From the NCBI GenBank assembly GCA_017650905.1, contig JAGCDZ010000097.1, positions 1 to 51,242 on the forward strand: 51,242 nucleotides of DNA, written 5' to 3'. Positions 1 to 51,242 of the stretch are shown one piece after another; the first letter of the stretch is position 1; every line of letters begins with the position of its first letter. Made by a program: the position numbers and the translations under genes. The notes under the pieces were generated by a model that saw only the letters and a program-made list of their open reading frames with translations, had not been told where the DNA came from and searched no databases. The stretch comes from Prevotella sp. (GTDB lineage: Bacteria; Bacteroidota; Bacteroidia; Bacteroidales; Bacteroidaceae).

Positions 1-143
1 CGGCTACGCTGAACGGCTCTGAGGTGGAGCTCACTGAGAGCGGTGGTGTGTATACCGGTAACTTCGCGATGCCCGCACAGGCCAGCACGCTGGTGATCAA
101 CACGGGCACGGCTGAGGGTGATGACGGCTTCGACAAGGACTAA
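1..143 (+). CDS. C-terminal end of an HU-like (DUF4469-type?) DNA-binding protein, 5' truncated by window
   Basis: An open frame runs in from the left edge and stops with TAA at 141-143, giving about 46 residues. The tail reads like a small beta-rich domain (TLNGSEVELTESGG, then FAMPAQASTLVINTG) followed by an acidic end, GDDGFDKD. This resembles the C-terminal extension of Bacteroidales HU-family proteins that carry a DUF4469-like domain. That call rests on the sequence style and on the smalltalk gene 16 bp downstream, which usually follows such HU genes. The DNA-binding part lies outside the window, so the identity is an inference. Confidence 0.5.
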   Translation, partial: ATLNGSEVELTESGGVYTGNFAMPAQASTLVINTGTAEGDDGFDKD

Positions 144-145
144 CG

Positions 146-155
146 AAAGGAGGTG
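146..155 (+). promoter_or_regulatory. Strong Shine-Dalgarno of the smalltalk gene
   Basis: AAAGGAGGTG lies 4 bases before the ATG at 160 and is nearly a full anti-16S match. It is notable because most genes in this window have no recognisable Shine-Dalgarno, as is usual in Bacteroidota. It decides the start of the micro-gene. Confidence 0.75.
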
Positions 156-159
156 ACCT

Positions 160-273
160 ATGAAGAAGCGGGTGATTGAGATTGCGGCGAAGGTGATAGT
201 AGCCGCGCTCACGGCCTTCCTGACGGCCATCACGACCACGAGCTGCATGGGCTACGGACCCATCATATTCTAA
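160..273 (+). CDS. Smalltalk-type micro-protein (37 aa)
   Basis: The 37-codon frame starts at an ATG with a strong Shine-Dalgarno and ends at TAA 271-273. The product begins MKKRVIEIAAKVIVAALTA, a short basic start followed by a hydrophobic helix (residues 8-24), then TTTSCMGYGPIIF. The Thr-rich stretch followed by a single Cys is the hallmark of the small Bacteroidales proteins annotated as smalltalk protein, usually found between an HU-like gene and a cell-wall amidase gene. Here the HU-like tail is upstream, but a terminator follows directly and no amidase is present. The Cys could be a lipoprotein-type site (T-T-S-C), which would leave a mature peptide of about 9 residues (inference). Function is not known. 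Confidence 0.72.
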   Translation: MKKRVIEIAAKVIVAALTAFLTAITTTSCMGYGPIIF

Positions 274-281
274 AAACGCAG

Positions 282-318
282 AAAATCCCCCCGCAGCATC
301 GCTCTGCAGGGGGATTTT
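282..318. terminator. Rho-independent terminator, probably bidirectional
   Basis: A GC-rich stem (AAAATCCCCCCGCAG against CTGCAGGGGGATTTTT) around a short loop is followed by T5 on the plus strand and flanked by A-rich sequence that would supply a T tract on the minus strand. It lies between the converging smalltalk gene and atpG, so it can stop transcription from both sides. Confidence 0.85.
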
Positions 319-357
319 TGTGTGACAATCAGTCGGACGCTTAGGGAAGCGTAGGAC

Positions 358-1326
358 TTAGTTGCTCGAGCCTCCGACGATATCGAGAAGCTCGTTTGTA
401 ATGGCCTGCTGACGGCTCTTGTTGTACTGAAGGTTCAGCTCGCGGAGCAGTTCGTCGGCATTATCGGTAGCGGTCTGCATGGCCACCATACGGGCGGCAT
501 GCTCCGAGGCGTTCGAATCGAGCAGGGCCGTATAGAGCATCAGATGGGCGAGTTTGGGGATGAGCTGTGAAAGCACCGTGTCCATATCAGGTTCGACGAT
601 GAAGTTGTCGTTCAACGGCTTCACCTCCTCCTGCTCATGGGTTGTCTCCCGCTCACCGCGCTTCTTGAGATACTCCTGCGACTCCTTCGTGGCTATCACA
701 GTAGTCAGGTCGCGCTCGTGATCAGCCTGCAGCTCCGACTCGATGTCGATGGGCAGGAAAGTCTTACGGGTGAGCACCTGCGATCCGGCACTCTTGAAGT
801 GATGATAGATGAGCTCCACCTTGTCGATCTCACCATCCGCAAACTTCTTGCCCAGTTCCATCGCAATCTCGATGCACTGCTGCACATTGGGCTTATCAGC
901 CAAGGCCGAGAATTCACCCTGGACCTTCAGACCCATCTTGTTGGCCTTCTCATAGACCTTTCGGCCGATGGGATAGATCTCGACATTGTCACGGCCAATG
1001 GTCTTGTCGTACTCGTTGACAACCTGCGTCATCAGTTTGATGGTGTTGGCATTGAAGCCGCCACAGAGCGACGAGTTCGACGTGAAGACCACCAGCGCGG
1101 CCCTTTTCACGGGGCGCTCCTGGTCGTAGATGGTCTGTGCCTCTGCCTCGGCAGCGAGGAACGACTTGAGGATGTGCTCCAGCAGCTCCTCGTAAGGCAG
1201 CATGTTCTGGATTGCCACCTGTGCATGATGCAGCTTGCTGGAGGCCACCATCTTCATAGCCGACGTGATCTTGCGCGTGGAGTTGACGGAGGCGATGCGG
1301 CCTTTAATTTCTTTTAAACTTGGCAT
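358..1326 (-). CDS. atpG: ATP synthase F1 subunit gamma
   Basis: The gamma subunit is the central rotor shaft of the F1 motor. The N-terminus (MPSLKEIKGRIASVNSTRKITSAM) and the C-terminal block (SEHAARMVAMQTATDNADEL) are the two conserved helices forming the coiled-coil shaft. The protein has 322 residues, about 30 more than E. coli gamma. The extra length sits around residues 190-240 (charged, KKRGERETTHEQEEVKP), a middle region also variable in other Bacteroidota. It is the last gene of the operon and ends just before a bidirectional terminator. ATG 1326 is preceded by a 4-unit heptad array. Confidence 0.97.
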   Translation of the reverse strand: MPSLKEIKGRIASVNSTRKITSAMKMVASSKLHHAQVAIQNMLPYEELLEHILKSFLAAEAEAQTIYDQERPVKRAALVVFTSNSSLCGGFNANTIKLMTQVVNEYDKTIGRDNVEIYPIGRKVYEKANKMGLKVQGEFSALADKPNVQQCIEIAMELGKKFADGEIDKVELIYHHFKSAGSQVLTRKTFLPIDIESELQADHERDLTTVIATKESQEYLKKRGERETTHEQEEVKPLNDNFIVEPDMDTVLSQLIPKLAHLMLYTALLDSNASEHAARMVAMQTATDNADELLRELNLQYNKSRQQAITNELLDIVGGSSN

Positions 1327-1338
1327 GTTCTTTTATTT

Positions 1339-1366
1339 ATTGAACATTGAACATTGAACATTGAAT
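1339..1366 (-). repeat. Heptad array R1 (ATTGAAC x3 + ATTGAAT), right arm of an intercistronic hairpin
   Basis: Four tandem 7-bp units fill the leader of atpG. On the coding (minus) strand they read GTTCAAT, contain an ATG every 7 bases and no stop codon. They are complementary to array R2 at 1409-1436, from which they are separated by 42 bases. Confidence 0.9.
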
Positions 1367-1408
1367 TTTTATCGAAGACGGAACACCGAGCAAAGGCACG
1401 CAGCCCAT

Positions 1409-1436
1409 GTTCAATGTTCAATCTTCAATTTTCAAT
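1409..1436 (+). repeat. Heptad array R2 (GTTCAAT x2, CTTCAAT, TTTCAAT), left arm of the atpA-atpG hairpin
   Basis: Four 7-bp units begin one base after the atpA stop codon (1438-1440, minus strand). In the sense direction this arm reads ATTGAAN and carries TGA in successive frames. Together with R1 it can fold into a 28-bp, slightly imperfect stem in the atpA-atpG mRNA. Confidence 0.9.
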
Positions 1437-1437
1437 G

Positions 1438-3021
1438 TCATTTATACGTTCCTGCGATGTCTGCCATCACAGCCTCGATCTTAGCAGTCGTCTCATCGTC
1501 GATCTTACCGCTGGCAAGCGTCTCAATCACCTCTGGATTAGCATTGCGCAGTTTGTCGAGGAATGCCGTCTGGCACTCGCGCACCTTCACGATAGGCACA
1601 TCGCGCATCAGTCCGTGCACACCGCAATAGAGGATGGCAATCTGCTCGCCTACGGGCATCGGGCTGTACTGCGGCTGAATCAGCAGCTGGTTGTTCTTAC
1701 GTCCGCGGTCGAGCGTCATGGCCGTCACAGCATCCATATCGCTGGAGAACTTCGAGAAGGCCTCGAGCTCACGATACTGTGCCTGGTCGATCTTCAGCGT
1801 ACCGGCCACCTTCTTCATCGACTTAATCTGAGCAGAACCACCCACACGGGATACGGAGATACCCACGTTGATGGCAGGACGGAAGCCCTGGTTGAAGAGG
1901 TCGCTCTCGAGGAAGATCTGACCATCGGTGATGGAGATCACATTCGTGGGGATATAAGCCGACACGTCGCCAGCCTGCGTCTCGATGATGGGCAGAGCGG
2001 TCAACGAGCCACCACCCTTCACATGACCTTTCATGCACTCGGGCAGGTCGTTCATCTGCTCGGCCACCTCCTGCTGCTCGTTCATCTTGGCTGCACGCTC
2101 CAACAGACGGGAGTGCAGATAGAACACATCGCCCGGATAAGCCTCACGTCCTGAGGGACGACGCAGGATCAGCGACACCTCACGATAGGCCACAGCCTGC
2201 TTCGACAGGTCGTCGTAGACCACAAGTGCGGGCAGACCTCTGTCGCGGAAGTACTCACCGATGGCGGCTCCTGCAAACGGTGCATAGTACTGCATGGCAG
2301 CAGGATCGGCAGCGGTGGCAGCCACCACGATGGTGTAAGGCATGGCTCCGTGCTCCTGCAGCGTTGAGACGAGCGCAGCAACGGTACTGGCCTTCTGACC
2401 GATGGCGACATAAATACAATAGACAGGCTTGCCTGCCTCATAGAAACTCTTCTGATTGATGATGGTATCCACGGCGATGGCGGTCTTACCCGTCTGACGG
2501 TCACCGATGATGAGCTCACGCTGTCCACGTCCGATAGGAATCATCGAGTCGATGGCCTTCAGACCTGTCTGCAGCGGCTCCTTCACGGGCTGACGGTAGA
2601 TCACACCAGGGGCCTTACGATCGAGCGGCATCTCAAACGCGTCGCTCAGATCGATGTCGCCCTTGCCGTCGATAGCCTGTCCCAGCGGATTGATGACGCG
2701 GCCCAGCATGTTATCGTTCACGCGGATAGAGGCGATACGCTTCGTGCGCTTGACGACCATACCCTCCTTGATGCCCGATGTACCTCCGAGGAGCACACAA
2801 CCCACGTTGTCTTCCTCCAAGTTCATCACGATGGCCATCGTGCCGTTCTCAAACTCCAGCAGCTCGTTGGCCTCTGCATTGCGGAGTCCGTAGATGCGGG
2901 CCACACCGTCGCTGACGGTCAGCACGGTTCCCACCTCATCGAACTTCTCTGCATTGGAGATACCTTTCAGCTGGTCGAGCAGAACCTGGGACACTTCGCT
3001 TGGTTTAATCTTATCTGACAT
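1438..3021 (-). CDS. atpA: ATP synthase F1 subunit alpha
   Basis: The alpha subunit is the regulatory nucleotide-binding subunit of the F1 hexamer. The Walker A motif GDRQTGKT is at residues 173-180, and the family blocks [13 protein letters not shown] and [10 protein letters not shown] are present. I chose the ATG at 3021 ([14 protein letters not shown]), giving 527 residues, the usual family length. A longer frame upstream (to 3126) only reads back through heptad repeat R3 and into the four-helix-bundle gene, so it is rejected. The gene is separated from atpH by the inserted four-helix-bundle gene, which breaks the otherwise standard atpH-atpA-atpG order. Confidence 0.98.
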
Positions 3022-3034
3022 TTGCTTTAAATTT

Positions 3035-3415
3035 TTATTGAACATTGATGATTGAACATTGAACATTAGATTTTGAAGATTTGATAATCTTTGTGAGTGT
3101 TCCAAGTATTTTGCCAAGATCATCATTCAAAGACACAAATTCTGAATCTTTTAAATACGATGACTCATGCAAGAGTTCCAGCCAGTACTGACTTTCATCA
3201 GCTTCTTTTAAAGCAATATTCATCTTATTGATAAAATCAGCTTTACTCTGGGCGTTTATACTCTCGCGAACATTAGCTCCAATACTCGTTCCACATCTCA
3301 ACAATTGAGTTGACATAACATGCTCTCTTTTCTCTTCCTTCAAATAGGTATAAAGCCTAATTATCCGAAGAGCAAAAGATTTCGAGATGACCAGTATTTG
3401 ATTGTCTGCTCGCAT
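3035..3415 (-). CDS. Four-helix-bundle protein (23S rRNA intervening-sequence protein family)
   Basis: The 126-residue product has the family pattern: an early [16 protein letters not shown] helix, then [18 protein letters not shown], then [25 protein letters not shown]. These are the conserved segments of the IVP/S23 four-helix-bundle family, also related to the Avd protein of diversity-generating retroelements. Its biochemical role is unsettled. It sits between atpH and atpA inside an essential operon. It is clearly more AT-rich than its neighbours and lies between two inverted 4-unit heptad arrays (R3 and R4); R3 even encodes its last ten or so residues ([11 protein letters not shown]). 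The ATG at 3415 is preferred over an upstream TTG at 3433 that lies inside the repeat. This looks like a gene that arrived together with the repeats (inference). Confidence 0.88.
3037..3064 (-). repeat. Heptad array R3 (ATTGAAC, ATTGATG, ATTGAAC x2)
   Basis: Four 7-bp units overlap the 3' end of the four-helix-bundle gene and precede atpA. In the sense direction this is the open, ATG-rich arm. It is inverted relative to R4 at 3421-3448, so the whole small gene lies in the loop between the two arms. Confidence 0.9.
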
Positions 3416-3420
3416 ATAAT

Positions 3421-3448
3421 GTTCAATCTTCAATGTTCAATGTTCAAT
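3421..3448 (+). repeat. Heptad array R4 (GTTCAAT, CTTCAAT, GTTCAAT x2)
   Basis: Four 7-bp units start 2 bases after the atpH stop (3451-3453, minus strand) and end 5 bases before the ATG of the four-helix-bundle gene. In the sense direction it is the stop-rich arm. With R3 it forms an inverted pair spanning 3037-3448. Confidence 0.9.
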
Positions 3449-3450
3449 AG

Positions 3451-3984
3451 TTACTTAAGTGTGTTAAGAATTGAGTTGAGTTTCGACTTGACACTTGCAT
3501 CCATGCGATAGGTGTCGTATTCGAGGATGAAGCCACCGATGATATCGGGGTTCACCTCGGTCTCAAACTCCACAGTTCCATTAGTCTTGCTTTCCACCAT
3601 CTGGCGCATCTTCAGCTCGGTGGCAGGCGATACGGCAGCGGCAGTAATAAGTCTGCCACGGATGACGTTCTTCTGTTGACGATAAAGCGTGACGTACGAA
3701 TGGGCGATGAATTGCATCACGTTCTCGCGGTCCTCCTTCAGCACCAGGCTGACGAAGGCCTTGGTCAGTTCGCTGGGCTTCTCACCGACGGCTGTCAGCA
3801 AGAGCGCCTGCTTCGTGTCCTTCGAGAGCATCGGGTTGTCAATCGTCTGCCTCAGCTGTGGCACCTCGGCATAGCTCTTGGCCAGCGTCTGCATCTCCTT
3901 GTAGACGTCGGTCTCGATCTTCGCGTCGGTGGCACTCTTCAGCAGCGCCCTGGCATAACGAACCGATATGACTCCTATATCCAT
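3451..3984 (-). CDS. atpH: ATP synthase F1 subunit delta
   Basis: Delta (OSCP-like) links the F1 head to the peripheral stalk. The N-terminus MDIGVISVRYARALLKSA carries the RYARAL signature of the family, and the C-terminal part (GTVEFETEVNPDIIGGFIL) carries the conserved D-x-x-x-I-I-G-G-F block. I take ATG 3984 (177 residues) rather than a TTG two codons earlier. It lies 10 bases after atpF. Confidence 0.96.
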   Translation of the reverse strand: MDIGVISVRYARALLKSATDAKIETDVYKEMQTLAKSYAEVPQLRQTIDNPMLSKDTKQALLLTAVGEKPSELTKAFVSLVLKEDRENVMQFIAHSYVTLYRQQKNVIRGRLITAAAVSPATELKMRQMVESKTNGTVEFETEVNPDIIGGFILEYDTYRMDASVKSKLNSILNTLK

Positions 3985-3994
3985 ACGCAATCAC

Positions 3995-4489
3995 TTAATT
4001 AACAGAAACCTCATCCAGCATACGGTCGATCAAATCCATCTGCGTCTTGTCGTCCTTCAGGTTCTGACGAAGCACCTTCTCGGCAATCTCGACGCTGAGG
4101 GTAGCTACTTGCTTGCGGATATCGGCTATGGCGGCTTTCTTCTCCTGTTCGATGGCGATGCGGGCATCCTCCATCAACCGGGCACCTTCCTGACGAGCCT
4201 TATCCTGGGCTTTCTCTACGATGGCGTCACGGGTCTCTGCAGCCTCCTTCAAGATCTGAGCCTGCTTCTCACGAGCCTCCTGCAAGATGGATTCACCTTC
4301 TTTCTGTATATTGGCGAGTCGTTCGTTGGCCTCATGCGCCTTGCGCAGTGAGTCGTCGATGAAAGCCTGACGCTCCTTCACCATCGTTGTGATGACAGGA
4401 AAGCCGAACTTCCACAGGAGGAACAGCACCACGAGGAACGTGATGGTCATCCAGAACAACAGACCAGTACTCGGAATCAATAAATCCAT
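3995..4489 (-). CDS. atpF: ATP synthase Fo subunit b
   Basis: The b subunit forms the peripheral stator stalk. A single N-terminal membrane helix (residues 8-30, FWMTITFLVVLFLLWKFGF) is followed by a long charged coiled coil rich in Ala, Glu, Lys and Gln (residues 35-150), the usual b architecture. The length of 164 residues is normal. One b gene is present, so the stator is presumably a b2 homodimer. Confidence 0.96.
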   Translation of the reverse strand: MDLLIPSTGLLFWMTITFLVVLFLLWKFGFPVITTMVKERQAFIDDSLRKAHEANERLANIQKEGESILQEAREKQAQILKEAAETRDAIVEKAQDKARQEGARLMEDARIAIEQEKKAAIADIRKQVATLSVEIAEKVLRQNLKDDKTQMDLIDRMLDEVSVN

Positions 4490-4508
4490 AGACTGAATGT
4501 TTTTAACT

Positions 4509-4529
4509 ATTCACTATTAGTTATTCACT
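4509..4529 (+). repeat. Heptad array, second family (ATTCACT, ATTAGTT, ATTCACT)
   Basis: Three 7-bp units fill the short atpE-atpF gap. They share the NTTCAMT pattern with the GTTCAAT arrays but have C at position 6, the same variant seen at 36349-36453. Confidence 0.7.
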
Positions 4530-4538
4530 GTTTTCTGC

Positions 4539-4790
<252 letters not shown>

Positions 4791-4836
4791 TTAATTTGTT
4801 ATTTAATTTTTTGATACTTAATTGTTTCTTGAAAGA

Positions 4837-5898
4837 TTAATGCTCGTGTTCAGGAACAGCTCTTGCCATACCGATGAACACTGATGAGAGCAGGGTGAAT
4901 ACCATGGCCTGGATGAAGCATACCAAGCACTCGAGGCACATCATGAAGATACTCATAATGATACTCACAGCACTCATGCTATAGAATATGCCTGCTGCCA
5001 TCGTGGCCACGAGGAAGATGATACATGGCATGGCTACAGCGATGGCATGACCGGCCATGATGTTGGCAAAAAGTCGGATCATCAGCGCGAAGGGCTTCGT
5101 GAAGATACCCACGAACTCAATCACGGGGATGATGGGAATCGGGGCCTTGAGCCATGTGGGCACATCGGGCCAGAAGATCTCCTTCCAATAGTGCTTGTTG
5201 CCTGAGAACTGCACGACAATGAACGTGCAGAAAGCGAGGAAGAACGTGACAGCGATATTGCCCGTCACATTACCAGAGCCTGGCGGGAACGGTATCAGGC
5301 CCATCACATTACACGTGAAGATGAAGAAGAAGCAGGTGAGCAGATAGGGCGTGTATTTCTCGTAGCCCTTCCCTACTCCTGGCTTGATGATTTCATCCAC
5401 CACATACATCACGAGCATCTCGACAAAGCCGACGAAGCCACCAGGCGCACCATCCGAGGCCTTGCGCTTCTTGTACCAGCGGGCGCTGAACAGGATGCAG
5501 CATAGCAGGATGATGACGTTGATGAACATCACGGCCACTGTCTTGGTGATAGAAAGGTCGAGTACGGGCTCACCGTTCTCAACTATCTTGCCAGCGTTGT
5601 CACCCTCAGTCGCAATGGCCAGACCGTAAGGGCCCTGACGCAATCCGTTGGCATCGGCATGGTGCTCGAACTTCGAGGAGCTGAACACATGCCAGCCTGT
5701 GGAGCTGTTGACGATGACGGGCAGCGGGATCACCAGCGGCTTCCCTTCTCCGAGGTCGGTCACATGCCATTCGTGTGAGTCCTTGATATGCTCAAGCACC
5801 ACCTCCTTGGCTGAGAAACCCTCTGCCGCCATCGCAGGCACCAGTGCAAACATCAGCAGTGCCACGCTAAGCAGTCGTAATTTCAATTCATATTTCAT
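4837..5898 (-). CDS. atpB: ATP synthase Fo subunit a
   Basis: Subunit a forms the proton half-channels against the c-ring. The essential Arg is in FALMIRLFANIMAGH, and GLIPFPPGSGNVTGN matches the family block. At 353 residues the protein is much longer than E. coli AtpB. The extra part is an N-terminal signal-peptide-like helix (residues 1-24) and a roughly 90-residue extracytoplasmic stretch before the first channel helix near residue 118. Extended a subunits of this kind occur in other Bacteroidota. The C-terminus is charged (RAVPEHEH). Confidence 0.96.
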   Translation of the reverse strand: MKYELKLRLLSVALLMFALVPAMAAEGFSAKEVVLEHIKDSHEWHVTDLGEGKPLVIPLPVIVNSSTGWHVFSSSKFEHHADANGLRQGPYGLAIATEGDNAGKIVENGEPVLDLSITKTVAVMFINVIILLCCILFSARWYKKRKASDGAPGGFVGFVEMLVMYVVDEIIKPGVGKGYEKYTPYLLTCFFFIFTCNVMGLIPFPPGSGNVTGNIAVTFFLAFCTFIVVQFSGNKHYWKEIFWPDVPTWLKAPIPIIPVIEFVGIFTKPFALMIRLFANIMAGHAIAVAMPCIIFLVATMAAGIFYSMSAVSIIMSIFMMCLECLVCFIQAMVFTLLSSVFIGMARAVPEHEH

Positions 5899-5908
5899 AT
5901 ATGCATCA

Positions 5909-6178
5909 TTAATGCCTTAATTTCAGTGTTATCACCATCGTTATCGCGTACATTATTAAAAATATAACGGCGAAATGGATGGCATCTTCTCTATTCTCGG
6001 TGAAGAATACGTAGAGCCCGACAATCGTTGCGACGAGCAGCATACGTATCGTTGCCATGATCAGATAGAAGTGGACCAGATGGTCGGGCGAGTGTCTCTT
6101 GACAAAGTCATAGCCCTTCACGTAGGCCACGCCTAACACGATGAAGAAGAGGGCGGAAAGAACAAGTTCTTTGAACAT
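5909..6178 (-). CDS. Small membrane protein in the AtpI position of the atp operon
   Basis: The product has about 89 residues with three hydrophobic helices (MFKELVLSALFFIVLGVAYV, IMATIRMLLVATIVGLYVFF, FAVIFLIMYAITMVITL). It lies directly upstream of atpB, the position of an AtpI/Fo-assembly-like protein in Bacteroidales operons; no distinctive motif proves that role. The start is ambiguous because the preceding 63 bp is a heptad array that adds in-frame MFNVQCS repeats. I use the last ATG, 6178, where the repeat ends and the conserved-looking protein begins. Initiation inside the array would simply add 7-residue repeats to the N-terminus. Confidence 0.8.
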   Translation of the reverse strand: MFKELVLSALFFIVLGVAYVKGYDFVKRHSPDHLVHFYLIMATIRMLLVATIVGLYVFFTENREDAIHFAVIFLIMYAITMVITLKLRH

Positions 6179-6235
6179 TGAACATTGAACATTGAACATT
6201 GAACATTGAACATTGAACATTGAACATTGACCATT
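6173..6235 (-). repeat. Heptad array R5 (GAACATT x8 + GACCATT)
   Basis: Nine 7-bp units occupy the whole gap between atpC and the AtpI-like gene, overlapping the atpC stop codon and the ATG of the next gene. In the sense direction it is the open arm and offers an ATG in every frame; no inverted partner is present. Confidence 0.95.
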
Positions 6236-6467
6236 AGGCCTGACGTTCTACGCAGAGCGACACCTGGTTCTTCTGTACCTCTACAAACCCACCGAGGATA
6301 GGCAACTGTTGCCCGTCATACTCTACGATGCCCTTGCAGAGCGTCGAGATGATGGGCGCATGGTCTTTGAGAATCTCGAAGCTGCCCTGCGTACCGGGCA
6401 CCTTCACACTCTCCACCTCTCCAGTGAATTCTATCCTCTCGGGCGAAACTATCTTCAGCTTTAACAT
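6234..6467 (-). CDS. atpC: ATP synthase F1 subunit epsilon, short form
   Basis: The 77-residue product covers only the N-terminal beta-sandwich of epsilon (MLKLKIVSPERIEFTGEV, TQGSFEILKDHAPIIS). The C-terminal two-helix domain, which acts as an inhibitory ratchet in many bacteria, is missing. Short epsilon subunits are common in Bacteroidota, so this is probably not a truncation. The stop codon is shared with the end of heptad array R5. Confidence 0.95.
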   Translation of the reverse strand: MLKLKIVSPERIEFTGEVESVKVPGTQGSFEILKDHAPIISTLCKGIVEYDGQQLPILGGFVEVQKNQVSLCVERQA

Positions 6468-6476
6468 GATTCAATT

Positions 6477-6498
6477 ATTGAACATTGAACATTGACCA

Positions 6499-6500
<2 letters not shown>
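6477..6500 (-). repeat. Heptad array R6 (ATTGAAC x2 + ATTGACC)
   Basis: Three 7-bp units lie between atpD and atpC. Like R5 it ends in GACCATTAG, so both the atpC and the atpD stop codons are embedded in the same repeat edge. Confidence 0.88.
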
Positions 6501-8064
<1,564 letters not shown>

Positions 8065-8076
8065 TTAAGTCGATTG

Positions 8077-8104
8077 CAAAGATAGTGATTATTTTCGGAA
8101 CAAA
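8077..8104 (-). promoter_or_regulatory. Promoter of the atp operon
   Basis: On the minus strand TATCTTTG (8084-8077) matches the Bacteroidota -7 consensus TAnnTTTG. A TTTG sits 16 bases upstream inside a T-rich run, shorter than the usual 19-21 spacing, so the -33 part is uncertain. Confidence 0.55.
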
Positions 8105-8174
8105 AAAACTTTTCGCCGAAAAAATCCAAAAAAATACATTTCCGACATAATTAGCGACAAATCGAAAACAGAAG

Positions 8175-8213
8175 GACAGGTCGCTGATTCCAATCTGAAT
8201 CAAACGACCTGCC
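8175..8213 (-). terminator. Probable terminator after the secreted protein gene
   Basis: A long stem (GGCAGGTCGTTTGATTC paired with GAATCAGCGACCTGTC) lies 18 bases after the stop of the 8231-9127 gene. The following T tract is weak (TTCTGTTTTC), so it could also be an attenuator-like hairpin ahead of atpD. Confidence 0.6.
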
Positions 8214-8230
8214 CCTCTGATACTCATTTC

Positions 8231-9127
8231 TTAGTCCTTCAGCTGAAGTTTGACGCTGGAGGTGCTCTTCTGTCCCATCATGTCGTTTTCCACAGTGGTT
8301 TCCATCGATTTCACCCAGAAGTCATCGGCGAGCTCATAGCTCGACTTCTCGTTTACATCCAGTTTTATCAATCCGCTTTCGAGCACTGTGTCGATGTTAT
8401 CCTTGATCATGTCAGCCTGCTGCGGAGCTACCTTCTCTACCTGTTTGAGGACATAGTCCTTCAGCTCCTCGCGGCTCATGTCCGTCTTGGCCGAGGCTCC
8501 GAGTCTCTTGCCGGTGACGAGCCAGATACGCTTCAGGTTCACCACGTTGTTGTTATATTTCTCCTCCATGCCGCTCACGATGGTACGTCCGAAGAGCGAC
8601 AGGGGCGATGAGCTGAGCGTCATGCTCTTTGTCAACAACTCTGGTGTCAGCTCACCTGTAATCTGTTCCTCCATCTGCTCCTTCTTCATCAGCTGCGCAA
8701 TCTCAGGCGCTAACCCAAACAGCTCGTCGATGAGTTGCTTGGCAGTGGCTACCGATTTTGCCTTTACCTCGTCGTAGTTGATGATACTCAGCACCTTGCC
8801 TTCCTTGTCGAGGCGAAGCTGTATCTTACTGTCTTTCATCATTTCTTCACCGAGGAGAGCTATACGGCTCACCAGATTCTCGTTATTGCCGTCGCTTTTC
8901 AGATTGCTCGTCACCAACGTCAACTCATAACCATCGGAGGTCTCTTTTGTCACGGTGTACGTCTGTTCAGAAGTGATGTTCACCGTCTGCCCCGCGGCTG
9001 TAGTGGAAGTTGTCTTGATGTAGGTTTTCACCATACCCTTCTTAAGCGCAGGTGTCACTTTGATACTCTGTCCGAAGGTGGAAACAGCCATCAGAAGGCC
9101 GATGGTGATTACAAATACTTTTTTCAT
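8231..9127 (-). CDS. Secreted protein of unknown function
   Basis: The 298-residue product starts with a clear signal peptide (MKKVFVITIGLLMAVSTFG, cleavage near Gln20). The rest is mixed alpha/beta with a Thr-rich stretch (TTSTTAAGQTVNITSEQTY) and no Cys lipobox. It contains no catalytic motif I recognise; it has the look of a periplasmic ligand- or lipid-binding beta protein, but that is a guess. It is transcribed alone, with a terminator on each side. Confidence 0.8.
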   Translation of the reverse strand: MKKVFVITIGLLMAVSTFGQSIKVTPALKKGMVKTYIKTTSTTAAGQTVNITSEQTYTVTKETSDGYELTLVTSNLKSDGNNENLVSRIALLGEEMMKDSKIQLRLDKEGKVLSIINYDEVKAKSVATAKQLIDELFGLAPEIAQLMKKEQMEEQITGELTPELLTKSMTLSSSPLSLFGRTIVSGMEEKYNNNVVNLKRIWLVTGKRLGASAKTDMSREELKDYVLKQVEKVAPQQADMIKDNIDTVLESGLIKLDVNEKSSYELADDFWVKSMETTVENDMMGQKSTSSVKLQLKD

Positions 9128-9206
9128 TTTCTTTTCAAATTATTAATTATACCTATCTAAAAATTCTCCATATTCCTCAAATATTGATCTCCATTAGCTT
9201 TACTTG

Positions 9207-9235
9207 AAAAAGCCCGCATCACTGCGAGCTTTTTT
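9207..9235 (-). terminator. Terminator of the antiporter-esterase operon
   Basis: AAAAAGC...GCTTTTTT flanks a CGCA/TGCG stem, with T runs on both strands. It lies 129 bases beyond the esterase stop and upstream of the 8231-9127 gene. Confidence 0.75.
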
Positions 9236-9363
9236 CCAACTTAAAACCTTATTACTAACTAACTAAAAAAAACAATGTATGCAAAACTAACTACACCTTT
9301 ATGACGATCAAAGGGATAGAGGGTTTAATACTGATAACTTTTTTTAGTAAGTCGAGGTCTTTT

Positions 9364-11167
<1,804 letters not shown>

Positions 11168-11177
11168 TTGCGTTTTG

Positions 11178-12278
11178 TCAACGGGCCAGGGCAATGTTGT
11201 AATTGAGATAGCGAGGATTACCGGTGACGTCTTCAAGCACTTTGACGAAAGGCGGGAAATTGATGGTTTCCTGCTGGGCGATGCCCTTGGTCTCCATCAT
11301 CACAAGGCCTGCTGACGGCGAGAGGAAAGTGTCGAGTTCGAAGAACTGGCCCTTCCAGATAAAGCTATGGCGACGCTTGCGGATGGTGACGCGATAAGGA
11401 TCGGCCTGCTGGAGCATCTGCTCGTAGAGGTTGTTGTCAATCTGACGCTCCGTCTCGATGTCCTCGGTCTCAGAGATACGTTTTTTGGAGCGATGGACGT
11501 TGACCACCTTGCCACCACTGAATACCCTACGGCGTAAGCGCACCTCACAGCCTGGCTCGGCCACGAGGTAGGTCTGGGTGATCTCGCTCTCAGAGCACTC
11601 GGGAATCTCGCCTACAATCTCCACACGGAAGATCCGCTCCTCCTGAACAGGCTGCGGCAGGCCGACAACCTTCGAAATCTCCTTGAGCACACGGTTCAAC
11701 TTATTCTCGAAGTCATCGTGATTGTTGATGACACGCAGATGGGGATGGCCTGTCCATGCCTTGATGACCTTCTTATCGAGCTCACGCGCGATGCGCAGAC
11801 CCTCTTCGTTAGCTTGTTCATAGCGGGTGGCATTCGTGGCGGTGGTATAATACTGCTCAGCACCATCAGCCGCACTCACCAGGTGGAGCACAGCATCGTA
11901 GCGTTCCAACAGTTCGTTGGGGTTAGTGCCTGCCATCGCTGTAATCTCCAGCCACTCCTCAGGTTTGATATAAGCCGAGATATCCATCGTTCCGCGGTCA
12001 CAAACGATAAGCACGGGCTTGGTGCATACCTCTGCCAGCGTGCAGAACTGATCCTCGAGGGCCAGCTGTGTCTCAAGAATGGCACGTTCGCCCTGATAGT
12101 AGAGGTCGCGATTGGGCGTGAGGTAGTTCCAGCCCGCTGTGCTATAGATGGTGGGCACCTCAGGCACATTAAACACTTTATAACCGAATCCGGAGAAATA
12201 TTCCGTGATTTTCACTAAGGCTGTGGTCTTTCCGGCACAAGGACCACCTGTTAGAACGATTTTCTTAATATCAGGCAT
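11178..12278 (-). CDS. AAA-type NTPase fused to a CYTH-like domain
   Basis: The 366-residue protein has an N-terminal P-loop (GGPCAGKT, residues 11-18) in a NadR/thymidylate-kinase-like fold (about 1-190) and a C-terminal domain rich in alternating charged strands (EVRLRRRVFSGG, RVTIRKRRH, FELDTF), matching a CYTH-type triphosphate tunnel. This arrangement is that of the Ttd14 family first named in flies. The usual CYTH ExExK entry motif is weak here (FRVEIVGEIPE). The ATG at 12278 is chosen because MPDIKKIVLTGGP begins at the expected place before the P-loop. Likely an NTP-dependent kinase acting on, or sensing, a phosphate compound; the substrate is unknown. Confidence 0.78.
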   Translation of the reverse strand: MPDIKKIVLTGGPCAGKTTALVKITEYFSGFGYKVFNVPEVPTIYSTAGWNYLTPNRDLYYQGERAILETQLALEDQFCTLAEVCTKPVLIVCDRGTMDISAYIKPEEWLEITAMAGTNPNELLERYDAVLHLVSAADGAEQYYTTATNATRYEQANEEGLRIARELDKKVIKAWTGHPHLRVINNHDDFENKLNRVLKEISKVVGLPQPVQEERIFRVEIVGEIPECSESEITQTYLVAEPGCEVRLRRRVFSGGKVVNVHRSKKRISETEDIETERQIDNNLYEQMLQQADPYRVTIRKRRHSFIWKGQFFELDTFLSPSAGLVMMETKGIAQQETINFPPFVKVLEDVTGNPRYLNYNIALAR

Positions 12279-12303
12279 AGTAATTGGAGTATTCTGAATA
12301 ATA

Positions 12304-13710
12304 TTAAAAACAATAGAGTTCGAGCCAAAGGATGGCAAAGCCGACGAGCCATCCAGCCAAAACCTTGGGCGAGATGTTCTTCAGATACCAGCCCAGCTTG
12401 ACATGCTCCATCTTCATCAGCGCGATGCCGCTGGTAGAGCCCACTGACAATAAGCAACCTCCTACGGCTGTTGAGAAAGCGATGACCAGCCAATAGGCAC
12501 CATTAACTGCAAAGTTGCTCATATAATCGGCATCGGCCCAACGGTTTAACTGGTGATACTCCAATACCGGATAGAGCGAGATGTCGCTGATGGCAATGGT
12601 GAATGTATCCACCAGACTGGAGAGAAGACCAGAAATCGCACCAACAATCCAGATGTTATGAATGTTGTAGTCAATCCAGGCAGAGACATCGCCAAAGACG
12701 CCCGTCTCCATCACCACACCCATGCCAAGCATGATGCCCATGACGAAAAGCATCTGCTGGATGGCACCGTATTTCAGGGCTTGCGGCATACGACGCTCAG
12801 ACATGCGATCAGACAGCATCAACTTATGATTGAAGGCCTCGTTGACCACCCACAGAACACTCAACACACAAAGGGCACCGAGGAACGGGGGAAGTTTGGT
12901 GATATTATGGAAGGTGGGAATAAACCACAGTCCACCGATGCCCACAAAGAGCATCATGATACGCTGCCAAGGTTTCAGATTGGTTTCATCGCCACGATAA
13001 GGCATCGGCGACCACTGGGTATCGAGGCTCTCAGGCAACTGGATATTGATCATGATGGTAGGTATCACCCACGCCAGGATAGCAGGCAAGGCCAGATAGG
13101 CCGAGAAGTGTGTGGCTGTGACAGCCCCATTGCCCCATAGCAGCAGGCCCGTAGGATCACCTATCACCGTGAAGCAGCCACCACAACAGGCGGCTATCAC
13201 AATGGCACTGCCGATGAGCATCCGCTGACGACGGTTCTGAACTATACCACGCATAATGACCAGCATCATCGTAGCTGTCGTAAGGTTGTCGAGGTTGGCG
13301 GAGATGATGAAGGTGGCAATAGTGATGGTCCAAAGGAGTCGTTTGGGGTTATGCGTCTTGATCCATTTCTGGACGAAATCGAAGCAGCCGTTATTGTCGA
13401 GGATCTCGATGATAGTCATCGTAGCCAGCAGGAACATGACGATACTGGCCGCACGACCCACATAATTCAGGAAGATCTCATTGCAAATGTAGATTTTCAC
13501 AGCACTGCTCGAAGGTTCCTCTCCAGCCAGATAGTCGGCATATTCATGCGGATGTTGCGACATCACATAGTCGGCTCCCCAACAGACATAAAGCACCCAG
13601 CCCACCGTGCCCAAAAACATGGCAATAGCGGCCTTGTTAACACCCGTCAGATGACCTGTCGCAATCAGCAGATATCCACAGATTAATAATATGACAATGA
13701 TGAGTGTCAT
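12304..13710 (-). CDS. NhaD/SLC13-ArsB-superfamily sodium:proton antiporter-like protein
   Basis: The 468-residue polytopic protein has about 11-12 membrane helices. ANLDNLTTATMM and IGDPTG are typical NhaD-family elements of the ion-transporter superfamily. In the second symmetric half, where NhaD proteins usually have VDNVP, this protein has VDTFTIAISD, so the ion specificity may differ. It is the first gene of a four-gene operon with a well-formed promoter; the AAA-CYTH gene follows after 25 bases. Confidence 0.82.
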   Translation of the reverse strand: MTLIIVILLICGYLLIATGHLTGVNKAAIAMFLGTVGWVLYVCWGADYVMSQHPHEYADYLAGEEPSSSAVKIYICNEIFLNYVGRAASIVMFLLATMTIIEILDNNGCFDFVQKWIKTHNPKRLLWTITIATFIISANLDNLTTATMMLVIMRGIVQNRRQRMLIGSAIVIAACCGGCFTVIGDPTGLLLWGNGAVTATHFSAYLALPAILAWVIPTIMINIQLPESLDTQWSPMPYRGDETNLKPWQRIMMLFVGIGGLWFIPTFHNITKLPPFLGALCVLSVLWVVNEAFNHKLMLSDRMSERRMPQALKYGAIQQMLFVMGIMLGMGVVMETGVFGDVSAWIDYNIHNIWIVGAISGLLSSLVDTFTIAISDISLYPVLEYHQLNRWADADYMSNFAVNGAYWLVIAFSTAVGGCLLSVGSTSGIALMKMEHVKLGWYLKNISPKVLAGWLVGFAILWLELYCF

Positions 13711-13732
13711 TTGTTATTAATGCTTTCGGGCA

Positions 13733-13764
13733 CAAAAGTACAAAGAAAAATAGAAACCTCCAAA
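13733..13764 (-). promoter_or_regulatory. Promoter of the antiporter operon
   Basis: On the minus strand TTTG, a 20-base spacer and TACTTTTG match the Bacteroidota -33/-7 consensus exactly. The -7 element ends 23 bases before the ATG at 13710. Confidence 0.8.
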
Positions 13765-13859
13765 CAATTTTGGAGAAATTTAGGAGAATAGGGAGACAAG
13801 GAGTTCAAGGAGTTCTTACGTCCCTTCTGTAGTATGCGAGCAGAGCACGAGCAAGGGGT

Positions 13860-15206
13860 TCAAGACAATAGTTCAAGTCTTAGAACTGTTTTTGTGGAGG
13901 GGGTGATACGGAAAGGATGGGCAGAGCGATGGCCGACGAGCCAAAGAATCTGACCGCTGGCATCAGTAATTACCATCTGACTGCGCTTGGCCCAAAGGCT
14001 CACTTTTTTGTCGGTGAAATAGTCGCTCACCAGCTTCGAGCCGCTCATACCAAAGGGCACGAAACGATCGCCAGATTGGATGGTCCGAACGGTTAAAGGA
14101 AATTCCACCTTTTCTTTATCAATTGTGATACAATTATCTGATTTTGAAATCTCTATGTTATTTGAGAAAGCAATCCTAAATTTCGTATTCTCCTGATAGT
14201 TGTAAACACCTTCCTCAGGAATCTTCATCGGCAATGCAGGCTGATATGGGGGCGCGACGACCAATGTTTCACGGTCGATATAAAGTACATGGGACGCACT
14301 ACTGAAGGTCTTGCCGGAGGGTGCATCAAGGCTTTCAGCAATTTGCAGAATCTGTGAGGAGGTAAAGCCGAAAGGTCGCAGCCATTCAAAGAGGAAACAC
14401 TCAGAGGAAGGCAGATTCCGAAGATCAGCCAAATTGACAGCTTCTGCCTCACGATGATCAGCAGAACCGAGAGAGGGTTGTAACTTTGTTACAATTTGGG
14501 AAAGTTCTGATTTGACTGCATCGTCAAACACCTTCTCCACCTCTTTAATATAAGCAGCCGTTTTAGCGATATTCTCCGATGATTTCGACAAAATCTGCTG
14601 CATCAGCGGAATCAGATGGAGACGAATCTTATTTCGGAGGATATCATCGATGGCATTGGTAGAGTCTGTGACATAGGTCTGGCCGATGGAATGGAGGAAT
14701 TCTTCGATCTCCATCCGGCTTACACCCAAGAGCGGACGTACGATGGCGCCATTCTTAGGACGGATACCTGTTAAGCCGTGAATGCCAGTGCCGTTCATCA
14801 GGTTCATCAGCAAGGTCTCTACCGCATCGTCACGATGATGCGCCACACAGATGGTATCGGCACCGATGTCCTGACGCAGCTGCTCGAAATAACGGTATCT
14901 GAGTTCACGGGCTGCCATCTCGATGCTCACTTTATGAAGGGAGGCATACTCCTTCGTATCGAAATGAACCCGATGGATTGGGATGTTTTGCTCTGCACAT
15001 AGCTGGCAGACGAAGACCTCATCGCGGTCCGACTCCTCACCGCGAAGATGGAAATTACAATGGGCAGCCTCAATGTGATAACCTAACTGCTTCAACACCA
15101 GCAGAAGCGCCACACTATCGGCACCACCGCTTAGTGCCACGATGTGAAGACCATCGCGTGAAAGAAGCTGATGCCTCCCGATGAAATCGGCAACTTTACT
15201 CAACAT
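13860..15206 (-). CDS. tilS: tRNA(Ile)-lysidine synthetase
   Basis: TilS attaches lysine to C34 of the tRNA(Ile) that reads AUA codons, and is essential in most bacteria. The PP-loop SGGADS is at residues 26-31, followed by the family blocks HCNFHLRGEESDRDEVF and VAHHRDDAVETLLMNL. At 448 residues it includes the C-terminal substrate-binding domains (SLWAKRSQM, SAHPFRI). It overlaps the preceding methyltransferase gene by 11 bases, so the two are likely co-translated. Confidence 0.96.
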   Translation of the reverse strand: MLSKVADFIGRHQLLSRDGLHIVALSGGADSVALLLVLKQLGYHIEAAHCNFHLRGEESDRDEVFVCQLCAEQNIPIHRVHFDTKEYASLHKVSIEMAARELRYRYFEQLRQDIGADTICVAHHRDDAVETLLMNLMNGTGIHGLTGIRPKNGAIVRPLLGVSRMEIEEFLHSIGQTYVTDSTNAIDDILRNKIRLHLIPLMQQILSKSSENIAKTAAYIKEVEKVFDDAVKSELSQIVTKLQPSLGSADHREAEAVNLADLRNLPSSECFLFEWLRPFGFTSSQILQIAESLDAPSGKTFSSASHVLYIDRETLVVAPPYQPALPMKIPEEGVYNYQENTKFRIAFSNNIEISKSDNCITIDKEKVEFPLTVRTIQSGDRFVPFGMSGSKLVSDYFTDKKVSLWAKRSQMVITDASGQILWLVGHRSAHPFRITPSTKTVLRLELLS

Positions 15207-16368
15207 AGAGCACCAGACCTTTCAGATACTCGCCTTCGGGATGATAGATATTGATGGGATGATCAGCCGGCTGATGCAACTGATGGAGGATGCGCACCTT
15301 TCGCCCTGCCTGGGCAGCAGCTGTAAAGACAGCATTGCGGAAATGATCCTTGGTGACCACCTGTGAACAACTGAAGGTGAAGAGGATACCACCCGGCTGA
15401 ATAATCTGGAACGCCTTGTTGTTCAGACGGGTATAGCCTTTCAGGGCATTGTGCAGCGCCCCCCGATGCTTGGCAAAGGCTGGCGGATCGAGAATAATCA
15501 AATCGTATTGACGGTCGGCGCCTTCCAGATACTTGAAGGCATCTTCACAGAAAGCCTGATGACGCGCATCACCAGGGAAATTCAACTGTACATTGCGGTT
15601 TGTCAGCTCTATGGCCTTCGCACTGCTATCGACAGAATGAACGAGCTTTGCCCCACCCCGCATGGCATAGAACGAGAAACCACCCGTGTAGCAGAACATA
15701 TTGAGCACCTTCTTATCCTTGGCATATTTTTCAAGTAGCGAACGGTTCTCACGCTGGTCTACGAAGAAGCCCGTCTTCTGGCCACGCAGCCAGTCTACAT
15801 AGAACATCAGCCCATTCTCGACAGCCGTATTGTCGCCGCCACCACCGATGATAAACCCGTTTTCCATCTCGTCCATAAAGGGCAAAGTGGTCTCGCTCTT
15901 ATAATAGACATTCTCGATGCGGCCTTGCATCACTCTCTGTAACTGCTCGGCAATGCTCACACGAGAAAGATGCATACCGATGCTATGTGCCTGCATCACA
16001 GCCGTCTGACCATAAATATCGATTACCAGTCCTGGCAGGTTGTCACCCTCGCCATGAACCAACCGGTAGGTGTTATTCTCGGGATTATCAGCCAATCCGA
16101 TGGCAATACGCATATTCAGAGTCGACAACAGACGGGAATACCAGAATTCATCGTCGATTTCCACATCACGGAACGACAACACACGCACAGCAATGGAGCC
16201 TTTCTGATAATGTCCGACAGCGATGAAACGGCCCTCAGAATTTAAGACGCGCACCAAGTCGCCATCTTTCAAGCCCTCGTCAGCCGACTGAATGGCACCG
16301 GAGAAGACCCAGGGATGGAAACGCAGCAAGCTTTCTTCCTTACCTCTTTTGAGCAGCAAGTTCTTCAT
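15196..16368 (-). CDS. rlmI: Class I rRNA methyltransferase (RlmI-like, COG1092)
   Basis: An S-adenosylmethionine-dependent enzyme predicted to methylate a cytosine in 23S rRNA. An N-terminal PUA domain (MKNLLLKRGKEESLLRFHPWV) is followed by an EEHxxF-like linker and the Rossmann methyltransferase domain with LNMFCYTGGFSFYA, the catalytic DPPAFAK and FSCSQ, where the Cys would be the m5C nucleophile. The length of 390 residues is normal. It overlaps the RNase D-like gene by 29 bases and tilS by 11, making a compact RNA-processing operon. Confidence 0.9.
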   Translation of the reverse strand: MKNLLLKRGKEESLLRFHPWVFSGAIQSADEGLKDGDLVRVLNSEGRFIAVGHYQKGSIAVRVLSFRDVEIDDEFWYSRLLSTLNMRIAIGLADNPENNTYRLVHGEGDNLPGLVIDIYGQTAVMQAHSIGMHLSRVSIAEQLQRVMQGRIENVYYKSETTLPFMDEMENGFIIGGGGDNTAVENGLMFYVDWLRGQKTGFFVDQRENRSLLEKYAKDKKVLNMFCYTGGFSFYAMRGGAKLVHSVDSSAKAIELTNRNVQLNFPGDARHQAFCEDAFKYLEGADRQYDLIILDPPAFAKHRGALHNALKGYTRLNNKAFQIIQPGGILFTFSCSQVVTKDHFRNAVFTAAAQAGRKVRILHQLHQPADHPINIYHPEGEYLKGLVLYVE

Positions 16369-17017
16369 ATAACTTAAAATCTTCTTCTATCTCTAACTCT
16401 GTCTGCTCATCAATGAGCTCATAATCCCCGCTTTCTTTAAGCCTGATCAGTTCTTCATATAGACGGATACAGGCCCACGCATCGATGGCAGCATAGGTCA
16501 TCTGCTTTTCCTGAAGCACGTCGCGCTCCCAGTTAGAGAGGCGATCTGCCTTGCTGATACGCTCACCGAAAAGATTGGCATACAACTTCTGAAGACTGAG
16601 ATCTTCGATGCCAATATCGCGCATATGGTGCTGCAGATCAATGAAATTACCTGGTTCAAACGGTCCCAATTCATGCAGGGAATGGATGTCATCATGCCAT
16701 GAAAGCCCTACCTTGGGCACCTTGGTATCTTCCAAGAATCTGACGATGGCAGGTGACATGCCCAGATAATTCAGACGGAATAAAAAGCAATTATGGTGAG
16801 TGGCCACTTGAAGCAGCGAACATTTGTAATGCTGGTTCTTGGTAAACGAAGGCCGCGTCTCAGTATCTACCCCCAAAATGGGCATAGACAACAGGTAATC
16901 GACTGCTTTTTCGGCTTCGTATGGAGAGGTCACCACGATGATTTTACCATTGTAAACCACCCTGGGCAAATCCTCCAGCCAAGCTTTATTAAACCTATTA
17001 TAGATTATTTTTTTCAT
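16340..17017 (-). CDS. RNase D-like 3'-5' exonuclease
   Basis: A DEDD-type exonuclease domain alone (225 residues). The first acidic pair is in GVDTETRPSF (Asp51, Glu53), the middle Asp is in LSWHDDIHSL, and the last in YAAIDAWACIRLYEEL. The HRDC domains of E. coli RNase D are absent, as is usual in the short Bacteroidota proteins. The ATG at 17017 is used; an upstream TTG at 17029 falls inside the promoter element and is rejected. Confidence 0.88.
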   Translation of the reverse strand: MKKIIYNRFNKAWLEDLPRVVYNGKIIVVTSPYEAEKAVDYLLSMPILGVDTETRPSFTKNQHYKCSLLQVATHHNCFLFRLNYLGMSPAIVRFLEDTKVPKVGLSWHDDIHSLHELGPFEPGNFIDLQHHMRDIGIEDLSLQKLYANLFGERISKADRLSNWERDVLQEKQMTYAAIDAWACIRLYEELIRLKESGDYELIDEQTELEIEEDFKLYEELAAQKR

Positions 17018-17026
17018 TATCAGGTG

Positions 17027-17034
17027 CAAAATTA
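17027..17034 (-). promoter_or_regulatory. -7 element of the RNase D-RlmI-TilS operon
   Basis: TAATTTTG on the minus strand matches TAnnTTTG and ends only 9 bases before the ATG at 17017, implying a very short leader. No clear -33 TTTG is visible at the right spacing. Confidence 0.6.
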
Positions 17035-17078
17035 CATAAAAAATCGGGAAAAAATGATGAAATGTGAGTTTTTTACTA

Positions 17079-17086
17079 TACTTTTG
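17079..17086 (+). promoter_or_regulatory. -7 element of ftsK
   Basis: TACTTTTG matches TAnnTTTG and ends 27 bases before the ATG at 17114. It is divergent from the RNase D promoter 45 bases away. Confidence 0.6.
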
Positions 17087-17113
17087 CAGAAAAAATTTGG
17101 AAGCATTCGAATT

Positions 17114-19573
17114 ATGGTTAAGAAAAAGCGGGAAAAGAAGGAGAATCGTCCATCCGGATTCTTAGATATATTAGGTTTTAAAAATTTCTTTGCGAATGAG
17201 AAGTTAGGCTTTCTCCTGGGCATCTTATTGTTCCTCGTAGCCGGCTATCTCACATTGGCATTCATCTCCTATTTCACAACGGGCGCTGCCGATCAGAGTA
17301 TGATTGAGGCACCTCGTGAGGGTGAGATTCTGAACGAGCACCATGAGTTCAGCAACACCTGTGGCAGTGTGGGTGCTTATGCGGCTTGGTATTTCATTAA
17401 GCGCAGTTTTGGACTCTCCGCCTTTTTCATCCCTATTTTCCTGTTTCTGGTGAGTATTCACCTTATCAAGGCCTATCGCGTCAACCTGCTGAAATGGTTC
17501 ATGGCGCTGATGATTCTGATGATTTGGAGTTCCGTGACGTTCTCCAAGTTCCTGTCGCCCTTTTTCAATGATGCCTGCTATAACCCCGGTGGTGATCACG
17601 GTCTATATATCCAACAGGCTATAGAGAACCTGCTTGGTGCCCCTGGCCTAACAGCCATCTTAGCGCTGACGGCCATCGCTTTCCTTACATATCTGAGTGC
17701 TGAGACGATCTTCGTTATCCGCAAAATCCTTAACCCTTCAAAGATTTTCGACAAGGTAAAGTTTAAGATTACCAACAATGATCCCAACGAGCCGAAGGAT
17801 TCTTATGAAAACCAGATTCTGACCGAAGAAGACCCCACCACATTCGATGATCCCGCTCCACAGAGAGTGGAGTTTTCTGACAATGGCAAGGCTACCATCA
17901 TTGATGATGGCTATACACCGGACACACCCGTCACACCTGTGGTGAAACCACGCATTAAGCCTGCTGATGAGGTTGACATGAAGGTAGAGATAGCCAAGGG
18001 TGACGATGAAACGGCCGATTCTGATATTCTCGGCATTTTAGAAGCCGAAGGTCCTTTCGATCCTAAGAAAGATCTGGAGAACTATCGTTACCCCACTCTT
18101 GACTTGCTGAAAAAATACGATAACGACGGTAAACCTTATATTGATATGGCTGAGCAGACTGCCAATAAGAACCGCATCGTTGATGTACTGCGCACCTTTG
18201 GTGTGGAGATTTCGAGTATCAAAGCAACAGTCGGTCCTACCATCACCCTTTACGAGATTACCCTCGCTCCTGGCGTGCGTATCACCAAGATCCGCTCCTT
18301 AGAGGATGATATTGCACTGAGTCTCTCAGCCTTAGGTATCCGTATTATTGCGCCGATGCCTGGTAGAGGAACGGTAGGTATCGAGGTACCAAATGCCAAG
18401 CCTTCGATCGTTTCGATGGAATCAATCCTTAATTCGAAAAAGTTCCAGGAGAGTCAGATGGAATTACCCTGTGCTGTGGGTAAAACCATCACCAACGAGG
18501 TCTTTATGTTCGACTTGGCTAAGGCGCCACACCTTTTAGTAGCAGGTGCAACTGGTCAGGGTAAGTCTGTCGGACTGAATGCCATCATCACCTCTTTATT
18601 ATATAAGAAGCATCCCGCAGAGTTGAAGATTGTGCTCGTTGACCCCAAGAAGGTGGAGTTCTCAATCTATAACCCACTGATCAATCACTTCCTGGCCAAG
18701 GTGCCCGATGAGGATGCTGATCCTATTATCACTGATGTAACCAAGGTGGTGCGCACGCTGAATTCCCTCTGTAAACTGATGGACACACGTTACGACCTGT
18801 TGAAAGAGGTCCGCGCAAAGAACATCAAGGAGTACAACAAGAAATTCATCGACCGTAAGATTCCACCACGCGGTGGACACGGCTATATGCCTTACATAGT
18901 TGTTATTATCGACGAGTTCGGTGATCTGATTATGACGGCTGGTAAGGAAATCGAAATGCCGATAGCTCGTATTGCCCAGTTGGCGCGTGCTGTTGGTATC
19001 CATATGATTATTGCCACCCAACGTCCTACGACGACTATTATCACTGGTAATATCAAAGCAAACTTCCCCGCCCGTATCGCCTTCAAGGTGAGTGCCGGCA
19101 TTGACTCGAAGACCATTCTCGACCGTACAGGTGCCCAGCAACTGATTGGAAAGGGCGATATGCTCTATCTCGGTGGTGCAGAACCCATCCGTATACAGTG
19201 TGCCTTCGTCGACACGCCTGAGGTGGAGCGCATCAATGAGTTCATCGCTGCACAGCAGAGCTATAACATGCCATTCGAACTGCCTGAACCCGATACGCCT
19301 GAGGCAGACTTCGGCGATGGTGGCGATAAGGATGTGGATATGCAGCATCTTGATCCTCTCTTTGAAGATGCTGCACGTCTGATCGTCATCAACCAGAGCG
19401 GTTCCACCTCGCTTATCCAGCGAAAGTTTGCCATCGGCTATAACCGTGCAGGTCGCTTGATGGATCAGTTAGAGAAAGCCGGAGTCGTAGGTGCCGCGAT
19501 GGGCTCGAAGCCTCGTGAGGTGATGATCCAGGATGAGGTGAGCCTGAATAACCTGCTAGCCTCGATCAGATAA
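17114..19573 (+). CDS. ftsK: DNA translocase FtsK/SpoIIIE
   Basis: The membrane-anchored DNA pump that clears and segregates chromosome termini at the division septum. The 819-residue protein has about four to five N-terminal membrane helices (residues 30-200), a fairly short acidic linker and the motor domain with Walker A GATGQGKS (478-485) and Walker B VVIIDEFGDL (Asp600). The C-terminal winged-helix gamma domain (SLIQRKFAIGYNRAGRLMDQ) recognises KOPS-type sites. The ATG at 17114 (MVKKKREKKENRPSGFLDIL) is chosen; the frame is open to 16793 but only through the preceding gene region. Confidence 0.95.
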   Translation: MVKKKREKKENRPSGFLDILGFKNFFANEKLGFLLGILLFLVAGYLTLAFISYFTTGAADQSMIEAPREGEILNEHHEFSNTCGSVGAYAAWYFIKRSFGLSAFFIPIFLFLVSIHLIKAYRVNLLKWFMALMILMIWSSVTFSKFLSPFFNDACYNPGGDHGLYIQQAIENLLGAPGLTAILALTAIAFLTYLSAETIFVIRKILNPSKIFDKVKFKITNNDPNEPKDSYENQILTEEDPTTFDDPAPQRVEFSDNGKATIIDDGYTPDTPVTPVVKPRIKPADEVDMKVEIAKGDDETADSDILGILEAEGPFDPKKDLENYRYPTLDLLKKYDNDGKPYIDMAEQTANKNRIVDVLRTFGVEISSIKATVGPTITLYEITLAPGVRITKIRSLEDDIALSLSALGIRIIAPMPGRGTVGIEVPNAKPSIVSMESILNSKKFQESQMELPCAVGKTITNEVFMFDLAKAPHLLVAGATGQGKSVGLNAIITSLLYKKHPAELKIVLVDPKKVEFSIYNPLINHFLAKVPDEDADPIITDVTKVVRTLNSLCKLMDTRYDLLKEVRAKNIKEYNKKFIDRKIPPRGGHGYMPYIVVIIDEFGDLIMTAGKEIEMPIARIAQLARAVGIHMIIATQRPTTTIITGNIKANFPARIAFKVSAGIDSKTILDRTGAQQLIGKGDMLYLGGAEPIRIQCAFVDTPEVERINEFIAAQQSYNMPFELPEPDTPEADFGDGGDKDVDMQHLDPLFEDAARLIVINQSGSTSLIQRKFAIGYNRAGRLMDQLEKAGVVGAAMGSKPREVMIQDEVSLNNLLASIR

Positions 19574-19604
19574 AAACTAACTCAATCAGATAGGAACTAA
19601 TAGA
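19565..19604 (+). repeat. Two imperfect 20-bp tandem copies at the ftsK stop
   Basis: ATCAGATAAAAACTAACTCA and ATCAGATAGGAACTAATAGA follow each other. The first copy contains the ftsK stop codon, so the duplication repeats the end of the gene as untranslated sequence. Confidence 0.6.
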
Positions 19605-19615
19605 TTTATAAAGAT

Positions 19616-20215
19616 ATGAAAAAGTATGTTGCAATGATAGCCCTGCTCCTGATGTGTGCAGGGGTTCAAGCAGAGAGTGCCAAACGCATCCTCGACAAAG
19701 CCGCCGCCACCGTGAGCAATCCTGGTGGTGTGAAGGCGCACTTTCAGATGATCAGCAAACAATTTGGATCCACGAATGGTGAAATAGCCGTGAAGGGTAA
19801 CAAGTTTCACGCCACCACGCCTGATGCCACCATTTGGTTTGATGGCAAGACGCAATGGACCTATATGAAGGGCAACGACGAGGTGAACATCAGTAACCCC
19901 ACAGAAGCACAGTTACAGGCTATCAACCCCTATAACTTCATTAACATCTATAAGAAGGGCTTCAAACTGTCGGCAAAGGAAGTCAACAATTCCTATGAGG
20001 TTCACCTGGTGCCCAATAAGAAGGAACAAAAGATCCAGGAGATGTATATCATCGTCGACAAAAGCTCCTATCACCCCACTCATGTCAAGATGAAACAGAA
20101 GGACAAGTGGAGTACCATTATCATCAGCGATTTGAAGACGGCGACTCTGAGCGACGATCTTTTCCAGTTTAATTCCAAGGACTTCCCCAAGGCCGAAATC
20201 ATTGACTTAAGATGA
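19616..20215 (+). CDS. LolA-like periplasmic lipoprotein carrier
   Basis: The 199-residue protein has a signal peptide (MKKYVAMIALLLMCAGVQA) followed by a LolA-type half-barrel pattern: KAHFQMISKQFG, GEIAVKGNKFHATTPDATIWFDGKTQWTY, with C-terminal VDKSSYHPTHVKMKQKD and FQFNSKDFPKAEIIDLR. It probably moves lipoproteins or other lipids across the periplasm. It follows ftsK by 42 bases, the same gene pairing as in many Gram-negatives, and overlaps the next gene by 4 bases (ATGA). Confidence 0.85.
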   Translation: MKKYVAMIALLLMCAGVQAESAKRILDKAAATVSNPGGVKAHFQMISKQFGSTNGEIAVKGNKFHATTPDATIWFDGKTQWTYMKGNDEVNISNPTEAQLQAINPYNFINIYKKGFKLSAKEVNNSYEVHLVPNKKEQKIQEMYIIVDKSSYHPTHVKMKQKDKWSTIIISDLKTATLSDDLFQFNSKDFPKAEIIDLR

Positions 20216-21696
20216 ACAAACTGCAACTTTACAAGCTTTTACGCAAGAATATCAACCTAAGTTATCGACGTAGTCCTGCCTTTGAACAGAATCGTTGGGC
20301 CAAGGTCCTGATGGGCTTTGGTGGAGTAATGTTTGTTTTATACCTTATCCTATATGGCGTCCTCATTGGTATGGCAGCCAATGGTGAGGCAGGTATGCTT
20401 ATCACCGCGATGATCATCATCCTGCCAATAGACTTCCTCTTGCGTTTTATATTCCAATCGACACCCGCCATGATGGTAAAGCCGTATATTCTTTTGCCTA
20501 TATCCCGCTATTCGGCCATCGAGTGTTTCCTGATATCCTCACATTTGAGTGGTTTCAATTTCCTGTGGCTGGGGTTGTTTATTCCCTTTGCCATCATCGT
20601 TGTGTGTGCAGGGGCAAGCTTCTTCATGACCCTTTACGTGGTGGTGCTTGCACAACTGCTCATTATGCTCAACAGCCAGATTTATCTATTCTTCCGTACA
20701 TTGATTAATCGCAATGTGCTGTGGATCATTCCTGGTCTGTTGCTTTATTGTATACCTTTCCTCCCCTCGCTCATCACGATGTCATCCAAGACACTTGGCG
20801 ATACACTCGATCTTGTAGAGAAAAACAGTACAGCATGGTGGCTCCTGCCACTTGTATTGCTATGCTTATGTGGTCTCTTTATGGTGAACCGCCATTTCCA
20901 GTTCAAATATGTCTATGAGGAGATTTCCAAGCAGAAAGAGAAGCAGTTGAGGAAAGTCTCTCAGTTTGCATTCTTCAATCGCTTTGGCCTTATCGGCGAG
21001 TATCTGAAAATCGAGCTTAAGTCGAACCTCCGCAATAAGATGATGAAGCAGCGTTGCATTATGAGTCTCACCTTGGTAGTGGTCTTCTCGAGTATAGTTG
21101 CCTATACCAGTACTTACGACAATCCTATGATGACCAATTTCTGGTGTCTGTATTGCTTCTCAATCTATGGCATGACAGCACTCATCAAGATTATGGGCCA
21201 GGAGGGTAACTATATAAGTCTGCTGATGACGCAGCGTGAAAACATTTTGTCGCTACTTAAGGCCAAGTATTGGTTTTACTGCGTGGTGCTCATCATTCCC
21301 TTCCTCATAATGTTGCCAGCTGTCTTCACGGGCAAGTTTACATTGCTCATGCTGTTTGGCTACATGCTATTGGTGGCCGGATTTATCCATTTCATCATCT
21401 TCCAGTTGGCAGTCTATAACAAGCAAAGCATCCCTTTGCAGCTGAAAGTCACGGGTAAGGGCAATTTCGAAAACGGCATACAAATTGTCATTGAGTTGGT
21501 AGCTCTTATCATACCAGGCATAATTGTCGGTCTCGGCTATTTTACCATAGGACTTACGGCCACCTATATCTTCATGTGTGTGCTTGGCCTGGCCTTCATT
21601 GTCACCTACCCTTTGTGGATGCGGAATATCTATAACCGAATGATGAAACGTCGTTACGAGAACATTGAGGGTTTTCTGACGACCAAAGTCTGGTAA
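20212..21696 (+). CDS. DUF5687-like ABC-type permease
   Basis: The 494-residue polytopic protein has about 12 membrane segments and a basic cytoplasmic middle (KQKEKQLRKVSQ around residues 235-250). It resembles the Bacteroidota DUF5687 membrane proteins thought to be exporter permeases. Such genes usually sit beside an ABC ATPase gene; none is present here, so its partner must be encoded elsewhere or it works differently. It overlaps the LolA-like gene by 4 bases, suggesting translational coupling and perhaps a link to envelope lipid transport. Confidence 0.65.
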   Translation: MNKLQLYKLLRKNINLSYRRSPAFEQNRWAKVLMGFGGVMFVLYLILYGVLIGMAANGEAGMLITAMIIILPIDFLLRFIFQSTPAMMVKPYILLPISRYSAIECFLISSHLSGFNFLWLGLFIPFAIIVVCAGASFFMTLYVVVLAQLLIMLNSQIYLFFRTLINRNVLWIIPGLLLYCIPFLPSLITMSSKTLGDTLDLVEKNSTAWWLLPLVLLCLCGLFMVNRHFQFKYVYEEISKQKEKQLRKVSQFAFFNRFGLIGEYLKIELKSNLRNKMMKQRCIMSLTLVVVFSSIVAYTSTYDNPMMTNFWCLYCFSIYGMTALIKIMGQEGNYISLLMTQRENILSLLKAKYWFYCVVLIIPFLIMLPAVFTGKFTLLMLFGYMLLVAGFIHFIIFQLAVYNKQSIPLQLKVTGKGNFENGIQIVIELVALIIPGIIVGLGYFTIGLTATYIFMCVLGLAFIVTYPLWMRNIYNRMMKRRYENIEGFLTTKVW

Positions 21697-21724
21697 TAAT
21701 TCCATATACACAACTAAAACATCT

Positions 21725-21743
21725 GACAAATCTTAAATTTGTC
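21725..21743. repeat. Perfect inverted repeat (GACAAAT-cttaa-ATTTGTC)
   Basis: Seven-base arms around a five-base loop lie in the 230-base gap between the permease and htrA genes. There is no T tract, so it is not a convincing terminator. It shares the TGACA/TGTC core with the palindrome at 21824-21836. Confidence 0.5.
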
Positions 21744-21823
21744 TACCGCTTAACAATCAGAGTGTTAAACGCAAAGAGCCGTTAAGCCAAATGGTAAAAG
21801 TGTTAAAATGGGACAAATATTCG

Positions 21824-21836
21824 TGACATTTTGTCA
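21824..21836. promoter_or_regulatory. Palindrome TGACA-TTT-TGTCA overlapping the htrA promoter
   Basis: A perfect 5+5 palindrome with a 3-base centre covers the putative -33 TTTG of the htrA promoter (21830-21833), a position suited to an operator for a dimeric regulator. The regulator is unknown. Confidence 0.5.
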
Positions 21837-21863
21837 GTATCAGAAAAAAGTCTACTATATTTG
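21830..21863 (+). promoter_or_regulatory. Promoter of the htrA gene
   Basis: TTTG at 21830 and TATATTTG at 21856-21863 fit the Bacteroidota consensus with a slightly long 22-base spacer. The leader to the ATG at 21927 is about 60 bases. Confidence 0.65.
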
Positions 21864-21926
21864 CACTCGAATTCGTGAGCAAAGGCTCAGAGTTAACAAT
21901 ATCAATGAATTTAAATCATAACAAAA

Positions 21927-23432
21927 ATGAATGCAAATATGAAGAAGATTGTAAATGTGGCAACCCCGGCAGTATGCGTGGTTGCTTTAGCACTCTCTGT
22001 TGTTGCTTTCAACAAAACTAATGCTGCAACAACTCCCGATCCCTCTCCCGCAGTGGCTAACGTAACAGCAGGCCAACCTGTAGACCTGACCTATGCTGCA
22101 GAAAAGTCTCTGCCCTCAGTGGTTTATATCAAGAACACGCAGAACTCAAAAGTTCAGACCGTCGAGTATGCCGACCCCTTCGAAGATTTCTTCTCTGATC
22201 CTTTCGGTGGATTCTTCGGACGTGGAAGAGGCAATGGCAATGGTGGTCGTCGCCAGCGTCAGGTAGAAACACCGAAGCGTGTGGCTGCAGGCTCAGGTGT
22301 GATTATTTCTGCTGATGGTTATATTGTGACCAACAACCATGTGGTCGACGGTGCCGACGAACTGTTAGTGACGCTCAACGACAATAAGGAATATTCTGCA
22401 CGTATCATTGGAGCCGATGCTACCACCGACCTGGCCCTCATCAAGATTGACGGCAAGAACCTGCCCGCTATTCAGATTGCCAACAGCGACGACGTGAAGG
22501 TTGGTGAATGGGTGCTCGCTGTGGGTAATCCCCTCGGACTCAACAACACTGTAACCGCTGGTATTGTATCGGCCAAGGCCCGCAGCATGGGACAGGGTGT
22601 ATCTTCGATGATCCAGACAGATGCCGCCATCAACCAAGGTAATTCAGGTGGTGCATTAGTAAATACCCAAGGCGCACTGATTGGTATCAATGCGATGATC
22701 TACTCTCAAACTGGTTCGAATATTGGCTATGGCTTCGCCATTCCTACCACAATTATGAACAAGGTGGTAGACGATATCAAGAAGTATGGTACCGTACAGC
22801 GCGCCATGATCGGCATTCAGGGTTCTGATGTGAACGCCTATGTCGACAATGAGAAGGAAAAGGGTAACGAGGTCGACCTCGGCACAATGGAGGGTATCTA
22901 TATTGCCAAAGTCATCGACGATGGTGCTGCTGCCGACGCTGGACTGAAAGAGGGCGATGTCATCACCCATATCGACAATCAGAAAGTAAAGACCTTCGGC
23001 GAACTGCAGAATATCATTGCTCAGAAGCGTCCTGGCGACAAGATTACCATCAACTATCTGCGCAATAAGAGCAAGAAGACTGCTACCCTCACCCTGAAGA
23101 ATGAGAAGGGTAATACGAAGGTGGTCAAAGGTACTGTCGACCTCGATATTCTCGGTGGCCAGTTCAAGCCCCTCTCTGACGCTCAGAAGGAACAAATGAA
23201 CATTGGCTACGGTCTGCAGGTCATCAAGATCAGCGGTGGCAAATTGAAGGATGCCGGTGTGCCTCAGGGATTCATCATCCAGCGTGTTAACGACGAGAGT
23301 GTCAAGACTATCGAGGATCTGCAGAATATTGTCAAAGACGCCTCAAAGTCGAAGGAGCCAGTGCTCTACATCCAGGGTGTCTATCCGACTGGCAAGAAAG
23401 GCTACTTTGCCGTGCCGCTTGAGGAAGAATAA
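21927..23432 (+). CDS. htrA: HtrA/DegP-family periplasmic serine protease
   Basis: A protein-quality-control protease with chaperone activity in the periplasm. The 501-residue product has a signal-anchor-like N-terminus (residues 8-30) and a chymotrypsin-like domain with the triad His138 (NNHVV), Asp168 (TTDLALIKI) and Ser240 (QGNSGGAL). Two PDZ domains follow, the first near residues 285-385 and the second near 410-500. A Gly/Arg-rich loop (GRGRGNGNGGRRQRQ, residues 98-112) lies before the protease core, in the LA-loop region. Transcribed from its own promoter with a possible operator, and ended by a strong terminator. Confidence 0.95.
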   Translation: MNANMKKIVNVATPAVCVVALALSVVAFNKTNAATTPDPSPAVANVTAGQPVDLTYAAEKSLPSVVYIKNTQNSKVQTVEYADPFEDFFSDPFGGFFGRGRGNGNGGRRQRQVETPKRVAAGSGVIISADGYIVTNNHVVDGADELLVTLNDNKEYSARIIGADATTDLALIKIDGKNLPAIQIANSDDVKVGEWVLAVGNPLGLNNTVTAGIVSAKARSMGQGVSSMIQTDAAINQGNSGGALVNTQGALIGINAMIYSQTGSNIGYGFAIPTTIMNKVVDDIKKYGTVQRAMIGIQGSDVNAYVDNEKEKGNEVDLGTMEGIYIAKVIDDGAAADAGLKEGDVITHIDNQKVKTFGELQNIIAQKRPGDKITINYLRNKSKKTATLTLKNEKGNTKVVKGTVDLDILGGQFKPLSDAQKEQMNIGYGLQVIKISGGKLKDAGVPQGFIIQRVNDESVKTIEDLQNIVKDASKSKEPVLYIQGVYPTGKKGYFAVPLEEE

Positions 23433-23452
23433 GCCCTAAAACCACAAAAAAG

Positions 23453-23485
23453 AGCCGCAAAAGTAAAAATTGCGGCTTTTTTTTT
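23453..23485 (+). terminator. Terminator of htrA
   Basis: The stem AGCCGCAA / TTGCGGCT with a 9-base loop is followed by nine T residues. The T tract runs into the -33 element of the next promoter. Confidence 0.9.
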
Positions 23486-23514
23486 GGTCGTGTCAAAAAA
23501 AAGGCATAACTTTG
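23483..23514 (+). promoter_or_regulatory. Promoter of the primary sigma factor gene
   Basis: TTTG, a 20-base spacer and TAACTTTG match the Bacteroidota consensus exactly. The -33 TTTG is the end of the upstream terminator T tract. Confidence 0.8.
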
Positions 23515-23540
23515 CGCCTTGGCTATAAACGACTATCGAC

Positions 23541-24401
23541 ATGAGACAACTGAAAATCACCAAATCAATCACTAATCGAGAGAGTGAAGCTCTTGACAAA
23601 TACCTGCAGGAAATAGGTAAGGAAGAGATGATCTCGGTGGAAGAGGAAGTGGAATTGGCACAGCGTATCCGTAAAGGTGATAAGAAAGCACTGGAGCGCC
23701 TCACCAAGGCCAATCTGCGATTTGTTGTCTCTGTAGCTAAGCAATACCAGAATCAGGGTCTCTCCCTACCCGACCTCATCAACGAGGGGAACGTAGGACT
23801 TATCAAGGCAGCAGAGAAGTTCGACGAAACACGCGGTTTCAAGTTCATCTCATATGCAGTCTGGTGGATTCGTCAGAGCATTCTTCAAGCCATTGCTGAG
23901 CAAAGCCGCATCGTCCGTCTGCCACTCAACCAGGTAGGCTCTGTCAATAAGATCAACAAATTGCTTAATAAGTTTGAGCAGGAAAACGAGCGCCGCCCCT
24001 CCGTCGAGGAGATTTCCGAGTCGTTGGATTTACCAGAGGAAAAGATCGACGAGGCGATGAGCGTCAACACCCGCCATGTATCCGTTGACGCACCTTTCAT
24101 CGATGGCGAAGACAACAGCCTGCTTGATGTGCTCATCAACGACGATGCCCCGATGGCTGACCGTACACTTCTTATGGAGTCGCTCAAAGCTGAGATTAAT
24201 AATGCCCTCAAGGTGCTCAACGACCGTGAGCGTGGTGTGATAGAAGCCTTTTACGGTATCAACCAGCCCGAGATGACGCTTGAGGAGATAGGTGCTAAGT
24301 TCGGTCTTACCCGTGAGCGTGTGCGTCAGATAAAGGAGAAAGCCATCCGCCGTCTCCGCACCAGTACAAAAAAACATATATTAAAAACATTTTTAGGATA
24401 A
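23541..24401 (+). CDS. rpoD: Primary sigma-70 factor
   Basis: The housekeeping sigma factor of Bacteroidota. The 286-residue protein lacks region 1.1 and starts with region 1.2 ([18 protein letters not shown]). Region 2 is complete ([28 protein letters not shown]), as are region 3 ([19 protein letters not shown]) and the region 4 helix-turn-helix ([18 protein letters not shown]). Its divergence from E. coli RpoD fits the unusual TTTG/TAnnTTTG promoters seen throughout this window. The stop codon overlaps the next ATG by one base. Confidence 0.95.
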
Positions 24402-24841
24402 TGAAATATCTCAAGTTTATCGCTTTGGCCTTCGTCCTGTCGGCATTCCTTACCGTCCATGCGGATAAAAAGGATAAAAAGCCCGAGACCACTAAGGCAT
24501 ATCTTTTCGGCTTTGTAGCTAACTTTACCGACTCCGTTGTTTATTTCACTGACATTCAGGAAATTGAGAATGTCACCATTCTAAAAAAGACCAAGTTTCT
24601 GAAGGATCGCGACGCCTATTCTGACCAACTGCGCTATTATTTTACCGAGAAACTTAAAATGCCCCACCGTACATGCATCGTCTCTTTCGGACTGACGCGT
24701 AAGGAGGCTGAGAAGAAATATGTTAAGATGCGCAATCTCTATACTGAGAAGAACGCCGGCCGCTACGATGTTCGCTACCTTTCAGAGAACGATTTCAAGT
24801 TCCAAGCTATCCTCCCCGTAGAAATCACAGAAACAGAATAG
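24401..24841 (+). CDS. Small secreted protein of unknown function, coupled to rpoD
   Basis: The 146-residue product has a signal peptide ([21 protein letters not shown]) followed by a Lys-rich start of the mature protein (DKKDKKPETTKA). The C-terminal half is charged (TRKEAEKKYVKMRN). No motif is recognisable. Its ATG overlaps the rpoD stop (TAATG), so it is probably translated from the sigma factor mRNA, an odd pairing of a housekeeping factor with an exported protein. Confidence 0.75.
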   Translation: MKYLKFIALAFVLSAFLTVHADKKDKKPETTKAYLFGFVANFTDSVVYFTDIQEIENVTILKKTKFLKDRDAYSDQLRYYFTEKLKMPHRTCIVSFGLTRKEAEKKYVKMRNLYTEKNAGRYDVRYLSENDFKFQAILPVEITETE

Positions 24842-24861
24842 CGGCGTTTCTTCATTAATTG

Positions 24862-25434
24862 TCAGAACTGTCGGAGTTCATTGTAGATGCGCTGTACAGG
24901 CAGGCCCATGACATTGAAGTAACTGCCTGATAGGCTTGTCACGCCAATATAGCCTATCCATTCCTGAATCCCATAGGCACCCGCCTTATCCAATGGCTTA
25001 TAATGATCGACATAATAGTCGATCTCAGTTTCTGTGAGCGCCTTGAAAGTGACATCAGTGGTTACAGCAAAACTACGCTGGCGTTCACGCGTCATCAGAC
25101 AGACACCAGTAATTACTTGATGCGTCTGCCCGCTTAGTTCGCGCAGCATTCTTCTGGCATCATCAAGATCCACGGGTTTGCCCAGCACTTCATTCCCCAA
25201 CACCACGACAGTATCGGCTGTGATAATAAGATCGTGGTCTGACATCAGGTTCTTATATGCAGCAGCTTTCTCTGAAGCGATATAGACGGGAATATCTGGA
25301 GTGGTCAGATGTTCCGGATAGTTTTCCTCGATGTCGGGCAACACACGGACCTCGAAGTCGAGGTCTAGTCCGCTGAGTAGCTGTCGGCGACGCGGTGAGT
25401 TGCTGGCAAGGATGATATGATAATTCTCAAGCAT
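24862..25434 (-). CDS. maf: Maf-family nucleotide pyrophosphatase
   Basis: A house-cleaning enzyme that hydrolyses non-canonical or modified nucleoside triphosphates (dTTP/UTP-type in the YhdE branch). The family start ILASNSPRRRQLL, the ITADTVVVLG block and the AGAYGIQEW motif are all present. The length of 190 residues is typical. It is the last gene of a three-gene operon and converges on the small secreted protein gene with 20 bases between the stops. Confidence 0.93.
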   Translation of the reverse strand: MLENYHIILASNSPRRRQLLSGLDLDFEVRVLPDIEENYPEHLTTPDIPVYIASEKAAAYKNLMSDHDLIITADTVVVLGNEVLGKPVDLDDARRMLRELSGQTHQVITGVCLMTRERQRSFAVTTDVTFKALTETEIDYYVDHYKPLDKAGAYGIQEWIGYIGVTSLSGSYFNVMGLPVQRIYNELRQF

Positions 25435-25446
25435 AAACCGATTGAT

Positions 25447-25965
25447 TTACCAGCCAAAGGCCTTCTCGTCCATCACCCACTTGCCTTGGGCACGGAGCGT
25501 CTGTTCAATCACATCGCGACCACAGCCATGACCACCGATGCAGTCGCTCACATAGAGACTCGCCTCCTTGATTTCAGGACAGGCATCTTTAGGACACACC
25601 GGACAGCCTACACGTCGCATAACCTGCAAATCAGGGATATCGTCGCCCATATACATCACCTCGTCGTCACTCAGGCCGTATTGCTCTAGAAATGCATCGT
25701 AGGCCTTGATCTTCACGGCACAACCCACATAAATATCCTCAACGCCTAAGCCCTCATAACGCCGACAGATGCTCGATACGTTGGCTCCCGTCATGATGAC
25801 GATGCGGAGACCAAGTTTCATGGCCAACTGAATAGCATAGCCATCCTTGATATTTACAGTGCGCAAAGGCACACCCTCAGACGACAGTGTGATAGTTTCC
25901 GCACTCAACACGCCATCGATATCAAAGATAATCGCCCTGATCTTCTTGAGGTCGTAATTAATCAT
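25447..25965 (-). CDS. KdsC-like HAD phosphatase (KDO 8-phosphate phosphatase family)
   Basis: A class C0 HAD hydrolase predicted to release phosphate from KDO 8-phosphate or a related sugar acid in lipopolysaccharide synthesis. The nucleophile and acid are in FDIDGVL (Asp15, Asp17), motif II is IVIMTGA, and motif IV is YMGDDIPD. I take the ATG at 25965 (172 residues); a GTG one codon earlier is possible. The maf gene follows after 12 bases. Confidence 0.88.
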   Translation of the reverse strand: MINYDLKKIRAIIFDIDGVLSAETITLSSEGVPLRTVNIKDGYAIQLAMKLGLRIVIMTGANVSSICRRYEGLGVEDIYVGCAVKIKAYDAFLEQYGLSDDEVMYMGDDIPDLQVMRRVGCPVCPKDACPEIKEASLYVSDCIGGHGCGRDVIEQTLRAQGKWVMDEKAFGW

Positions 25966-25981
25966 CACTAATCACAATTTA

Positions 25982-26518
25982 TTATTCACTTCTGAACTTG
26001 TTCAGATGAACATTCTCCCATTTTAACTTATCTTCATTCTGCGGCTTACGCTCGTCGGCCTTATGGCCAACGGCAAGGATGCAGAGACAATTAAGATTGT
26101 CGGGGATATCGAGCACACCACGAATCACGGTGTCAGCAGTGGTTCCGTCGTCAAGTCCCCTTCCACGCATCTGAATCCAACAGGAACCTAAACCTAATTC
26201 CTCAGCCTGATATTGCATGGAGATGGCAGCGATGGCACCATCCTCTATCCAGCAGTCGTTCTGCATGGGGTCGCCCAGCACAACAATAGCCACGGGAGCC
26301 CCTTTGAGGAACTGTCCGCCAAGGTTCTTGGCATCGGAGAGCTTTTCGAGATCCAGTTTGTCATCGACAACCACGAACTGCCAAGCCCTTTGGCCCTTAG
26401 AAGTAGGTGCCATCAGACCGGCACGAAGAATCAACTTAAGGTCATCACCATCAATCTCCTGTTCCGTAAACTTGCGGTGACTGCGACGCAACTGCGCCAG
26501 ATCTTTGAAATTTGTCAT
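25982..26518 (-). CDS. Nitroreductase-family flavoprotein
   Basis: The 178-residue FMN-dependent oxidoreductase fold shows the N-terminal RRSHRKFTEQEI block (FMN phosphate contact), APTSKGQRAWQFVVV, and AEELGLGSCWIQM near the C-terminus. The physiological electron acceptor cannot be told. It starts the operon with the KdsC-like and Maf genes and has a promoter element upstream. Confidence 0.88.
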   Translation of the reverse strand: MTNFKDLAQLRRSHRKFTEQEIDGDDLKLILRAGLMAPTSKGQRAWQFVVVDDKLDLEKLSDAKNLGGQFLKGAPVAIVVLGDPMQNDCWIEDGAIAAISMQYQAEELGLGSCWIQMRGRGLDDGTTADTVIRGVLDIPDNLNCLCILAVGHKADERKPQNEDKLKWENVHLNKFRSE

Positions 26519-26540
26519 ACGTTCATTCTTAAAATTTTGG

Positions 26541-26548
26541 CAAAGTTA
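26541..26548 (-). promoter_or_regulatory. -7 element of the nitroreductase operon
   Basis: TAACTTTG on the minus strand matches TAnnTTTG. A TTTG 22 bases upstream (26574-26571 on the minus strand) may be the -33 element. The start codon is 22 bases away. Confidence 0.6.
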
Positions 26549-26622
26549 CTTATTTTTTTAGACAAAAGAACAAAAGAAACAAAAAAAATAAGTTCTTATG
26601 TCATTATGTCTGAAAAATATTG

Positions 26623-26630
26623 TATTTTTG
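26623..26630 (+). promoter_or_regulatory. -7 element directly abutting an ATG
   Basis: TATTTTTG ends at 26630, only four bases (CGGC) before the ATG at 26635, implying an mRNA with almost no leader. Confidence 0.6.
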
Positions 26631-26634
26631 CGGC

Positions 26635-27612
26635 ATGAAAGGAATCTCAACAACCATCATAACCCATCTGGAGAAGTTGCCAGCCGTGAGCGACGACAAT
26701 TTCTTCCACAGCCGAAAGTTGTTCGCCATCAGTGCGAAAACGCCGAGGATGAAGCCTTATATGGTGGTGTGTACCGATGATTCCGGGCATGTGCTGAGTC
26801 AGTTGCTGGCCATCGTCCGTTACCGAGCGTCCATCCTTCCCCCTTTCTTCTTCATGCATGGCCGTGTGATGGGTGAAGGCGAATATGCTAAAAGCGAATG
26901 GCGCAAGGAAGACCTGTTTGGCGAGATGCTGCAGGTCCTCACCAAGAAGATGAGCAATAAGACGCTTTATATCGAGTTCAGTCACCTGACGCAGAAGACC
27001 TTCGGCCACAAGTGGTTCCGTCAGCAGGGATATTTCCCTGTACATTGGATGAGTATCCACAATTCCCTTCATAGTCGTCTGCCCGAAGAGCGCATTAGCG
27101 AGAAAATGCAGCAGCGCATCGACAATGCCTACTCGCGTGGTCTGACCACCGGCGAAGTGGAGAATGACGAAGACTTTAAAGCTTTCGCCCAATTGCTGCG
27201 CCAGCACCACTGGTTCAAGCCAAAGCGATATATTCCTGACAATCAGTTCTTCATAGAAGCAGCAAAGACTGATTCCTGTCGGCTCTTCGTCACCAAATAC
27301 CAGCAGCATGTGATCGGTTGTTCTGCCTGTGTGTATAGTCAGGGCGACGCCTTCCTGTGGTATGCGGCTTTCCGGCGTAAGACCTATGTCATGCTGCATC
27401 CTGACACACTGACTATTTGGCACACCATTAAATACGCCCATCAGCACGGCTATAATCACATCAATTTTATGGACGTAGGTTTGCCTTTCCGCAAAAACTC
27501 TTTCCGCGAGTTCATCCTGAGTTTCGGTGGCAAACCTGTCAGTACCGTGCGATGGTTCCGCAGTTCCATCCGTTGGATTAATGCCATCCTCTCATGGATT
27601 TATCGCGACTAA
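26635..27612 (+). CDS. GNAT/FemAB-like acyltransferase
   Basis: The 325-residue protein has a double-GNAT layout resembling the lipid II or FemAB-like aminoacyl transferases: an N-terminal fold (residues 30-140, with PFFFMHGRVMGEGEYA) and a C-terminal fold with VIGCSACVYSQGDAFLWYAAFRR and INFMDVGLPFRKNSFREFILSFGG. Substrate is unknown. The ATG at 26635 (MKGISTTIITHLEKLPA) is taken; the frame upstream starts with a TTG inside the promoter. Convergent with the DMT transporter gene, sharing 4 bases at the stops. Confidence 0.72.
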   Translation: MKGISTTIITHLEKLPAVSDDNFFHSRKLFAISAKTPRMKPYMVVCTDDSGHVLSQLLAIVRYRASILPPFFFMHGRVMGEGEYAKSEWRKEDLFGEMLQVLTKKMSNKTLYIEFSHLTQKTFGHKWFRQQGYFPVHWMSIHNSLHSRLPEERISEKMQQRIDNAYSRGLTTGEVENDEDFKAFAQLLRQHHWFKPKRYIPDNQFFIEAAKTDSCRLFVTKYQQHVIGCSACVYSQGDAFLWYAAFRRKTYVMLHPDTLTIWHTIKYAHQHGYNHINFMDVGLPFRKNSFREFILSFGGKPVSTVRWFRSSIRWINAILSWIYRD

Positions 27613-28526
27613 TGACTTCCGATATAGAGGAATACCATACCCAGTAATACCAACGCCAAGTCGAAAGCCTTGGCCATGAGGTTCTTTTCGTGGAAGAACA
27701 TCGCCCCAAACATGAAGCTCACCACCACACTACCCCGTCGGATCATCGAAACGATGCTAATCATCGCATCAGGCAGACTCAGAGAATAGAAATACATGAA
27801 ATCGGCGGCTGAGAGAAAGAGACTGACACCCAGTATCGACCACGACCAGTGAAATGGTGTTGTTTCTTCGTGTTTCGGCCACCAGAGGAGCCACAGCATC
27901 AGCCCCATCATGACACATTGGTAGATGTTATACCACGACTGCACCATCATTCGGTCAAGTCCTACGCCTCCGCTTTCCATAGGCGCCATGAGGTATTTGT
28001 CGTAGAGTCCGCTTAAAGCTCCAAGGGCTGCTGCCCCCACAATCATGTAAATCCAATGGTCGTGCTTGAAATCGATACCTTCTTTTTTGCCGCTACGGCT
28101 GAGCAAGAGAAACGATGCTACCGCCAGGAGCACACCAATCCACTGCCAGATGTTCAGACGTTCGCCAAACACTAACAGAGCACCAACCAGTACCATCACC
28201 GGACGTGTGGCATTGATGGGACCTACAATGGTCAATGGCAGATGTTTCATGCCGAAATAGCCGAGAATCCAACTCGATAAGACGATTACCGCTTTCAGCA
28301 AGATGTACTTGTGCATTTCCCAGCCACCGCTCGCCACATGGAAGATACCGCCGTCGAGGGTGCTCGACGTACCGCTGATGACGATGAAGGGAAGAAAGAT
28401 GAGTGAGGAGAACAAGGTATTGAGAAACAGCACAGGAATGACCGCATTGCCCTTCAACGCCTGTTTCTTAAACGAGTCGTAGCAACCCAGCAGCGCTGCC
28501 GACATAAATGCCAATATTAACCACAT
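27609..28526 (-). CDS. EamA/DMT-superfamily transporter
   Basis: The 305-residue membrane protein has about ten helices and two EamA-like halves (residues 1-145 and 160-305); PLTIVGPINATRPVMVLVGALL is a typical EamA segment. It probably exports or imports a small metabolite; the substrate is not evident. It lies 14 bases after truA and ends over the stop codon of the converging GNAT gene. Confidence 0.85.
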   Translation of the reverse strand: MWLILAFMSAALLGCYDSFKKQALKGNAVIPVLFLNTLFSSLIFLPFIVISGTSSTLDGGIFHVASGGWEMHKYILLKAVIVLSSWILGYFGMKHLPLTIVGPINATRPVMVLVGALLVFGERLNIWQWIGVLLAVASFLLLSRSGKKEGIDFKHDHWIYMIVGAAALGALSGLYDKYLMAPMESGGVGLDRMMVQSWYNIYQCVMMGLMLWLLWWPKHEETTPFHWSWSILGVSLFLSAADFMYFYSLSLPDAMISIVSMIRRGSVVVSFMFGAMFFHEKNLMAKAFDLALVLLGMVFLYIGSH

Positions 28527-28540
28527 CAGGGAATTTACAA

Positions 28541-29275
28541 TTAATAAACGATATCTTCGAGGAAGAGAGCGTTACCTGGCATGGATTCACCAGCATCCGA
28601 ACGCTGCTTGCCTTCTATCACTTTTCTAAAGTCGTCCAACGACAGACGGCCCCGCCCAACTTCAATCAATGTGCCTACTACCGCACGGACCATGTTACGG
28701 AGGAAACGGTTGGCACGGATTTCGAAATACCAAGTGGTCGACGAGGTCTGTACCCATTCTGCCTTTGTAACCTCGCAGAGAGTGGTCTTCACATCGGCCC
28801 CGCTCTTACAAAAGGCCCCAAAATCCTCATAGGTCTTCAGAATGCCAGCCGCCTCGTTCATCTTGGCAAAATCAAGCGGATAGTGTATCTCACACGAATA
28901 GGCCTTCTGAAAAGGGTCTTTCGCGGTATGGATATAATATCGGTACATGCGTGATGTGGCTGAGAAGCGGGCATGCATGTCGTCGCTGACCGGTTCCACC
29001 TTGCTGATGGCAATATCGTATGGCAGCAGACGGTTCAACTTATAGCTCAATTGTTGAACATCTATCGGATCGCCATCCCAATCAAAATGCGCCACCATCA
29101 TCCTGGCATGCACACCAGCATCCGTCCTGCCAGCTCCCGTCACACTCACCGCTGCACGCAACAGTGTGGAAAGCGCCTCTTGCAATCGGGCTTGCACGGA
29201 ATCGCCATTTGGTTGTATCTGCCAGCCGTGATACCGCGTACCGTCATAACTCAATGTCACAAAATATCTCCTCAT
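28541..29275 (-). CDS. truA: tRNA pseudouridine(38-40) synthase
   Basis: TruA isomerises uridines 38-40 in the anticodon arm of tRNAs. The catalytic Asp52 is in [11 protein letters not shown], and the N-terminus ([18 protein letters not shown]) and C-terminus ([19 protein letters not shown]) match the family. The length of 244 residues is normal. Confidence 0.96.
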
Positions 29276-29294
29276 ATACCATCCATCTTACATC

Positions 29295-30941
29295 TTACTT
29301 CGTCACTCTAATCCAATCGGCATCCACCCAGCCTCTGTCACACTTAGGATCGGACTCCGCTGCGATGTATCCGAACTTCGCACCGATCCACTTGCCTTCC
29401 TTCATCTGGAATGTCTGACCACAATCTGTAAATTGCTTGCCGTTCTGGCTATACGAGAAACTGACTTTCGAATCATTCACCTTCAGGCGCAGATAGATGT
29501 CCTCATGGATACCTGGTTTATAGTCGATCTTATCGACAGCAGTGGGCTTCAGTGTGGTGATGATTTCCTCCGTCTGTGGAATACCCTTATCAGCAGCCTT
29601 ACAGGTCATCTGCACCAGTTGGAACGTCTGGCCCATACGACGGACCACGAGGGCTGAATAGTCCAATCCCATCATGATTAAGCCACCAAACTGCCCGTCA
29701 GCCTTTGAGGTCATACGGATCTTAGTCGTCACCGTAAATGCATCGGCAGGTGTCTTCTGAAGCAGCAGGTTAGGTACCTCCCAGAAATTCTTCCAGTTCT
29801 GAGAGAGCTTATAAGTATAGATGCGGAAGGTGCCGAAGGCGGTGGGCACCCCGAACTTTTCGTCGTAATTGGCATGCCACTGCCACTGTTTACCAATCGT
29901 AGGAGTGTTGAATTCATCGTTCTCTACGGGATTCACCACCACACTGGAACTACTCTTAGGTTTCTGCCAGGTCGTCACGGGTTCACCTTTTTTGCCCATG
30001 ATGGGCCAACCGGTAGACCAGTCGACGGGATTCAGGTGAACCACCCTGCCATAGGCCTCTTTATCCTGGAAGTGCAGAAACCAGTCTTCACCATATTTCG
30101 TATGCACCCATCCACCCTGATGAGGGCCGTTGATATTGGTTTTGCCCTGGGCCAGTACGATTTTATGCTCATAGGGGCCGTAAGGCGATTTGCTGCGCAT
30201 GGCCAATTGGAAGCCTGTTGGCACACCACCAGCAGGACACATAATCCAAAACCAGCCATCACGCTTATAGAACTTAGGACCCTCGCAGGTGCGGTTCTCT
30301 GTGCCGTTGCCATCGAAGACGATGACAGGCTGTCCAATAGCCTTCGTACCGTCAGCCGATAATTCTCTGACCGTCAGCACGCTGGCAAACTTCGAGCGCG
30401 AATTGGCCCATCCGTTCACCAGATAGCACCGTCCATCGTCATCCCAAAGGGGCGTCGTGTCGATATACCCCTGTCCTTTGATTACACAAACTGGATATTC
30501 CCACTCACCAGCAGGATCTTTGGTCTTCACCATATAGACGCCAAAGTCAGGGTCGCCCCAATAGATATAGTATTCGCCATTATGGTAACGGATGGAAGGG
30601 GCCCAGACGCCATTACCGTGCTGCGGGGTACTGAAATGCTGCTCCAGCTCGGCATCGCCCGTATAGAGCGATTTCAGGGCGTAGCCGATAATCTCCCAGT
30701 TCACGAGATCTTTCGAATGAAGGATGGGCAGGCCAGGCACACAGTTAAACGACGAGGCAGTCATATAATAATCCTCGCCACTGGGACCCACACAGACATC
30801 AGGATCAGAATAGTCGGCATTAATCACAGGATTGATATAGGTGCCATCACCCTGATCCGGCGACCAGACCTGCGACTTGTATTGAGGCTGGGCTTTTACC
30901 AGCAAAGGTAAAGTGACAATTAAGAAGATCAGTTTTCTCAT
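29295..30941 (-). CDS. Secreted glycoside hydrolase family 43 enzyme (xylosidase/arabinofuranosidase-like)
   Basis: The 548-residue protein has a signal peptide (MRKLIFLIVTLPLLVKA). The five-bladed propeller spans about residues 30-330 with the GH43 catalytic residues: base Asp46 (NADYSDPDV), pKa modulator Asp161 (GYIDTTPLW) and acid Glu220 (CEGPKFY). A C-terminal beta-sandwich (340-548) looks like the laminin-G-like domain of GH43 enzymes active on xylan or arabinan. It overlaps the upstream ATP-grasp-like gene by 4 bases and lies 19 bases before truA, so a carbohydrate enzyme sits within a housekeeping operon; no SusCD pair is near. Confidence 0.92.
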   Translation of the reverse strand: MRKLIFLIVTLPLLVKAQPQYKSQVWSPDQGDGTYINPVINADYSDPDVCVGPSGEDYYMTASSFNCVPGLPILHSKDLVNWEIIGYALKSLYTGDAELEQHFSTPQHGNGVWAPSIRYHNGEYYIYWGDPDFGVYMVKTKDPAGEWEYPVCVIKGQGYIDTTPLWDDDGRCYLVNGWANSRSKFASVLTVRELSADGTKAIGQPVIVFDGNGTENRTCEGPKFYKRDGWFWIMCPAGGVPTGFQLAMRSKSPYGPYEHKIVLAQGKTNINGPHQGGWVHTKYGEDWFLHFQDKEAYGRVVHLNPVDWSTGWPIMGKKGEPVTTWQKPKSSSSVVVNPVENDEFNTPTIGKQWQWHANYDEKFGVPTAFGTFRIYTYKLSQNWKNFWEVPNLLLQKTPADAFTVTTKIRMTSKADGQFGGLIMMGLDYSALVVRRMGQTFQLVQMTCKAADKGIPQTEEIITTLKPTAVDKIDYKPGIHEDIYLRLKVNDSKVSFSYSQNGKQFTDCGQTFQMKEGKWIGAKFGYIAAESDPKCDRGWVDADWIRVTK

Positions 30942-31978
30942 ATTTGTTTTATCTTTAGTTTGTATGTTTTGTCAGAATATTCCACACGCATCACATGGTC
31001 CGACGGCATCTGCTTGGAAAGCGCGAGAGCCACATGCCCCATCGTTCTGCGGAGGTTGATTTCAACACATGGATTCAGCAGGAAGTGCTGTTGGTTATTG
31101 CCTCTCACCACCATCATATCCACACCGAAAGGTCCCGCATATTTACCGCAATAGAGCTTTCCAAGACAGGTGCAAATCTTTTCTTGAACCTTCTCAAGCA
31201 AATCCATTGACAGATAGCGACTTATCTTTTCCTGTTTTTCCTCTTCCGACGCCAGGATATTGCCTGTATAGGCACCGTTCTGGGTATGAAAAAGCGAGAG
31301 GCCTAAATAGTGCACATGTCCCTCGCCGTCACTCTCAAACTCCATGCCGAAGTCTTTCACCTTATGGCAATAGGTTTCTATCACGACACTCCCCTGTCGG
31401 TCGATTACATTCTGTATCCAACGCTGCTGGGAGATCATTGGGACTGTCCCCTCAACAAACCGGATACCTCTTCCGCTGCTGCTCCAAGGTGCCTTGACCA
31501 CAATCCGTTGACAATCCTGAAGGGCTTGCTGCACCGCCGCCATCCCATCTGCTTGCCATGACCGTCCTGTAGTGCCTTCAAAGTCCAAAGTCCTCAATAA
31601 ATCTATCGCATACTTACGGTGCGATAGGTCACGAATCACCCCAATCTCTTCTTCTGCAGGAACGGCCCCTACCCCATAGCGGATCAGGAAACTGCGGAGG
31701 GCTAGATCCCAACCCCAAGGCTCCACATGCGTAATACCGAGTCGGGCCAGCTGGCGTTTATCCACGAATCTGTCAAACGAACGATGCATCACCCTTGCGA
31801 AATCCCGCTGTGCCGCCTCCACATCCTCCACCAGCACTACATCATCGACGGCAGCCCAGATGGCGGGCAGAAATCCGATATCCATCCTCAATTGCCTTCC
31901 GGCATGGGGAGAAGTAAAATTGCTCAAGTTGGCAGCGAGAGCAAGATCGTGCTCGGGGTTAAATACATGCAACGTCAT
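30938..31978 (-). CDS. ATP-grasp-like protein of unknown function
   Basis: The 346-residue protein begins TLHVFNPEHDLALAANL, a start I associate with a conserved but uncharacterised Bacteroidota family. IVVKAPWSSSGRGI looks like the ATP-grasp glycine-rich loop, and LNPCVEINLRRTMGHVA resembles the Mg-binding end of that fold. This suggests a carboxylate-amine ligase, which is an inference. The ATG at 31978 is used because the TTG at 31993 lies within the promoter element. Confidence 0.68.
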   Translation of the reverse strand: MTLHVFNPEHDLALAANLSNFTSPHAGRQLRMDIGFLPAIWAAVDDVVLVEDVEAAQRDFARVMHRSFDRFVDKRQLARLGITHVEPWGWDLALRSFLIRYGVGAVPAEEEIGVIRDLSHRKYAIDLLRTLDFEGTTGRSWQADGMAAVQQALQDCQRIVVKAPWSSSGRGIRFVEGTVPMISQQRWIQNVIDRQGSVVIETYCHKVKDFGMEFESDGEGHVHYLGLSLFHTQNGAYTGNILASEEEKQEKISRYLSMDLLEKVQEKICTCLGKLYCGKYAGPFGVDMMVVRGNNQQHFLLNPCVEINLRRTMGHVALALSKQMPSDHVMRVEYSDKTYKLKIKQI

Positions 31979-31990
31979 AGTTTCCAGCTG

Positions 31991-31998
31991 CAAAATTA
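31991..31998 (-). promoter_or_regulatory. -7 element of the ATP-grasp/GH43/truA/DMT operon
   Basis: TAATTTTG on the minus strand matches TAnnTTTG and ends 12 bases before the ATG at 31978. No clear -33 element is seen. Confidence 0.55.
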
Positions 31999-32238
31999 CT
32001 ACAAAAAAACGATATAACTGATAAGTTTCCCATAATAATTCATTTTTTTACGGCTTACTGCCATATCTCTCAATTTTTGGGGTGTTTTTTAGTCCCGTGC
32101 CATATTTCTTTCCGAACCTCCCCTGTTCTCTCAAACTTTCATGCCAACAAAGTATTACTTCTGTGCCTGCAAACTATAACTCCTATGCCTGGTCTCTCCG
32201 ACATCTCAGGGTACTTTCGCGTAGAGTGGTTAGGAAAA

Positions 32239-32269
32239 CATAACAAACATAACGTACATAACATAACAA
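32239..32269 (+). repeat. Left arm of a perfect 31-bp inverted repeat
   Basis: The arm starts CATAACAAACATAACGTA and ends CATAACATAACAA; it is an exact reverse complement of 32401-32431. It is itself made of repeated CATAAC units. Confidence 0.95.
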
Positions 32270-32311
32270 ATTCAGTTTCGAACCTTACAAGAAATGGGTG
32301 TTTATAATGGG

Positions 32312-32349
32312 TAATTTATATATATAATTATAATTATATATATAAATTA
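32312..32349. repeat. Perfect 38-bp AT-only palindrome
   Basis: Every base from TAATTTATATATATAATTA onward pairs with its mirror position around the centre at 32330/32331. It contains no G or C and could extrude as a cruciform or melt easily. Confidence 0.95.
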
Positions 32350-32400
32350 ATCTCTTTACCTTCCATTAATCCTCCCAAAGTCATTTTCCAAACAAAGAAA

Positions 32401-32431
32401 TTGTTATGTTATGTACGTTATGTTTGTTATG
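32401..32431 (-). repeat. Right arm of the 31-bp inverted repeat
   Basis: Exact reverse complement of 32239-32269. It lies 45 bases beyond the patatin gene stop codon, so it could also affect the 3' end of that transcript. Confidence 0.95.
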
Positions 32432-32476
32432 AAATGCTTGTTAATCACAATCTAGAGGAACTTATTATTTTATTTG

Positions 32477-33463
32477 TCACATCGGGGCAGAGACGCTTTG
32501 CGACGTATTGCTGATGAGTGCCCTTAGGTCCGGGAGTAACTTTCTGGCGGCGGCTGTGCCAGCCAGAATCATGCGAGCAGCATTTTTGTTGCCGAAACTG
32601 GAAGCGTCGGCATCGGGAAGGTCGGGATGTATATAGATGTCGGCCTGTTTCCTATTCTCATAGTATTTGCTGATATCAGGACGGTTAGTAATCCATTCGA
32701 GGATACCACCGAGGCCGAACAGATCGGCGATGCCGGAGATGGCGTTGATGTCTGATTTCTTTCGGGGTTGCTGTTCGCTCTGTTGCAGGTCGACGGCAAT
32801 CACGATGTCGGCTCCCATCTGCCTGCACACATCCACGGGCAGATTATTGAGCATGCCGCCATCAACCAGCAAGCGCCCATTATGCTCCACAGGCTTGAAA
32901 ATGCCAGGTATGGCCATCGATGCCCGCAGCGCCTTGCAGAGCACCCCTTTCGACAGTATCACCTCGTTGGCGGTCCTGATATCGGTAGTTACACAGCGGA
33001 ATGGAATCTTCAGGCTCTCAAACTCTGTGCAGCCTTTTACGGACACCATCGAGTCGATGACCTGTTCTATTCTGCCGCCCGACATCACGCCAAAGCTCCG
33101 ACTGTTACGGTCAATCACGGGGAAGCCGAACACATAAGTCACACCATCGATAGTCTTGAAAGGCTCGTTATTCAGTGAAGCCTTACGGTCGGTGAGCAGC
33201 GAAAGCCATTCCTGTGTACGGAACATCGTCTCAAGTTCCGAGGCTGAATAGCCTGCCGCATAAAGTCCTCCCACGATGGAACCAATCGATGAACCTGCGA
33301 TGTAGTCGACATGGATGCCAGCCTCCTCGAGCACCTTCAGCACACCTACTTCTGCGGCTCCCTTGGCACCGCCGCCACCAAGGGCCAGCCCTATTTTGGG
33401 TCGTCCCGCCATCGCTGGGAGTACCAACATGGCTATCGTCAGTATGATAAACATCTTCTTCAT
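32477..33463 (-). CDS. Patatin-like phospholipase
   Basis: A serine-aspartate lipid acyl hydrolase. The 328-residue protein has a signal peptide (MKKMFIILTIAMLVLPAMAG), the oxyanion loop GGGGAKG (residues 29-35), nucleophile Ser59 in GSSIG and catalytic Asp201 in DGG. It resembles the secreted RssA/patatin-like proteins of Bacteroidota, here without a C-terminal barrel, so it should be periplasmic and act on membrane lipids. Single gene, with a -7 element ending 7 bases before the start. Confidence 0.9.
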   Translation of the reverse strand: MKKMFIILTIAMLVLPAMAGRPKIGLALGGGGAKGAAEVGVLKVLEEAGIHVDYIAGSSIGSIVGGLYAAGYSASELETMFRTQEWLSLLTDRKASLNNEPFKTIDGVTYVFGFPVIDRNSRSFGVMSGGRIEQVIDSMVSVKGCTEFESLKIPFRCVTTDIRTANEVILSKGVLCKALRASMAIPGIFKPVEHNGRLLVDGGMLNNLPVDVCRQMGADIVIAVDLQQSEQQPRKKSDINAISGIADLFGLGGILEWITNRPDISKYYENRKQADIYIHPDLPDADASSFGNKNAARMILAGTAAARKLLPDLRALISNTSQSVSAPM

Positions 33464-33470
33464 TCGGCGG

Positions 33471-33478
33471 CAAAGATA
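33471..33478 (-). promoter_or_regulatory. -7 element of the patatin gene
   Basis: TATCTTTG on the minus strand matches TAnnTTTG and ends only 7 bases before the ATG at 33463, implying a nearly leaderless mRNA, unless translation starts at Met4. Confidence 0.6.
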
Positions 33479-33549
33479 GTGATTTTTTCTGATTTTCCTT
33501 AGAGTTTACAATTTTTTAAAAAGGAAATTCAGTAAAAACTTGAAAAAAA

Positions 33550-33581
33550 TTTGGTTCTATGATTTTTTTTTGCTATTTTTG
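33550..33581 (+). promoter_or_regulatory. Promoter of the signalling-NRPS operon
   Basis: TTTG, a 20-base spacer and TATTTTTG match the Bacteroidota consensus exactly; the ATG at 33610 follows 28 bases later. No other consensus promoter was seen before the end of the six-gene run at 47873. Confidence 0.8.
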
Positions 33582-33609
33582 CACACATAATTTAATGTAA
33601 CTAAAAAAT

Positions 33610-34773
33610 ATGCCAATCAAAATTCTTAGTGTAGACGACGAGATTGATCTCGAATTGCTGTTGACCCAATATTTCCGGAGACAGATCAGAAAGGGAGTAT
33701 ATGAGTTCAAGTTTGCCCACAACGGACTTGAGGCTCTTACAATGCTCCTAAAGGAAAAAGACTTCGATATTATCCTCAGTGATATCAATATGCCTGAAAT
33801 GGATGGACTGACTTTGTTGACCAAAATCAACGAGATGCAGAACCCAGCCTTGAAGTGCATTATGGTTTCTGCCTATGGTGATATGGGCAATATCCGTCAA
33901 GCAATGAACAACGGTGCCTTTGACTTTGCCACAAAACCCATCGACCTCGACGACCTGAGTGTTACCATTGAGAAAGCTATCGAACAGATCACCTACATCA
34001 AGCAGATGCAACAAGAGCATAACGAGTTGGAGGGGATCAAAGGCGACCTGGCCGTAGCCCGCGAGATCCAGCAGGCCATCCTGCCACGCATTTTCCCCCC
34101 ATTCCCCGAGAATGCCGCCCAGCTCGACATTGCAGCCTCAATGAATGCCGCTAAGGACGTAGGCGGCGACTTTTATGATTTCTTCCGCATCGATGATGAC
34201 CGCATCGGTTTCGTAATTGCTGATGTCAGCGGCAAAGGCGTGCCTGCCGCTATTTTCATGGCTGTGAGCCGGACACTCATCCGTGCAACGGGTATCAGGG
34301 GCGTCAGTTCATCGGAATGCATCACATATTCGAACGAACTATTGGAAAAAGAATCGGTCAACAATATGTTTGTAACTGTTTTCTATGGCATCTACAACAT
34401 CAAGACCGGAGAGGTGAAATATACAAATGCTGGCCACAACCCACCATACGTAGTGAAACAAAACGGCAGCCTGGAAAGACTTCCTGTGACCAGGAATATG
34501 GCAATTGGCATTTTTGGTGATTTCGAATATCAGGAAGAAACGCTCCAACTAGAACATGGTGATACGCTCCTACTCTACACTGACGGCGTGACGGAAGCCA
34601 TCAACCCAAGTGAAGAAGAATTCAAGGAAGAACGGTTGGAAACAACACTCAAGAGCACGACATTCGAATCTTGTCAACAAATGATTGATATCATCAAAGC
34701 TGATGTAAAAACATTCGCTGATGGTGCAGAACAAAGCGATGACATCACCCTGCTTGCACTGAAACGACTCTAA
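33610..34773 (+). CDS. Response regulator with PP2C (SpoIIE/RsbU-type) phosphatase output
   Basis: The 387-residue protein has an N-terminal receiver domain (1-125) with Asp9/Asp10, phospho-acceptor Asp58 (LSDINMPEMDG) and Lys109, then a short coiled linker (KQMQQEHNELEG) and a PP2C-type serine phosphatase domain (150-387) with metal ligands in DVGGDFYDF, VIADVSGKGVPAA and SDDITLLAL. In known systems such phosphatases act on anti-sigma-antagonist proteins; no such partner is encoded here. First gene of the operon, so it is the likely target of the two kinases downstream. Confidence 0.92.
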   Translation: MPIKILSVDDEIDLELLLTQYFRRQIRKGVYEFKFAHNGLEALTMLLKEKDFDIILSDINMPEMDGLTLLTKINEMQNPALKCIMVSAYGDMGNIRQAMNNGAFDFATKPIDLDDLSVTIEKAIEQITYIKQMQQEHNELEGIKGDLAVAREIQQAILPRIFPPFPENAAQLDIAASMNAAKDVGGDFYDFFRIDDDRIGFVIADVSGKGVPAAIFMAVSRTLIRATGIRGVSSSECITYSNELLEKESVNNMFVTVFYGIYNIKTGEVKYTNAGHNPPYVVKQNGSLERLPVTRNMAIGIFGDFEYQEETLQLEHGDTLLLYTDGVTEAINPSEEEFKEERLETTLKSTTFESCQQMIDIIKADVKTFADGAEQSDDITLLALKRL

Positions 34774-34784
34774 TCCAAACAAGC

Positions 34785-36350
34785 GTGGACAGAAAAACGA
34801 TTATAACAGGGTGTGCAGGACTTCTGCTTTTGGGTACGACGGCTACAGGAATTATAGGCTGGGAGTCGGAACACCAGAAAGTGAAAGAACTAGAGGAGCA
34901 GGTAGCTGCTCTGAGACAGCAGGAGATGCGTTCTGCCATCGACAGAAGCGTAAGCGCACAGATGGAGGAGATTGCTAATGAGCAAAGAGAAATCTCTGAT
35001 GAGAAGCGTGAAGAAGCCCTGCAACAAACACGCATCGCCAACGAGATGCGACTCCGGTCGGAAGTAGAACGGCAGAACGCTATTACCGCTGAAAGGAATG
35101 CTGTTGCCTCAGAGAAGAAAGCACTCGAGGCTTCTGAAGTGGCCGAGGCGCAGCGACAGATAGCTGAACACCAACGTATTCAGGCAGAGTTCTCAAAACG
35201 GACCGCCGACACACTGAGTTATATCAACCTGGGACGTTCGCTCGGCTCCATTTCCACCATCCAGTACCAGGCAGGCAATACCGAGATATCCGACCTGCTG
35301 AGCTACGCCTCCTATCTTTATACCCAGCGCTACGGGGGCGACATCTACTATCCAGCAGTTCTTGAGTCGCTGATGCGGTCGAGCCAGAGTGTCAATGTCT
35401 GGTCGGAACATACTGGTGCCGTCACCAATCTGGAGTATTTACCTGGTGATGATAACAAAATTGTCAGCGTCAGTAACTATGGTGAAATCCTGTTGAGTGA
35501 GCGCCAAGGCAATCAATTGAAGACGACCACCCTTTTTAACAATCCGGAATTCGACTTCCGCGACGTGATTGTCGTCAAGAGCACGGGTAACATCTATGCC
35601 GTCAGCCGAATAGGACAATTGGTGGTCATTAACAAGGAAACCATGACACCGAAGGTGATTATGCTGGAAAACATCGTCCACCCGTTGCGGGTACACGATA
35701 TCAACGAGAATACCCTTTTGATTATCGGGGAAACGAGCATCGGCTTGGTTGACCTAAAGCGCAGCATCGTGACAAGCGTCAAGCAACTGCCCTTCAAGTT
35801 TACCATGGGATCGCGCAAGAACAACCTGCCGCTGCTGTTCGATGATCAGGGAAAGATGCATCAGGTGTCGGGCTTAACCGACATCACTACAGAGGATGTG
35901 CCTGTGGAAGGCAAAGTGACAGCCTACTGTGAATCGAAAAATACCGGTATGGAGGCCTATGGCATGATAGACGGTACCATCTGGCTGAAAGACAAAAACG
36001 GAAAGCTACAGAAACTGGTGGGCCACCAGTCGCGCATCTCAAAGATGAAGATGAATGGCAGGCGTCTCTACTCGTCGAGTTACGACGGCAGTGTGAACCT
36101 GTGGATCTGTGATAACGAGAAGATTGAGCCCATGAAGCTGTGGCAGACCAACAATTGGATTATGAACTTCCAGCTCGACTCCACAAAAGAGACGTTCTGG
36201 ATGTGTGATGCGAAAGGCAACCTGACCGCGGTGAACATCAGCATCAACAAGATGGTGGACGCTATGAAGAAGAAACTCAAGCGAAACCTTACAACGGAAG
36301 AATGGAACTACTTCATCGGGCAGAATGTGCTTTACGAGAAGTTTATATAG
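34785..36350 (+). CDS. Membrane-anchored coiled-coil and WD40-like propeller protein
   Basis: The 521-residue protein has one N-terminal membrane helix (residues 5-24, TIITGCAGLLLLGTTATGII), a long Glu/Gln/Arg-rich coiled coil (30-145), and a C-terminal beta-propeller-like part (200-500) with WD40-type blade ends such as YSSSYDGSVNLWICDN. The last segment, RNLTTEEWNYFIGQN, is the short motif often ending bacterial WD40 proteins. The start is a GTG at 34785, 11 bases after the upstream stop; no ATG in frame would keep the membrane helix. It may act as a scaffold or sensor for the kinases (inference). Confidence 0.72.
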   Translation: MDRKTIITGCAGLLLLGTTATGIIGWESEHQKVKELEEQVAALRQQEMRSAIDRSVSAQMEEIANEQREISDEKREEALQQTRIANEMRLRSEVERQNAITAERNAVASEKKALEASEVAEAQRQIAEHQRIQAEFSKRTADTLSYINLGRSLGSISTIQYQAGNTEISDLLSYASYLYTQRYGGDIYYPAVLESLMRSSQSVNVWSEHTGAVTNLEYLPGDDNKIVSVSNYGEILLSERQGNQLKTTTLFNNPEFDFRDVIVVKSTGNIYAVSRIGQLVVINKETMTPKVIMLENIVHPLRVHDINENTLLIIGETSIGLVDLKRSIVTSVKQLPFKFTMGSRKNNLPLLFDDQGKMHQVSGLTDITTEDVPVEGKVTAYCESKNTGMEAYGMIDGTIWLKDKNGKLQKLVGHQSRISKMKMNGRRLYSSSYDGSVNLWICDNEKIEPMKLWQTNNWIMNFQLDSTKETFWMCDAKGNLTAVNISINKMVDAMKKKLKRNLTTEEWNYFIGQNVLYEKFI

Positions 36351-36362
36351 TGAAGCGTGAAT
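36349..36362 (-). repeat. Heptad array, stop-rich arm (AGTGAAG, CGTGAAT)
   Basis: Two 7-bp units begin within the stop codon of the coiled-coil gene. They are inverted relative to the four-unit array at 36426-36453. Confidence 0.65.
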
Positions 36363-36366
36363 AGTC

Positions 36367-39318
36367 ATGATGAAAGGAATTAATTATAATAATGTGAGAT
36401 GGTTGGTGAGCATGCTGACAGTACTGTTCACTATTCACTATTCACTCTTCACTGCATCCACTGCCTCTGCCCAGGGTATCCCCTATATCCGTAACTACAC
36501 CACAGAGGAGTATCACGGTAACAATAACAACTACGATATAGACATCGATGAGAACGGCAACATCTTTGTGGCCAACTTCGAGGGACTGATGTACTACGAC
36601 CATGCCCAATGGCGTATCATCCGCACGCCGGGCATCACGCGCGTTACCGTTGTTTACAGATCCACTTCAAATACAATCTGGGTGGGTGGCTACAACTATT
36701 TCGGCAGAATTATGACGAAAGAAAACGGTGAACTGGCCCTCACGAGAGTTGGCAAACCTGAACTGTTCAGGGGCGAAGTGACAGAAATCTATGAGCAGGG
36801 CGGAAAGTTGATGTTTTTCGTCAACAACGGCTCCATCTATGAGGTCGACGGCAACAAGGTGACATTGATGAAGTCCATCGACAAGAATCGGGTAAGAATC
36901 GGTATGATGGATGTGATAGACATCAATGCATTGGATAATGAAGGGGCGGAACTGGTCAAGAACGATACCGTGGAGACGGAGGAGTTGGACAACGGTCTGT
37001 CGGCAATCATCCGCAAGAACAATGGTATGCAGATAGCCGACGAGAACACCGGCAAAAGCTTTTATATCACCGACAAGAACGGACTTTGTTCAAATAACGT
37101 AACGTACACTGCCTATAACGAGTGCGGACAAATATGGGGAGCCACAGCGAAAGGTGTCTTCTCGATGCAGGTGCCTTCGGCCTATTCAAGGTTCACGCAT
37201 TATGAAGGACTCACCGGCGAGGTGCTATCGATACTGAAAGTTGACGGTACGATATATGTCGGTACTGATGACGGTCTGTATAGACTTAACGGACGGCAGT
37301 TTGAACATGTGACGAGTGTGAAATATGCCTGCTGGGATATGAAGAAGAGCAGCCAGGGAGGACTGTTGGCTGCCACTGCAGAAGGTGTATTCAGGATCTT
37401 TCCCAACGGCCAGTCAAAACAACTGTCGATACGTACGGCAACGGCTCTTTTGGAAGACGGACTGGACATTTATTGCGGTGAGCAGAACGGTGTATACCTG
37501 ATGGGGCCCAACGGTCAGGGGAAACGGAAAGTGTCTGGTCTGGAGAATGTCAGGAAAATCTTTAAGGACAACAATGGTACTATCTGGCTGCAAAGTCTTT
37601 ACGGAGAGGTGTGGTACAAGAAAACCGATGCCAAACTGTTCAGTCATTACCGCATCAAAAGCAAGACTGAAACGGTGTTGACATTCGTCGTAACAGGTCA
37701 GGAGGTGAAGGTGGTCAGTATAGAAGACACGAAGCCATTCCCCTACCCGCTCTTCTCCTATACCGACGAGAAAGACGTTACCTGGCTGACGGACAATGAG
37801 GGAAAGAACCTCTACCGCTGGAAGGACGGCAAGCGGCTGACAGATATGGATCAACTATTGTTTCCCCTGCACGAGATAACCATCCGCGCCATGTTTATTA
37901 ATGACGACAAGATATGGATTGGCAGCGACAACGGACTGACCGTCATCGACACCCGGATGAAGGAGCCGATGCTGGACATCAGTCCGCAACTCTTCATCCG
38001 TTCTGTCGTCTTAAACAGCGACAGCGTGCTCTGGGGCGGTTTCGGACTCATGCCGAAGGTGTTATCAGACCTGAACCACTCAGAGGACAACCTGTCATTT
38101 ACCTACTCTATCAACTATACACCCATTATAGGTAAGACTCTCTACAGATACCGACTGGACAATGACAAATGGAGTGCATGGTCGAACAATACCCATGCGA
38201 GTTATACCAATATTCCCGACTACGCCCACACGTTCTATGTTCAGGCAAAGGACGCCATGAACCGTGAGTCGGAGGTAGTCAGCATAGGGTTCTACATCAC
38301 CCCACCTTTCTACAGGCAGTGGTATATGTATCTGCTGTATGCCCTCATCTTAGCTGCCATCGTCTATGTCTTCGTTCAGTTAAGACTGCGAAAACTTGAG
38401 AGAGACAAGATACGGTTGGAACGCATTGTCCAGGACCGTACGGCAGAGGTTGTGAAGCAGAAAGATGAGATTGAAGAGAAGTCAAAGAGCCTGGAGATAG
38501 CCCTTCATGAACTGGGTGAAGCCCAGCACGAACTGATCCGCCAGGAGAAGATGGCTACTGTGGGTAAGTTGACGCAGGGACTGATCGACCGTATCCTGAA
38601 CCCGCTGAACTACATCAATAACTTTGCCAAGCTTTCGGAAGGTCTTGTGAAAGATATCGAAGCCAATATCGAGGACGATAAGGACAAGATGGATCCGGAC
38701 AACTACGACGACATTGTCGACGTGCTGGGTATGCTTCAGGGCAACCTGCAGAAAGTGGGCGAGCATGGTCAGAACACCACCCGTACCCTGAAAGCCATGG
38801 AGGAGATGCTGAAAGACCGCAGCGGTGGTATTGTGCCGATGAACCTTTCTGCTGTTGTCAGACAGGACGAGAAGATGCTGCAGGAGTATTACAAGGACGA
38901 TATTGCCCAGTATGGCATCCAGGTCAACCTCGACTGTCCTGAAGGAGAACTGAAGATTGACGGTAATGCGGAACAGTTGAGCAAGACCATCATGAGCCTG
39001 CTTGGCAATGCCGTCTATGCCCTCGTGAAGAAAGCCCAGCGTCAGAAGAACTTCACGCCGACCATCAATATCAGCGTCAAACCAGCGGCAGACACCGTTC
39101 AGGTGACCATCCGCGATAACGGTATCGGTATTGAAGATACCATCATCAACAAGATATTCGATCCCTTCTTCACGACGAAGACCACCGGTGAGGCTGCTGG
39201 TGTGGGACTGTATCTGAGCCGTGAAATCATACAGAATCACGGTGGGGACATCCAGGCCAAGTCGGTCAAGGATGAATTTAGCGAGTTTACCTTTACATTA
39301 CCCATCAATAAAGCATAG
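36367..39318 (+). CDS. Two-component-propeller hybrid sensor with a degenerate H-box
   Basis: The 983-residue protein has a signal peptide (1-36), a periplasmic two-propeller ligand sensor (about 40-560, Reg_prop-like repeats such as YVGTDDGLYRLNG and WIGSDNGLTVID), a Y_Y_Y domain (about 575-650, YRYRLDNDKWSAWSNN), a membrane helix near 660-680, a coiled coil, and a kinase core. In the dimerisation helix the usual AHE-x-x-NPL reads IDRILNPL, with Asp741 in place of the phospho-accepting His. The ATPase domain appears intact (GNAVYALV, DNGIGI, FDPFFTT, AGVGLYLS). It has no receiver or AraC output, so unlike classic hybrid systems it cannot pass phosphate onward by itself. The signal peptide is partly encoded by a heptad array. 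Confidence 0.9.
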   Translation: MMKGINYNNVRWLVSMLTVLFTIHYSLFTASTASAQGIPYIRNYTTEEYHGNNNNYDIDIDENGNIFVANFEGLMYYDHAQWRIIRTPGITRVTVVYRSTSNTIWVGGYNYFGRIMTKENGELALTRVGKPELFRGEVTEIYEQGGKLMFFVNNGSIYEVDGNKVTLMKSIDKNRVRIGMMDVIDINALDNEGAELVKNDTVETEELDNGLSAIIRKNNGMQIADENTGKSFYITDKNGLCSNNVTYTAYNECGQIWGATAKGVFSMQVPSAYSRFTHYEGLTGEVLSILKVDGTIYVGTDDGLYRLNGRQFEHVTSVKYACWDMKKSSQGGLLAATAEGVFRIFPNGQSKQLSIRTATALLEDGLDIYCGEQNGVYLMGPNGQGKRKVSGLENVRKIFKDNNGTIWLQSLYGEVWYKKTDAKLFSHYRIKSKTETVLTFVVTGQEVKVVSIEDTKPFPYPLFSYTDEKDVTWLTDNEGKNLYRWKDGKRLTDMDQLLFPLHEITIRAMFINDDKIWIGSDNGLTVIDTRMKEPMLDISPQLFIRSVVLNSDSVLWGGFGLMPKVLSDLNHSEDNLSFTYSINYTPIIGKTLYRYRLDNDKWSAWSNNTHASYTNIPDYAHTFYVQAKDAMNRESEVVSIGFYITPPFYRQWYMYLLYALILAAIVYVFVQLRLRKLERDKIRLERIVQDRTAEVVKQKDEIEEKSKSLEIALHELGEAQHELIRQEKMATVGKLTQGLIDRILNPLNYINNFAKLSEGLVKDIEANIEDDKDKMDPDNYDDIVDVLGMLQGNLQKVGEHGQNTTRTLKAMEEMLKDRSGGIVPMNLSAVVRQDEKMLQEYYKDDIAQYGIQVNLDCPEGELKIDGNAEQLSKTIMSLLGNAVYALVKKAQRQKNFTPTINISVKPAADTVQVTIRDNGIGIEDTIINKIFDPFFTTKTTGEAAGVGLYLSREIIQNHGGDIQAKSVKDEFSEFTFTLPINKA
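36426..36453 (+). repeat. Heptad array, open arm, inside a coding sequence
   Basis: GTTCACT, ATTCACT, ATTCACT and CTTCACT stand in tandem and are translated as FTIHYSLFT in the signal peptide of the propeller sensor. Four units, as in R1-R4 of the atp operon. Confidence 0.9.
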
Positions 39319-39322
39319 CACT

Positions 39323-40150
39323 ATGGAACAGATGGAACAGATTGAACAACTTAGGGAGCAACTCAAGAAACAGGAGAAGCTGGCATCACTGGGTATCCTC
39401 AGTGCAGGTATTGCCCATGAAATACAGAATCCGCTGAACTTTGTCATCAACTTCAGCAAGATGTCAGACAAACTCCTCAGGGATTTAGAGGAGATTGTGG
39501 CAGACAACGAGGACAAGTTGCCTGAGGATGACCGTGAGGAGCTCGACGACATTGTTGCCGACCTGAAGGAGAACCTGTCGAAGATTGTGGAGCATGGTGA
39601 GCGTGCCATCAGTATCATCCAGGGCATTCTGCTCGTCTCGCGCGGCAAGGAAGGTGAATTGTTGCCAACAAACGTCTGCAAACTGGTCAAGGAGTATGTA
39701 TGGCTCTCCTATCATGCCATGCGTGCCAACCATAAAGGCTTCAATCTCACCATCCGTGAGCAATATGACGAAAGCATCCCTCAGACGATGGTCATCCCAC
39801 AGGATCTGAGTCGCGCTGTGCTGAACGTAATGAACAATGCCTGCTATGCCGTCTGGAAAAAAGCTCAGACGGGTGATGGCAGTTATCAGCCGGAAATCTG
39901 TGTCAAGGTGGAAGCGCAAAATGGACAGATTGTCATCACGCTGAAAGACAATGGTGAAGGTATGAGCGAGGAAACTCAGAAGCGACTCTTTGAGAACTTC
40001 TACACCACCAAGCCAGTCGGTCAAGGTACTGGTCTTGGCATGGCCATCACCCGCGACATCATCGAAAACAAACACGGCGGAAAATTGACCTTCGCCTCGA
40101 AGGAAGGAGAAGGGACAGCATTTACATTTACCATCCCAATCAAAAAGTGA
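39323..40150 (+). CDS. Small soluble histidine kinase
   Basis: The 275-residue protein has no membrane helix. A short coiled start (MEQMEQIEQLREQLKKQEK) leads to an H-box with the phospho-accepting His32 (AGIAHEIQNPLNF) and an ATPase domain with N-box NNACYAV, G1 DNGEGM and G2 GQGTGLGMA. ATG 39323 lies 4 bases after the upstream stop; the longer frame overlapping the previous gene is not used. It supplies the His missing from the neighbouring sensor, and the two kinase cores align well with each other by eye, suggesting gene duplication or a split kinase pair. Confidence 0.88.
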   Translation: MEQMEQIEQLREQLKKQEKLASLGILSAGIAHEIQNPLNFVINFSKMSDKLLRDLEEIVADNEDKLPEDDREELDDIVADLKENLSKIVEHGERAISIIQGILLVSRGKEGELLPTNVCKLVKEYVWLSYHAMRANHKGFNLTIREQYDESIPQTMVIPQDLSRAVLNVMNNACYAVWKKAQTGDGSYQPEICVKVEAQNGQIVITLKDNGEGMSEETQKRLFENFYTTKPVGQGTGLGMAITRDIIENKHGGKLTFASKEGEGTAFTFTIPIKK

Positions 40151-40182
40151 TTTCACATCACAACGATTGATTATCAATACGA

Positions 40183-43100
40183 ATGGTTACTACAGACTCA
40201 AAAACCGCGATATTTATCAAATGGCTGGTGGATTCTTTTGAGAAATGTCCTCAAGAGATAGCCGTCATTGATGACGCCGGCAAACGGAAAACCACTTACG
40301 AAGAGTTGTATGTGATGGCATGTAGGGTGGTTGGCTATACGAGAAAGCGACAACTGCCTGCCCACTCTTTTATTGGAATCTGTCTGCCTACGAGTATGGA
40401 GTATATTGCTGCAGAAATCGGCATCTGGTTGGCGGGACATGCCATCGTGCCGATGGGCGACCAGTTCCCGGAATCCCGTATCAAGCAGATTATGGAGCAT
40501 TCTGATTCACCATTGCTGATTGATGAGAAGGTGATGAGTGAGATAGCATCCACAGAACCAGTTGAGCCTTCTATGCTTCCGGGAGAAGATGATATCAACT
40601 CCATGTTCTACACATCAGGAAGTACAGGTAAGCCCAAGGGCGTTCTGCATTCTTTCCGTTCGTTTGGTATTCCTCTTTTCCCCGACGAGATGTTCAAGGA
40701 TCTGGACGTTTCGGTCATGGCGGTCACGGCCCCTATGTTCTTTGTGGCCTGTAAGCTGATCTATGATTTCGTGACACGTGGCAAGACGGTAAACATCGTG
40801 CCGCCTGCTGTGAGAATGGATATCCGTAAGCTTGAAGATTTTCTGGCACAGCAGGAAATCGAGTTTGTATTTATTCCCCCTTCGGTATTACCCTACTTCA
40901 ATAACAAATCACAATCCTTAAAAGTGGTGTTCACGGCTTCTGAACGAGTGTCGGGGGTCGGTCCTAAGGGCTATAAGATGGTCAATTACTGCGGTCAGAC
41001 AGAAACAGCGGGCATCGGTGCGACATTCATGGTCGACAAGCCCTACGACAATACACCCATTGGCATTCCTGTAGAACCTTATATATATAGTGTGCAGGAT
41101 GAGGACGGTAATGAGGTGCCTTTTGGAGAAGAAGGAGAACTTTGCTATCGTGGAGACCTGACGCCAGGCTACTATAAAGATCCTGAGCGTACGGCACAAC
41201 TCTATCGTGGTGGATGGCTTCATACGGGCGACATCGTACGTGCACGTCCTGACGGCAACCTGATCTATGTAAACCGTAAGGACTGGATGATGAAAATCAA
41301 CGGTCAGCGTGTAGAGCCAAGTGAAGTGGAGACCGTCTTCAAGAAACTTCCAGGAATCGACAATGCCATCGTCAAGGGCTTTACAGCAGGGAACAAACGT
41401 CAGTATCTTGTCGGTTACTACATCTCCAAGAGTGGTGTGGGAGAAAAGGAAATCACCGACTATCTGTCGTCGAAACTGCCTTCCTATATGGTACCGGTCT
41501 ATTTTGTAAAAATGGACAGTTTCCCGCTGAATATGAACGGGAAGACCGACCGGAACAGCTTACAGTCGCCAGCTGTGGAAGATGACACCATCGTCAGGGA
41601 ACCCTATGAGGCGCCACAGAATGAGGTAGAGGCAAAACTATGTCAGGCTTTCGAACGTTCGCTGGGACATAGTCAGATTGGCGTAAACGAAGATTTCTTC
41701 ATGTTGGGTGGCGACAGCATCCGGGTGATGAAACTGCAGACACTCTGTTCAGAACTCTCATTGACGGCGAGGATCATCTATACGAACCGAACACCTCGTA
41801 AGATAGCTGAAGCCATTGGAAAGGAAAGCGAGGTTAGCTTTGAACGGCAGGATGATTATCCACTGAGCCAAGCACAGTTGGGTATCTTTGCCGCATGTAT
41901 GGCACGACAGGGAGAAGTGGCCTATAATAATGGTGTATTGTTACAACTGGGCAACGGCGTAGACCTGTCTCGTTTAGCTAAAGCCTGCGAGACCATGGTC
42001 GAAACCCATCCGTTTGTCAAGACCCGTCTGTTTATTGACAGCGAGGGAAATCCCCGTCAACGTCGCAATGACGATGAACCTTATCAGCAAGAAATAGAGA
42101 GTATAAGCGACACCGACTTTGAACAGTTACGTTCTCAGTTGATGCAGCCGTTCTTTCTATTGGCAGACCGTCTGTTCCGCATTCATCTGTTCCACACACC
42201 AACTACAGCCTACCTCTTCATGGACTTCCACCACATCATATTCGACGGCTATTCCTTTGAGGTACTCATTGACGACTTGAACAAGGCCTACAACGGTCAG
42301 TCTATAGAGCCAGAGACATGGAGTGGTTTTGAGGTTGCCCAGGAGGAAGAGATGATACGCCAATCAGAAGCCTATCAGCAGGCCGTTATATGGAACAAAG
42401 AACGGTTTGGCAAGCTCGACGTGGTCTCTCCGCCAAAAGGCGACCGACGTGATGAGATTGTTGCTTTCGCAAAGGCGGACTTGTTGCTGGACATAAGTCT
42501 TCAGGAGTTGGAAGAAGCCTGCCGCGAAATGGGGGTTACTCCTAATGTATTGACAACTACCGTTATGGGGTATCTGTTAGGTGTCTATTCCCATTCTCAG
42601 GAGTCTCTTTTTGCCACTATATATAATGGTCGTAAGGACATCAGGACCACACGTACGGTCGGTATGCTGGTGAAGACTCTGCCTGTGCATGTGTGTTGGC
42701 AACAGCAGCAAACCGTTCGTGATTTGCTTCAGGCTGTCAAGCAGCAGCTGTTGGGCAGTATGAGCAACGACCTTTATTCTTTCAACGAATTGAATGCGCT
42801 GAACAGCTATGTCAACAGTCATGTGCTGTTTGCCTGGCAGGGCGACCTGATAACATCAGACACCATTGTTGGTCAACCCTATCGTCAGCTGCCCATTATG
42901 GAGAATGCTACTGGCGAAATGCTGGTCATGCAACTGTTCCGTCAGGACGATGGACTTCAGCTCATCACAGAATACCAAACAAACGTCTATTCCCAGATAT
43001 TCATTGCACGCATGATGCAGTGTTACCGTCAGCTGCTTCACAATTTCATAGAAGCAGCCGTCGATGACAAGCCCTTGTCTGTTCTTCCCTTGATTTCTGC

Positions 43101-45477
43101 TGACGAACAAGCAGCCCTCATTTCATTAAGTACGGGAGAGCGCATGGACTATGATATCACTCAGACCTTTACGAGTCTGTTTGTGAAACAGGCTGCACAA
43201 ACGCCTGATGCTATAGCTATTGTCGACAAGGACACATCAATTACTTATGCAGAATTGGATCGTCAGTCAAACATCCTGGCTGCCGTTCTGCGCAATGCCC
43301 AGGTTGGCACTGATACTTTTGTCGGACTGATGCTACCACGTCGCATCTGCTTCATGACTACTGTTCTGGCTGTCTTCAAGGCGGGAGGTGCCTATATTCC
43401 ATTAGACTACAATTATCCCCCAAGTCGTTTGAAGCATATGCTTGATGACTCTCAAGCCAATATTCTAATTACGACAAGAAAGATACTGGAGAATCAAAGA
43501 AACGAAAGCGCATTCAACGTCAAGACTGTTATTCTTCTTGACGATGTCGACTTCTCTGTCAATAGCACTCCCATTAACAACAGTTTACCTTCGTCATTGG
43601 CCTATATGATCTACACCTCTGGATCGACAGGACTCCCCAAAGGTGTTATGGTTGAACATAGAGGTCTACTCAATTTCCTTCAATGGTTACTGAAGATAGA
43701 ACAATTAAAGGTTGACGAGCAGGTCGCTGTTCATACGAACTTCAGTTTTGACGGTTCCGTCTTCGACCTTTTTCCACCACTCATGTGTGGTGCCACTCTC
43801 CATATCCTACCAGCTTCGCTACAACAAGACCTTAAGGGCATCTACTGTTATCTGGTAGATAATAAGATTACAGGTATGCTGCTGACTACCCAGCTGGGTA
43901 TGGCCATGCAGATGCAAAATGACCTACCACTCCGTTTCCTGATGCTGGGTGGCGAGAAACTCACCAATTTCAAGCCCTCAAGCTTGCAGCTCTTCAACTG
44001 TTACGGTCCCACCGAGTTCACTGTATGTTCGTCATATTTCCCGATAGACCAGAATCGCAGCTATGACAACATTCCAATCGGGCGTCCTGCGCCAAACACA
44101 ATCTCCGTAGTTGTTGATACCGCAGGTCGGTTGGTTCCACGCGGTGTTGCTGGCGAGCTCTGTCTGTTAGGGTGTCAGTTATCACGAGGCTATTGGAAGC
44201 AACATGAACTGACAGCAAAGAAGTTTCTACCCTGCCCGTTCATACCTGGCAACCTCATGTATTGTACGGGGGATTTGGTACGTTGGAACGAAGAAGACCA
44301 ACTGGAGTTCTTAGGGCGTATCGACAGTCAGGCTAAGCTGCGCGGTTTCCGCATAGAGTTAGGTGAGATAGAAAATAAGATCCGTGAATATCCGAATGTC
44401 ACCGATGCCGCCGTAGTGATTCAAAACAGTGGTAAGGCACAGTATCTTGTGGGGTTTTATTGTGCAGATTATAATATTGTACCCGATATGTTACGCCAGA
44501 CATTAGCAGAACATTTGCCCGACTACATGATACCACAGCTGTTCATAAAACTCGACAGTCTGCCAATGACACCAAACGGCAAAGTAGACCGAAAAGCATT
44601 GACTGCCTATAAGAGCACAGGCATAGGGCGACCGGCAATGGAGGCAGCCCATAACAGCCGTGAACAGTTTATCCTCGACTTGGCACACGACCTACTCGGA
44701 ACCAACGAGTTTGGCGTTACCGACGACCTCACTATGTTGGGACTAAACTCGTTGACAGCTATCAGCTTAGTAGCAATGACCAGTTCAAAAGGCATTGAAT
44801 TGAAGGTGAACGATGTGCTCCGCCTGAAGACCATCGAGAAGATTGCTGCCCATAAGGCTACTATTGGCGACTGGGCACAGGGGTATGATGCCCACAAGCC
44901 CGTTGCGGTAGTCATCCAAGGTCTTACTTCCTATAATCTGCTCCTTCCCTTAATCGCTGCCTTGTGCCAGCATCATTCTGTATTTGTCATCGAACCCCTT
45001 CAGGAGCATTTCGACAAGCTCTTTGCAGGCAAGACCAAAGCAGACATTGTAGCCGCCTATGCCGAACTGATAAAAAAGAGCATACCTGCTGATGCACAGA
45101 TCAGTGCCTTTGTCGGACACAGCTATGGTGGAGAGTTCTGTCTCCGTTGCGCCGTTAAATGGCAATCTGAGATAGGGCAGTCGCCAAGAGTCATCCTGTT
45201 CGACACCTATTTCAATGCGTTGAATGTGTTGAAGAAGATGCGACACATGCAGGAATATGTTAAGCCTATCGAAGACGGTACCCCTATGCCATACTATAGT
45301 GGCACCGTGGACTATTTCGAAGCCACCCAAATGTCATACCGTCAATTGAAAGAAGACAACGAAAAGTCTTGGAAGCAGCTGTTACCACACATGACTGTCC
45401 ATCCTGTGGCCACCAGCCATTTCAAATTGTTGGAAAAACAGAATATAAACTATTGCATGTCACAAATTGAAACATAA
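40183..45477 (+). CDS. Dimodular non-ribosomal peptide synthetase (A-T-C-A-T-TE)
   Basis: The 1764-residue enzyme is predicted to join two building blocks and release the product. A1 spans about 15-460 (TSGSTGKPKG at 144-153, Lys454 in MNGKTDR). T1 carries Ser512 (LGGDSIRV). The C domain (about 575-960) has HHIIFDG at 683-689. A2 (about 1000-1475) has YTSGSTGLPKG near 1144 and Lys1467. T2 carries Ser1523 (GLNSL). TE has Ser1647 in GHSYGG with His1746 near the end. A1 has NYCGQTE, as in acyl-CoA ligases, and Phe where amino-acid-activating domains have Asp235, so it may load a carboxylic acid rather than an amino acid. A2, aligned by eye, reads D-G-F-L-M-G-C-V-C-K, partly like isoleucine codes. 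No phosphopantetheinyl transferase or MbtH gene is in the window. Confidence 0.95.
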   Translation: MVTTDSKTAIFIKWLVDSFEKCPQEIAVIDDAGKRKTTYEELYVMACRVVGYTRKRQLPAHSFIGICLPTSMEYIAAEIGIWLAGHAIVPMGDQFPESRIKQIMEHSDSPLLIDEKVMSEIASTEPVEPSMLPGEDDINSMFYTSGSTGKPKGVLHSFRSFGIPLFPDEMFKDLDVSVMAVTAPMFFVACKLIYDFVTRGKTVNIVPPAVRMDIRKLEDFLAQQEIEFVFIPPSVLPYFNNKSQSLKVVFTASERVSGVGPKGYKMVNYCGQTETAGIGATFMVDKPYDNTPIGIPVEPYIYSVQDEDGNEVPFGEEGELCYRGDLTPGYYKDPERTAQLYRGGWLHTGDIVRARPDGNLIYVNRKDWMMKINGQRVEPSEVETVFKKLPGIDNAIVKGFTAGNKRQYLVGYYISKSGVGEKEITDYLSSKLPSYMVPVYFVKMDSFPLNMNGKTDRNSLQSPAVEDDTIVREPYEAPQNEVEAKLCQAFERSLGHSQIGVNEDFFMLGGDSIRVMKLQTLCSELSLTARIIYTNRTPRKIAEAIGKESEVSFERQDDYPLSQAQLGIFAACMARQGEVAYNNGVLLQLGNGVDLSRLAKACETMVETHPFVKTRLFIDSEGNPRQRRNDDEPYQQEIESISDTDFEQLRSQLMQPFFLLADRLFRIHLFHTPTTAYLFMDFHHIIFDGYSFEVLIDDLNKAYNGQSIEPETWSGFEVAQEEEMIRQSEAYQQAVIWNKERFGKLDVVSPPKGDRRDEIVAFAKADLLLDISLQELEEACREMGVTPNVLTTTVMGYLLGVYSHSQESLFATIYNGRKDIRTTRTVGMLVKTLPVHVCWQQQQTVRDLLQAVKQQLLGSMSNDLYSFNELNALNSYVNSHVLFAWQGDLITSDTIVGQPYRQLPIMENATGEMLVMQLFRQDDGLQLITEYQTNVYSQIFIARMMQCYRQLLHNFIEAAVDDKPLSVLPLISADEQAALISLSTGERMDYDITQTFTSLFVKQAAQTPDAIAIVDKDTSITYAELDRQSNILAAVLRNAQVGTDTFVGLMLPRRICFMTTVLAVFKAGGAYIPLDYNYPPSRLKHMLDDSQANILITTRKILENQRNESAFNVKTVILLDDVDFSVNSTPINNSLPSSLAYMIYTSGSTGLPKGVMVEHRGLLNFLQWLLKIEQLKVDEQVAVHTNFSFDGSVFDLFPPLMCGATLHILPASLQQDLKGIYCYLVDNKITGMLLTTQLGMAMQMQNDLPLRFLMLGGEKLTNFKPSSLQLFNCYGPTEFTVCSSYFPIDQNRSYDNIPIGRPAPNTISVVVDTAGRLVPRGVAGELCLLGCQLSRGYWKQHELTAKKFLPCPFIPGNLMYCTGDLVRWNEEDQLEFLGRIDSQAKLRGFRIELGEIENKIREYPNVTDAAVVIQNSGKAQYLVGFYCADYNIVPDMLRQTLAEHLPDYMIPQLFIKLDSLPMTPNGKVDRKALTAYKSTGIGRPAMEAAHNSREQFILDLAHDLLGTNEFGVTDDLTMLGLNSLTAISLVAMTSSKGIELKVNDVLRLKTIEKIAAHKATIGDWAQGYDAHKPVAVVIQGLTSYNLLLPLIAALCQHHSVFVIEPLQEHFDKLFAGKTKADIVAAYAELIKKSIPADAQISAFVGHSYGGEFCLRCAVKWQSEIGQSPRVILFDTYFNALNVLKKMRHMQEYVKPIEDGTPMPYYSGTVDYFEATQMSYRQLKEDNEKSWKQLLPHMTVHPVATSHFKLLEKQNINYCMSQIET

Positions 45478-45488
45478 ATCCATATCGT

Positions 45489-47873
45489 ATGATGAGAATA
45501 TACATCGCAGTCATCACACTGATGCTCTTCCTTGCAGTGCCAGCATCAGCCCAGGATATCTACTCACAGGCCGAGAATGCCTATAAGATAGGTCGTATCG
45601 ACTCTGCGCTTGTGTTGTTGAAGAGTCATGAAAGCAGTTTTCATGGTACCGATAAGCAGAGAGCTTACCGACTCATGTCGCTCTGTTGTCTCGCTCTCGA
45701 CCAGACAGAGGAGTCTGAGAGATATGCAGGTCTGCTATTAAAGGAGAACAAGTACTTCTTCGGCTCACTGGAAGACCCAGTTCGCTTTGTCGACATGATC
45801 AACAAATTAAGAGAGGGAAGCGGAACCACCATCAAGACGGCATCCGGTCAGGAAGAGTATATTGAGGAGGCACCTGTGCCTGTCACTATCATCACACGTG
45901 AGATGATAGATATGCTCAGTAACAATAAAAGTATCGGGCAGATTCTCGCTACGTATGTTCCAGGTATGAGTGAGGTCTGCTCTTATGCTTTTGCCAACGT
46001 CACCATGCACGGCGTTTATACAAATGGACAGGAGAAAATCCTTGTGATGGAGAACGGCCACCGATTGAATGCACGTTCTACCAATAACGGCAAATTAGAC
46101 TATGCCATCAGTACTGAGAAGATTGATCATATAGAGGTGCTGCGCGGTCCTGCTTCTTCGTTGTATGGTAACGTGGCTTTGACAGCCGTGGTAAATATCA
46201 TCACTAAAAAGGGTAACGAAATCAATGGTGTAAAAGGGAAATACGGTTTAGGTTCTTATGGAACACACCGTGCCGACCTCACTGCAGGTACGACGTTCTT
46301 AGGAGCTGACGTGATGGCTTGGGCATCTTTGTACACTTCAAGTGGAAAACGAATTGACGTTCCAATGGGTACCGGCTATTCAATGACCCAGCACGATGGC
46401 TATGCATACGTGGGTAAATATGAAGGACGTCCATCCTATGACCTCGGTGTTAACATACAACTGAACGACTTCAGTCTGATGTTTAATCGCAAGTATGGGA
46501 AAATGGTTCCCCAGTATTCCTGGTATGCTGAGACCTACGACTATGACCGCTTCCGTAAGTTCTGCGGTGTCAATCCGGGGTATTCCATTGACGAGACCCA
46601 TCTCGAATTGGCTTATAATAAAGATCTCGGCAAATCCAATATTAATTTGGCAATATATGGCGACTGGTATAAGTTCCAGGATTATCAGGCCGTTTCTGAT
46701 TCCATGATTACCTATGAATTCAAGCCCGATGGCAGCGGGACACCGGTGATTGACGACCAAGGAAAACCTGTGATGCGTCTTTATCACGGCGTATATCAGG
46801 ACGACAACTGGGAAGAATACACCATTGGTGGTATGGCAAAGTTCTCTACGAATTACAAAATCGGAAAGGCCCATGGTAATCTGCTTGCGGGAGCCCAATT
46901 TGAATTCTATAAGATTCCCATCAACGAATTCTTCTTCGGCGAGGAGTACAACCGTATCATTATCGTGACTACACCTGAATCTGCGAATCAGTTGAACGTA
47001 GGATCGGAAAAGAGTATCTCGGGTTTCATTCAGGGAAAACACTACTTCACAGATCAGTTCATCCTCAATGCCGGCCTACGCTACGACAAGAAGTTCCGTC
47101 GCAACGACATGAGCGTTTCGGCCTTGTCGCCACGAATTGCCCTTATCTATCTTCCCTCGAACAAGTTCAGTGTCAAGACGTCATATTCGCGATCGTTTGT
47201 TGATGCACCCTATTTTTATCGCCAGAATACACAGAACACCTATCGTGGAAGTGAAGACCTGATGCCGGAATATATGGATGCCATACAACTTGACTTCTTA
47301 GGTTCTCCCTTCAGCCATTTCATTTATGATGTCAATTTATTCTATAACCGTCTGACAGACCTGATATGCAATAATCAGAGTACCGATCTGAATGCTCCGA
47401 AATACGTTAATTCCGGTAATCTGAAGATTGCAGGCGTCGAGGTGGAACTCAGTTACAACATAGCCTCATTCCGTTCCCGACTCAGTACCACCTTGCAGTA
47501 TGCCCTCAGTGCCGAGCAATATTATTATGATGACCACAACATCTATAGTGTGCCGAGGTACATTGCCAGTTTAACCTGTGAGCAACGCCTGCTAAACAAA
47601 GACAAGCAATCGTTGTGGCTGTCTGGCAACCTACGTTATACATCTCGTACGCTCAACAAGGCAAACTCTCGCATCAAGGACAGTGAGGACTTCCACCTCA
47701 GTGGTAATGCATTGTTAGACCTGCGACTGAAATACAATTACAACAAAATGATTCAATTGTCGCTCGATTGCGAAAACGTGTTCAACAACATTTACGAGAT
47801 TGGTGGCACTTCCTATATCCCTTATCAATATCCCGGTCGCATATTAATGGGAACGGTATCGGTTAGACTATAA
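45489..47873 (+). CDS. TonB-dependent outer-membrane receptor with an N-terminal helical extension
   Basis: The 794-residue protein has a signal peptide (1-22). Residues 23-115 form a helical, TPR-like region (QAENAYKIGRIDSALVLLK, AYRLMSLCCLALDQTEESERY) instead of the carboxypeptidase-like domain usual in SusC proteins. The plug follows (about 125-245: PVPVTIITREMIDMLS, KILVMENGHRLNAR, IEVLRGPASSLYGNVALTAV), then a 22-strand-type barrel. No SusD partner follows. It resembles siderophore/vitamin-type receptors and ends the NRPS operon, 11 bases after the synthetase, so it may import the NRPS product or sense it. Confidence 0.93.
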   Translation: MMRIYIAVITLMLFLAVPASAQDIYSQAENAYKIGRIDSALVLLKSHESSFHGTDKQRAYRLMSLCCLALDQTEESERYAGLLLKENKYFFGSLEDPVRFVDMINKLREGSGTTIKTASGQEEYIEEAPVPVTIITREMIDMLSNNKSIGQILATYVPGMSEVCSYAFANVTMHGVYTNGQEKILVMENGHRLNARSTNNGKLDYAISTEKIDHIEVLRGPASSLYGNVALTAVVNIITKKGNEINGVKGKYGLGSYGTHRADLTAGTTFLGADVMAWASLYTSSGKRIDVPMGTGYSMTQHDGYAYVGKYEGRPSYDLGVNIQLNDFSLMFNRKYGKMVPQYSWYAETYDYDRFRKFCGVNPGYSIDETHLELAYNKDLGKSNINLAIYGDWYKFQDYQAVSDSMITYEFKPDGSGTPVIDDQGKPVMRLYHGVYQDDNWEEYTIGGMAKFSTNYKIGKAHGNLLAGAQFEFYKIPINEFFFGEEYNRIIIVTTPESANQLNVGSEKSISGFIQGKHYFTDQFILNAGLRYDKKFRRNDMSVSALSPRIALIYLPSNKFSVKTSYSRSFVDAPYFYRQNTQNTYRGSEDLMPEYMDAIQLDFLGSPFSHFIYDVNLFYNRLTDLICNNQSTDLNAPKYVNSGNLKIAGVEVELSYNIASFRSRLSTTLQYALSAEQYYYDDHNIYSVPRYIASLTCEQRLLNKDKQSLWLSGNLRYTSRTLNKANSRIKDSEDFHLSGNALLDLRLKYNYNKMIQLSLDCENVFNNIYEIGGTSYIPYQYPGRILMGTVSVRL

Positions 47874-47961
47874 TTTTTGCCCCTTTTGGGAACGATTGGC
47901 CTTGATTTATTTTCAGATATAGAAAAAAAAAGCCATTTTAGCAAGATTTTGCAATTTAGAC

Positions 47962-47992
47962 TTTGCAATTTGCGAGAAAAGTTGTACCTTTG
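47962..47992 (+). promoter_or_regulatory. Promoter of the AAA ATPase gene
   Basis: TTTG, a 19-base spacer and TACCTTTG match the Bacteroidota consensus. The ATG at 48020 is 27 bases downstream. It marks the end of the NRPS operon. Confidence 0.8.
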
Positions 47993-48019
47993 CACACGTT
48001 TTAAAACAAATCACGGCAA

Positions 48020-49210
48020 ATGGAGGCTTTTTTCAGGACGCACAGATATCTCGTAGAGCATACCAACGCACCGGTTCGTCGTACCCTCATGGACGAAATC
48101 AACTGGAGCGACCGCCTTATTGGCATCAAGGGTACCAGAGGTATCGGAAAAACCACCTTCCTATTGCAATACGCCAAAGAGCATTTTGATATCAATGACC
48201 GCCAGTGTCTGTATATCAACATGAACAACTTCTACTTCCAGGGGCACGGTATTGCTGACTTTGCCGGAGAATTCTATCATCATGGAGGTCGCACGCTCCT
48301 CATTGACCAGGTGTTCAAACAGCCAGACTGGAGCAGCGAACTGCGCAAATGCCACGACCTCTACCCCAACCTCAAGATTGTTTTCACGGGTTCGAGTGTG
48401 ATGCGCCTGAAGGATGAGAATCCTGAACTCAACGGCATCGTACAGTCATATAACCTGAGAGGCTTCTCCTTCCGCGAGTTCATCAATCTGCTGACAGGCA
48501 ATAACTTCCGCCCTTATACCCTTGAGGAAATCCTTAAGGATCATGAGCGCATCATCAAACAGATTCTTCCGAAGGTGTCGCCTAACCGCTATTTCCAGGA
48601 TTATATCCACCACGGTTTCTATCCCTTCTTCCAGGAGCACCGTAATTACAGCGAGAACCTGCTGAAGACTATGAATATGATGACTGAGGTGGACATCCTC
48701 CTCATCAAGCAGATTGAGTTGAAGTATCTCACCAAGATCAAGAAACTTTTCTACCAGATTGCCGAAGAAGGTTCGAAGAAGTCACCCAATGTGAGCAAAC
48801 TCGCTAACGACATTGAGACTTCGCGTGCCACTGTGATGAACTATATCAAGTATCTCACAGATGCCCGCCTGCTCAATCTTATCTATCCTGTTGGCGAGGA
48901 TTTCCCCAAGAAGCCTGCCAAGGTGATGCTCCACAACTCTAACCTGCTCTATGCCATCTATCCCATTCAAGTAGAGAAGCAGGAGGCAATGGAGACTTTC
49001 TTCGTCAACTCGATGTGGAAAGACCATAAAGTGAATACAGGCGGACGTGACTGCAACTATCTGGTCGACGGCAAGTTGAAATTCCGCATCATGGATGCCC
49101 AACAGATGCAACGCACAAAGATCCAGCCCGACGTGATTTATGCAAGATACAACACAGAAATAGGACGAGGAAACCAAATTCCTCTCTGGTTATTGGGCTT
49201 TTTATATTAG
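48020..49210 (+). CDS. AAA_14/DUF4143-like ATPase
   Basis: The 396-residue protein has a P-loop GTRGIGKT (38-45), a Walker-B-like strand RTLLIDQVF (Gln after the Asp instead of the more usual Glu), sensor-like IVFTGSS, and a C-terminal winged-helix part (SKLANDIETSRATVMNYIKYL) typical of the DUF4143 region. Such ATPases are widespread in gut Bacteroidota with no agreed function. It has its own promoter. Confidence 0.85.
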   Translation: MEAFFRTHRYLVEHTNAPVRRTLMDEINWSDRLIGIKGTRGIGKTTFLLQYAKEHFDINDRQCLYINMNNFYFQGHGIADFAGEFYHHGGRTLLIDQVFKQPDWSSELRKCHDLYPNLKIVFTGSSVMRLKDENPELNGIVQSYNLRGFSFREFINLLTGNNFRPYTLEEILKDHERIIKQILPKVSPNRYFQDYIHHGFYPFFQEHRNYSENLLKTMNMMTEVDILLIKQIELKYLTKIKKLFYQIAEEGSKKSPNVSKLANDIETSRATVMNYIKYLTDARLLNLIYPVGEDFPKKPAKVMLHNSNLLYAIYPIQVEKQEAMETFFVNSMWKDHKVNTGGRDCNYLVDGKLKFRIMDAQQMQRTKIQPDVIYARYNTEIGRGNQIPLWLLGFLY

Positions 49211-49255
49211 AAGTTAGTAATAATATTAGGTTTATAGTTTTATTTTTATCAAAAA

Positions 49256-51242
49256 ATGGCAAAAGAAAAGAAATTTATCACCTGTGATGGTAACGAGGCA
49301 GCGGCTCATGTGAGCTATATGTTCTCGGAGGTAGCTGCTATCTACCCCATCACCCCGTCTTCGCCTATGGCGGAGCACGTTGACGAGTGGGCTGCCCGTG
49401 GTCGTAAGAACCTCTGGGGCCAGACCGTCTCAGTTCAGGAAATGCAGTCAGAGGCTGGTGCTGCCGGTGCCGTTCACGGTTCGCTGCAGGCTGGTGCCCT
49501 CACCACTACATTCACCGCTTCTCAGGGTCTGCTTCTGATGATCCCCAACATGTACAAAATTGCCGGTGAGCTGATTCCTACCGTATTCGACGTATCAGCC
49601 CGTACATTGGCTTCACACTCCCTGTGTATCTTTGGTGACCATCAGGACGTGATGGCTTGCCGCCAGACTGGTTTCGCTATGCTCTGCGAAGGTGGCGTGC
49701 AGGAGGTGATGGACCTCACCGCTGTGGCTCACCTGGCTACCCTCGAGACCTGCGTTCCGTTCGTGAACTTCTTCGACGGTTTCCGCACCTCTCACGAGTA
49801 CCACAAGATTGAGCTCATGGATATGGAGGACATCCGTCCCCTCGTGAAGGAAGAGTACATTAAGCGTTTCCGCGATCGCGCTATGTCGCCTGAGCGTCCT
49901 ATCACTCGTGGTACTGCTGAGAACCCCGAGACCTTCTTCACACATCGTGAGGCTTGTAACCCCTACTACGATTCAGTTCCCGAAGTAGTTGAGAAATATC
50001 TCGGTGAGATCTCTAAGATCACTGGTCGTGAATATCACCTCTTCTCTTACTACGGAGCCGAGGACGCCGACCGCATGATTATCCTGATGGGTTCAGCTAC
50101 CGATGCAGCTCGCGAGGCTATCGACTATCTGAACGGTCAGGGTCAGAAGGTAGGTATGATCAGCGTTCACCTCTATCGTCCGTTCAGTGTGAAGCACCTG
50201 CTCGCAGCTGTGCCCAAGAGCGTGAAGAAGATTGCCGTCCTCGACCGTACGAAGGAGCCCGGTGCTACCGGTGAGCCTCTGTATATCGATGTGAAGGATG
50301 CCTTCTACGATGTTGAGGATCGTCCTCTCATCGTTGGTGGTCGTTATGGTCTTGGTTCTCACGATACAACTCCTGCTCAGATCATCAGCGTGTTCAACAA
50401 CCTCGCTATGCCCGAGCCGAAGAACCACTTCACCATTGGTATCGTCGACGACGTGACCTTCACCTCTCTGCCTGCCGTTGAGGAGATTGCCCTCGGTGGC
50501 GCTGGTATGTTCCAGGCTAAGTTCTACGGTCTGGGTGCTGATGGTACCGTAGGTGCCAACAAAAACTCCGTGAAGATTATTGGTGACAACACCGACAAGT
50601 ATTGCCAGGCTTACTTCTCTTACGACTCTAAGAAGTCAGGAGGTTTCACCTGCTCTCACCTGCGTTTCGGTGATACACCTATCCGCTCTACCTATCTGGT
50701 AACCACACCTAACTTCGTGGCTTGCCACGTTCAGGCTTACCTCCACATGTACGATGTGACTCGCGGTCTGCAGAAGAACGGTCAGTTCCTGCTGAACACC
50801 ATCTTCGATGCCGACGAGCTCGAGAAGTTCATGCCGAACAAGGTGAAGAAGTATTTCGCTCAGAACAATATCACGGTCTACACCATCAATGCTACGAAGA
50901 TTGCACAGGAGATTGGTCTGGGCAACCGCACCAACACCATTCTGCAGAGTGCCTTCTTCCGTATCACTGGAGTGATTCCCGTAGAGCTGGCTGTCGAGAA
51001 GATGAAGGCTGCTGCCCTGAAGTCTTACGGAGCTAAGGGTCAGGATGTGGTTGATAAGAACTATGCCGCTATCGATCGTGGTGGCGAGTATGTTCAGCTG
51101 ACCGTGAAGCCCGAGTGGGCTAATCTGCCCGATGATCCTGAGAAGGCCGACAACGCTCCCGCATTCGTGAAGGAAGTCGTTCGTCCTATCAACGCTCAGG
51201 CCGGCGACCTGCTGCCCGTCAGCGCATTCGCCAAGTTCGGCA
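49256..51242 (+). CDS. nifJ: Pyruvate:ferredoxin (flavodoxin) oxidoreductase, N-terminal 662 residues, 3' truncated by window
   Basis: Pyruvate is oxidised to acetyl-CoA with transfer of electrons to ferredoxin, a central step of anaerobic fermentation. The N-terminal TPP-pyrimidine domain is complete (AAIYPITPSSPMAEHVDEW, VSVQEMQSEAGAAGAVHG), followed by the transketolase C-like domain (YRPFSVKHLLAAVPKSVKK, VLDRTKEPGATGEPLY) and the gamma-like domain (GLGADGTVGANKNSVKII). The 4Fe-4S part and TPP-phosphate domain lie beyond the window. Codon choice is strongly biased (mostly AAG, CGT, GGT, AAC), as expected for a highly expressed gene. The ATG at 49256 follows a 45-base gap after the ATPase gene; no stop occurs before the edge. 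Confidence 0.95.
   Translation, partial: MAKEKKFITCDGNEAAAHVSYMFSEVAAIYPITPSSPMAEHVDEWAARGRKNLWGQTVSVQEMQSEAGAAGAVHGSLQAGALTTTFTASQGLLLMIPNMYKIAGELIPTVFDVSARTLASHSLCIFGDHQDVMACRQTGFAMLCEGGVQEVMDLTAVAHLATLETCVPFVNFFDGFRTSHEYHKIELMDMEDIRPLVKEEYIKRFRDRAMSPERPITRGTAENPETFFTHREACNPYYDSVPEVVEKYLGEISKITGREYHLFSYYGAEDADRMIILMGSATDAAREAIDYLNGQGQKVGMISVHLYRPFSVKHLLAAVPKSVKKIAVLDRTKEPGATGEPLYIDVKDAFYDVEDRPLIVGGRYGLGSHDTTPAQIISVFNNLAMPEPKNHFTIGIVDDVTFTSLPAVEEIALGGAGMFQAKFYGLGADGTVGANKNSVKIIGDNTDKYCQAYFSYDSKKSGGFTCSHLRFGDTPIRSTYLVTTPNFVACHVQAYLHMYDVTRGLQKNGQFLLNTIFDADELEKFMPNKVKKYFAQNNITVYTINATKIAQEIGLGNRTNTILQSAFFRITGVIPVELAVEKMKAAALKSYGAKGQDVVDKNYAAIDRGGEYVQLTVKPEWANLPDDPEKADNAPAFVKEVVRPINAQAGDLLPVSAFAKFG

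Follow-up and report, generated by a model that had tools for sequence, protein, structure and literature searches.

A conserved signalling cassette with a TonB-dependent receptor in Prevotella that in some genomes carries a non-ribosomal peptide synthetase as cargo

Four signalling genes and a gene for a TonB-dependent receptor form a conserved cassette in Prevotella, and the gene for a non-ribosomal peptide synthetase (NRPS) that lies between them in the window (the whole stretch of 51,242 nucleotides that was analyzed) is cargo. Phylogenetic comparison indicates that receptor and synthetase are exchanged together, with the signalling chassis left unchanged. We put at roughly 0.55 the probability that the locus is a cassette for signalling at the cell surface whose ligand module can be exchanged, FecA-like and assembled from two-component and partner-switching parts. 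The original prediction took all six genes as one unit; their order is real here, but the conserved unit consists of the four signalling genes and the receptor, and most cassettes lack an NRPS.

An ORF reading of the window placed the six open reading frames, all on the + strand, at the predicted location (33550..47873), with gaps of 11, 16, 4, 32, and 11 bases from gene 1 to gene 6 (Table 1). The promoter consensus of Bacteroidota is TTTG-N-TAnnTTTG; this pattern matches 7 times in the window versus 0.74 expected (0 of 100 shuffles reached 7) and has 0 matches inside the six genes. A scan for terminator-like sites gave none in the gaps between the six genes (13 in the region versus 11.4 expected). 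The six genes, their order and their promoter are confirmed, and the sequence signals (one promoter, no internal promoter and no terminator-like site in a gap) support the predicted single transcription unit. Gene 4 is read from the ATG at 39323; the ORF has a longer GTG start at 39221, which overlaps gene 3, and because the window row in the gene 4 alignment began at this longer start, aligned box positions and domain borders were left out of use.

Table 1. Features of the locus in the window.
Feature	Position	Strand	Basis
Promoter, Bacteroidota-type TTTG-N-TAnnTTTG	33550..33581	+	Exact consensus match
Gene 1, receiver (REC) and SpoIIE-type PP2C phosphatase	33610..34773	+	PF00072, PF07228
Gene 2, N-terminal membrane anchor, coiled coil, WD40-like propeller	34785..36350	+	WD40 Pfam matches below cut-off
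Gene 3, propeller sensor pseudo-histidine-kinase	36367..39318	+	Reg_prop, Y_Y_Y (below cut-off), HATPase_c; without HisKA (Pfam)
Asp741 codon at phospho-acceptor His position, GLIDRILNP	38587..38589	+	Aligned to gene 4 GIAHEIQNP
Gene 4, small histidine kinase with its His and without a hydrophobic segment	39323..40150	+	HisKA and HATPase_c (Pfam)
Gene 5, NRPS A-T-C-A-T-TE, cargo	40183..45477	+	Pfam: two AMP-binding, one Condensation, two PP-binding stretches
Gene 6, TonB-dependent receptor	45489..47873	+	Plug and TonB barrel (Pfam)
TPR-like N-terminal domain of receptor	45552..45818	+	Alignment of cassette receptors
Separate promoter of next gene, an AAA gene; likely operon end	47962..47992	+	Consensus pattern

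Gene 1 carries a receiver and a SpoIIE phosphatase with what we take to be its metal-binding Asp residues, and the motif residues of both domains are invariant or nearly so in an alignment of 108 rows (mean identity 0.85 for REC, 0.61 for PP2C). Its best NCBIfam match is RssB, with 125.8 bits far under the cut-off of 700. Hydrophobic segments were found at residues 6–24 of gene 2 and 651–677 of gene 3. The claim that the propeller sensor lacks its His was borne out: the residue is an Asp (D741), invariant across the family, and replaces the phospho-accepting His in 125 of 125 cassettes. The ATP site is kept (N-box Asn in 125 of 125; G1 and G2 glycines in 124, with one gap). A gene 4-type H-box motif adjoins gene 3 in 101 of the 125 cassettes. 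The proposed split kinase pair is supported.

Of 398 sampled genomes of the genus, identified as Prevotella through its named relatives, 136 (about a third) have gene 2. In at least 108 of the 125 loci read (110 genomes), the receiver-PP2C, WD40 and propeller kinase genes keep the order that they have in the window; this is a lower bound, as RR was unrecognised in 17 loci, some of them contig ends or ORF-calling losses. The loci read leave out about 20 listed WD40 places (about nine near contig ends and twelve others), fragments and unlisted matches; one locus, L136, was dropped as a false pseudokinase match, and L131, with an NRPS two genes past the receptor, was relabelled by hand as synthetase-bearing. 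An NRPS of the window's type follows the kinase in 12 of the 125 cassettes; the receptor comes next in 10 of these, and in the remaining 2 the contig ends. In 19 cassettes a different synthetase stands behind the receptor. Cassettes without NRPS comprise 76 classed as 'none' and 6 with tandem receptors. The receptor belongs to the cassette even where no synthetase is present; it is absent despite sufficient sequence in L196, L226, and L244, and split in L127.

Two of the 24 loci without a kinase motif beside gene 3 end at a contig edge (L128, L171). Of the remaining 22, 15 come from genomes that also have a cassette with the kinase, four have the kinase elsewhere in the genome (G157, G252, G168, G429), and in G279 it is found in a second locus (L234) in which the gene 3 reading frame is split; G190 and G398 gave no cassette-type kinase at E ≤ 1e-50. 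The idea that kinase-less cassettes retain the His in gene 3 proved wrong, as Asp is present there as well. None of 4 cassette-free genomes gave a kinase of the cassette type.

The receptors share a TPR-like N-terminal domain, common to 115 of 115 aligned cassette receptors longer than 700 residues, with or without NRPS. In the 10 genomes searched it is confined to cassettes, with 6 matches in 5 cassette genomes (one per cassette) and none in 5 cassette-free genomes. Weak TPR_2 matches were obtained for 22 of 27 members, the window's own copy giving none at E ≤ 1, and a PDB profile search with the domain returned nothing below E 0.18. The window's receptor did not match STN at E ≤ 0.001, nor did its N-terminal domain at E ≤ 1, and STN was not among the best 25 of 41 families for the 27 domain relatives, which resemble TPR. 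Receptors from cassettes carrying this NRPS, compared with receptors from cassettes that have no NRPS at all, show identities of 0.45 (N-terminal domain), 0.59 (plug), and 0.30 (barrel).

The synthetase encoded by gene 5 contains the motifs YTSGSTG, LGGDS, HHIIFDG, LGLNS, and GHSYGG. The thioesterase has no Pfam call in the window and is marked by GHSYGG at 45115; the C-terminus of one relative's NRPS matches PF00975, below cut-off. By eye, the second A domain has the Asp in FDGS and the first is without it. Relatives with 47–91% identity over most of the protein or its surviving part occur in 15 genomes, window included (G280, G050, G169, G381, G323, G431, G433, G212, G285, G393, G067, G171, G081, G399, and that of the window). 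All 15 have cassette genes beside the NRPS on whichever flank the contig covers (in G399 the receptor alone), and a scattering of the NRPS-receptor pair apart from the signalling genes, which would speak against the original prediction, was seen in none of them for this NRPS type. Weaker matches (34–45%; G258, G371, G392, G342) showed no cassette in the stretch read; the line dividing strong from weak relatives was set after both groups had been seen, and the check covered neighbours other than those of the 36–40% partial matches in G032, G037, G052, and G396.

One tree comparison took 111 rows with a receptor longer than 700 residues and a class label, 100 of which also had RR and WD40. With 83 rows, the label 'this NRPS type' required 1 change each for the plug and the barrel of the receptor and 2 changes for its N-terminal domain; on the signalling trees (REC, PP2C, WD40 coil, WD40 propeller, pseudokinase sensor, pseudokinase kinase part, and kinase) it required 7–9, close to chance (shuffled means of 9.4–9.7). 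The receptors of cassettes with this NRPS form a clade (SH-aLRT 98), and the signalling data reject the same rows as one clade (p-AU 5e-13). The nearest named relative, L250, has signalling genes 90, 82, 74, and 82% identical, a receptor only 41% identical and a different synthetase behind the receptor. The label 'any synthetase' gave 7–14 changes on the signalling trees versus about 21 when shuffled, and 5 on the receptor tree; this partial clustering on the signalling trees weakens a claim of full independence. On the 50-row receptor tree (10 and 15 synthetase rows with RR and WD40, and every third of 75 others), 4 of 25 sampled synthetase-free receptors (L203, L168, L172, L187) fell among the NRPS-linked ones, and L174, L221, L114, L179, and L188, with a small synthetase behind the receptor, fell on the common-type side. 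Tandem receptors were counted as 'no NRPS' with the first copy taken, the receptors of G050 and G169 are identical, and the receptor trees omit the incomplete L154, L156, L159, L005, and L161.

The joint movement on the trees supports the functional link between NRPS and receptor that had been proposed. The proposal had left open whether the propeller sensor or the receptor detects the ligand. The pseudokinase-sensor tree ignores this NRPS type (8 changes versus 9.7 shuffled), which makes the propeller less likely as ligand-specific sensor, and since only the receptor tracks the synthetase, the receptor is the most likely place for ligand recognition.

In the mechanism that we favor, the TonB-dependent receptor would bind an extracellular molecule, here most likely an acyl- or aryl-amino-acid or short peptide from the neighboring NRPS, and its TPR-like periplasmic domain would relay binding to the propeller of gene 2, to that of gene 3, or to both. 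With Asp for His, gene 3 would be no ordinary kinase and could instead set the kinase/phosphatase balance of the soluble gene 4, which would phosphorylate the receiver of gene 1. The PP2C would then dephosphorylate a STAS (RsbV-like) protein that captures an RsbW-type kinase and thereby frees its target, so that the cell may respond to a molecule made by itself and its clonemates. What we infer in this scheme is the identity of the ligand, where the gene 2 propeller is located, the receptor-propeller contact, the direction of phosphotransfer, and the output, and the sense-make-retrieve loop of the original prediction would be a conjecture of the same kind. The sequence comparisons suggest that some of these cells sense a self-made molecule; most cassettes have no nearby synthetase, so self-sensing cannot be the general role. 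A stronger version, self-sensing through a fixed phospho-signalling chassis with NRPS and receptor swapped together between lineages as private chemical channels, is tentative and seems to us somewhat improbable.

An output through STAS/RsbW partner switching, absent from the original prediction, may apply. RsbW-type kinases (E ≤ 1e-15), as candidate partners of the PP2C, are present in all but one of the 136 cassette genomes (135) and in 120 of the 262 genomes without a cassette; the association is strong but uncorrected for ancestry, and we use it only as support. In 11 of 108 cases a STAS or RsbW-type gene is located no more than 1 kb from an end of the cassette (in nine, no more than 60 bases), and four of these 11 cassettes supplied seeds for the profile used. 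The window genome has STAS and RsbW genes, with the best pair on another contig (C52), which makes the PP2C target a guess; it also has 10 further SpoIIE-type matches (11 with gene 1) as possible owners of those partners.

A plainer account would be uptake and regulation, in which the NRPS makes a siderophore-like or another scavenging compound, the receptor re-imports it as food or metal carrier, and the signalling genes regulate the operon upon an unrelated cue sensed through the gene 3 propeller. Siderophore loci usually pair a receptor with an NRPS, and among solved structures the plug region of the receptor finds its matches in receptors for colicin I, B12, heme, and siderophores. Within the six genes, Pfam showed no enzyme for iron-chelating building blocks and nothing for iron regulation. 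Yet no catechol or hydroxamate tailoring gene was found among the six genes by Pfam, the receptor stays in the cassette even without a synthetase, and the conserved domain, cassette-only in 10 genomes, would be needless for a plain importer; we consider this account doubtful. Still further from the evidence is the notion that genes 5 and 6 merely share a transcript with genes 1–4 at a hot spot for insertions and are functionally unconnected to them: the repeated exchange of cargo on the same chassis fits it, but all 115 aligned cassette receptors keep the domain that is cassette-only in those 10 genomes, and we regard it as very unlikely.

The product could also be an exported antagonistic compound, the cassette sensing the cell's own or a rival's and turning on export or protection. 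A gene for a MATE-type exporter lies 6–11 bases behind the receptor in five cassettes (L152, L153, L157, L158, L161; called by Pfam for L152 only, and for L158 and L161 by their N-termini), with nearly full-length copies in G285 and G323 that are 88 and 81% identical to that of L152. The exporter in G381 and G323 carries an RsbW-type ATPase domain, through which partner switching may act directly on it. Against this, a search at E ≤ 1e-30 gave no such exporter in G280, G050, G169, G067, G431, or the window genome, which is 71.6% complete, G433 has just a 25% match elsewhere in its genome, and no immunity gene was recognized in a search limited to the six genes, which leaves an antagonist improbable. 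The signalling cassette with an exchangeable ligand module remains our preferred reading.

Signalling by TonB receptors is known mainly via anti-sigma/ECF pairs; the cassette, as an alternative, would account for the sensing of large or unusual molecules beyond the outer membrane in these bacteria. Paired exchange would give a handle on the purpose of Prevotella NRPS products, as the matching receptor names the sensor, and a fixed chassis could provide a single assay for many uncharacterised products, while a kinase that keeps its ATP site and always has Asp at the His position poses a clear biochemical question. If the stronger version with private chemical channels were true, the signal would run from TonB receptor to a pseudokinase with a fixed Asp to PP2C, and the system would be for the outer membrane of Gram-negative bacteria what exchangeable specificity modules are for quorum sensing.

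In the literature searched we found no description of such a system, in agreement with the original view that the gene set is undescribed. Like FecA-FecR-FecI, the cassette places regulatory genes beside a TonB-dependent receptor that has an additional N-terminal domain in the periplasm; unlike it, the cassette is without STN and has pseudokinase, kinase, WD40 anchor, and receiver-PP2C instead, and Pfam recognized no FecR anti-sigma or ECF sigma gene among the six genes and scanned neighbors. The Reg_prop/Y_Y_Y propeller sensor recalls the hybrid two-component systems of Bacteroides, whereas gene 3 lacks the His and ends in HATPase_c, the receiver resides in gene 1, and the output is a PP2C with no AraC. 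Gene 1 resembles RssB/RsbU-type proteins in joining REC to a SpoIIE domain with catalytic residues, with STAS/RsbW in the genome and sometimes adjacent, but here a TonB receptor and a split kinase pair go with it. In DivL of Caulobacter, a protein with PAS domains, the phospho-accepting His is replaced by Tyr and the other kinase boxes are kept (PMC4211667); gene 3 likewise has its His replaced and the remaining boxes kept, and it differs from DivL in its invariant Asp, its propeller sensor and the small kinase usually found alongside.

The six plus-strand genes of the original prediction are present in the window and match its description: a receiver-PP2C protein (RR-PP2C, gene 1), a coiled-coil/WD40 protein (gene 2), a propeller pseudokinase (gene 3), a small histidine kinase (gene 4), a non-ribosomal peptide synthetase (NRPS, gene 5) and a TonB-dependent receptor (gene 6). 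A scan of the window found no further match to a Bacteroidota-type promoter within the operon (see the table). The contig belongs to a genome that is 71.6% complete. The ATPase gene downstream has relatives of mostly 83–95% identity, far higher than that of most neighbouring genes, and in 33 of the 96 loci with enough sequence such a relative lies 3' of the cassette receptor, no more than 8 kb away.

Coordinates of the operon and of related features (G, genome; C, contig of the window genome; L, locus)
Feature	Location	Remark
Promoter, exact Bacteroidota-type	window 33550-33581	precedes the six genes
Six-gene operon	window 33610-47873	+ strand
Gene 4 start (ATG)	window 39323	
Next promoter match	window 47962-47992	precedes a separate AAA ATPase gene
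AAA_14/DUF4143-like ATPase	window 48020-49210	own promoter
MATE-HATPase_c_2 exporter	L152:16322-18097	G381
MATE-HATPase_c_2 exporter	L153:16541-18310	G323
Second NRPS locus of the window genome	C103:44794-52911	partly covered by L002, L003
STAS or RsbW-type gene within 1 kb of cassette	L106, L117, L126, L132, L186, L209, L218, L225, L226, L238, L241	

The four signalling genes and the receptor constitute a cassette, of which the WD40 gene is the most specific marker. This gene was found in 136 of 398 genomes sampled from the genus (E ≤ 1e-40); at a looser cut it was found in 44 of 149 relatives, representing 12 of 60 genera, the matches beyond the genus being mostly weak and in longer proteins. 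A genome of another family (G144) carries the entire cassette (L117). The 38 named loci are from Prevotella or Prevotellaceae, one being filed only as Bacteroidales, and several have a ruminant host (sheep, yak, water buffalo, red deer, cattle). We read 125 cassettes from 110 genomes, leaving out about 20 other listed places. RR-PP2C, WD40 and pseudokinase follow in that order in at least 108 cassettes, a kinase with a His box comes next in 101, and the receptor comes after in nearly all loci with enough sequence (exceptions L196, L226 and L244; L127 has a split receptor reading frame). Four synthetase-bearing cassettes (L191, L193, L195, L197) show no RR-PP2C or kinase alongside; the kinase, 60–61% identical, sits elsewhere in each genome.

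The NRPS is cargo of this cassette. It follows the kinase in 12 of the 125, with the receptor next in 10 (L156 and L159 end first), and also in three partial loci (L154, L005, L161) and three named loci overlapping with the main set (L264–L266). A synthetase follows the receptor in 19 cassettes (one assigned by hand); by Pfam, four of these have AMP-binding and PP-binding domains and three of the four a Condensation domain, the remainder being labelled solely by BLAST similarity. No synthetase is present in 76, and 12 are cut or unclear. The remaining six have tandem receptors. Two or three TonB receptors stand in a row downstream of the kinase in L168, L169, L178, L203, L205 and L211; in four of these loci (L168, L169, L203, L205) the first copy is nearer the window's receptor than the second, at about 41% versus 31–35%.

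On a receptor tree of 50 rows, cassettes with the NRPS after the kinase form a single clade (SH-aLRT 98; 1 change of this label versus 8.1 expected). On a tree of RR, WD40 and pseudokinase from the same rows they are dispersed: the label needs 8 changes, against a mean of 9.35 and a minimum of 7 in shuffles, and the test rejects them as one clade (p-AU 5e-13). Trees of 100 rows gave 1 change on the receptor and 8 on the signalling genes, and domain-by-domain trees of 83 cassettes gave 7–9 for the signalling domains, 1 for receptor barrel and plug, and 2 for the receptor N-terminal domain. Locus L250 resembles the window in its signalling genes and differs in both receptor and synthetase. Receptor and synthetase therefore form a matched pair, and the ligand specificity appears to lie in neither propeller. 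The pairing has exceptions on the 50-row receptor tree, where some receptors without a synthetase group among the NRPS-linked ones and those with the smallest synthetases group with the common receptor type. The modularity and the conservation of the cassette are evident from these data.

An extra domain of about 90 residues lies between signal peptide and plug in each of the 115 aligned cassette receptors. Identity between cassettes with an NRPS of this type and those without is 0.30 for the barrel, 0.45 for the extra domain and 0.59 for the plug. In 5 genomes with the cassette, a profile search retrieved the 6 cassette receptors and no other protein; in 5 genomes without the cassette it retrieved nothing. 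The domain is weakly TPR-like (TPR_2 match in 22 of 27 members, best 5e-5, the window's own copy not matching), and no related solved structure was found by sequence.

The adenylation-domain Asp binds the substrate amino group. In the first adenylation domain of the NRPS this position, aligned by eye, is Phe, and the second domain keeps Asp. Since the first domain has no such Asp and carrier, condensation and thioesterase motifs are present, the putative product is likeliest an acyl- or aryl-amino-acid. We consider it somewhat better than an even chance (about 0.55) that the operon is a surface-signalling cassette with a self-made ligand. Where the cassette has no synthetase, its ligand must be a different one, and may come from neighbours or the host diet.

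Of all parts measured, the receiver of gene 1 shows the highest conservation (mean identity 0.85). It keeps its phosphorylation site, and the PP2C motifs of the gene are likewise kept. Phosphatases of this type usually target STAS proteins held by RsbW-type kinases, and the window genome encodes both. RsbW-type kinases (E ≤ 1e-15) were found in 135 of 136 cassette genomes versus 120 of 262 others, the sole cassette genome lacking one being 50% complete. Of 108 cassettes, 11 have a STAS or RsbW-type gene no more than 1 kb away, nine of them within 60 bases; the profile seeds came from four of these 11 loci. In G381 and G323, a MATE exporter whose C-terminus carries an RsbW-type HATPase_c_2 domain directly follows the receptor (Pfam on the G381 copy, genome matches in both) and may be a direct partner-switching target. 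A similar protein begins after the receptor in L157, L158 and L161, and the G285 copy is 88% identical to that of G381; the assembled part of the window genome has none of this kind. In the window genome, a STAS gene and an RsbW-type kinase gene also stand about 1.5 kb upstream of the second NRPS locus, in the same orientation, which hints that partner switching has been tied to an NRPS more than once.

By its putative mode of action the cassette is classed as cell-surface signalling; membership of the Fec family was rejected on a test of its defining domains. The part types are known, and in the open-access literature (most subscription papers being outside this scope) we found no published description of the cassette, its assembly, the receptor domain or the fixed Asp. 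That Asp lies in the gene 3 motif G-L-[IV]-D-R-[IL]-x-N-P, at the position where gene 4 has G-I-A-H-E-I-Q-N-P, and replaces the His of gene 4 in 125 of 125 cassettes. The N-box Asn likewise occurs in all 125; one cassette has a gap at the G1 and G2 glycines, which the other 124 keep. Because the ATP site is kept and the Asp is fixed, the alignment argues for a functional gene 3 rather than a decaying one. The nearest known logic is that of DivL of Caulobacter, in which the His is replaced by Tyr, the other boxes are retained and kinase activity is absent (PMC4211667); gene 3 differs in carrying Asp at this position.
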